DNA of 35,488 nucleotides. Origin: Halothermothrix sp. DTU029 (GTDB lineage: Bacteria; Bacillota; Halanaerobiia; Halanaerobiales; DTU029). The translations under genes were made by a program, and so were the position numbers. Below the pieces are notes generated by a model. It was not told the DNA's origin and did not search any database. It saw nothing but the letters and a program-made list of their open reading frames with translations. The stretch covers positions 1-35,488 of the forward strand of contig LFRS01000161.1 of assembly GCA_001512435.1 (NCBI GenBank), in the 5' to 3' direction. Shown in pieces: positions 1 through 35,488 of this stretch (the stretch's first letter is position 1; each line of letters begins with the position of its first letter).

Positions 1-930
1 CTGCAGCAAAGGCAGAAAAAGAATGAATTGCTTTTCAATATCATCCAGTCCTATTATAATATCCTGCTGGCAGAGGAAAGGGTCCGGATAGAGGAAGATG
101 CCCTGGAATTAATCAGGGAACACAAAAGGATAGCTGAAGTAAGCTATCAGGCTGGTTTAAGCCTGAAAACTGATCTTTTGCAGGTAGAGATAGAGGAAAA
201 CAAGGCTATCTTAAGCCTGGCCAGTGCCCGTAATGACCTGGCCATGGCCAGAAAAGTATTTACCAATTTAATTGGTGTAGAAACAGAAGACAAAACTTTT
301 CAGGCACCTGGCCTGGCCCTTAAGCCGGTACTGGATAAAGACCAGGCTCTTTCCCTGGCCAGGGAAAAACGGGTAGAGTTTAAATTACTGGAATTGAACC
401 AGGAGGTCCTGGAACTAAGTGATAAGATGGAGGCCAGTGCCTATTTACCTAATATTGTGTTAGTGGGGAATTACCAGTGGCAGGGAAATGAATTTTCCCT
501 GGATGATGGTAATGGCAGCATTAGCCTGGCCCTGTCCATGAATATCTATGATAAGGGTTTTTCCAGTAATTCCAGAAAGAAGATAGCAGAAGACCTGAAT
601 AAATTAGCCTTAACCAAAGAAAATCTGGAGGAATTACTGGCCATAGAAGTAGAAAATCTCCTGCTCCGGATAGAGGAGAATAAATATAATATAGAATTAC
701 AGAAAATGAATCTACAGCGGGCTGAAGAAAGTCTGGCCCTGGAGGAAAAGAGGTATCAGGCCGGTACCGGTACCAATATGGAAGTACTGAATGCCTGGAT
801 GGTCCTGAAAACCACGAAAATAGCCAGTATACAGGCTGATTACCAATATGAGCTGAGTCTTTATCAGTTACTGGAAAAAACAGGGGTCCTGGTGGACTAT
901 TGTGAGGAGGTTATCTACAATGAAAAATAG
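1..930 (+). CDS. TolC-like outer-membrane efflux protein, C-terminal part (5' end outside window)
   Basis: The frame is open from the first base to the TAG at 928-930, so the gene begins upstream of the window. The roughly 309 visible residues are mostly long amphipathic helices with heptad-like Leu/Ala/Glu patterns and short strand segments (for example around LSLALSMNIYDKG). This fits the outer-membrane efflux protein (OEP/TolC) family, whose trimers form a beta-barrel and a periplasmic alpha-tunnel. The repeat near the end (RYQAGTGTNMEVLNAW) resembles the typical OEP sequence around RYxxG. It overlaps the next gene, an RND adaptor, by 11 bases, which supports a tripartite efflux system. 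Signal peptide and N-terminus cannot be seen. Family assignment is by pattern; the transported substrate is unknown. Confidence 0.85.
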   Translation: MQQRQKKNELLFNIIQSYYNILLAEERVRIEEDALELIREHKRIAEVSYQAGLSLKTDLLQVEIEENKAILSLASARNDLAMARKVFTNLIGVETEDKTFQAPGLALKPVLDKDQALSLAREKRVEFKLLELNQEVLELSDKMEASAYLPNIVLVGNYQWQGNEFSLDDGNGSISLALSMNIYDKGFSSNSRKKIAEDLNKLALTKENLEELLAIEVENLLLRIEENKYNIELQKMNLQRAEESLALEEKRYQAGTGTNMEVLNAWMVLKTTKIASIQADYQYELSLYQLLEKTGVLVDYCEEVIYNEK

Positions 931-2428
931 ATCTTTACTTATTATTACAATCCTTATCTTATTTACAAATATAGTTTTTGCTGCAACACTGGTGGCTGTG
1001 GTTGAACCAGAAATAAGGGAAATAAATAATGTCCGGATAATCAGCAGCAGGACAGAGCCCATTGAAGATGTCCAGCTTTCAGTAAAAAGTGGCGGGATTA
1101 TTGAGGAAGTCTATGTCCAGGTGGGGGATTATGTAAAAAAGGGCCAGGTCTTGCTAAAATTAGACCAGGGTGATTTGCAAATCCAATTACAGCAGGTAGA
1201 GGCTGCAGTACAGATAGCCCAGGCTAATTATAACCTCATGCTGGCTGGGGCCAGTGAAGAAGATAGAAGGGCTGTGGAAGCAGCCTATCAACAGGCCCTT
1301 GCTTCTTATGAAGGGGCTAAAGAGAGCCTGGTTTTAATAGAAGCAGCTTTTCAAGACCGTACAGCCCAGAAGCAACAATTGCTGGCTGCTGAGACCCAGT
1401 TAAAGGCTGCAGAAAAGCAAATGGAACTGGCAGAAGAGAACCTGAAACAGGCCTTAACCGGTTTGAAGCAGGCTGAAACAGAATTTGACCGGATTAAATA
1501 CCTCTATGCTGAAAATGTTGCCAGCAAAAATCAGTATGAAATGGTGGAAACCCAGTATAAAAATGCCCAGTCCCTGGTAGAGAGTGCCAGGCTGGCTAAA
1601 GAACAGGCTGCTATCAGTTATCAGGGGGCCAGGGAAGGCTATCTCCTGGCTGAAGAAAATTACAATAATCCGGTACAACTGGAACAACAGGTGACTGCTG
1701 CCAGAAGCCAGTTGAAGATAGCTGAGGCCAATGTAGAGATGGCCAGGGCCAATCTGGAAAAGGTAGAGAAGGGGGCCAGGCCAGAGGAGCTAAGGATAGC
1801 AGAAGCTAACCTGAAACAGGCCCGGTCAAGCCTGGAACAGGTAAAAAAAGCCCTGGAAGATACCCTGGTCAAAAGCCCTATTGATGGCATAATAGCCCAG
1901 CTATATTTTAAGGCAGGAGAAATTGTAGGCCCAGGTACTCCAGTGGCCAATATTGTCAACCTGGATCAGATCTATATCAATGCCTCCATTACAGAGGAAT
2001 TGCTTTTTAATATAGAAAAGGGCCAGGAAGTAAGAATCCGGGTACTGGCAGCCAGGAGGGAGTATCTGGAAGGCCTTGTTGAATATATCAGTCCGGTGGT
2101 AGATCCCCGGACCCAGGCCTTTACAGTAAAGGTTCTGGCTGATAATCCGGAAGGCAGGTTAAGGGGAGGGATGTTCACCGAATTATATATCCCGGTAGCT
2201 GAAAACAAGTCTGCCCTGGTTTTGCCGGTAGCAGCAGTCCTGGATCTAGCGAGAGACCCCCATGTCTATATAGTAGAGGAGGGCAAGGCCTTTAGAAGAA
2301 ACCTGGAAACAGGGATTATAGATGGAGATTATATAGAGATTATTAGAGGCTTAAAGGGCGATGAAAAAGTCGTCATCCAGGGGCAATATAATTTAGAAGA
2401 TGGTGCAAGGGTAGAGGTGGTTGAATAA
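920..2428 (+). CDS. Periplasmic adaptor (HlyD/MFP) of an RND efflux system
   Basis: Membrane-fusion protein that bridges the inner-membrane RND pump to the TolC-like channel. I start it at ATG 920 (MKNRSLLIITILILFTNIVFA), because GAGGAGG at 904-910 lies nine bases upstream; an in-frame GTG at 902 falls before that site. The product is 502 residues. It has an N-terminal hydrophobic signal or anchor, a first lipoyl/barrel-sandwich half at about residues 49-82 (GGIIEEVYVQVGDYVKKGQ), an Ala/Gln/Glu-rich coiled-coil hairpin at about 85-310, and the second lipoyl half (KSPIDGIIAQLYFKAGE) at about 315-340. A beta-barrel and membrane-proximal domain follow to the C-terminus. The hairpin is long for an RND adaptor. 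The stop overlaps the next start as TAATG, implying translational coupling. Substrate unknown. Confidence 0.9.
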   Translation: MKNRSLLIITILILFTNIVFAATLVAVVEPEIREINNVRIISSRTEPIEDVQLSVKSGGIIEEVYVQVGDYVKKGQVLLKLDQGDLQIQLQQVEAAVQIAQANYNLMLAGASEEDRRAVEAAYQQALASYEGAKESLVLIEAAFQDRTAQKQQLLAAETQLKAAEKQMELAEENLKQALTGLKQAETEFDRIKYLYAENVASKNQYEMVETQYKNAQSLVESARLAKEQAAISYQGAREGYLLAEENYNNPVQLEQQVTAARSQLKIAEANVEMARANLEKVEKGARPEELRIAEANLKQARSSLEQVKKALEDTLVKSPIDGIIAQLYFKAGEIVGPGTPVANIVNLDQIYINASITEELLFNIEKGQEVRIRVLAARREYLEGLVEYISPVVDPRTQAFTVKVLADNPEGRLRGGMFTELYIPVAENKSALVLPVAAVLDLARDPHVYIVEEGKAFRRNLETGIIDGDYIEIIRGLKGDEKVVIQGQYNLEDGARVEVVE

Positions 2429-5400
2429 TGAAACTATCTGATCTTGCCTTAAAAAGGCCAGTAACTACTGTCATCATGGTCTTACTGGTAGTATTACTGG
2501 GACTTATAGCTTTTAACCGGGTAAATGTAGACCTTTTGCCCAATATCACCTATCCTGTTGCAGTTGTAATTACTACCTATGAAGGGGTTGGGCCGGAAGA
2601 GATTGAAACCATGGTTACCAGGCCTATTGAGAGTGCCGTGGCTACTGTTACCAATATCAATAAGCTTTCTTCATCCTCTTCTACTGGTTCATCCATGGTC
2701 ATGGCTCAATTTAACTGGGGTACCAATATGGATATGGCGACCCTGGATATGCGGGAAAAGATAGATCTGATTGAGGGCTACCTGCCTGATGAGGTCAGTA
2801 AGCCAATCATTGTCCAGTTTGATCCTTCCATGCTGCCGGTTATGCAATTAGGGGTTGCCAGCAAGCTGGATATGGTAAGCTTGAAAAATTTCCTGGAAGA
2901 TGTCCTGGTCCCCAGGCTGGAAAGGCTGGAAGGAGTTGCCCAGGTCAATCTGACCGGAGGCCTGGAAAGAGAGATTCTAATTACTGTTGACCAGACCAGG
3001 TTGAATAATTATTATACCAGTTTTTCCAATATCAGTAATGCCTTATTGATGGAGAACCTGAACCTGTCAGGCGGCCATGTCAGTAGGGGGAATACAGATT
3101 TACTGGTCAGGGTAACGGGGAAGTTTGCCTCCATTGAGGAGATAGAGAATATCCTGATTCCTACAGCCACCGGTAATGTATTATTAAAGGATATTGCCGA
3201 AATTAAAGATACCTATAAGGAGGCAACCAGTATTTCCCGCCTGAACGGGAAAGAGAGTATTGGGATTACCATCCAGAAACAGGCTGATGCCAATACGGTG
3301 GCCGTTTCCAGAAGGGTCCAGGCAGAGCTGGCCAGGATTGTGGAGGAAAGTGAACTGGATCTGGAATTTATACCCATTATGGATCAGGCAGATTATATAG
3401 AACTGGCTATTGGTAATGTAGGGAATAATGCTATAGTCGGGGGCCTCCTGGCAGTAGTAATCCTTTTGATTTTCTTAAAAAATATCCGGAGTACCATAAT
3501 TATTGCTGTTTCCATACCGGTATCCATTATAACTACTTTCCTTTTAATGTATTTTTCTAATCTGACCATCAATATGATGACCCTTGGCGGCCTGGCCCTG
3601 GGAATAGGCATGCTGGTGGACAACTCCATTGTGGTCCTGGAGAATATCTACCGTTACCGTTCCGAAGGTTATAGTAAGCTGGAGGCTGCCAGGGAAGGAA
3701 CAAAGGAAGTCGGTATGGCCATTATGGCTTCTACTTTGACAACAATAGTTGTCTTTTTACCTGTAGTCTTTATGGGGGGAATTGCAGCAGAGATCTTTAA
3801 GGAATTATCCCTGACTGTAACCTTTTCTCTCCTGGCTTCCTTGATTGTTGCTATAACCCTGATACCGGTAATGTCAGCCAAAATCCTGGAATTAAAGAAG
3901 GAGAAAAAGCATATTCTTTTTGAGAAAATAAGAAAGCTTTATAAAAAAACCCTGGTTTGGGCCTTAGATCATCGGGCTATTGTCTTGACCGTCAGTCTTA
4001 CTCTCTTATTGGGCAGTCTTGCCCTGGTACCCAAAATAGGGGCAGAGTTTATACCAGAAATGGATCAGGGCCAGTTTACCATAAATATAGAGTTACCCCT
4101 GGGTACAAATCTAGAGGAAACTAACCGGATTACAGCCCAGGTGGAGGATCTTGTTCTCTCTATACCGGAGGTAGAGGCTATTATGGCCAATGTCGGTTCC
4201 AGTAGTGAGTACTTATCTACAGGAACCAGCAGTTCAGATATCAGCAGTATAATCGTCCTCCTGAAAGGCCTGGCGGAAAGAGACCGGAGTACTTTCGATG
4301 TTATGGAAGAATTAAGGCAGAGGTTGCGGATTCCCGGTGCAGATATTTCCATGGTGAGTAATGATCTGGTAGCCATAGCAGGCAGCCCTGTTTCCATCAA
4401 GGTTATTGGTGATAATCTGGAAATCCTGGAGGAACAGGCCCTGATTATCAGGGAAGAACTGGCCCAGATTGAGGGTATCAGGGAAATAGAAGATAATATA
4501 TCAGAGGGCAGGCCGGAGCTCCAGCTAAAAATTAACCGGGAGCTGGCAGCCCAGTTTGGCCTGAGACCGGCTATGATTGCTTCCATGGTCAGATCTGCTA
4601 TCAGTGGTGAAGTAGTAACCCGCTATGAAGTAGAGGGTGAAGAGATAGATGTCCGGCTCCGGCTGGATAAAGAGGATTTTTCCAATCCTGAAAAGCTAAA
4701 AAATCTCTATTTATTATCTCCCAGTGGCGCCCTGGTCCCCCTGGAGAGGGTGGCTGAATTTCATTTAAGCAGAGGGGCCCGGGAGATCCTGCGGGAAAAC
4801 CAGGTTAGGTATGTCAATGTTACTGCTGACCTCTATAATAGAAACCTGGCTGATGTGATGCCGGAAATCCAGGAAAGACTGGCTAAGAGGCTTGCTTTAC
4901 CTGCCGGGTATCAGTTGGAGTATGGGGGAGAGTTTCAGGAAATTGAGGCAGCCTTCGGTGACCTCTATTATGCCTTACTTCTCGCTATTGTCCTGGTATA
5001 CATGGTCATGGCTTCCCAATTTGAGTCTTTCCTCCATCCCTTGATAGTAATGTTTACAGTACCTATGGCTGCCATCGGAATTTTTGTGGCCCTCTTTATC
5101 AGTGGCCATAACTTTTCAATAATTTCCTTTATGGGCATGATTGTCCTGGCCGGTATAATAGTCAACAATGCCATAGTAATGGTTGACTATATCAATACCT
5201 TGCGTAGCAGGGGCCACTCTGTCCGGCAAGCCCTGGAGGAAGCAGGGCCAGTGCGTCTCCGCCCCATCCTGATGACTACCTTAACTACTATCCTGGGCCT
5301 GGTCCCCATGGCCCTGGGCAGGGGTGAAGGGGGAGAGCTGACAGCACCATTGGGAGTTGTTGTAATAGCAGGCTTAACGGTGGCAACCTTTTTAACCCTA

Positions 5401-5460
5401 TACCTGATCCCGGTTATCTATTCTCTATTTGCCAGATTTGATAAAAAAGCATCAGCATAA
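2428..5460 (+). CDS. RND-family efflux transporter (AcrB/HAE1-like inner-membrane pump)
   Basis: Proton-driven inner-membrane exporter of 1010 residues, the usual length for AcrB-type pumps. The N-terminus (MKLSDLALKRPVTTVIMVLLVVLLG) is the standard first transmembrane helix, and two large periplasmic loops separate the two six-helix halves. The TM4 signature is GIGMLVDNSIVVLENIYRYR, with Asp398-Asn399 where E. coli AcrB has Asp407-Asp408. TM10 reads IIVNNAIVMVDYIN, with Asn where AcrB has Lys940. The start ATG shares a base with the adaptor stop codon (TAATG), so the three genes form one operon that ends at the hairpin starting at 5502. The pattern is closest to hydrophobe/amphiphile pumps rather than metal pumps, but the substrate cannot be read from sequence. 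Confidence 0.93.
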   Translation: MKLSDLALKRPVTTVIMVLLVVLLGLIAFNRVNVDLLPNITYPVAVVITTYEGVGPEEIETMVTRPIESAVATVTNINKLSSSSSTGSSMVMAQFNWGTNMDMATLDMREKIDLIEGYLPDEVSKPIIVQFDPSMLPVMQLGVASKLDMVSLKNFLEDVLVPRLERLEGVAQVNLTGGLEREILITVDQTRLNNYYTSFSNISNALLMENLNLSGGHVSRGNTDLLVRVTGKFASIEEIENILIPTATGNVLLKDIAEIKDTYKEATSISRLNGKESIGITIQKQADANTVAVSRRVQAELARIVEESELDLEFIPIMDQADYIELAIGNVGNNAIVGGLLAVVILLIFLKNIRSTIIIAVSIPVSIITTFLLMYFSNLTINMMTLGGLALGIGMLVDNSIVVLENIYRYRSEGYSKLEAAREGTKEVGMAIMASTLTTIVVFLPVVFMGGIAAEIFKELSLTVTFSLLASLIVAITLIPVMSAKILELKKEKKHILFEKIRKLYKKTLVWALDHRAIVLTVSLTLLLGSLALVPKIGAEFIPEMDQGQFTINIELPLGTNLEETNRITAQVEDLVLSIPEVEAIMANVGSSSEYLSTGTSSSDISSIIVLLKGLAERDRSTFDVMEELRQRLRIPGADISMVSNDLVAIAGSPVSIKVIGDNLEILEEQALIIREELAQIEGIREIEDNISEGRPELQLKINRELAAQFGLRPAMIASMVRSAISGEVVTRYEVEGEEIDVRLRLDKEDFSNPEKLKNLYLLSPSGALVPLERVAEFHLSRGAREILRENQVRYVNVTADLYNRNLADVMPEIQERLAKRLALPAGYQLEYGGEFQEIEAAFGDLYYALLLAIVLVYMVMASQFESFLHPLIVMFTVPMAAIGIFVALFISGHNFSIISFMGMIVLAGIIVNNAIVMVDYINTLRSRGHSVRQALEEAGPVRLRPILMTTLTTILGLVPMALGRGEGGELTAPLGVVVIAGLTVATFLTLYLIPVIYSLFARFDKKASA

Positions 5461-5501
5461 GGATACATTGGCAAGGATAAATCCAACTTGATATTATACA
5501 G

Positions 5502-5540
5502 AAAAAGGGAGATATTAAGGAATAATAGCTCCCTTTTTTT
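5502..5540 (+). terminator. Rho-independent terminator after the RND operon
   Basis: The stem AAAAAGGGAG (5502-5511) pairs with CTCCCTTTTT (5529-5538). A second stem, TATTA/TAATA, extends inward past an A-G mismatch, leaving the loop AGGAA. The T tract runs to 5540. It lies 42 bases after the RND stop codon. Confidence 0.8.
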
Positions 5541-5607
5541 CCTTTAAACAGGAATTATTCTTTGTTTGTGGAATGATATTAATAAGATAAACAAAGGAGG
5601 TAAAAAA

Positions 5608-6432
5608 ATGGCTATTCTCATGTCTGCCCTAACCCCCCATCCCCCCCTGGCTATCCCCCAGATTGGCCGGGAAAACCGGGAGCTAGTCAGGAATACCATT
5701 GAAAGTATGGAGGAATTGGCCAGGGAGATAGAAGCCAAAAAACCGGATCTCTTGATTACTATCAGCCCCCATGGGCCGGTTTTTGCAGATGCCATCAGTA
5801 TTCTTGATCTGGAAGAACTGGAGGGGGATTTTGCCGATTTTGCCTGCCCGGAAGTTAAGATACAGGTTAGAACAGAAGAAGGCTTTATCAAAAAATTGAA
5901 AGAAAATGCAGGCAGGGAAGGGATAGAGGTTATTACCCTTACAGAGGCTGACCTAGCCAGGTATCGTTATCCAGCCAGACTGGATCATGGTGTCATGGTA
6001 CCCCTCTATTTTATCCTCAATACTGGTCTTGATGTACCGGTAATCCCGATAACCATGGGGTTGCTGGAATATGAAAAACTATTTCGTTTTGGTGGGGTAA
6101 TTGAAAAAACCGTGGAAGGGCTGGGGCTTAATGCCATTATTATAGCCAGTGGAGACCTCTCTCACCGTTTGAAACCCGGGGCACCAGCCGGCTATAACCC
6201 CTATGGGGAGAAATTTGACCAGGAATTAATCGATTTACTGAGAAAAAGAGAGTACCGGGCTGTTCTGGAAATGGATCCCCTGGTGATAGAAAAGGCCGGG
6301 GAATGCGGCCTGCGGCCTATAATCATTATGCTAGGGGCTATAGCCAGGAGGAATTTCAGCAGTGAGGTCAAATCCTATGAAGGCCCCTTTGGTGTAGGTT
6401 ATGCAGTGGTAGGCTTTTACCCAGAAGATTAG
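5608..6432 (+). CDS. Class III extradiol dioxygenase-like (LigB/MEMO superfamily) protein, AmmeMemoRadiSam operon
   Basis: 274-residue protein of the LigB/MEMO fold. I start it at ATG 5608 behind a strong AAAGGAGG (5593-5600); an upstream in-frame TTG at 5566 has no ribosome site. The N-terminus (ALTPHPPLAIP) carries a His in the position of the first metal ligand of class III dioxygenases. ITISPHGPVF and SGDLSHRL are further conserved His-containing motifs. It is the first of three closely packed genes, followed by AMMECR1 and a radical SAM protein; these three families co-occur widely in bacteria and archaea (AmmeMemoRadiSam). In many bacteria this domain is fused to AMMECR1, but here they are separate genes 15 bases apart. 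The biochemical reaction is not established for the family; a ring-cleavage activity would be inference. Confidence 0.85.
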   Translation: MAILMSALTPHPPLAIPQIGRENRELVRNTIESMEELAREIEAKKPDLLITISPHGPVFADAISILDLEELEGDFADFACPEVKIQVRTEEGFIKKLKENAGREGIEVITLTEADLARYRYPARLDHGVMVPLYFILNTGLDVPVIPITMGLLEYEKLFRFGGVIEKTVEGLGLNAIIIASGDLSHRLKPGAPAGYNPYGEKFDQELIDLLRKREYRAVLEMDPLVIEKAGECGLRPIIIMLGAIARRNFSSEVKSYEGPFGVGYAVVGFYPED

Positions 6433-6447
6433 GAGGTAGTCAGGAGA

Positions 6448-6990
6448 ATGCAAGGACAGGAAAGCCTTTATGTTAAGCTGGCCAGAAGAACTATAGAAGA
6501 ATATGTCCTGGCTGGAGAGAGGGATCTGTATAAAAGGGTCCTGCCAGATGAATACCTGCCGGAGGAATTGCAAAAAAGGGCCGGAGCCTTTGTTTCCATC
6601 AAGAAAAAGGGGGAACTTAGAGGCTGTATTGGTACCATCCAGGCTACCAGGCCTAATCTGGCTGAAGAGATTATCAGTAATGCTATCAGTGCTGCCAGCA
6701 GGGATCCCCGTTTTCCTCCCATTAGCCAGGAAGAGCTGGCAGAATTGGAAATCTCTGTAGACATACTGGAAGAACCGGAAAAGGTCAGTGATCTCTCGGA
6801 ATTAGACCCTCTAAACTATGGAGTAATAGTGGAAAAGGGTTTTCGCCGGGGTTTATTATTACCTGACCTGGAAGGGGTAGATACAGTAGAAAAACAAGTA
6901 AGGATTGCCTTACAGAAAGCCGGTTTAAGTCCTTTTACAGATTTAAGGGAAGTTAATCTATATAGGTTTAAAGTAAATAGATATAAATAG
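6448..6990 (+). CDS. amrA: AMMECR1-domain protein (AmmeMemoRadiSam system protein A)
   Basis: 180-residue AMMECR1-family protein. The family hallmark LRGCIGTI is present near residue 60, followed by the conserved segment with [16 protein letters not shown] and [14 protein letters not shown]. The start ATG 6448 follows AGGAGG (6431-6436), which overlaps the stop codon of the upstream LigB/MEMO-like gene, so the two genes are probably translationally coupled. The radical SAM partner begins 15 bases after its stop. The human homologue is linked to a contiguous-gene syndrome, but no reaction has been assigned to the bacterial proteins. The conserved Cys in LRGCIG suggests a catalytic or binding role (inference). 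The symbol refers to the system naming rather than to a characterised gene. Confidence 0.9.
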
Positions 6991-7005
6991 GTGAGGTCAA
7001 GAGAG

Positions 7006-8013
7006 ATGTTAAAGGAAGCGGAGTTTTACCAGAGAAAAGCAGATAAGAAGGTGCTTTGTGAACTATGCCCCCAACAATGTTTGATTCCAGAGGGGAAAAG
7101 GGGCCTCTGTCAGGCCAGGGTAAATAGGGCAGGAAAATTATATACTGAAAACTACGGGAAGATCAGTTCTCTGGCCCTGGACCCCATGGAGAAGAAGCCC
7201 TTATATCACTTTTATCCAGGGAGCAAGATCCTCTCTGTCGGTACCTTTGGCTGTAATTTTTCCTGCCTTTATTGCCAGAACTGGCAGATTAGCCAGGAAA
7301 AACCCCCTTTACAGGAAATCTCTCCCCAGGATTTAGTAGAGATAGGAAAAGGCCATGGCAGCATCGGCTTAGCCTATACCTATTCTGAACCAGCTGTCTG
7401 GTTTGAATTTGTAAAGGAAACAGCAGAACTGGCCAGAGCAGAGGGTTTGAAGAATGTAATAGTCTCCAATGGCTATCTAAGTAAAAAAGCCCTGGAAGGA
7501 CTCTTACCCTATCTGGATGGGGCTAATATAGACCTGAAGGCCTTCAGGGAGGATTTTTATAGCAAGCTCTGCAGGGGCAGGTTGGAGCCGGTCCTGGAGA
7601 ATATAGAATTACTGGCTCGGAATGAAATCCATCTGGAAGTTACCACCCTGCTTATTACAGATTATAATGACAGCCTGGAAGAATTAGAAGAACTATTTGC
7701 CTGGCTGGCAGGAATCAATCCCGGGATACCCCTTCACTTAAGCCGCTATTTCCCAAACTATAGACTGGATAAGGCAGCTACCCCAATCAAAAGGCTCCTG
7801 GATGCTTATCACCTGGCAAGGGAATACCTGGATTATGTCTATATAGGGAATGTGGACCTGGCCAATGGCAGTGATACCTTTTGTCCCCAGTGTGGTTATC
7901 CAGTAGTTAAAAGGAGATACTATCATATAGTCAATCATTTGCGGGAAGGCCAATGTCCTGACTGTGGTTACCCAATCTACGGCAGCTATAACCTGTCCAC
8001 CAGCAGGCTGTAG
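7006..8013 (+). CDS. amrS: AmmeMemoRadiSam system radical SAM enzyme (PflA-like)
   Basis: 335-residue radical S-adenosylmethionine protein. I choose ATG 7006 (MLKEAEFYQRK) preceded by GAGG (6993-6996); a GTG at 6991 is in frame but lies before that site. The N-terminal Cys cluster CELCPQQC...GLCQAR is typical of the family. The radical SAM motif is CNFSCLYC (CxxxCxxC, residues 81-88), which holds a [4Fe-4S] cluster. GLAYTYSEPAVWFE and the conserved C-terminal pairs CPQCGYP and CPDCGYP suggest a second metal site, possibly zinc. It resembles pyruvate-formate-lyase activating enzymes, but the context with LigB/MEMO-like and AMMECR1 proteins marks the AmmeMemoRadiSam group. The substrate is unknown; modification of a partner protein is a plausible guess only. 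Confidence 0.92.
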   Translation: MLKEAEFYQRKADKKVLCELCPQQCLIPEGKRGLCQARVNRAGKLYTENYGKISSLALDPMEKKPLYHFYPGSKILSVGTFGCNFSCLYCQNWQISQEKPPLQEISPQDLVEIGKGHGSIGLAYTYSEPAVWFEFVKETAELARAEGLKNVIVSNGYLSKKALEGLLPYLDGANIDLKAFREDFYSKLCRGRLEPVLENIELLARNEIHLEVTTLLITDYNDSLEELEELFAWLAGINPGIPLHLSRYFPNYRLDKAATPIKRLLDAYHLAREYLDYVYIGNVDLANGSDTFCPQCGYPVVKRRYYHIVNHLREGQCPDCGYPIYGSYNLSTSRL

Positions 8014-8045
8014 ATAATACTGTTTTGAGCAATAAAACTTATGGT

Positions 8046-8780
8046 TTAGAAGCGGATAAAATCCAGGCCATAGACATAGCTTATATAAAGGGCATAATAG
8101 GTGGCCATAAAGATAACAGGGGGGATAATAGATTCCCTCCGCCAGTATAAGAGAATACAGATCAAGGCTACCAGTGTATTCATTAAAATCCTTTCTGGCC
8201 GGAATTCCAGCAGGAGGACTGAATACAGGAGGGCAGCCAGGAGTAAGGAAAAGAATTTATTAAAAAGGGTATAATTAAATAAGTCAAAGAGGATTACATT
8301 TAAGATAAACTGCTCACTGAGGCTGATAAAGATAGAAGCAAGCAAAAAAAGGCTAAAGGGCAGGAGAGAAGTAAGAAAAGAATCAAGATCATTTATTTTC
8401 AGCAGTCCTGCGAATTTGCCAGCAGGATGCAAGCTTAAGGGCATATTGATAAAAACTATTACCAGGATAAATAGGAGGATTCCCCCGGAAAGGGCAGGGA
8501 AAATTCCTTTTTTGAATTCCCGGAAGTCCAGGCCCAGGTCTTTAAATTCTACCGGGTATAAGGATGTTAAGTAAAAGACCAGGAGAGAGAAAAGGATAAA
8601 GCGGCCACTGATGGTAAACAGATAATGAAATAAGGCTGTCAGCAATTCATGTTTCAAATCCAGTTCTTTGCTAATTAAAATACCAAGAGCCATCAGGTAC
8701 CAGGAACCCAGGATGATTAAAATATCCTTGTAGTTCAAATACTGGATCAGTTTTTTCCTTTCTTCTTTGTCTTTGCTCAT
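8046..8780 (-). CDS. CPBP-like multipass membrane protein lacking the protease motifs
   Basis: 244-residue hydrophobic protein with about seven membrane segments after a charged N-terminus (MSKDKEERKKL). Overall layout and the C-terminal half resemble CPBP/CAAX-protease-like (Abi) proteins. However, the canonical EExxxR motif corresponds to EQFILN (residues 156-161), the FxxxH motif region reads LLEFRPE (190-196), and the HxxxN region reads IFMATYYA (223-230). None has the expected Glu-Glu, His or Asn residues. The start at 8780 has GGTGGTGA just upstream. It is the only minus-strand gene here, convergent with the radical SAM gene and divergent from glmM. The function is unknown; if the family link is right it is a pseudoenzyme. 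A different membrane family remains possible. Confidence 0.6.
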   Translation of the reverse strand: MSKDKEERKKLIQYLNYKDILIILGSWYLMALGILISKELDLKHELLTALFHYLFTISGRFILFSLLVFYLTSLYPVEFKDLGLDFREFKKGIFPALSGGILLFILVIVFINMPLSLHPAGKFAGLLKINDLDSFLTSLLPFSLFLLASIFISLSEQFILNVILFDLFNYTLFNKFFSLLLAALLYSVLLLEFRPERILMNTLVALICILLYWRRESIIPPVIFMATYYALYISYVYGLDFIRF

Positions 8781-8847
8781 TTAGATCACCACCGGGAAAC
8801 TAGATGATGGATACATATAATTATATATTCGAGATAAAGATAATAAG

Positions 8848-8864
8848 TCCTTTAGATTAAAGGA
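8848..8864. repeat. Short inverted repeat in the glmM upstream region
   Basis: TCCTTTA (8848-8854) and TAAAGGA (8858-8864) are perfect inverted arms around GAT. It lies in the 146-base region between the divergent CPBP-like gene and glmM and could be an operator. No regulator is encoded next to it. Confidence 0.3.
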
Positions 8865-8926
8865 ATCATTAAAGAAATGGAGAAATATATAAGAAGAGAA
8901 TATTAGATAAGTTAGGGGATGAGGCT

Positions 8927-10276
8927 ATGGGAAAATTATTTGGTACAGATGGTGTCAGGGGTGTAGCCAATAAAGAATTGACTGCTGAATTAGCCTACAA
9001 ATTGGGAAGGGCTGCAGCTTATTATCTTAGCAGGGATAGGAAGGAAAAGGGCAAAAAACCCTTATTCTTGATTGGAAAAGATACCAGGGTTTCCGGGGAC
9101 ATGTTGGAAGCTGCTCTGGCAGCCGGAATAAACTCTATCGGTATAGATGTTTTAAAACTGGGTATTATCCCCACTCCGGGAGTGGCATATCTAGCCTCAA
9201 TACTGGAGGTAGATGGGGCAGCTATGATATCAGCTTCCCATAATCCTGTAGAGGATAATGGTATCAAGTTTTTCACCGGTGAAGGTTTTAAACTTAGTGA
9301 CCAGATGGAAGATGAAATAGAAGATATTATTTTCAATACATATGATTGCCTCCCGAGGCCTATCTCTACAGAGATCGGTATTGCTAAAGATGCCAGTCAT
9401 CTTCAGGATAAATACATTGATTATCTATTGACAACAATAGATGTGGATTTTTCTGGTTTACGAATAGTCCTTGATTGTGCCAATGGGGCTGCCTACCGGG
9501 TTGCCCCGGAGGTATTAGCCAGATTAGGGGCCCAGCTGCTTGTTATTAATGATGAAACAGCCGGAGAGAGGATCAATCTAAATTGTGGGTCCACCCATCC
9601 GGAAGTGATCAGAGAAATGGTCCTGAAGGAAAAGGCAGATCTGGGGATAGCCCATGATGGTGATGCAGATCGGGTGATTATGGTAGATGAGCAGGGCCAG
9701 ATTCTCGATGGTGATAAGATTATGGCTATCTGTAGCCTGGCCTTGCTAAAAAATAATAAATTGCAGAAAAAGACCCTGGTTGCAACTGCCTATAGCAATC
9801 TGGGTTTACATGAGCTCCTCCGGGCTAATGGGGGCAATGTCGTTATCACAGAAAATGGAGACAGGTATGTCCTGGCAGAAATGCTGGAAAAGGGCTATAA
9901 TCTGGGAGGAGAGCAATCAGGCCATATTATTTTCCTTGATTACAATAAAACCGGTGATGGGGTTTTGACAGCTCTCCAGACCATTGCCATCCTGAAAAAA
10001 TCCGGCCAGAAATTAAGTGAATTGGCCAGTGTTATGAAAACCTGGCCCCAGAGATTAAGTGGTGTACCTGTAAAAGATAAATCCTGGGAGGATAAGGAAA
10101 GAATCAAGGATATTATAGCAAAAGCAGAGGCTAGATTAGGAGACCAGGGCAGGGTCTTTGTCCGGGCTTCCGGTACAGAACCACTTATCAGGGTGATGTT
10201 AGAAGGCAAGGATGATGCCCTTCTGGCAGAGCTGGAAAAAGAGATAATTACTATTATCGAGGAAGAGTTAAATTAA
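8927..10276 (+). CDS. glmM: Phosphoglucosamine mutase
   Basis: 449 residues, close to E. coli GlmM (445). It interconverts glucosamine-6-phosphate and glucosamine-1-phosphate on the route to UDP-GlcNAc for peptidoglycan and outer-membrane glycans. The active-site loop SASHNP holds the phosphoserine (Ser104, numbering from ATG 8927). The metal-binding loop is DGDADR with Asp244, Asp246 and Asp248, and the C-terminal phosphate-binding loop is RASGTEP. The N-terminal [15 protein letters not shown] is diagnostic for GlmM rather than other hexose mutases. A ribosome site AGGGG (8914-8918) sits upstream. In many Bacillota glmM follows cdaA-ybbR; here it stands alone, preceded by a divergent gene and closed by a terminator, and no glmS is next to it. 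Confidence 0.97.
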
Positions 10277-10307
10277 AAGAAAAGCAAGAAAAAGATAAGG
10301 ATAAATA

Positions 10308-10349
10308 AAAAACTACCAGGGGATTTCAATAATACCCCTGGTAGTTTTT
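10308..10349. terminator. Bidirectional terminator between glmM and the sugar ABC operon
   Basis: A perfect 15-base stem, AAAAACTACCAGGGG (10308-10322) with CCCCTGGTAGTTTTT (10335-10349), surrounds a 12-base loop. Because the stem ends in A and T tracts on both sides, it can stop transcription from glmM on the plus strand and from the binding-protein gene on the minus strand. The two genes converge here. Confidence 0.9.
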
Positions 10350-10390
10350 CTTGTCTTCAGGATAAGAATAATTGGTCTATATATTATCCA

Positions 10391-11644
10391 TTATTGATTC
10401 AGAACAGCGTTAACCTCTGCTACAGCAGCATCCAGGTAAGACTTGGAGGAGGTTATAACGTTGAATCTGCCATCTACATAGTCAGTAAGTACATTACCGA
10501 AGTTGGTCTGGATAATACCTTCGATTGCACCCCACTCTGGGATTGGAGGATAAGCGGTAGCATAGCCCAGAGTTTTGATGAATGTACGCCATGTTTCTGT
10601 GTCATAATAGGGGTCATTCAGGGCCTCTTTGTTAGCTGGGAGCATCATGGACAGATTCTTGGTATAATCTGCCAGAACTTCGTCACTGGTCAGGAATTTA
10701 ACCCATTCTTTAGCAGCTTCAATTTCTTCTTTAGAAGCATTGTTTCTAATAGCCAGGTTACTTCCGCCAGAGAAGGCTGCTCTACCGGCAGGACCTGCTG
10801 GAGGTTCTACTACAGCATATTTCAGGCCAGGGTTATCATGGGCAATATCAGCGATATTCCAGGGACCCATGAAGGCCATGGCTGTTTCACCACTGATAAA
10901 GGCAGCGTCTGCCTGGGGCTGGTTATACTCAGCACAGGCTTTGCTGGCTAATCCTTTGTCTACCAGGCTTACCCAGTAGTTCATAGCCTTAACACCAGCA
11001 GCAGAGTTGAAAATAGCTTGTGTGTTGTCTGCATTGAGCATATCGCCACCATGAGCCCAGAGGATGATAGCCCAGTTGTGGATTAAGTCCCAGGCACCTG
11101 TACCGGCGGTAGCAATAGCCCTTCCTGTACCGTGTACATCAATAAGTTTCTGACCTACTTCCAGTAATTGTTCATAGGTCTGTGGAGGTCTTACTCCTGC
11201 AGCTTCAAACATTTCTGTGTTGTAGAATAAAATCCTTGTTTCAGCAAACCAGGGTACACCATAGTACTTGCCATTAAGGGTTGTTGACTCCAGGTTAGCT
11301 GCAAAGAATTTATCGGCACCACCGAACTCATCGATGTCGATTTCTACTAAGCCATCAGTTGCTGCATATTCTGGATTCCAGGTTGTTCCTAACTGGAATA
11401 CATGAGCACCTTCACCGGTAATGATAGCATTCATGATTCTGGGGCCGTCTCCCCAACCGATCTCTTCAAATACTACCTTAATACCGGTTTTGGCTTCAAA
11501 TTCGGCTGCTTTTTGCTGCATCCACTCATTGTGTAATGCTGCTGGAGCATTACCCATTGCCCAGAAAAGAATTTCTGTTCCACTAACAACGGAGAAAATT
11601 GTTAGAGCAAAAATAACTGTCAAAAGAATTAATCTCTTTTTCAT
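10391..11644 (-). CDS. Sugar ABC transporter substrate-binding protein (family 1)
   Basis: 417-residue extracellular/periplasmic solute-binding protein. The N-terminus MKKRLILLTVIFALTIFSVVSG is a signal peptide without a lipobox cysteine, so the mature protein is probably soluble in a periplasm rather than a lipoprotein. The body follows the MalE/family-1 pattern: WNPEYAATDGLVEID, KYYGVPWFAETRILFYN, ISGETAMAFMGPWNIAD and FSGGSNLAIRNNASKEEIEAAKEWVKFL. The start at 11644 has AGGAGG upstream on the minus strand. It is the last gene of a minus-strand operon after two permease genes, separated from them by 138 bases. No ATPase gene is in the operon. The likely ligand class is a sugar or oligosaccharide; the exact one is not readable. 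Confidence 0.93.
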   Translation of the reverse strand: MKKRLILLTVIFALTIFSVVSGTEILFWAMGNAPAALHNEWMQQKAAEFEAKTGIKVVFEEIGWGDGPRIMNAIITGEGAHVFQLGTTWNPEYAATDGLVEIDIDEFGGADKFFAANLESTTLNGKYYGVPWFAETRILFYNTEMFEAAGVRPPQTYEQLLEVGQKLIDVHGTGRAIATAGTGAWDLIHNWAIILWAHGGDMLNADNTQAIFNSAAGVKAMNYWVSLVDKGLASKACAEYNQPQADAAFISGETAMAFMGPWNIADIAHDNPGLKYAVVEPPAGPAGRAAFSGGSNLAIRNNASKEEIEAAKEWVKFLTSDEVLADYTKNLSMMLPANKEALNDPYYDTETWRTFIKTLGYATAYPPIPEWGAIEGIIQTNFGNVLTDYVDGRFNVITSSKSYLDAAVAEVNAVLNQ

Positions 11645-11782
11645 TAATACAAACCTCCTGTTTTTTTAATATTTTTTATTAGACCTGACCAACAGCAACA
11701 ACTTCATGATGAGTTTAAAGCAGGCTAACCTCTAATACTCACCTCCCCCTGCATGGAAAAATTCTTTATATAGTTGAAAAGC

Positions 11783-12631
11783 TTAACCTTTTGTAGCTCC
11801 TGCAACCAGACCGGCCACGATTTGTTTCTGGAAGGCAGTAAAGGCAATGATAATCGGTATAGTAGCAAAGACACAGGCGGCCATCATCTGCCCCCAGCGG
11901 GCCTGGTGCTGGGATATGTATTGTAATAGACCTAGTGCAATGGTTCTGGTTTTGGTACTGGTCAAGATCTTGGCAAATAAGATCTCATTCCAGCCCATGA
12001 TAAAGGCATAGATACCCATTGCTGCTAATCCTGGTTTGGCCAGTGGAATAATCACCTTATACAAGGCCTGGAATCTGTTACAGCCATCAATTAAAGCCTG
12101 TTCATCAATACTCCTTGGCACAGAATCCAGATAATTCCTGAGCATCAATATTGAAAAGGGTAGGGCGAAGGAGGTATAGGTAAAGATCAGACCATGAAAG
12201 GTATTTGTCATCGGCAAACCAAAGGTATCTGTTATCCATTTAAACATCATAAAATAAGGGATAACAAATAAGATGCCTGGTAACATCTGTGTTGCCATTA
12301 AAACAACAATATATAATTCCCTACCCCAAAAATTAAACCTGGAGATACCATAGGCAGCCAGGGTGCCTATGATTAAAGCAGCTAACATGGTTCCAGTACT
12401 GATTATAATGCTGTTTTTAAAATATCTTAAGATAGGAACAGTAGTATTCATCTGTACATAATTATCGAAAGTAAAGGTCTGTGGTATCCAGGTAGGACGC
12501 ATACCCTGAATCTCCACAGCTGTTTTAAAGGAGCTGGAAATCATCCAGGCATAAGGACCTAGTACAAAGAGTAGTAAAATAATAATAATAAGGTAGAAAA
12601 AGAAATTCTGTATTGGTGTTCTTCTGTTCAT
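11783..12631 (-). CDS. Sugar ABC transporter permease (MalG-like)
   Basis: 282-residue inner-membrane permease with six predicted helices. I start it at ATG 12631 (MNRRTPIQNFFFYL), eight bases after AAAAGGAG (12640-12647). An in-frame GTG at 12640 directly abuts that site and is unlikely. The EAA loop that contacts the ATPase reads EQALIDGCNRFQALYKVIIPLAKPG, keeping the conserved Gly and downstream Pro. IPYFMMFKWITDTFGLPMTNT matches the MalG group. Its ribosome site overlaps the stop codon of the upstream permease gene, so the two are coupled. It forms the channel with the partner permease and receives substrate from the binding protein encoded downstream. Confidence 0.93.
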   Translation of the reverse strand: MNRRTPIQNFFFYLIIIILLLFVLGPYAWMISSSFKTAVEIQGMRPTWIPQTFTFDNYVQMNTTVPILRYFKNSIIISTGTMLAALIIGTLAAYGISRFNFWGRELYIVVLMATQMLPGILFVIPYFMMFKWITDTFGLPMTNTFHGLIFTYTSFALPFSILMLRNYLDSVPRSIDEQALIDGCNRFQALYKVIIPLAKPGLAAMGIYAFIMGWNEILFAKILTSTKTRTIALGLLQYISQHQARWGQMMAACVFATIPIIIAFTAFQKQIVAGLVAGATKG

Positions 12632-12645
12632 TCTAAACACTCCTT

Positions 12646-13542
12646 TTATTCATCTCTCTGTGCACGGAAGACATATAGATAAACAATAGTAATTGTTAAC
12701 ATCATTAACATCAGAATTACAGAAAGGGCAGATCCCTGACCATAATTATAGTTTTCGAAGGCTTCCCTCATGATCAAGGTATTGGGTACCTCAGCATGAA
12801 TACCTACATTTTCTCCAAACAAGACTACAAACTGGTTATAAGCGTGGAAGTTCCAGAGAATGTTCATTATCATGATGGTTTTAATAACAGGTTTCAAATA
12901 ACTCAAGGTTATATACTTAAAGCACTGCCAGGCAGAGGCCCCATCAATCTTGGCTGCTTCATAGAGCTCCATGGGTATGGTCTGGAGTCCAGCCAGTAAC
13001 ATGAGAGAGGTTAAAGGCCAGCCTTTCCAGATGGAAGCAATTATTACTGCCCAGATAGTGTTTCTCCCTACCAGCCACATAATTGGTTCCTGTATAATAC
13101 CTATGCGCAACAGCATCTCATTTAGAATACCTATTCTGGATTGAAAGATAAATCGCCAGAAATTATAGGCTACAGAGTCAGGTGTTATATAAGGAATCAG
13201 GATTATTCCCCTGACCAAGGTTCTTCCTACAAAGGGTTTATTTAAGAGGAGGGCCACTCCCAGGGCAATGAAAAAACCAACGGAGATGGTAACAACACCA
13301 TAGACTAATATATTCTGCAAGCTCCGTAGGAAGCGCTGCCCAACGGTTGTGACGGGGTTAAAGGCCTTAATGTAGTTTTTCAAACCACACCAGGGAGCCT
13401 CTTGCCAGTTTCTAATATTCCTTATCGTCAAATCCTTGAAACTGATCAAGATACCCCAGCCCATTGGAATGATATGTACCATTATCATTGCAAGAACAGC
13501 TGGTAAAATAAAGATATAACCCAGTAATCTAACATTTTTCAT
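12646..13542 (-). CDS. Sugar ABC transporter permease (MalF/UgpA-like)
   Basis: 298-residue inner-membrane permease and the first gene of the minus-strand sugar operon. It has six hydrophobic helices, starting with GYIFILPAVLAMIMVHIIPMG, and a complete EAA loop, YEAAKIDGASAWQCFKYITL. The start at 13542 is preceded by GAGGTGAT on the minus strand. Together with the MalG-like permease and the binding protein it makes an incomplete importer: the ATP-hydrolysing subunit must be supplied from elsewhere, as is common for carbohydrate importers in Bacillota that share an MsmK/UgpC-type ATPase (established for other species, inferred here). A LacI-like palindrome sits about 90 bases upstream. Confidence 0.93.
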   Translation of the reverse strand: MKNVRLLGYIFILPAVLAMIMVHIIPMGWGILISFKDLTIRNIRNWQEAPWCGLKNYIKAFNPVTTVGQRFLRSLQNILVYGVVTISVGFFIALGVALLLNKPFVGRTLVRGIILIPYITPDSVAYNFWRFIFQSRIGILNEMLLRIGIIQEPIMWLVGRNTIWAVIIASIWKGWPLTSLMLLAGLQTIPMELYEAAKIDGASAWQCFKYITLSYLKPVIKTIMIMNILWNFHAYNQFVVLFGENVGIHAEVPNTLIMREAFENYNYGQGSALSVILMLMMLTITIVYLYVFRAQRDE

Positions 13543-13864
13543 TGACTATCACCTCAGATTAGATTTAAATGAAGATCCTTATCTCTCTATTCTTTATCTT
13601 CCCGCTTATTGAAATATTAAAAAAACTCATAACTAAAACGGTTTAGAAGATTTGTATAAAAATAAGTTTTCATAGCTGTTATTAAATATATTCTCTAGGG
13701 ATTAAAAAATTCCTTCTTCAAAATAAAAAAATTTTTAAATTTATTAAAAATTAAGGGAAAGGAGGGGAGGAGGCCCTAAAATCATCTATAATTAGCCTGG
13801 GATAAGGGCATAATAGGGCATATAAATAAAGTACTTATATTTTATAAGGGGGCTATAAAATAAG
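13543..13864. promoter_or_regulatory. AT-rich 322-base intergenic control region
   Basis: No gene is visible here. The region separates the minus-strand ABC operon from the plus-strand DUF3243 gene, so it must hold divergent promoters. It contains a near-perfect LacI-type palindrome (13633-13646), a long A/T tract at about 13705-13752 that is likely to be bent, and a purine run at 13755-13773. TATAAT at 13789-13794 is a candidate -10 on the plus strand, but no convincing -35 is paired with it. Confidence 0.45.
13633..13646. promoter_or_regulatory. LacI-family operator-like palindrome
   Basis: CTAAAACGGTTTAG is a 14-base palindrome with a central CG and six of seven symmetric positions. This is the form expected for LacI-family (including CcpA-like) operators. 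It sits about 90 bases upstream of the first ABC permease gene on the minus strand, next to a weak TATACA (minus strand) that could be a -10. The regulator gene is not in the window. Confidence 0.4.
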
Positions 13865-14134
13865 ATGGTAGAACAATTTACTGATTGGGATAAATGGAAG
13901 GATTCCTTACGGAAGGCCATGAATCTGGGGCAGAAAATCGGTTTTGAAGAGGAGACAATAGTCCGGCTGGGCAGGAAACTGGGAGACCTCCTCAACTGGC
14001 ATGCTGACCCGGAAAATAGAGAACAGAGGCTGATAAAGGAATTGTGGGATGTGGCTGAAGAGGAGGAAAGGAAGATTTTGACCAGGTTAATCATCAAAAT
14101 GCTTAAAAATGAGGAAGTAATGGTAAATAATTAA
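13865..14134 (+). CDS. DUF3243 family protein (YmfJ-like)
   Basis: 89-residue soluble protein that matches the DUF3243 family known from B. subtilis YmfJ. The diagnostic stretch is LGDLLNWHADPENREQRLIKELWDVAEEEE, where the DP(E/K)N..E..LKELWDVA(D/E)EEE core is nearly invariant. The start is ATG 13865; a G-rich stretch about 14 bases upstream is only a weak ribosome site. It stands alone between the sugar ABC operon and fruK and is followed by a terminator. The function of the family is not known. The distribution is mainly Bacillota, which helps place the organism. Confidence 0.82.
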   Translation: MVEQFTDWDKWKDSLRKAMNLGQKIGFEEETIVRLGRKLGDLLNWHADPENREQRLIKELWDVAEEEERKILTRLIIKMLKNEEVMVNN

Positions 14135-14176
14135 AGTTCTCCTGGTAAAGTATAGTAGAAAATGATAAAATAAATT

Positions 14177-14210
14177 AATGTAGGAGGCTAAAGCCCTTCC
14201 TGCATTTTTT
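14177..14210 (+). terminator. Terminator after DUF3243
   Basis: AATGTAGGAG (14177-14186) pairs with TTCCTGCATT (14197-14206), including two G-U pairs, around a short GC-rich inner loop. A T tract follows to 14210. It lies about 40 bases after the stop codon. Confidence 0.7.
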
Positions 14211-14238
14211 CTTCTTTTCCTTTTTTCCTGAATTAGGA

Positions 14239-14244
14239 TATAAT
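14239..14244 (+). promoter_or_regulatory. Candidate -10 box for fruK-ptsI
   Basis: TATAAT at 14239-14244, about 115 bases upstream of fruK. No good -35 hexamer stands at the expected spacing, so an activator or a weak promoter is possible. Transcription from here would include the hairpin at 14257-14301. Confidence 0.4.
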
Positions 14245-14256
14245 ATAAGATAAACC

Positions 14257-14301
14257 AGGCCTGGATATCCCAAAGAGAGGATATCTGAAAAAGGCCTTTT
14301 T
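14257..14301 (+). promoter_or_regulatory. Terminator-like hairpin in the fruK leader (possible attenuator)
   Basis: AGGCCT (14257-14262) pairs with AGGCCT (14292-14297). An inner stem, GATATCC (14264-14270) with GGATATC (14279-14285), encloses an eight-base loop, and a TTTTT tract ends at 14301. The element lies between a TATAAT box and the fruK start, so it could end transcription early. Alternatively it is a second terminator of the upstream gene. No antiterminator sequence was identified. Confidence 0.5.
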
Positions 14302-14303
14302 GA

Positions 14304-14342
14304 GATAGAATTTTTAGAGAATGTTTTTCGATAGAACTTTTT
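14304..14342 (+). repeat. Three 13-base tandem degenerate repeats before fruK
   Basis: Units GATAGAATTTTTA (14304-14316), GAGAATGTTTTTC (14317-14329) and GATAGAACTTTTT (14330-14342) follow with an exact 13-base period. They lie just downstream of the leader hairpin and directly before the fruK ribosome site. They may be protein or RNA binding sites, or a chance of A/T-rich sequence. Confidence 0.45.
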
Positions 14343-14359
14343 ATTAAGGGTGTTTTAAA

Positions 14360-15298
14360 ATGATTATTACCGTTACATTAAATCCTGCTCTGGATAAGAT
14401 CATTTACCTGGACCAATTGCATCCCGGGAGATTAAACAGAAGCAGCCAGGTAGCCGTCCGGGCAGGTGGCAAGGGGATTAATGTGGCCAGAATCCTCAAG
14501 GCTCTGGGGTCAGAGGTGCTGGCTATGGGACTGGTTGGTGGCTATATAGGAGAAAGACTTGAAGAAATTATCCACCAGGAAGGCCTTCCCGCTTACCTAA
14601 TTGCTACAAAATACATAAGCAGAGAAAATATTAAGCTCATCGAAAAGAATAAAAGAGAGACAGAGATAAACCAGGAGGGCAAGGTAGATCAGGAGAGCTT
14701 CCTGGTCTTTAAAGAAAAACTCAGGGAAAAATTGCCCGGGGCTGATTTGCTGATCCTTTCCGGCAGCCTGCCCCATGGTTTAAGCCTGGAAGCATACCAG
14801 GAATTGATTGAACTGGCTAATGAATATAAGGTCAAAACTATCCTGGACAGCTCTGGCCTCCCTTTTGAATATGCCCTGGAGAGCAGGCCCTATCTAATCA
14901 AGCCCAATATTAATGAATTAAGTGAGTTAGCCGGGGAAAAACTTAGTTTTGTACCTGATGTACAGAGGGTTGTCAGGAAACTCTTGCAGAAAGGCATCAA
15001 AAATATAATTGTCTCCCTGGGCAAAAAAGGTGCCTATCTGGCTAATGGGGAGGAATCCTATCTGATAATTGCACCAGATATCAGGGTGGCTGATACTACT
15101 GTTGGGGCAGGGGATTCTATGGTGGCCGGCCTGGCCCTGGCCCTGGAAAGGGGTTATAGGTTTTTAGAGATGGGCAAATATGCTACTGCCCTGGCTACTT
15201 TATATGTCAGTGGGGAAAAATTGACAGAAAGCAATATTGAAAAAATGATTAATAGATTAGAAGTAATGGATGGTGATTTTCCGTATGAAAAGTTATAA
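14360..15298 (+). CDS. fruK: 1-phosphofructokinase (PfkB family)
   Basis: 312-residue PfkB-family sugar kinase. It phosphorylates fructose-1-phosphate, the product of fructose PTS uptake, to fructose-1,6-bisphosphate. The N-terminus MIITVTLNPALDKIIYLD and the first signature AGGKGINVARILKALG are typical of 1-phosphofructokinase (and the related tagatose-6-phosphate kinase). The second signature, DTTVGAGDSMVAG, holds the catalytic base Asp252. GSLPHG is the conserved substrate-side loop. The start ATG 14360 follows AAGGGTG. Its last 14 bases overlap ptsI, so the two genes are coupled. No fructose-specific EII gene lies in the window. Tagatose-6-phosphate kinase is the main alternative. Confidence 0.88.
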   Translation: MIITVTLNPALDKIIYLDQLHPGRLNRSSQVAVRAGGKGINVARILKALGSEVLAMGLVGGYIGERLEEIIHQEGLPAYLIATKYISRENIKLIEKNKRETEINQEGKVDQESFLVFKEKLREKLPGADLLILSGSLPHGLSLEAYQELIELANEYKVKTILDSSGLPFEYALESRPYLIKPNINELSELAGEKLSFVPDVQRVVRKLLQKGIKNIIVSLGKKGAYLANGEESYLIIAPDIRVADTTVGAGDSMVAGLALALERGYRFLEMGKYATALATLYVSGEKLTESNIEKMINRLEVMDGDFPYEKL

Positions 15299-17006
15299 GG
15301 GGTTACCTGTTTCCAAGGGTATAGTAATTGGCAAGGTATATAAGTATTCAAGGAAAAGAACATTAATAGAGAGCAATTATATAGATGGAGAAGAGGTGGC
15401 CAGTGAACTCAACAGGTTTCGCCAGGCCAGAGAGATGGCCCATGAAACCCTTTTGCTCATAAAAGAAAAGGCCAGTAAAGATCTGGGAGAGAGCCAGGCC
15501 CAGATTTTTGATGCCTATATCCATATGTTAAATGATCCGGTTTTTGGGGAACAGATTAATGAATTAATCAGGGAAGAGAGGCTGAATGTAGAAGGGGCTA
15601 TTCAGAAAGCCCTGGCTGAACTGGCTGAAAAATTCAAGAGATTAAATAACAATTACTTTCAGGAAAGATTGCGGGATATAGAGGATGTGGTCAGCTATAT
15701 CTTAAGGGCCCTCCATGGGACTACTAATGACCTGACTAATCTGCCAGCTAATTCTATTATTGTAGCTGAAGAACTGACACCTTCAGAAATAGCCCTTTTA
15801 GACAAGGATTTAGTTGAGGGCTTTATTTTAAGACAGGGGGGTATGACCTCCCATACAACTATTGTAGCCAGGAGCCTGTCTATCCCTGCCATAATTAATG
15901 TAGATACAAGGCTGCTGGAGGAGCTAAGAAATGGTGAAGAGGTTATCCTTGATGCCATTAGAGGGGAAGTTATTGTTGCCCCGGAATGGGAAGTACTGGA
16001 AAGGTACAGGAAAAAGATCAGCATTTTTAAGAAAAAAGAAGAGGAATTATTGGGCTTAAGGCAGGAAGAATCCATAACCAGGGATGGTTACCGGATCAGG
16101 CTGGCTGCCAATATCAACTCCCTGGAGGAGGTGGATTCCGTTCTCCGGGTAAATGGGGATGGAATTGGCCTTTTGCGGACTGAATTCCTCTTCCGTAAAA
16201 AAGACCACCTTTTTGATGAAGAACGCCAATTTAAGATCTACAAAAGTATTGTAGAAAAGATAGGTGATAAGCCTGTTGTGATAAGATTGCTGGATATTGG
16301 GGGAGACAAGGATCTGCCTTATTTTGATGCCCCCCAGGAAATTAATCCTTTCCTGGGTTGGAGAGGAATCCGGGTGGCTCTGGAAAGACAGGATATCTTT
16401 AAAACCCAGCTCCGGGCCTTATTAAGGGCCAGCCATTATGGTGATCTTAGAATCCTGATTCCCTTTATATCCTCTATTGAAGAATTAAGAGAAGTCAAGG
16501 GTATTATCATTGAGATGGAAAATGAACTGGAACAGGAGAATATCCCCTATAACAGGAATATCAAAATCGGCTTGATGATTGAAATTCCCTCAACGGCGAT
16601 CATGGCTGAGGCCTTTGCCAGAGAGGTAGATTTCTTCAGCATAGGTACTAATGATCTGATCCAGTATACCATTGCCGTGGACAGGAATAACAGCAAGATA
16701 GCCAGTCTTTATACCCCCTTCCACCCGGCAGTAATGAAGCTCATTTACCAGGTAGTTAAAGCAGCCCGGCATGAGAAAATCGGGGTCAGTGTCTGTGGAG
16801 AAGCAGCTGCCAATAAATATCTCTTGCCTGTTTTTGTAGCCATGGGTATCAGTGAACTCAGTATGAGCAGTGGCTATATCCTGGAAAGTAAAAAGCTGAT
16901 CAGGAAATTAAAAAAGGAAGACCTGGAAGAGGTACTGGATAAGGTTCTGGAGATGAGTCAGGCAGTAGAAATCGAAAACTATTTAAAGAAAATTATGGAA
17001 GCGTGA
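15285..17006 (+). CDS. ptsI: Phosphoenolpyruvate-protein phosphotransferase (PTS enzyme I)
   Basis: 573 residues, close to E. coli EI (575). It takes phosphate from phosphoenolpyruvate and passes it to HPr. I start it at ATG 15285 (MKSYKGLPVSKGIVIGK), seven bases after GGTGAT; the ATG at 15270 is in frame but lacks a ribosome site and adds residues not usual for the family. The swivelling domain has GGMTSHTTIVARS with the phosphorylated His190. The C-terminal PEP-binding barrel shows LLRTEFLF, DIGGDKDLPYF, NPFLGWRGIR, SIGTNDLIQYT and SVCGEAAA, all conserved EI motifs. The coding region overlaps fruK by 14 bases. HPr is encoded about 3.4 kb further on, in another operon. Confidence 0.96.
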   Translation: MKSYKGLPVSKGIVIGKVYKYSRKRTLIESNYIDGEEVASELNRFRQAREMAHETLLLIKEKASKDLGESQAQIFDAYIHMLNDPVFGEQINELIREERLNVEGAIQKALAELAEKFKRLNNNYFQERLRDIEDVVSYILRALHGTTNDLTNLPANSIIVAEELTPSEIALLDKDLVEGFILRQGGMTSHTTIVARSLSIPAIINVDTRLLEELRNGEEVILDAIRGEVIVAPEWEVLERYRKKISIFKKKEEELLGLRQEESITRDGYRIRLAANINSLEEVDSVLRVNGDGIGLLRTEFLFRKKDHLFDEERQFKIYKSIVEKIGDKPVVIRLLDIGGDKDLPYFDAPQEINPFLGWRGIRVALERQDIFKTQLRALLRASHYGDLRILIPFISSIEELREVKGIIIEMENELEQENIPYNRNIKIGLMIEIPSTAIMAEAFAREVDFFSIGTNDLIQYTIAVDRNNSKIASLYTPFHPAVMKLIYQVVKAARHEKIGVSVCGEAAANKYLLPVFVAMGISELSMSSGYILESKKLIRKLKKEDLEEVLDKVLEMSQAVEIENYLKKIMEA

Positions 17007-17026
17007 GAAGGAAGCCAGGGTAAGCA

Positions 17027-17289
17027 ATGAGTGAAAAGAGGAAAAAATATTATACCTATATCATTAAGTGTGCAGATGAGACCTTTTATACAGGTTATAC
17101 AAGTGATCTGGAGAGAAGGCTAAGGGAGCATAACCAGTGCAGGGGGCCAGATATACCAGGGGGAGAATACCGGTGACCCTGGTCTATTATGAAGAATACT
17201 GGAGCCGGAGTGAGACCATGAAGAGGGAATATGCCTTAAAAAAATTAAGCCACCGGGAGAAGGCAGACCTGATTGGTCAGGGAGAATAA
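17027..17289 (+). pseudogene. GIY-YIG nuclease-like protein (YhbQ/UPF0213 type), frameshifted
   Basis: From ATG 17027 the frame reads KKYYTYIIKCADETFYTGYTSDLERRLREHN, a clear GIY-YIG N-terminal half (YTYI and YTGYT motifs). It then reaches a premature TGA at 17174-17176. The next part of the family, ARYTRGRIPVTLVYYEEYWS..MKREYALKKLSHREKADLI, continues in the -1 frame from 17146 to TAA 17287-17289. The shift falls at a run of five G at 17142-17146; six G would restore one frame of about 87 residues. This single-domain family is small and of uncertain role. The gene lies between ptsI and acpS. It is either a true pseudogene, a frameshift product or a one-base sequencing error. Confidence 0.8.
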
Positions 17290-17327
17290 TTATTCGGGGT
17301 GAATAGAAAAGTGAGGTTATCTGTATA

Positions 17328-17702
17328 ATGATTAAAGGTATAGGTATTGATCTGGTCAGTATCAGGCGGATAGAGAGGGTAATCCAGCGCTGGGGTTTAA
17401 AGTTTGTCCTCAAAGTCTTTACCCCTACAGAAATTGAATACTGTGAGGCCAGGGAAAGAAGGTACCAGCATTATGCTGCCCGTTTTGCTGCCAAGGAGGC
17501 TGCGGTGAAGATGTTGGGCCAGGCCAGGGGTATTGGCTGGAAGGATATTGAAGTCAGGAATGATAAAAATGGCAAACCAGGCCTCCTCTTACATGGCAAG
17601 GCCAGGCTCCTGGCTGAAGAAATGGGGATAAAGAAAATCCACCTGGCCATTTCCCATGAAAAGGAAATGGCAGTAGCACAGCTTATCGGGGAAGGTGATT
17701 AA
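17328..17702 (+). CDS. acpS: Holo-[acyl-carrier-protein] synthase
   Basis: 124-residue AcpS that transfers 4'-phosphopantetheine from CoA to acyl carrier protein, needed for fatty acid synthesis. The metal ligands are in GIGIDLVSI (Asp8) and RFAAKEA (Glu57), both at the standard spacing. The middle GIGWKDIEVRNDKNGKP and LAISHEKEMAVAQ are also conserved. The start ATG 17328 has GAGGTTAT upstream. The stop codon directly abuts the ATG of nnr with no gap. acpS next to nnr and alr is a common Bacillota arrangement. Confidence 0.96.
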   Translation: MIKGIGIDLVSIRRIERVIQRWGLKFVLKVFTPTEIEYCEARERRYQHYAARFAAKEAAVKMLGQARGIGWKDIEVRNDKNGKPGLLLHGKARLLAEEMGIKKIHLAISHEKEMAVAQLIGEGD

Positions 17703-19286
17703 ATGATTATTTTAACACCGGCAGAAATGAGGGCAGTAGACAAAAGGGCTATAGAAGCGGGCTTTCCTGAAATCCTCCTGATGGAGATTGCTGGACGGGC
17801 TGTGGGGGAAAAGGCCCGTCTCCTCCTGGAAGAAGCTGGCCATGACCACCATCACCCTGGCAAAAGAGTTTCAGGCCTGGCCGGGAAAGAAGTCCTGGTA
17901 ATTACAGGCAAGGGAAATAATGGTGGTGATGGACTGGTTGCTGCCCGTTACCTGGATATGTGGGGTTTTCGGGTGACAATCTTATTACTGGCAGAAGCAG
18001 AAGAATTAACAGCCAGTTCTCTTTGTAATTATCAATTATGTCAGTTAAGGGAGATAGAAATATTATCCTGTAATAATCCAACAGGATATAGGGAAGAAAT
18101 AGCGAATTTATTGCTTAGGGCTGATTTAGTTATTGATGCCCTCCTGGGGACAGGAATTAAAGGTCCAGTCAAAGGCCCTTATAGAGAAATGATTTCTTTG
18201 ATAAATCAGTTTTCCCGCCTGGTCCTGGCAGTGGATATTCCCTCCGGTATAGATGGAGAAACCGGGGCTGTGCTGGGTGAGGCTGTTCAGGCTGATTTTA
18301 CCCTGACTATGGCCTTTCCCAAGATTGGCCTGGTGGTTTATCCAGGCAGGGATTATTGTGGTGAAATAGAAATAGTTGATCTGGGGATTCCCCTGGATTA
18401 TGCTCTGGCAGAAGAGCCTGGCCACTTTATGCTGGATGAGGAAGAGGCCAGAGGGCTCCTGCCTGAAAGGCCCAGGGATTCTCACAAGGGTGTTTTTGGC
18501 CGGGTAGGGGTAATTGGAGGTTCTGCTGGCATGTCCGGGGCTCCTTTCCTCAGTGCCTTTGCTGCCCTGAAGGTAGGGGCTGGCCTGGTCAGGGTGGCAG
18601 TACCGGAAGAGATCCAGTCTACTGTGGCCGCTTATTCAGCAGAATTAATGACCCTTGGCCTGGAAGAACTGACTGACCAGCTCACAGAGAAGAATATCAG
18701 GCGGCTGAATGACTTAATGGCCGAATCTTCAGTTCTGGCAGTAGGGCCAGGCCTGGGTAAAACAGGTGGCAGCAGGGAATTGGTCAGCAAAATTATCCGG
18801 GAATATCCGGGCCCACTTATTCTGGATGCAGATGGGCTTAATTCCCTGGAGAGCCTGGATTTACTCCTGGAGAGGGAGAAGCCCCTGGTATTAACCCCTC
18901 ATCCGGGTGAAATGGCCCGGTTAACTGGGTTAAAGATCAAGGAGATTCAGGAAAACCGGATTGAAATAGCTAGGAACTTTGCTGTTGAACATAAAGTCTA
19001 TCTGATTTTAAAAGGGGCTGTAACGGTAATTGCCTTCCCCCAGGGAACAATTTGGCTAAACCCAACAGGTAATGATGGTATGGCTACTGCCGGTAGTGGT
19101 GATGTCTTAACCGGTATTCTGGCTGGCCTCCTGGCCAGTGGAGTAGAGCTGGAGGGAGCGGTTCTTCTGGCCCCTTATCTCCATGGCCTGGCCGGCGACC
19201 TGGCAGCCATGGATCTGACTCCTTATAGCATGACAGCAGGAGATATTATTGCCTATCTTGGCAAAGCCATTAACTATCCAGAATAG
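17703..19286 (+). CDS. nnr: Bifunctional NAD(P)H-hydrate epimerase / ADP-dependent NAD(P)H-hydrate dehydratase
   Basis: 527-residue two-domain repair enzyme. The N-terminal YjeF_N domain (about 1-215) epimerises damaged NAD(P)H hydrates and shows the signature GKGNNGGDG at residues 69-77. The C-terminal YjeF_C domain (about 245-520) dehydrates the S form with ADP; it has LDADGLNSL, LTPHPGEMARLTG and the loop GSGDVLTG with Asp467. Between strands in the first domain is a short His-rich stretch, GHDHHHPGK (about residues 46-54), not usual and of unknown meaning. The start is immediately after the acpS stop, and alr follows. The length matches the fused bacterial enzymes. Confidence 0.96.
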   Translation: MIILTPAEMRAVDKRAIEAGFPEILLMEIAGRAVGEKARLLLEEAGHDHHHPGKRVSGLAGKEVLVITGKGNNGGDGLVAARYLDMWGFRVTILLLAEAEELTASSLCNYQLCQLREIEILSCNNPTGYREEIANLLLRADLVIDALLGTGIKGPVKGPYREMISLINQFSRLVLAVDIPSGIDGETGAVLGEAVQADFTLTMAFPKIGLVVYPGRDYCGEIEIVDLGIPLDYALAEEPGHFMLDEEEARGLLPERPRDSHKGVFGRVGVIGGSAGMSGAPFLSAFAALKVGAGLVRVAVPEEIQSTVAAYSAELMTLGLEELTDQLTEKNIRRLNDLMAESSVLAVGPGLGKTGGSRELVSKIIREYPGPLILDADGLNSLESLDLLLEREKPLVLTPHPGEMARLTGLKIKEIQENRIEIARNFAVEHKVYLILKGAVTVIAFPQGTIWLNPTGNDGMATAGSGDVLTGILAGLLASGVELEGAVLLAPYLHGLAGDLAAMDLTPYSMTAGDIIAYLGKAINYPE

Positions 19287-19297
19287 GAATGATTAAA

Positions 19298-20437
19298 ATG
19301 AAGACTTTTACCCGTCCAGTATGGGCTGAAATAAATCTAGATAATTTAAGATATAATCTGGCACAGATCAGAAGGAAGCTTGCCGGGGAAACAGAGATTA
19401 TGGCTGTAATCAAGGCTAATGCCTATGGCCATGGAGCAATACCTCTTGCCAGAACCCTGGTAGAAGAAGGGGTCCAGCGGTTTGGTGTTGCTATACCGGA
19501 AGAGGGCCTTGAGCTCAGGGAAGCAGGAATTAAGATCCCTATCCATGTCCTTGGTGAAGCCCTCCGGGACCAATATAGTTTGCTGATAGATTATGATTTG
19601 ACCCCTACTGTGGCCAGAGAGGAAACCCTGGAAGCCTTAAACCAGCTGGCCAGAGAACGGGGTATTATTAAAAAAATTCATATAAAGATTGATACAGGTA
19701 TGGGGAGGATTGGCCTGGAACCAGAAGCAGGCCTTAGCTTTCTAAAAAAAGCAGCTGGTTTAAGCAATATAGAAGTAGAAGGCCTGATGACCCATTTTGC
19801 CACTGCTGATGAAAGGGACAAAAGTTTTAGCCTCCAGCAGGGAGAAAGGTTTAAGAGACTGATAAAGGAGCTGGAGGAGGCCGGTATCAGGATTCCCCTA
19901 AAACATGCCGGCAATAGTGCCAGCTTGATTGATCTGGAGGAATTTCAGTTCAACCTGGTAAGACCAGGTCTTGCCCTCTATGGTTTATTACCATCAGCAG
20001 AAGTAGGAAGGATGGAATTAAAACCTGTCCTGAGTTGGAAGGCCAGAATTGATTTTCTGAAAGAGGTTCCAGCCGGGACTCCAATTAGCTATGGGGCCAC
20101 TTACAGAACCACAAGGAAGAGCAAAATTGCCACAATCCCCCTGGGCTATGCTGATGGCTATCCACGGTTACTTTCCAATAAAGGTCATGTCTTGATAAAA
20201 GGCCAGCAGGCTCCCATCCGGGGACGTATCTGTATGGATCAATTTATGGTTGATGTTACTGATATTCCTGGTGTAGAGGTTGGTGAAGAAGTTGTCCTGA
20301 TTGGCAGCCAGGGTTCTGAAAGTATCAGTGCCACGGATCTGGCTGCTTTAATTGGCACAATAAATTATGAAATCTTGACCAATATCTCCTTAAGGGTACC
20401 CAGGAAATACATCTCAGCTGGTAAGGGGGTTATTTAA
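19298..20437 (+). CDS. alr: Alanine racemase
   Basis: 379-residue PLP-dependent racemase that makes D-alanine for peptidoglycan. I start it at ATG 19298 (MKTFTRPVWAEINL), nine bases after AGGA; an in-frame ATG at 19289 has no ribosome site. The PLP lysine is Lys39 in VIKANAYGHG, and the second catalytic base is Tyr265 in ISYGATY, both at the positions known from the Geobacillus enzyme. RICMDQFMVDVTDI and the C-terminal beta domain are complete. The stop overlaps the next start (TAATG), coupling it to the HPr gene. Confidence 0.97.
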   Translation: MKTFTRPVWAEINLDNLRYNLAQIRRKLAGETEIMAVIKANAYGHGAIPLARTLVEEGVQRFGVAIPEEGLELREAGIKIPIHVLGEALRDQYSLLIDYDLTPTVAREETLEALNQLARERGIIKKIHIKIDTGMGRIGLEPEAGLSFLKKAAGLSNIEVEGLMTHFATADERDKSFSLQQGERFKRLIKELEEAGIRIPLKHAGNSASLIDLEEFQFNLVRPGLALYGLLPSAEVGRMELKPVLSWKARIDFLKEVPAGTPISYGATYRTTRKSKIATIPLGYADGYPRLLSNKGHVLIKGQQAPIRGRICMDQFMVDVTDIPGVEVGEEVVLIGSQGSESISATDLAALIGTINYEILTNISLRVPRKYISAGKGVI

Positions 20438-20721
20438 TGATTGAAAGGGAAATCACAATAAGGAATCAAACTGGTTTACATGCCCGGCCTGCTGCCATGT
20501 TTGTGGAGGCAGCTGACCGTTTTGATTCAGAAGTAGAATTGATTTTTGATGGTATTACAGTAAATGCCAAAAGCATTATCGGGGTTTTGTCCCTGGGTAT
20601 TGGTAATGGGGATACAGCTATCCTCCGGATTTCTGGTAGTGATGAAGAGGAGGCTATGGAAAGGCTGCTTCAATTAATTGAGAACCGCTTTGGAGAGGGG
20701 GAGGAAGATGATTTTATCTGA
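20437..20721 (+). CDS. ptsH: Phosphocarrier protein HPr
   Basis: 94-residue HPr. TGLHARPA places the phosphate-carrying His at residue 15, and VNAKSIIGVLSLG places the regulatory Ser at residue 46; both are at the canonical positions. It accepts phosphate from enzyme I and passes it to sugar EII proteins. Ser46 is normally phosphorylated by HPr kinase in Bacillota, but no hprK is seen here. The gene is coupled to alr by a one-base overlap and has AAGGGGG upstream; its end overlaps dcd by 14 bases. It could be a paralogue rather than the main HPr (Crh-like proteins lack His15, so Crh is excluded). Confidence 0.92.
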   Translation: MIEREITIRNQTGLHARPAAMFVEAADRFDSEVELIFDGITVNAKSIIGVLSLGIGNGDTAILRISGSDEEEAMERLLQLIENRFGEGEEDDFI

Positions 20722-21244
20722 TAAGACAATCAAGGACTTAAGGGACCAGGGGAAATTAATAATAGAGCCAATGGAGGATTATCAGATTCAACCTGCCTCT
20801 GTGGATCTGCGCCTGGGAGATTCTTTTCTTAAACTGGATGAAAATATGACTGAAGTAATGACCCTGGATTCGGAGATTAAGTATGTCAGTTATCGGTCTG
20901 AAGAACTGATTATTCCACCCCATTCTTTTTTGCTGGCCACTACCATGGAATATGTAGAGCTGCCTAATGATATTACTGCCTTTGTTGAGGGTAGGAGCTC
21001 CATCGGCAGAATGGGGCTTTTTATTCAGAATGCCGGTTGGGTAGACCCGGGTTTTAAGGGACAGATAACCCTGGAATTATATAATGCTAACTCCTTACCT
21101 ATCAGACTGGCTACAGGACGCCGGATCTGCCAGTTAGTCCTGGCCCGGATGGATCAAAAGGCCTTAAAGCCTTACCAGGGCAAATATATGAACCAGAGGG
21201 ATGCTGTAGGCAGCAGGGTTTTCCTGGATCTGGAAAACCAATAA
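20708..21244 (+). CDS. dcd: dCTP deaminase (Dcd/DUT family)
   Basis: 178-residue trimeric nucleotide-processing enzyme. I start it at ATG 20708 (MILSDKTIKDL) behind GGGGAGGAAG; the in-frame upstream ATG lies inside HPr without support. GRSSIGRMGLFIQNAGWVDPGFKGQITLELYN contains the substrate-binding Ser97 and the likely catalytic Glu123. The family turns dCTP into dUTP, or directly to dUMP in bifunctional members; which one applies cannot be read with certainty. It overlaps the HPr gene by 14 bases and closes the acpS-nnr-alr-HPr-dcd gene run. Confidence 0.9.
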   Translation: MILSDKTIKDLRDQGKLIIEPMEDYQIQPASVDLRLGDSFLKLDENMTEVMTLDSEIKYVSYRSEELIIPPHSFLLATTMEYVELPNDITAFVEGRSSIGRMGLFIQNAGWVDPGFKGQITLELYNANSLPIRLATGRRICQLVLARMDQKALKPYQGKYMNQRDAVGSRVFLDLENQ

Positions 21245-21337
21245 AGGCAAGGGTAATCTTTTCTCCTGGCACAGCATAAAATTATATATGAAGGTAAAAC
21301 TGGAAGAAAGTGTTAGAGAATATCACTTCTGCCATTA

Positions 21338-21366
21338 TTGACTCTAATTGGAACTTATTATATACT
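21338..21366 (+). promoter_or_regulatory. Sigma-A type promoter for the 50-residue MazE-tail-like gene
   Basis: TTGACT (21338-21343), a 17-base spacer, and TATACT (21361-21366). Initiation near 21373 would leave a leader of about 40 bases before the ATG at 21412. A second TATAAT at 21383-21388 has no matching -35. Confidence 0.7.
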
Positions 21367-21411
21367 TAACTATGAACTTTATTATAATAGTCATCTTTAA
21401 GAGGTGAGAAA

Positions 21412-21564
21412 ATGGCCAAGAAAAAGAGGAGGCGCCTGGGGAATATCAGTGATGAGGAAAAAAAGAAGATAGCCAGGGAAATGATTGAGGGGTACAGGAA
21501 GATGGCTGACCTGAATCTGGAAATAGCTGAAGAAGGAATGAAGTCCAGGGATGAGACAGCATAA
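21412..21564 (+). CDS. 50-residue protein resembling the C-terminal toxin-binding tail of MazE
   Basis: Small basic-then-acidic protein starting at ATG 21412, five bases after AGGTG, and ending at TAA 21562-21564. Residues 27-44 (GYRKMADLNLEIAEEGMK) align without gaps to residues 57-74 of the MazE encoded just downstream (GYLEMSAINLQLADEGIK), with 9 of 18 identities. In B. subtilis MazE the matching segment, GYMEMAKINLNISSEA, is part of the tail that binds MazF. The ribbon-helix-helix DNA-binding part of MazE is absent and replaced by a basic MAKKKRRRLGNISDEEKKK start. It has its own promoter and terminator and is transcribed separately from mazEF. It may be a MazF ligand without autoregulation; this is inference. 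Confidence 0.72.
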   Translation: MAKKKRRRLGNISDEEKKKIAREMIEGYRKMADLNLEIAEEGMKSRDETA

Positions 21565-21581
21565 TGTCTCATCTTTTTTTT
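21550..21581 (+). terminator. Terminator overlapping the end of the 50-residue gene
   Basis: GATGAGACA (21550-21558) and TGTCTCATC (21565-21573) form a perfect nine-base stem with the loop GCATAA, followed by eight T. The stop codon TAA lies in the loop, so the coding end and the terminator are fused. This isolates the small gene from mazE. Confidence 0.88.
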
Positions 21582-21700
21582 CGTCAACCGGGATAAAAGC
21601 AAAATTTCCCACCTATAAACTTGTAAAGATGTATAAAAATGCTAGAAGTGGAAGATATTAATATAGAAATCTCTTATTGAGAGAAACCAATAACTTATTA

Positions 21701-21730
21701 TTGACAGAAATGAATACATTTCTATATAAT
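21701..21730 (+). promoter_or_regulatory. mazEF promoter with a palindromic operator in its spacer
   Basis: TTGACA (21701-21706) and TATAAT (21725-21730) are 18 bases apart. The spacer is filled by a perfect inverted repeat, AGAAATG (21706-21712) and CATTTCT (21717-21723), around AATA. A ribbon-helix-helix antitoxin bound there would block the polymerase, which fits MazE autoregulation (known for the family, inferred here). Confidence 0.75.
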
Positions 21731-21759
21731 AGTTGTATAGGGTATTGGGGGTGTTCTTT

Positions 21760-22035
21760 TTGGGTAATTTAAAGCGGGTTATGATTAGTTTGCCTAATCA
21801 GCTTTTGCAGGAAGTGGATGGCTATGTGAAAAAAAGCAGTGGAAACCGCAGTGAATTTATCAGAGAAGCCATGAAACTCTACCTGGAAGAGAAGAAGAAG
21901 CAGGAGATCCGGGAACAAATGAAGACCGGGTACCTGGAGATGAGTGCCATTAATCTTCAATTAGCTGATGAAGGCATCAAGTGTGATGGGCCTACCATCT
22001 ATTTTTATGAAGAGAAATTGGCGGAGAGTGAATAG
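21760..22035 (+). CDS. mazE: MazE-type ribbon-helix-helix antitoxin (EndoAI-like)
   Basis: 91-residue antitoxin. I start it at TTG 21760 (read as Met, then GNLKRVMISLP), six bases after GGGGGTG; the in-frame ATG at 21781 would cut off the first strand, and TTG 21733 lies upstream of the ribosome site. Residues 4-45 form a ribbon-helix-helix DNA-binding domain (LKRVMISLPNQLLQEVDGYV, then a helix with GNRSEFIREAMKLYLEE). The tail KTGYLEMSAINLQLADEG matches the MazF-binding part of B. subtilis MazE. The size fits (B. subtilis has 93 residues). It lies three bases before mazF and in the classic alr-mazE-mazF type neighbourhood. Confidence 0.88.
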   Translation: MGNLKRVMISLPNQLLQEVDGYVKKSSGNRSEFIREAMKLYLEEKKKQEIREQMKTGYLEMSAINLQLADEGIKCDGPTIYFYEEKLAESE

Positions 22036-22038
22036 AGT

Positions 22039-22389
22039 GTGAATGTGAGTAGAGGAGATGTCTATTATGCGGATTTAAATCCTGTTGTTGGGTCAGAACA
22101 GGGAGGAATCAGGCCTGTTCTTATTATTCAAAATGATATTGGTAATAAGTATAGCCCAACAGTAATAGTTGCTGCAATTACCTCAAAAATCGATAAAGCA
22201 AAATTACCAACCCATGTAGAAATTGCTGCCAAGGATACCAGTTTAGAGAAGGATTCAGTTATTTTACTGGAACAAATCAGGACAATAGATAAGAAGAGAT
22301 TACAACGGCATGTTACCCATCTTGATAAGAGCATCATCGAGAAAGTAGATGAAGCCATTGAGATAAGCCTGGGGTTAATTGACCTATGA
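22039..22389 (+). CDS. mazF: MazF-type endoribonuclease toxin (EndoA)
   Basis: 116 residues, the same length as B. subtilis MazF/EndoA and highly similar along its whole length. It cleaves mRNA at a short single-stranded motif (UACAU for the B. subtilis enzyme; specificity not shown here). The catalytic Arg25 is in [12 protein letters not shown] and Thr48 is in AAITSKI. The start is GTG 22039 ([23 protein letters not shown]), which aligns with the known N-terminus. It follows mazE by three bases and shares its promoter. A terminator begins inside its stop codon. Confidence 0.96.
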
Positions 22390-22418
22390 GCTCCCTGGAA
22401 AAGGAGTTCTTTTTTTTT
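22388..22418 (+). terminator. Terminator of mazEF
   Basis: GAGCTCC (22388-22394) pairs with GGAGTTC (22403-22409), with one G-U pair, around an eight-base loop. A run of nine T follows (22410-22418). The stem begins at the second base of the mazF stop codon TGA. Confidence 0.78.
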
Positions 22419-22489
22419 AATAATGATATAAGGGATTACTTAATTAATTTTGGTTTTTTTTTAATAAAAAAGCAGAGGAGGAAGAAGTT

Positions 22490-23101
22490 ATGAAAGCAAT
22501 TATTAATGGAAAAATCTACACAATGGCAGGTGAGGTGATTGAAAAAGGCAGTGTCCTCATAGCTGATGGCAAGATAAAGGCTGTAGGTGCTGATCTTGAG
22601 ATACCTGCCGGGGCAGAGATAATTGATGCAGAAGGTATGGTAGTCTTCCCCGGTATCATTGATGCCCATACCCATCTGGGGATTGGTGAAGATGGATTGG
22701 GCTGGGAAGGCCGGGATTATAATGAGATGAGTGATGCTGTTACACCTCATCTCCGGGCCATAGATGCCATTAATCCCCGGGATGAAGGCCTGAAAAATGC
22801 CTACCTCAATGGGGTAACTACAGTAATGACTGGCCCTGGTAGTGCCAATGTCCTGGGTGGGGAAAGTGTGGCCATTAAAACCTATGGCCGGACTGTTGAT
22901 GAGATGATAGTCAAAAATCCTGTTGGTATCAAGGCTGCCCTGGGAGAGAATCCTAAAAGTGTCTATGGTAAACAGAATAAGTCACCCCAAACCAGGATGG
23001 CTATAGCTGCCTTATTGCGGGAGAATCTCCTCAAGGCCCAGGATTATCTGGCCGAAAAGGAGGAGAAAGAAAAAAAGGAGACCTCTTTAAAAGGGACCTG
23101 A
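22490..23101 (+). CDS. Amidohydrolase (imidazolonepropionase-like), N-terminal part before a -1 frameshift
   Basis: 203 residues that begin with a composite beta-sandwich (MKAIINGKIYTMAGEVI) and run into the metal-dependent barrel: FPGIIDAHTHLG gives the first two His ligands, followed by DAVTPHLRAIDAIN and GVTTVMTGPGSANVLGG. The start has GAGGAGG upstream. At 23071-23077 the zero frame is A AAA AAG, the E. coli dnaX slippery heptamer, with AAAAGGAGGAG at 23055-23065 before it. The stop TGA follows at 23099-23101. In the -1 frame the sequence continues directly as KKGDLFKRDLKMESLLP into the second half. A full enzyme needs both halves. Substrate unknown (amidohydrolases in this group are annotated only as hydrolases). 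Confidence 0.85.
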   Translation: MKAIINGKIYTMAGEVIEKGSVLIADGKIKAVGADLEIPAGAEIIDAEGMVVFPGIIDAHTHLGIGEDGLGWEGRDYNEMSDAVTPHLRAIDAINPRDEGLKNAYLNGVTTVMTGPGSANVLGGESVAIKTYGRTVDEMIVKNPVGIKAALGENPKSVYGKQNKSPQTRMAIAALLRENLLKAQDYLAEKEEKEKKETSLKGT

Positions 23102-23103
23102 AA

Positions 23104-23637
23104 ATGGAAAGCCTCCTGCCTGTTTTAAAGAAAGAACTGCCCTTGAAGGCCCATGCCCACAGGGCTGATGATATAATGACTGTTATCAGGATAGCCCGGG
23201 AGTTTGATATCAAGGTTACCCTGGAACATTGTACTGAAGGACATCAGATTGCTGAAGAAATAGCCCAATCCGGTTTTCCGGCTATTGTTGGCCCGACCCT
23301 TACCGGAAAAACCAAGGTAGAATTAGCTGACCGGGGCTTTAATACACCAGGTATTCTGGCTAAGGCTGGAGTCAGGGTAGCTATCATGAGTGATCATCCT
23401 GTAGTACCTACAGAGAACCTGCCAATTTATGCTGCCCTGGCTGTCAAGGAAGGAATGCCTGAAGAAGAAACCCTGAAGGCCATTACCATCAACCCAGCCA
23501 TCATTCTGGGTATCGAAGACCGGGTGGGTAGTATTGAAGCCGGTAAGGATGCCGATATAGTTATATTTGACGGCCATCCCCTGAATATACAGTCTAAAGT
23601 AAAAGGGGTCTTTATTAATGGTGAGAGAGTACTATAG
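23104..23637 (+). CDS. Amidohydrolase, C-terminal part after the -1 frameshift
   Basis: 177 residues completing the enzyme whose first half is at 22490-23101. It carries KAHAHRADD and TLEHCTEGH, supplying further His metal ligands, and IMSDHPVVP with the catalytic Asp. The C-terminal sandwich VGSIEAGKDADIVIFDGHPL is typical of amidohydrolases. The ATG at 23104 has AAGGGA seven bases upstream and lies two bases after the previous stop, so separate reinitiation is also possible. The reading frame is -1 relative to the first half. Neither half alone should fold into an active site. The arrangement could be frameshifting, reinitiation of a two-part enzyme, or a one-base sequencing error in a run of A. 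Confidence 0.8.
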   Translation: MESLLPVLKKELPLKAHAHRADDIMTVIRIAREFDIKVTLEHCTEGHQIAEEIAQSGFPAIVGPTLTGKTKVELADRGFNTPGILAKAGVRVAIMSDHPVVPTENLPIYAALAVKEGMPEEETLKAITINPAIILGIEDRVGSIEAGKDADIVIFDGHPLNIQSKVKGVFINGERVL

Positions 23638-23735
23638 GATATAACTAAACTTACCAGCAGGATTTGTCCTGACCAGAGAGAAAGGAAGGAATGGACCATA
23701 AAACCTAGCAAGGAAAGAAGAAAGGATAATAATAA

Positions 23736-24527
23736 ATGATAAGATCAAAGCTGTGGCAGAAGTTTATTGTCTTAATCTTGCTTTTAGCCCTATTCGCCAC
23801 CGGCCTCTTTTCCCAGCCTGCCCTGGCCAGGAACAGTGAATTCCTCAATAAAGATAAGCTGGAGCTTATACTGAAAGGGGTTATCTCCCTTTATATGTTA
23901 AACAGGTTAAATTCTCTGCGGAGGGAAGATAATCCTCCCGAGCATAGGGACAGGGTCCCGGGAAAATCCCCTTCCCTGGCCGGCCAGATTATTGTCCTTG
24001 ATCCCGGCCATGGTGGCAGTGATCCGGGGGCAATAGGGGCTGGGGGTTTAAAGGAAAAGGATGTCAACCTGGATATTGCCAAAAGGGTTTACCGTCTCTT
24101 AAAGGAGAATACAGGGGCCCAGGTATATTTAACCAGGGATACAGACCGCTTTATATCCCTGGCTGAACGGTCTTCCCAGGCCAATAAGCTGGGAGCAGAT
24201 CTTTTTATCAGTATCCATATTAATGCAGCAGAAAATGGCAGAGAGCGGGGTATTGAGACCTATGCCTATCATAATGCTTCCAGGGAAAACTGGGCCCTGG
24301 CCTGGTATTTACAGGAGCAGCTGGTAAAGGAATTAGGTTTGCTGGACCGGGGTATAAAGGCAGGGAATTTCCATGTTATCCGGGAAACCAGGATGAATTC
24401 GGTTCTGCTGGAGATAGGTTTTATATCTGATGCCAGGGAAGAAGCCCTCCTGGCCAAGACCAGCACCAGGGAAAGGGCTGCCCAGGCTATCTATGCAGGG
24501 ATTATCAATTATTATCAAAACATATAA
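23736..24527 (+). CDS. N-acetylmuramoyl-L-alanine amidase (Amidase_3, secreted)
   Basis: 263-residue cell-wall hydrolase that cuts the bond between N-acetylmuramic acid and L-alanine. A signal peptide (LWQKFIVLILLLALFATGLF, with cleavage likely after PALA) precedes a linker and the Amidase_3 domain from about residue 84. Zinc-binding and catalytic motifs are IVLDPGHGGSDPGA (His), GLKEKDVNLDIA (Glu), FISIHINAAEN (His) and LLEIGFISD (Glu). No SH3 or other cell-wall binding domain is attached, so it may act through partners or in the periplasm. AAGGAT is the ribosome site. A terminator follows, before the proline T-box. Confidence 0.92.
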   Translation: MIRSKLWQKFIVLILLLALFATGLFSQPALARNSEFLNKDKLELILKGVISLYMLNRLNSLRREDNPPEHRDRVPGKSPSLAGQIIVLDPGHGGSDPGAIGAGGLKEKDVNLDIAKRVYRLLKENTGAQVYLTRDTDRFISLAERSSQANKLGADLFISIHINAAENGRERGIETYAYHNASRENWALAWYLQEQLVKELGLLDRGIKAGNFHVIRETRMNSVLLEIGFISDAREEALLAKTSTRERAAQAIYAGIINYYQNI

Positions 24528-24533
24528 TCTATC

Positions 24534-24559
24534 TGGTTCTGTAACCACCGGGTTTTTTT
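24534..24559 (+). terminator. Likely terminator after the amidase gene
   Basis: TGGTT (24534-24538) pairs with AACCA (24543-24547) around CTGT; CCGGG and seven T follow to 24559. An alternative CTGG/CCGG pairing exists. Modest stem strength. Confidence 0.5.
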
Positions 24560-24623
24560 ATTCTCTGGCTTTACTCGTTTATAAATAGCCAGGCCTGGCA
24601 GGGGCCAGAAAAAGAAGTAGAAC

Positions 24624-24652
24624 TTGACACCTGCTATATTTTTCTATATAAT
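24624..24652 (+). promoter_or_regulatory. Consensus sigma-A promoter of the proline operon
   Basis: TTGACA (24624-24629), a 17-base spacer, and TATAAT (24647-24652): both hexamers match the consensus exactly. It lies about 35 bases before stem I of the T-box, giving a leader of about 390 bases to proB. Confidence 0.93.
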
Positions 24653-24687
24653 TTAATAAAATTAATTTAAAGCCTTAATAAACCAAA

Positions 24688-24966
24688 GACAATGAGCAGG
24701 AAATAATTAAAAGGAACTTATGCAAGCGAACCAGGGATGGTGGAAGCCTGGCCATGAGTCTTTTAATTTACCCGCCTGGGAGTCGAAGGTGAAATAAATC
24801 AAGCCTTTCCGGTATTTCGGCCGTTAGACCGATAGCTTATTTTTCTCACAGAGGGCTTCCTTCCTCTGGAGGGAGAAAAGTAAGTGGTTGAGGGGGTTCA
24901 GGATTTGAACCAAGGAGGATGGTACCGCGAGCACAGCCTCGTTCCTGCAGGGAACGGGGCTTTTTT
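24688..24966 (+). ncRNA. T-box riboswitch, proline specifier (CCC)
   Basis: Transcribed leader that senses uncharged tRNA. Stem I begins at GAC 24688 and pairs with GTC at 24782-24784; the K-turn elements AATGAG and GGGA are on the two sides. The middle stem, AATTAAAAG with CTTTTAATT (24759-24767), is perfect. The distal loop GGTGGAAG and the bulge AGCGA are present. After the middle stem comes TACCCG, where CCC (24771-24773) is the likely specifier for proline. The T-box sequence AGGAGGATGGTACCGCG is at 24913-24929. The terminator is GCCTCGTTCC (24936-24945) with GGGAACGGGGC, then six T (24961-24966); GAGG with CCTC could form the antiterminator. Specifier and the downstream proB agree. Confidence 0.93.
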
Positions 24967-25050
24967 GCAATAAATATAAAAGAGGGAAAAGGGCTGGCAA
25001 AGAGGCTTTTTTCTATATTATGCAGACAAGTATAGGAGGAGTAGAGGAAG

Positions 25051-26193
25051 ATGAGGAGTATGCCTTATAAAAGAATTGTAGTTAAAATAGGGAGTAGTTC
25101 ATTAGTCCATGAAGGGGGCAAGCTTAATCTACAGAGGATCGATCACTTTCTCCGCCAGATGGTGGATTTGAAAAATCAGGGGCGGGAGGTCCTTTTTGTT
25201 ACCTCTGGTGCCATTGGTGCCGGCATGGCCGCACTGGGCTTTAAGGAAAGGCCCCAGCTGATTCCTGAACAACAGGCCCTGGCTGCTGTGGGCCAGGCCC
25301 AGCTCATGGCCATCTATAATCGTTTTTTACGGGAATATGGAGAGATAGGGGCCCAGATCCTCCTGACTGCCAGTGACCTGGAGGACCGGAAACGCTATCT
25401 CAATGCCTATAATACCATGATTAATCTATTAAAAAGGGGGGTAATCCCCATTATCAATGAGAATGATACCGTGGCTACCCAGGAGATCAAGTTTGGGGAT
25501 AATGATACCCTTTCTGCCCTGGTAGCCAGCCTGGTGGATGCAGACCTTTTGCTTATTTTATCAGATATTGATGGCCTCTATAATGGGAATCCCCGGCTGG
25601 AGAAAAACCTGAAGAAAATAGATAAGGTAGAGGGGATTACAGCAGAGATTGAGGCCCTGGCCGGTGGTTCTGGTAGCAGATATGGAACAGGGGGTATGCA
25701 GACCAAGCTGGCAGCTGCCAGAATTGCCAATAATTCCGGGATTACCATGGTCCTGGGCCCGGCCTATAGGGATTATGTTATTCTGGATATTCTGGATATG
25801 TTAGAAAAAGGCCAGGATTACTCTCTTGGCACTACCTTCCTGCCGGGGGAAAACCCTTTAAGCAAGCGGAAACACTGGTTATTGTATAGTCCTACAGTCT
25901 ATGGCAGTTTAACCATTGATGAAGGGGCAGAAAAGGCCCTGCTGGAGAAGGGCAAAAGCCTCCTGCCAGGAGGTGTCTTTGCTGTAGAAGGAGACTTCCA
26001 GCAGGGGGATCCGGTAAATGTGTTAAACCAGGAGGGTACTTTGATCGGGAAAGGCTTGGTGAATTATTCTGCCCGGGAGGTAGACCTGATTAAGGGCCTC
26101 CATTCCCGGGAAATCAGTACTGTCCTTGGTTTCAGCAATGGACCTGATGTTATTCACCGGGATAACCTGGCCATCTGCAGGAATGGTAACTAG
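25051..26193 (+). CDS. proB: Glutamate 5-kinase
   Basis: 380-residue first enzyme of proline synthesis, making glutamyl-5-phosphate. The kinase domain starts with RIVVKIGSSSLV and carries TSGAIGAGMAALG, PIINENDTVA, LLILSDIDGLYNGNP and GTGGMQTKLAAARIA. A C-terminal PUA domain (from about 285, SLTIDEGAEKALLEKGKSLLPGGV) is present, as in E. coli (367 residues). ATG 25051 has AGGAGG (25034-25039) upstream; an ATG at 25060 is possible. It is preceded by the proline T-box and followed by proA after 47 bases. Feedback inhibition by proline is known for the family. Confidence 0.96.
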   Translation: MRSMPYKRIVVKIGSSSLVHEGGKLNLQRIDHFLRQMVDLKNQGREVLFVTSGAIGAGMAALGFKERPQLIPEQQALAAVGQAQLMAIYNRFLREYGEIGAQILLTASDLEDRKRYLNAYNTMINLLKRGVIPIINENDTVATQEIKFGDNDTLSALVASLVDADLLLILSDIDGLYNGNPRLEKNLKKIDKVEGITAEIEALAGGSGSRYGTGGMQTKLAAARIANNSGITMVLGPAYRDYVILDILDMLEKGQDYSLGTTFLPGENPLSKRKHWLLYSPTVYGSLTIDEGAEKALLEKGKSLLPGGVFAVEGDFQQGDPVNVLNQEGTLIGKGLVNYSAREVDLIKGLHSREISTVLGFSNGPDVIHRDNLAICRNGN

Positions 26194-26240
26194 ACCCGGA
26201 ATTTTAAAATCCTGAAGTAATTATAAAGGGGGAGATAGTA

Positions 26241-27497
26241 GTGAGTATTCGAGAAGAGATAATTGCCCAGGCCAGGGAAGCCAGGAGGGCAGCCAGGATC
26301 CTGGCCAATCTTTCCACAGAGGTGAAGGATCAGGCCCTGGAGGCTATTGCTCAGAGTCTGGAGGTTTCCATGGCAGAAATCATGGCAGAGAACAGGAAGG
26401 ATCTGGAGGCAGGGGAAAAGGCAGGCTTATCTAAAGCCTTGCTGGACCGTTTATTGCTGAATGAAGAAAGAATTAAAGGGATGGCTGAGGGCTTAAGGGA
26501 ATTAATCAAGTTGAAGGATCCAGTTGGTGATATTATTGAAATGTGGCGGAGGCCCAATGGCCTCCAGGTTGGTAAGATGCGGGTACCCATGGGGGTAATT
26601 GCCATTATCTATGAAGCCAGGCCCAATGTTACCATTGATGCTGCCGGCCTCTGCCTGAAAGCAGGTAATGCTGTTATCCTGCGGGGGGGTTCAGAAGCCA
26701 TTAATTCCAACAGGATCCTGGCCAGGATTGCTGCTGAGGCAATAGCCCGGGTAGGTTTACCTGCTGCCAGTATTCAACTGATTCAGACTACTGACCGGGA
26801 AGCTGTTTCAGTTTTACTGGGCCTGAATGAATACCTGGACCTCCTTATCCCCAGGGGTGGTGCCGGCCTGATCAGGAGGGTTATCAATGAAGCCCGGGTC
26901 CCGGTTATTGAGACCGGAACAGGTAATTGCCATATCTATGTAGACCAGGGGGCAGATTTGGAGATGGCCCGGGAGATAGTCTTTAATGCCAAGACCAGCC
27001 GGCCGGGGGTCTGTAATGCAGTGGAGACTTTACTGGTCCACAGGGATATAGCCGGGGAATTTTTACCGGAATTATATCAGGTTTTGAAAGAAAGCCAGGT
27101 GGAATTACGGGGTTGTCCAGGAGCCCGGGAAATTATTCCGGAGATCAAGGAAGCCACTGAAGAGGACTGGCAGGAAGAGTACCTGGATTATATCCTGGCT
27201 ATCAAGCTGGTCAAGGACTTTGAGGAGGCAGTTAACCATATCAATACCTATGGGACAAAACACTCGGAGGCCATCATTACCAATGACTATAGCCGCAGCC
27301 AGCGCTTCCTCCAGGAGGTAGATGCTGCTGCAGTCTATGTTAATGCCTCTACCCGTTTTACTGATGGCAACCAGTTTGGCCTGGGAGCTGAAATCGGCAT
27401 CAGTACCCAGAAACTCCACGCCCGGGGGCCAATGGGTTTAAATGAATTAACCAGCTGTAAATTTGTCATCTATGGCCAGGGGCAAATCAGAGAATAA
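26241..27497 (+). CDS. proA: Gamma-glutamyl phosphate reductase
   Basis: 418-residue NADPH-dependent reductase that converts glutamyl-5-phosphate to glutamate-5-semialdehyde. The active-site Cys258 is in TSRPGVCNAVETLLVH. Other family stretches are GVIAIIYEARPNVTIDAAGLCLKAGN, PRGGAGLIRRV, ETGTGNCHIYVD and the C-terminal FGLGAEIGISTQKLHARGPMGLNELTS. The start is GTG 26241, seven bases after a strong AAAGGGGGAG. It is co-transcribed with proB under the T-box; a hairpin stands between it and proC. Confidence 0.97.
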   Translation: MSIREEIIAQAREARRAARILANLSTEVKDQALEAIAQSLEVSMAEIMAENRKDLEAGEKAGLSKALLDRLLLNEERIKGMAEGLRELIKLKDPVGDIIEMWRRPNGLQVGKMRVPMGVIAIIYEARPNVTIDAAGLCLKAGNAVILRGGSEAINSNRILARIAAEAIARVGLPAASIQLIQTTDREAVSVLLGLNEYLDLLIPRGGAGLIRRVINEARVPVIETGTGNCHIYVDQGADLEMAREIVFNAKTSRPGVCNAVETLLVHRDIAGEFLPELYQVLKESQVELRGCPGAREIIPEIKEATEEDWQEEYLDYILAIKLVKDFEEAVNHINTYGTKHSEAIITNDYSRSQRFLQEVDAAAVYVNASTRFTDGNQFGLGAEIGISTQKLHARGPMGLNELTSCKFVIYGQGQIRE

Positions 27498-27501
27498 AAA
27501 G

Positions 27502-27518
27502 CAGGAGTTTTTCTCCTG
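27502..27518. other. Small hairpin between proA and proC
   Basis: CAGGAG (27502-27507) and CTCCTG (27513-27518) flank TTTTT. On the plus strand it lacks a T tract and may only stabilise or process the mRNA. On the minus strand it is followed by a run of T and would work as a terminator, but no minus-strand gene ends here. Confidence 0.5.
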
Positions 27519-27571
27519 AAAAGGAACTTATTATATAAAGATAGGAAAAATCCTGTAAAGGAGTGTTGGTG

Positions 27572-28372
27572 ATGAAAATTGCTATTATTGGCCTGGGGAG
27601 GATGGGTTCAGCCCTGTTAAAGGGTATTATGAATGCCGGAATAGCTAAGGCAGAGGATATTATTGCCAGTGATCCCCTCTTGACCGAAGAGGAGAGTAAC
27701 CTGGACTTTTATGGAATCAGGACCACCAGGGATAATTTGCTGGCTATCAGGACAGCAGATCTCATTATCCTGGCAGTGAAACCCCAGCTCTTTCCTTCCC
27801 TGGCAGCCAGTTATGCAGGGGAGATCAAGGATAAGCTAATTGTTTCCATTATAGCTGGTTTGAGTATAGCCAAGTTAAGCAAGGAACTGGGGGCAGCCAG
27901 GAGGATAATCCGGGTTATGCCCAATACACCGGCCCTGATCAATGAGGGTATCTCTGCCCTGGCTGCCAGTCCCACGGTAAAGGAGGAAGAAATGGCCCTG
28001 GTCAAAAAAATCTTCCAGAGTCTTGGTGAAGTAGTGGAAGTAGAGGAAGATTTGATGGATGGGGTTACAGGCTTAAGTGGCAGCGGCCCGGCCTATGTTT
28101 ACCTGATGATTGAGGCCCTGACAGATGGCGGTGTCCTGACAGGTTTATCCCGGGACCTGGCCTTAAAACTGGCTGCCTGGACGGTACAGGGGGCAGCAAA
28201 AATGGTCCTGGAGACGGGAAGGCACCCGGGAGAATTGAAGGATATGGTTACTTCCCCGGCAGGTACTACTATTAGGGGTCTGGAGCTATTGGAGGAAAGG
28301 GGCTTCCGGTCTGCCCTGATAGCAGCAGTAAAGGCAGCAGCAGACCGGTCCAGGGAATTGAACAATATTTAA
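27572..28372 (+). CDS. proC: Pyrroline-5-carboxylate reductase
   Basis: 266-residue last enzyme of proline synthesis, reducing pyrroline-5-carboxylate with NAD(P)H. I start it at ATG 27572 (MKIAIIGLGRMGSALLKG), eight bases after AAAGGAG; three upstream in-frame GTG/TTG codons overlap that site. The dinucleotide fold GLGRMG, VKPQ, RVMPNTPALINEG, and the C-terminal signature GLSGSGPAYVYLMIEALTDGG...MVTSPAGTTIRGLELLE are complete. It lies 74 bases after proA and is probably read through from proBA, but a separate weak promoter cannot be excluded. Confidence 0.96.
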   Translation: MKIAIIGLGRMGSALLKGIMNAGIAKAEDIIASDPLLTEEESNLDFYGIRTTRDNLLAIRTADLIILAVKPQLFPSLAASYAGEIKDKLIVSIIAGLSIAKLSKELGAARRIIRVMPNTPALINEGISALAASPTVKEEEMALVKKIFQSLGEVVEVEEDLMDGVTGLSGSGPAYVYLMIEALTDGGVLTGLSRDLALKLAAWTVQGAAKMVLETGRHPGELKDMVTSPAGTTIRGLELLEERGFRSALIAAVKAAADRSRELNNI

Positions 28373-28398
28373 AGTTTATATTATTTAATAATTTAAAT

Positions 28399-28425
28399 CC
28401 TTTAATGGTTTAAAACCTTTAATGG
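28399..28425 (+). repeat. Direct repeat upstream of the C69 hydrolase
   Basis: CCTTTAATGG occurs at 28399-28408 and 28416-28425, with a 17-base period, in the A/T-rich stretch between proC and the C69-type gene. It may be a regulatory duplicate or chance. Confidence 0.3.
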
Positions 28426-28461
28426 AAAGCCTGGCTCCGTAAATAAAAAGGAGGTTAAGAG

Positions 28462-29664
28462 ATGTGTGATACTGTGGCGGCTATTGTCTCACCGGAACAT
28501 TCCTTTTTTGGCAAGAATTCTGACCGGGACCCGGAAGAATTCCAGTTTGTTTATATTTCTACTGACCCGGCCAGGGAATTCCGGGAAAGGCCTGTCCAAT
28601 ATGAGAAAAAGGAGTACCTGGAGAAATCCTTTCCCCTCTTAAGGGAGATCTTCCCCCACTATCAGCACCCTTATTCAGCCCTGCTTTCAAAACCAGACTG
28701 GATCTGGGGGGCAGAGATGGGGGTAAATGAAAAAGGCCTGGCTATTGGAAATGAAGCGGTTTTCTACCGGGGGGCAAAAAGGGTCGAGGGGCTCCTGGGG
28801 ATGGATATCCTCCGCCTGGCTCTCCACAATTGCAGGGATGTCCAGGAGGCTGTCGGCTTTATTACCGGCCTTATTGAAAAATACCCCCAGGGGGGTAATG
28901 GCAGTTTTACAGGTAAATTGTATTATCACAACTCCTTTATCATCAAAGACTTCAAAGAAGCAGTAGTCCTGGAGACAGGGGGAGATACCTGGGCCCTGAA
29001 GGAGGTGGCAGATTATGCCACTATCTCCAATGCCTATTCTATCAGGGATGATTTCCAGCAATGCAGCAAGGAAGGGCCCGGGAATCTAAAAAAAGACCTG
29101 GAAGACAGGCTTTTTACCTTCTTCTCCCGGGGAGACCTGCGCCAGAAACTATCCAGTACTTACCTGGCAGAAAAGGAAGTAAATCTACGGAATTTATTTG
29201 GCTTATTCCGTTTACATAAAAACAATTCTCTCCAACCGGAAAGGGGCATGACTTCTATCTGTATCCACCCCGGTATTTTTATAAAAAGTGAGACTACCTC
29301 TTCCCTGGTTATTGAATATTTCCAGGATAGGTTCCTGGCCTGGTTTACAGCTTCACCCAACCCCTGCCTTTCTCTATATAAACCACTGCTTTTCCAGGAG
29401 GAAGTCCTGGAGGAGAACCCCTTTATAGATCTGGAATATGCCTATCTTTACAGTAAAAAATGGCGGCAGCTTTCCCGCCAGCTGGGCAAGAAAGCAGCCT
29501 ATTTTCATTCCAGGCTGGCAGGGGAAAGGGACAGGGTGGAAGAGGAGATGGAGAAAAAAATGGCTCCCTTTTTAAGAGGAGAGGAAGATGGCCAGGAAGT
29601 CTGGCTGGAGTCACTGGAGATGGCCGAGAAATACCTTAATAAAATTGAAAGCTCATCCCGCTGA
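28462..29664 (+). CDS. C69/secernin-family N-terminal nucleophile hydrolase
   Basis: 400-residue cytoplasmic Ntn-type hydrolase. It begins MCDTVAAI, so Cys2 becomes the N-terminal nucleophile once the Met is removed; this start and GKNSDRDPEEFQ are the signature of peptidase C69 (dipeptidase A) and secernins. WGAEMGVNEKGLAIGNEAVF and LLGMDILRLALHNCRDVQEAV are also typical. No signal peptide is present. GGAGG precedes the ATG. The gene stands between proC and lysA; whether they form one transcript is unclear. Peptidase or amide-hydrolase activity is expected from the family, but the substrate is unknown. Confidence 0.85.
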   Translation: MCDTVAAIVSPEHSFFGKNSDRDPEEFQFVYISTDPAREFRERPVQYEKKEYLEKSFPLLREIFPHYQHPYSALLSKPDWIWGAEMGVNEKGLAIGNEAVFYRGAKRVEGLLGMDILRLALHNCRDVQEAVGFITGLIEKYPQGGNGSFTGKLYYHNSFIIKDFKEAVVLETGGDTWALKEVADYATISNAYSIRDDFQQCSKEGPGNLKKDLEDRLFTFFSRGDLRQKLSSTYLAEKEVNLRNLFGLFRLHKNNSLQPERGMTSICIHPGIFIKSETTSSLVIEYFQDRFLAWFTASPNPCLSLYKPLLFQEEVLEENPFIDLEYAYLYSKKWRQLSRQLGKKAAYFHSRLAGERDRVEEEMEKKMAPFLRGEEDGQEVWLESLEMAEKYLNKIESSSR

Positions 29665-29792
29665 AGCCTTCGATAAAAAGCAGGGGAGGCAGGTAAAGCA
29701 AGGGAAGAGGGAAGGGAAAGAAGAGTGAAATTTCCTCCTGTATATGATAAAATATATTGATAGTTATTCCAGTAATAAAGGGAGTAGATAGT

Positions 29793-31028
29793 ATGGAAAA
29801 ATTCAGAATCAGTAAGGAAAGGGCTTTTGAACTGCTGGCTAAATACGGTAGCCCCTTATATGTTTATAGTGAAGAGCTTATCAGGAAACGCTGTCGGGAG
29901 ATGAAGGGACTCCTTAGCCGGGAAAATTTCCGGGTTAATTATTCGGCCAAGGCCAATACCAATCTGGAAATCCTGAAAATTATCAGGGATGAGGGTTTAT
30001 ATATTGATGCCATGTCTCCTGGTGAGCTGATAATAGAAGAAAAAGCAGGTTTCAAGCCTGAAGAGATCTTATATGTATCTAATAACCTTTCTCCAGAAGA
30101 AATGCAGTTTGTCATTGAGAAGGGGATTCTGCTCAGTGTTGATTCCCTTTCCCAGTTGGAACTCTACGGCCAGCTTAATCCTGGCGGCAGGGTAGTTGTC
30201 AGGTTCAATACCGGTATCGGTGCCGGCCATCATCAAAAGGTTAATACAGGGGGCAAGAAGACCAAATTTGCCATCCAGGCTGAATTTATCCCCCAGGTAA
30301 AGGAAATCCTGGCCAAATACAGGCTTAGACTGGCTGGTATCAATCAACATATTGGTTCCTTATTCCTGGGGGTGGAAAGCTATCTGGCCAGTGCCCGGAG
30401 ACTCTTTCAACTGGCTAAGGAATTTCCCGGCCTGGACTTTGTTGATCTGGGAGGGGGTTTTGGTATCCCCTATCACCCGGAGGAAAAGAGGCTGGATCTT
30501 GTCCAGCTGGGCCAGGAGCTGGAAAAGGCCTTTGAGGAATTCCTGGCAGAATATGATAATCCAGACCTGATCCTGATGGTGGAGCCAGGCCGTTATATAG
30601 TGGCTGAGGCAGGGAATCTTTTGGGCAAGGTTTATTCTGTCAAGGAAAACTATGGAGTCAAGTATATCGGTACAGATCTGGGCTTCAATGTCCTGATGCG
30701 GCCAATTCTCTATGATTCCTACCATGAGGTCCAGGTCCTGAAAAACCCCGCCAGTAAAGAAACCAGTAATAAGAGGGAAAGGGTTAATATAGTGGGCAAT
30801 ATCTGTGAAAGCGGGGATATCTTAGCTGAAAACAGGGATTTACCCCTGATTGAAGAAGGGGATATAGTGGCTGTAATGGATGTAGGGGCCTATGGTTTTG
30901 TAATGTCTTCTAATTACAATTGCCGCCTCCGGCCGGCTGAAGTATTAATAGATGCTGGAGGCCAGGACCGCCTGATCAGGAAAAGGGAAAGCTATGAAGA
31001 CCTCTTGCGGCATTTCCCTGGCTTATAA
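29793..31028 (+). CDS. lysA: Diaminopimelate decarboxylase
   Basis: 411-residue PLP enzyme that decarboxylates meso-diaminopimelate to lysine. I start it at ATG 29793 (MEKFRISKERAFELLAKYGSPLYVY), eight bases after AAAGGGAG; the upstream in-frame codons lie before that site. The PLP lysine is Lys53 in YSAKANTN. Further family motifs are GINQHIGS, DLGGGFGIPY, VEPGRYIVAEAG, and the C-terminal ICESGDILAENRDLP, whose Cys contributes to the active site of the neighbouring subunit. MDVGAYGFVMSSNYN closes the barrel. Ornithine or carboxynorspermidine decarboxylase are more remote alternatives because of the CESGD motif. Confidence 0.92.
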   Translation: MEKFRISKERAFELLAKYGSPLYVYSEELIRKRCREMKGLLSRENFRVNYSAKANTNLEILKIIRDEGLYIDAMSPGELIIEEKAGFKPEEILYVSNNLSPEEMQFVIEKGILLSVDSLSQLELYGQLNPGGRVVVRFNTGIGAGHHQKVNTGGKKTKFAIQAEFIPQVKEILAKYRLRLAGINQHIGSLFLGVESYLASARRLFQLAKEFPGLDFVDLGGGFGIPYHPEEKRLDLVQLGQELEKAFEEFLAEYDNPDLILMVEPGRYIVAEAGNLLGKVYSVKENYGVKYIGTDLGFNVLMRPILYDSYHEVQVLKNPASKETSNKRERVNIVGNICESGDILAENRDLPLIEEGDIVAVMDVGAYGFVMSSNYNCRLRPAEVLIDAGGQDRLIRKRESYEDLLRHFPGL

Positions 31029-31050
31029 AAGCGGATGGGGGGCGACATAG

Positions 31051-31130
31051 GGGGACGGTTCCAACACAGGGGACTGCCCCTGTTGTAGTAGAGTAATCCT
31101 GTTTAATCACAAAACCCAGTGGAACCGTTG
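31051..31130. mobile_element. REP/MITE-like palindromic element
   Basis: Arms ACGGTTCCA (31055-31063) and TGGAACCGT (31120-31128) are perfect inverted repeats. Inside is a hairpin, ACAGGGG (31066-31072) with CCCCTGT (31077-31083) around ACTG. The left side starts GGGGACGGTTCC. This resembles the GGGGACGGTTC palindromes that occur near RAYT-type transposases in Bacillota (from memory, not searched). No transposase is in the window. It lies in the 170-base gap between lysA and the rhomboid-like gene. Confidence 0.5.
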
Positions 31131-31156
31131 CTTAATCATTATTAAAAGGATATAAT
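31128..31156 (+). promoter_or_regulatory. Candidate promoter of the rhomboid-like gene
   Basis: TTGCTT (31128-31133) and TATAAT (31151-31156) with a 17-base spacer. The -35 overlaps the last base of the palindromic element, so the element could have brought in part of the promoter. Confidence 0.5.
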
Positions 31157-31208
31157 GGGAATATATTAATGAAGAAGTATTCAATTAAAAAATGAAGAGG
31201 TGGCTCCC

Positions 31209-32015
31209 TTGAAATGGATAAATAATCTGGAGAGAAAATTTAAAAAACTGGCCATAAAAAACCTGATCTTGCATATAGTGATGCTGACTCTTTTAGTCTA
31301 TATCTTGAACTTACTGGACCAGAGAGGGATCTTGCTCTATAACCTGGCCCTGATCCCCCAAAGGGTTTTCAGGGGGGAAGTCTGGCGGCTTTTTACCTAT
31401 ATTTTTATCCCACCATTGCGCAACCCTCTCTTTCTTTTCTTTGCCCTTTATCTCCTTTATCTCATGGGTTCGGGGCTGGAAAGGGTCTGGGGGACTTTCC
31501 GCTTTAATTTATTCTACTTTGTCGGCCTGTTGGCTACATCCCTGGTCTCCCTCCTGACCGGGATAGGGGTAACTGCTGATTATATTAATTTATCTATTTT
31601 CCTGGCCTTTGCCAGGCTGTACCCTGATTTTGAGCTGGTCTTATTTTTTGTCCTCCCGATAAAGGTTAAGTATCTGGCAGTAATCAACTGGATTTTTATA
31701 GTTTATACCATCATTACTGCCCCCCTGTCTGTGAAAATTACCGTTCTTGTGGCTTTAGCTAACTATTTTCTCTTTTTCGGCAAAGAGATCCTGGAGGACC
31801 TGCGGTTGAGAAAAAAGGTCTATAATAATAGAAAAAGATTTGATGTCATTAGATATGAGGGCAAGAAAACAATCCATCAATGTACTATCTGTGGTATTAC
31901 AGAAAAAGATGATCCGGAGATGGAGTTCCGCTATTGTTCTAAATGTGCTGGTGCCTATGAATACTGCAGCAAACATCTAAGGGACCACCAGCATATCCAG
32001 GATGGGGATAACTGA
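31209..32015 (+). CDS. Rhomboid-like (derlin-type) membrane pseudoprotease with C-terminal zinc-binding tail
   Basis: 268-residue multipass protein. I start it at TTG 31209, five bases after AGAGGTGG; GTG 31200 sits inside that site but is possible. FRGEVWRLFTYIFIP and GSGLERVWGTFRFNLFYFVGLL match conserved rhomboid stretches, and the helix pattern fits a six-helix rhomboid core. Where the catalytic GxSG should be, the sequence is TADYINLSIFLAFARLYPDFE, and the last helix (VALANYFLFFG) has no His, so the Ser-His dyad is missing. The C-terminal cytoplasmic tail has CTIC (Cys225, Cys228), YCSKC (Cys243, Cys246), Cys253 and nearby His, likely binding zinc. It may bind rather than cut membrane proteins (inference). 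Confidence 0.75.
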   Translation: MKWINNLERKFKKLAIKNLILHIVMLTLLVYILNLLDQRGILLYNLALIPQRVFRGEVWRLFTYIFIPPLRNPLFLFFALYLLYLMGSGLERVWGTFRFNLFYFVGLLATSLVSLLTGIGVTADYINLSIFLAFARLYPDFELVLFFVLPIKVKYLAVINWIFIVYTIITAPLSVKITVLVALANYFLFFGKEILEDLRLRKKVYNNRKRFDVIRYEGKKTIHQCTICGITEKDDPEMEFRYCSKCAGAYEYCSKHLRDHQHIQDGDN

Positions 32016-32016
32016 T

Positions 32017-32030
32017 CCTGAATATTCAGG
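32017..32030. repeat. 14-base perfect palindrome after the rhomboid-like gene
   Basis: CCTGAATATTCAGG follows the stop codon by one base. As RNA it could form a five-base stem with a four-base loop, but there is no T tract. It may stabilise the 3' end or be a binding site. Confidence 0.35.
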
Positions 32031-32083
32031 CAGAGGATAGTGGCCTTAAAGTTCCACAACAGGTTAAAGGGGTAAAAGGGGAA

Positions 32084-32626
32084 CTAATAGGCTATATCTG
32101 TCAGCACAAATTTTTCTCCCAGGTAATGGAGGACCAGGCTATGGCTGGAACGCTGGGTCTGGTAAGGGAATTTTACGATTATCTTGATCTTCCAGCCCAG
32201 AGGCTGATCCAGGGGAAAATCTTCCACCACTGGCAGCTGGGCTACAGGTTTGATGATTTCCCCATCTTCTGCTTGCAGGTAGATATCTCCCAGGCCTTCT
32301 TTATCAAGGGTTTGGCCTTCTAAATCTGTCAAATAGAGGTGATAGGCCGTATGGCTCTGGTCGCCATAAACTATGGAATAGATGATAAAGAAACGGTTGA
32401 CAGCGATTTTTTCCAGGTCCAGCCTGACCTGTCCCTTTTCTGTACTGATGGAAGAGGGAACCGGTAGTGGCAGATCAATTTCTTCTGTAGTAACCGGGAA
32501 GGCTGCCTGGGCTGTAGTTTGAAAAATATATACTTTATTTACATAATGCTTCTTTATTCCACCATAAAAACCAAGAAGAAAAAGGGAAAAGAGGATTAAG
32601 GCCAGAATTATTTTCTCTTTTTTCAT
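32084..32626 (-). CDS. Membrane-anchored protein of unknown function
   Basis: 180-residue protein on the minus strand. I start it at ATG 32626 (MKKEKIILALILFSLFLLGFYGG), seven bases after GGGAGG; an in-frame start 15 bases upstream is not supported. One N-terminal hydrophobic helix is followed by an extracytoplasmic domain rich in beta strands: GQVRLDLEKIAVNRFFIIYSIVYGD, LYLTDLEGQTL and SHSLVLHYLG. This alternation suggests an immunoglobulin-like fold as in the DUF4179/DUF5643 type domains, but I do not recognise a family with confidence. It converges with the rhomboid-like gene and diverges from the DUF4359-like gene. No function is proposed. Confidence 0.65.
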   Translation of the reverse strand: MKKEKIILALILFSLFLLGFYGGIKKHYVNKVYIFQTTAQAAFPVTTEEIDLPLPVPSSISTEKGQVRLDLEKIAVNRFFIIYSIVYGDQSHTAYHLYLTDLEGQTLDKEGLGDIYLQAEDGEIIKPVAQLPVVEDFPLDQPLGWKIKIIVKFPYQTQRSSHSLVLHYLGEKFVLTDIAY

Positions 32627-32787
32627 AGAAAAACCTCCCACAGGCTAATCTATCCAGATAAAGAAAAATAATATCTCTATTAAAAATACCCTTACTATTA
32701 TATATGTGTAAGAACTGGTCCATATATCCAGAAGAAAATTGGCCCGGATAAGAAGGGGGAGTAAAAAGAAAAATAGGAGGAGAAAAA

Positions 32788-33075
32788 ATGAATCGTTATC
32801 TTAGAATCTTATTAATTATTGTTTTGCTGGCAGTCATCTTATTTATCAGCAATCCAGAGAAAAACCATTTTATCGACTGGGCAGTAAAGAAGGCTGAAAG
32901 GCAAAGCAGTTCAGAATTGGAAAGTTTTCTCGGCGGGGTAGTGGGCCGGCCCCTGTTAAATGTAGCTACCAGCAGGGATAATTATTACTTATTCAGTATC
33001 TTCAGGGTTGAAAAAGGTACTGAAGACAGTATTTTCCTGGGTTTTTTCAGGTATGTCTTTATTCAGATCAGGTAA
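32788..33075 (+). CDS. DUF4359-like small membrane-anchored protein
   Basis: 95 residues. A single N-terminal transmembrane helix (YLRILLIIVLLAVILFI) is followed by SNPEKNHFIDWAVKK and then DNYYLFSIFRVE. The NP-x4-Phe/Tyr pattern and the (F/Y)(F/Y)LFSI(F/Y)R stretch resemble the DUF4359 family, whose role is unknown. AGGAGG lies a few bases before ATG 32788. The gene is followed 15 bases later by the ACT-domain gene, so they are probably co-transcribed. Confidence 0.7.
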   Translation: MNRYLRILLIIVLLAVILFISNPEKNHFIDWAVKKAERQSSSELESFLGGVVGRPLLNVATSRDNYYLFSIFRVEKGTEDSIFLGFFRYVFIQIR

Positions 33076-33090
33076 GGATAGAGAAAGGGG

Positions 33091-33489
33091 GTGATTATTA
33101 TCACTGGAGAGCAACTTACTTTAAGGTTACTTGAAGACCGCTTTGCCATCTGTAAGACTGATAATAATCTGCCAATTCCCATCTGGATTTTAGGGAGCAG
33201 GGATTTCTATTCAATTACCAGGACAGAGGAAGAGATGTCCATTATAGTTAAAGAAAGTTCTGCACCCCAGGATGTAGAGAAAGAAGTGGGATGGCGGGCC
33301 TTTAAAATTGAAGGTATACTTGATTTCTCTCAAACTGGTATCTTATCTTCCCTCAGTGGGCTACTTGCAGCTGAAGGGCTCCCTGTTTTTGTTGTATCTA
33401 CCTACAATACAGACTATATCTTTATCAAGGAAAAGGATCTGGAAAAGGCCAGGAAAGTTTTAAGTACAAGCTATAATATCCTGAATTAA
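33091..33489 (+). CDS. ACT-domain (CASTOR/ACT_7-like) ligand-binding protein
   Basis: 132-residue protein with two small ACT-like halves. LTLRLLEDRFAICKTDNNLPIPIW, FYSITRTEEEMSIIV, and GILSSLSGLLAAEGLPVFVVSTYNTDYIFIKEKDLEKA are the conserved segments of this group, in which the GLPVFVVSTYNTDYIFI part forms the second ACT. These domains bind amino acids or similar ligands. No catalytic domain is attached. The GTG at 33091 lies inside a near-perfect ribosome site, AAAGGGGGTGAT, so the true start may be slightly downstream at a non-standard codon. It follows the DUF4359-like gene by 15 bases. Confidence 0.8.
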   Translation: MIIITGEQLTLRLLEDRFAICKTDNNLPIPIWILGSRDFYSITRTEEEMSIIVKESSAPQDVEKEVGWRAFKIEGILDFSQTGILSSLSGLLAAEGLPVFVVSTYNTDYIFIKEKDLEKARKVLSTSYNILN

Positions 33490-33559
33490 GGAAGTAATAA
33501 TCAAGATAATAGAATACAATATTAAGGGGAAATAAAGAAGACTATTAAGGAGATAGAAG

Positions 33560-34330
33560 ATGAAGATAAGGATTTTACAATTGATCGAAGGAGCCAAAAA
33601 GGCCCAGGGGTTAACGGTTATTATCGATGTTTTCCGGGCCTTTTCCCAGGCCTGCTATGTTTTTAATAATGGGGTAGAAAGGATAATTCCCGTCGGGAGC
33701 CTGGAAACTGCCTATGGCCTGAAGGAAAAAAACGGGGATTTTATCTTAATGGGTGAAAGAAAAGGCAAGATATTACCGGGTTTTGATTATGGCAATTCTC
33801 CTGCCCAGATCCAGGGGGTGGATTTTAGGGGCCAGACCCTGATCCATACTACCTCCAGCGGAACCCAGGGGATTGTCAATGCCCTCCAGGCTGATGAGAT
33901 TATAACCGCCAGTTTTGTCAATGCCCGGGCAGTGGCCAATTATATTAAAGAAAAAGAACCGGCAGTAGTATCCCTGGTTGCTATGGGAACAGCCGGGATA
34001 GAGCCTGGTATTGAGGATATCCTCTGTGCCTATTATATAAAAGACCTCTTGCTCCACCTCCCTTCTGATGGTAGGGAAATTACCCTGGAGATAGATGAGG
34101 AAGTGGCTGCTATCTATCAGGAGTTTACTGGAGGAGCAAGGCCAGGAGAAGAGGAAATCCGGGAAATTTTAAGGAAGACCAGTGGAAGGAGATTTTTTGA
34201 TCCAGCCAACAAAGACTGGTCTCCAGCAGAAGATTTTGCTCTTTGTCTCCAGTTTAACCGCTTTGATTTTATCCTGAAAGCAAACCATTATACAGAGGGA
34301 TTATATTATCTGAAGAAAGTGAGTATTTAA
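33560..34330 (+). CDS. comB: 2-phosphosulfolactate phosphatase family protein (ComB)
   Basis: 256 residues, the length of ComB proteins. IDVFRAFSQACYVFNNG, MGERKGKILPGFDYGNSPAQ, LIHTTSSGTQGIVNAL and ALCLQFNRFDFIL are characteristic of the family. In methanogens ComB dephosphorylates 2-phosphosulfolactate on the way to coenzyme M. Here no comA, comC or other coenzyme M genes are near, so the true substrate in this bacterium is uncertain; another phosphate ester is possible. GGAGATAGAAG lies before ATG 33560. It stands alone between the ACT gene and tsaE, which has its own promoter. Confidence 0.85.
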   Translation: MKIRILQLIEGAKKAQGLTVIIDVFRAFSQACYVFNNGVERIIPVGSLETAYGLKEKNGDFILMGERKGKILPGFDYGNSPAQIQGVDFRGQTLIHTTSSGTQGIVNALQADEIITASFVNARAVANYIKEKEPAVVSLVAMGTAGIEPGIEDILCAYYIKDLLLHLPSDGREITLEIDEEVAAIYQEFTGGARPGEEEIREILRKTSGRRFFDPANKDWSPAEDFALCLQFNRFDFILKANHYTEGLYYLKKVSI

Positions 34331-34346
34331 TCAATAAAAGTTCCTC

Positions 34347-34374
34347 TTGCCATCTTTATTGAAATTGTTATAAT
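34347..34374 (+). promoter_or_regulatory. Promoter of tsaE-tsaB
   Basis: TTGCCA (34347-34352) and TATAAT (34369-34374) with a 16-base spacer. A loose inverted repeat (TCAATAAA at 34331 and TTTATTGA at 34355) overlaps it. Confidence 0.6.
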
Positions 34375-34418
34375 ATAACTGTACTAAAGGCAATACTGGA
34401 AATAAGGAGAGAGATTAA

Positions 34419-34901
34419 ATGGATGACAATTTAACTTTTATAAGCAGTTCAGAAGAAGAAACCTATTCACTAGGGGAAACAATCGGAGAATTAGTAGAAG
34501 CAGGACAGATAATACTCCTTTCAGGAGACCTGGGGGCAGGTAAAACTGTTCTGGCCCAGGGAATATGTGCCGGGTTAGGTGTCCTGGAAGATGTAACCAG
34601 TCCTACCTTTAATCTTATAAATGAGTATGAAGGGGATCTGACAGTATACCACATGGATCTCTACCGGCTGGAGAAGGAAGAGGAGCTTTATGATCTGGCT
34701 ATTGAGGAATATCTGGAAAGTGATGGGGTAGTGATAATTGAATGGCCAGATCTGGTTTATGATCTCCTGCCACCGGATTTTATTTATATCAAGATTAATA
34801 CTCTTGCTGAGGAGGAAAGGGAGATTAGCCTGGAAGGAGAAGGGGAAAACTCCTTAACTTTACTGGAAAGGTTAGAAGAATATGTTGACTTTAGGTATTG
34901 A
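34419..34901 (+). CDS. tsaE: tRNA threonylcarbamoyladenosine biosynthesis ATPase TsaE
   Basis: 160-residue P-loop ATPase that supports the TsaB-TsaD complex in making t6A at position 37 of ANN-decoding tRNAs. The Walker A is GDLGAGKT (residues 36-43, Lys42). LEDVTSPTFNLINEYEG, VYHMDLYRLE and VVIIEWPDLV are TsaE motifs. The start ATG 34419 follows a purine-rich AAGGAGAG. It overlaps tsaB by 20 bases, so the two are translated in coupled fashion, a common arrangement in Bacillota. Confidence 0.95.
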   Translation: MDDNLTFISSSEEETYSLGETIGELVEAGQIILLSGDLGAGKTVLAQGICAGLGVLEDVTSPTFNLINEYEGDLTVYHMDLYRLEKEEELYDLAIEEYLESDGVVIIEWPDLVYDLLPPDFIYIKINTLAEEEREISLEGEGENSLTLLERLEEYVDFRY

Positions 34902-35488
34902 TACCAGCACAGAAATCTGTGCCCTTGGCCTGGCAGATGAAGTAGGTATCCTGGGTGAAATAAATTTCCGCCTGATAAATCGCCATGGTGAAGAGTTGCA
35001 CAGTAATCTGGATTTTTTATTATCCAGTACAGGGAAAAAAATATCTGATCTGGAGGGGCTCTGCATAGGTACCGGGCCGGGTTCTTTTACTGGTTTAAGG
35101 ATTGGTTTAACAGCAGCCAGGACCCTGGCCCAGGTAAGGGAATTACCCATTGTAGGAGTATCCTCTCTGGATTTACTGGCCTATAATTTGAGCAGTACTG
35201 GAGCCTGGCTAGTGCCTGTTATTGATGCCCGCCGGCAAAGGGTTTATACTGCCCTTTATAGGGGCTGGGATCAGGATATTGCAGGCCAGAGGATTGATGC
35301 TGCCAGGGCAGTGGGCCTGGAGGAATTATTGGCAGAATTGCAAATACTGGATCCAGAGGGTGTTTTTTATTTTGCCGGTAATGGTGTCAACAGCTATCAG
35401 TCTTTACTTGCTGATTCTGCTTTGAATATAAAATTAGCTTCTGCTGATAAGAATATCATCCGGGGTGGAGTGGTAGCAGCCCTGGGCC
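34882..35488 (+). CDS. tsaB: tRNA threonylcarbamoyladenosine biosynthesis protein TsaB (3' end outside window)
   Basis: The ATG at 34882 (MLTLGIDTSTEICALGLADE) opens a frame that stays open to the window end, about 202 residues. CIGTGPGSFTGLRIGLTAARTLAQ is the diagnostic TsaB stretch, and PVIDARRQRVYTALYR is also conserved. TsaB is an ASKHA-fold scaffold that pairs with TsaD in the t6A-forming complex. It overlaps tsaE by 20 bases. The C-terminus and whether tsaD or rimI follows cannot be seen. The ribosome site is weak (AAAGG, 11 bases upstream), fitting coupled translation. Confidence 0.93.
   Translation, partial: MLTLGIDTSTEICALGLADEVGILGEINFRLINRHGEELHSNLDFLLSSTGKKISDLEGLCIGTGPGSFTGLRIGLTAARTLAQVRELPIVGVSSLDLLAYNLSSTGAWLVPVIDARRQRVYTALYRGWDQDIAGQRIDAARAVGLEELLAELQILDPEGVFYFAGNGVNSYQSLLADSALNIKLASADKNIIRGGVVAALG

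Follow-up and report, generated by a model that had tools for sequence, protein, structure and literature searches.

An AmmeMemoRadiSam operon with a LigB-type component in Halothermothrix sp. DTU029, an ordinary member of a biochemically unsolved system

What kind of enzyme set is encoded by a compact cluster of a LigB-like, an AMMECR1, and a radical SAM gene, and do the three genes belong together? This question is raised by a locus in the window analyzed here, a stretch of 35,488 nucleotides from Halothermothrix sp. DTU029 (order Halanaerobiales, phylum Bacillota). A sequence-only reading of this DNA had described a three-gene AmmeMemoRadiSam operon with separate first and second genes, and the reading frames bear this out. 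Read directly on the plus strand, the LigB-like gene runs from the ATG at 5608 to the stop at 6432 (274 aa) and is immediately preceded by AAAGGAGGT. The AMMECR1 gene (6448–6990, plus strand) encodes 180 aa, and the radical SAM gene (7006–8013, plus strand) encodes 335 aa from the ATG at 7006, with GTG 6991 as an in-frame alternative start. All three genes are intact. The two intergenic gaps (6433–6447 and 6991–7005) both measure exactly 15 bases, the length given in the earlier description, and both contain a purine-rich ribosome site.

Upstream lies an RND efflux gene with its end at 5460, and its operon is closed by a Rho-independent terminator-like hairpin followed by a U run (about 5500–5545, plus strand). 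This hairpin, found by folding at about 5500–5540 and overlooked by a simple scan, has an energy of −16.3 kcal/mol (z −3.26), and a 63-base version reaches −16.8 kcal/mol (z −4.07), in agreement with the terminator placed there by the sequence-only reading. No promoter-like site was reported on the plus strand from the hairpin (about 5500–5540) to 5608. The convergent gene that had been proposed on the 3′ side is also present: it encodes an Rce1-like membrane protein (8046–8780, minus strand; PF02517, 25.6 bits for a cut-off of 22.4), and 32 bases lie between its stop and that of the radical SAM gene. No terminator-like fold was found at the 3′ end of the operon (8005–8050, z 0.22). The window contains no tRNA gene at ARAGORN default and no Rfam family at gathering scores, and no candidate substrate gene was seen near the operon, as previously stated.

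Two of the three proteins score over the curated cut-offs of the AmmeMemoRadiSam system, which comprises the families TIGR04335, TIGR04336, and TIGR04337, and the same three-family cluster is found here. The AMMECR1 protein reaches 146.9 bits with TIGR04335 (cut-off 99) and the radical SAM protein 324.6 bits with TIGR04337 (cut-off 220). AMMECR1, which also occurs in humans, carries a conserved loop L57-R-G-C60-I-G62 and a motif D86-P-R-F. L57, G59, C60, and G62 are invariant across 79 AMMECR1 rows, the set of 81 less L143 and L151, whose extracts were LigB pieces. The system and the window differ in the B component. The first gene had been labeled LigB/MEMO-like; the LigB part of this label holds (160.9 bits with Pfam LigB, cut-off 26.3), but the Memo part fits marginally at best, since Pfam Memo gives 37.1 bits and the Memo-based model TIGR04336 is barely passed (29.6 bits, cut-off 26), with a match restricted to residues 125–247, about half the length. 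This same model matches 18 of 20 LigB sequences of the order at an E value of 1e-3 or better, and gives 129.6 bits for L181, a phylum member that is clearly a Memo protein.

The structure predicted for the LigB-like protein (mean pLDDT 95.7) was compared with solved structures using VIA-align. The best match is TK2203 of Thermococcus kodakarensis (5hee; Z 33.9, 22% identity), a protein for which its records name no function. Class III extradiol dioxygenases follow: aminophenol dioxygenases (Z 29.0–30.0), homoprotocatechuate dioxygenase (Z 28.8), LigB (1bou; Z 26.3, rmsd 2.8, 257 residues aligned), and MhpB (Z 23.1). The relation to iron-bound MEMO1 (7kq8) is more distant (Z 20.5, rmsd 3.2, 232 residues aligned). 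Because family scores and fold matches of the predicted structure agree, we conclude that the Memo slot of the trio is filled by a LigB-type protein with the class III extradiol dioxygenase fold. The same seems to be usual in the phylum: at an E value of 1e-30, a Memo match was found in only 4 of 299 genomes, the source of L181 among them, and in none of the other 295, compared with 228 genomes having AMMECR1. The 27 weaker Memo matches in the order, distributed over 26 of its 38 genomes, are all positioned at the LigB gene adjoining AMMECR1.

By alignment, the residues of a 2-His-1-carboxylate site are present in the LigB-like protein, with H11, H55, and E232 as candidate metal ligands. They are accompanied by two further invariant histidines, H127 and H186, and by an invariant neighbor, C233. 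Among 81 rows (the window and 80 loci from named genomes), H55, H127, H186, E232, and C233 are found in all 81 and H11 in 80, with one gap; this conservation is partly built in, as the loci were picked with two peptide patterns from the LigB alignment that cover DHG and AGECG. The six residues are equally invariant in 20 of 20 aligned sequences of the order, taken from the 38 trio loci and found via the radical SAM gene. HMMER alignments pair E232 with a glutamate in each of two dioxygenases (8ihg and 8iq8), a residue that would be an iron ligand in both judging from an excerpt of PMC11081632. The excerpt gives the metal ligands as H12/H61/E242 in LigB, H13/H62/E251 in aminophenol dioxygenase, and H49/H81/C244 in MEMO1, the human iron- or copper-binding protein; where the Glu ligand is expected, the window protein has the adjacent pair E232-C233. 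Histidines of the window protein and of MEMO1 probably lie in corresponding motifs. C233, the candidate MEMO-type cysteine, is invariant but stands directly after the residue that aligns with the dioxygenase glutamate. This adjacent invariant cysteine is a mark of this LigB subtype.

The fold and the candidate ligand residues, shared with LigB, aminophenol 1,6-dioxygenase, and homoprotocatechuate dioxygenase, could indicate an ordinary O2-dependent extradiol dioxygenase acting on an aromatic compound. We consider such an activity very unlikely. Scores with curated dioxygenase models are far under the cut-offs (e.g., 40.1 vs. 315.95), and no aromatic degradation family occurs among the scanned proteins of the window. 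The hosts belong to groups of strict anaerobes, and the gene is linked to a radical SAM enzyme, a member of an oxygen-sensitive class. The window protein also differs from these dioxygenases by its fusion or linkage to AMMECR1 and by the invariant cysteine after the glutamate.

The linkage of the three genes is strong. Neither AMMECR1 nor a radical SAM protein scoring over the cut-off is missing from any of the 38 genomes of the order. Among their 47 radical SAM loci, 38 are complete unfused trios with the same gene order, distributed in 37 genomes, one of which has two copies. The remaining nine carry a different type of radical SAM gene, with neither LigB nor AMMECR1; in G020, the sole full radical SAM gene is of this type. 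At the best 80 of 563 LigB relatives from named genomes, AMMECR1 is fused or adjoining in 80 of 80, and a radical SAM gene follows on the same strand in 75, at a distance of at most 400 bases in 73. Chance is therefore an insufficient explanation for the association. Five of these loci have no radical SAM gene following: two stop at a contig end, the locus of Orenia metallireducens retains mere remnants of the gene, and the genomes of L099 and L147 have a shorter radical SAM gene elsewhere.

At the level of the phylum, the widespread association put forward by the sequence-only reading is evident, with AMMECR1 and the radical SAM gene found together in 222 of 299 genomes. AMMECR1 is found alone in six, the radical SAM gene alone in one, and neither in 70 (Fisher P = 6e-60, kinship ignored). 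The threshold applied to radical SAM matches across the phylum (E value of 1e-50) missed the genes of G204 and G236, both truncated at a contig end, and four genomes with AMMECR1 alone remain after this correction (G060, G213, G235, and G280). Among control genomes, four outside the phylum (Thermotoga maritima, Methanocaldococcus jannaschii, Sulfolobus acidocaldarius, and Methanosarcina acetivorans) match the Memo, AMMECR1, and radical SAM models alike. The control Thermus composti has Memo without AMMECR1.

The four exceptional genomes all retain LRGCIG in their main AMMECR1 copy. Their main LigB copies likewise retain the metal residues, except for His in place of E232 in copy 1 of G235; second copies, present in G235 and G280, have degenerated further. 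Together, these sequences suggest that the LigB–AMMECR1 pair is useful even where the radical SAM enzyme is absent; the reverse is rare. The radical SAM gene is also physically separable: in 3 of 12 inspected genomes possessing it (G066, G257, and G305), it lies outside the locus, about 1.5 kb being considered on each side. We conclude that the linkage of the trio is strong and not absolute. Independent conservation of the three genes, which the sequence-only reading had named as evidence that would refute it, is seen in part: a few genomes keep LigB and AMMECR1 without the third gene, or hold that gene apart, but co-occurrence is otherwise nearly complete. A separate idea, suggested by a strict motif search, was that loss of the GECG motif tracks loss of the radical SAM gene. 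It was dropped, as E-C-G is aligned in radical-SAM-positive and -negative genomes alike, with two exceptions (H for E in the G235 copy just mentioned and E-C-S in copy 2 of G280).

These losses bear on a possible target within the operon itself. The radical SAM enzyme might modify one of its partners, for instance the R-G-C-x-G loop of AMMECR1, yielding a protein-derived cofactor or radical. PflA, whose core it shares, acts on a protein glycine, the trio is strongly linked, and the loop residues are found in 79 of 79 rows. However, the main AMMECR1 copies of G213, G060, G280, and G235 keep LRGCIG in genomes without the radical SAM gene, and Haloferax volcanii has AMMECR1 with neither a Memo nor a radical SAM match. 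As the loop persists without the enzyme, we regard its modification as quite unlikely.

The radical SAM protein combines a PflA-like core with additional cysteine motifs. Residues 49–280 superimpose on PflA (3c8f) with Z 22.8 and rmsd 2.6 over 224 residues, and include the SAM motif C83-x3-C87-x2-C90. Unlike PflA, the window enzyme has an N-terminal four-Cys segment (C18, C21, C25, and C35), which all 76 rows share, and C-terminal CxxC pairs. The first pair, C293/C296, is present in 69 of the 76 rows, the remaining seven being gaps; the second, C317/C320, was taken from the window protein sequence itself. An activase that, like PflA, installs a glycyl radical on an enzyme encoded elsewhere would account for this core, for the weak matches to activase models, and for the glycyl radical family PF01228 being detected in 21 of the 38 genomes of the order. 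Yet the activase models remain far under their cut-offs (YjjW, the best, 68.8 vs. 250.2; PFLA 52.4 vs. 231.75), and the glycyl radical gene has a weak radical SAM match of its own next to it, for example on contig C164 of G000. Moreover, 17 of the 38 genomes, all with the trio, have no PF01228 match, as is the case for 11 of 29 high-quality genomes of the order. A PF01228 partner is therefore not required, and a dedicated activase of these proteins is ruled out; this exclusion concerns that class only, as NrdD-type proteins may escape PF01228. An activase role in general appears highly improbable.

Fusion of the first two genes in many bacteria, as asserted by the sequence-only reading, is amply documented. 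Of the best-80 named loci, 50 have AMMECR1 fused to LigB and 30 have it as a separate gene. Among 150 listed AMMECR1 matches of the phylum, 136 lie in frames of at least 440 aa, nine in frames of at most 200 aa, and five in between, a long open frame being counted as a fusion with LigB presence assumed. In a tree of the joined LigB–AMMECR1 proteins, a quick tree with weak deep branches, four changes between the fused and separate states are needed, and well-supported branches make at least two of these unavoidable. A clade of 23 rows with separate genes (support 99) includes the window. The claim that separate translation defines the functional unit does not stand, because the state has switched at least two to four times. 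Such switches in several lineages fit a 1:1 unit of LigB and AMMECR1.

The same reading had called the operon isolated. This is correct for the window but not for the order generally, where 25 of 38 trio loci hold rpsI, in 22 cases as the next called gene upstream. Some of the 13 loci without it start near a contig end (e.g., L060, L061, and L069). The typical series in the order consists of Ecf-like ATPases, a CbiQ-like gene, truA, rplM, rpsI, the trio, a CAAX-like gene, in some cases cdaA, glmM, and a glmS-like gene, the EcfA and GlmS identities having been assigned by eye. Among the named loci, rpsI occurs in 23 of 33 assigned to Halanaerobiia by title, counting one (L127) titled as Bacillota only, and in 12 of the other 47. 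Archaeal Memo genes are also known from an L13–S9 operon. RND efflux genes replace rplM–rpsI upstream of the trio in five genomes from three genera of the window's family, its own genus among them. Since most of the order has rplM–rpsI at this position, the isolation of the operon is a local rearrangement.

No fourth conserved operon gene was seen among the loci of the order and the 80 named loci. The frequent neighbors besides the trio (ribosomal, Ecf-like transporter, CAAX-like, glmM, cwlD-like, and arg-like genes) vary by lineage. The protein cluster to which the Rce1-like gene belongs is represented at 26 of 47 loci of the order and 28 of 80 named loci, and at none of the 47 named loci left unassigned to Halanaerobiia; another of its members, L056, has no Pfam match. 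The Rce1-like gene is thus a common neighbor in the order, outside the system. The recurrent ribosomal context could mean that three housekeeping genes simply stay together beside a ribosomal protein operon, and synteny alone could preserve the trio wherever rpsI is adjacent, in the order as in the 12 other named loci. We give hardly any credence to this positional account. The trio holds together even at loci that have lost their rpsI context, the window among them, its first two genes have repeatedly undergone fusion or fission, and AMMECR1 and the radical SAM gene are jointly present or absent in all but seven of the 299 genomes, kinship being ignored.

The reading that we favor, at a confidence somewhat short of even, takes this locus as an unexceptional AmmeMemoRadiSam operon belonging to a LigB subtype and serving an oxygen-independent modification pathway with a LigB–AMMECR1 core and a separable radical SAM step. 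The three intact families, their fixed order, their joint inheritance, the pairing of LigB and AMMECR1 on one or two chains, and the PflA-like core are observed or well supported; the chemistry is put forward as a proposal. LigB and AMMECR1 would form a 1:1 unit, in which LigB may hold a divalent metal, probably Fe2+, via H11, H55, and E232, and may perform a metal-dependent, oxygen-independent cleavage or rearrangement, while AMMECR1 would keep the substrate close to its conserved loop R-G-C-x-G. The oxygen independence is proposed on the basis of the strictly anaerobic host groups. The radical SAM enzyme would produce or use up an intermediate shared with this unit, by a radical step that is separable. 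This step may lie outside the core reaction, because G213, G060, and G280 keep the key residues of LigB and AMMECR1 without it. Candidate end products are a nucleobase, a cofactor, or a protein residue in modified form. Burroughs et al. reportedly suggested in 2019 a nucleotide base or isoprenoid modification for Memo-Ammecr1 systems.

A bolder scenario, which we think unlikely, would connect these elements further. In anaerobic Bacillota, the extradiol dioxygenase fold would have become an oxygen-independent iron enzyme which, bound to AMMECR1 and with the invariant Glu-Cys pair next to its metal, finishes a reaction started by the PflA-like radical SAM enzyme. The target might be a nucleobase in the translation machinery, whose genes are frequent neighbors of the operon. 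The human proteins MEMO1 and AMMECR1 would then be what survives of this pathway, one half each.

The statement that the three-family set has no known reaction is consistent with the literature: among titles and starts of abstracts in open-licence PMC articles, we found no reaction for, or direct study of, the bacterial AmmeMemoRadiSam system. A joint treatment of AMMECR1 and LigB was not found in the open-licence PMC literature either. The "Memo-Ammecr1 systems" of Burroughs et al. 2019 are cited in an excerpt of PMC7159879, and the primary molecular function of MEMO1 is given as unknown in the abstract of PMC11081632. The locus is thus a real, ordinary member of a known, biochemically unsolved system, and interest attaches to the natural losses and to the LigB subtype, not to the window locus itself. 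Its relatives narrow what this enzyme set can and cannot do, and the losses show which parts of the trio need joint testing. The compact bacterial three-gene version, together with these natural losses of single parts, offers a tractable place to seek the reaction of MEMO1 and AMMECR1.

The AmmeMemoRadiSam trio consists of adjoining LigB-like, AMMECR1, and radical SAM genes. In the single-contig genome G031, two copies (loci L033 and L058) lie on contig 1 at approximately 157 and 255 kb. They are identical over 8.2 kb or more, with the identity ending abruptly, and represent either a recent duplication of a large segment or a repeat introduced by the assembly. In Orenia metallireducens, the trio radical SAM gene is reduced to remnants that have lost the middle part (locus L103, positions 9479–9822), despite which the fused LigB-AMMECR1 gene keeps an intact frame.

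Several other genes of the window deserve mention. An amidohydrolase-like gene (22490–23637) is broken, close to an A-rich stretch, into two ORFs whose reading frames differ, reflecting either a frameshifted gene or a sequencing error. Downstream of alr-like and dcd-like genes, both named by eye, a ribbon-helix-helix-like gene, also recognized by eye, precedes a MazF-like gene matching MazF models with scores below cut-off (21733–22389); the two likely form a toxin–antitoxin pair. A gene similar to comB, for 2-phosphosulfolactate phosphatase, likewise scores below the curated cut-offs (33560–34330).

A further radical SAM gene resembling the AmmeMemoRadiSam model TIGR04337, with neither LigB nor AMMECR1 among its neighbors, was found at loci L032, L035, L036, L038, L049, L050, L051, L052, and L054. 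At the last five, it adjoins a family of proteins of about 770–800 aa (557 aa for the L050 member). The one member scanned, from L051, carries a spermine/spermidine synthase domain (PF01564).

A short radical SAM form of about 290–310 aa, sited away from the trio, occurs in G020 (L036, 4983–5852), G009 (L035, 5070–6011), G304, and the genomes of L099 and L147. Both aligned sequences of this form lack the C-terminal CxxC pairs (C293/C296 and C317/C320 in the window protein). As the trio's own radical SAM gene is missing from G020, apparently the L099 genome, and from the L147 genome, the paralogue may have replaced it there. However, G009 carries both forms, and G304 has the short form without AMMECR1.
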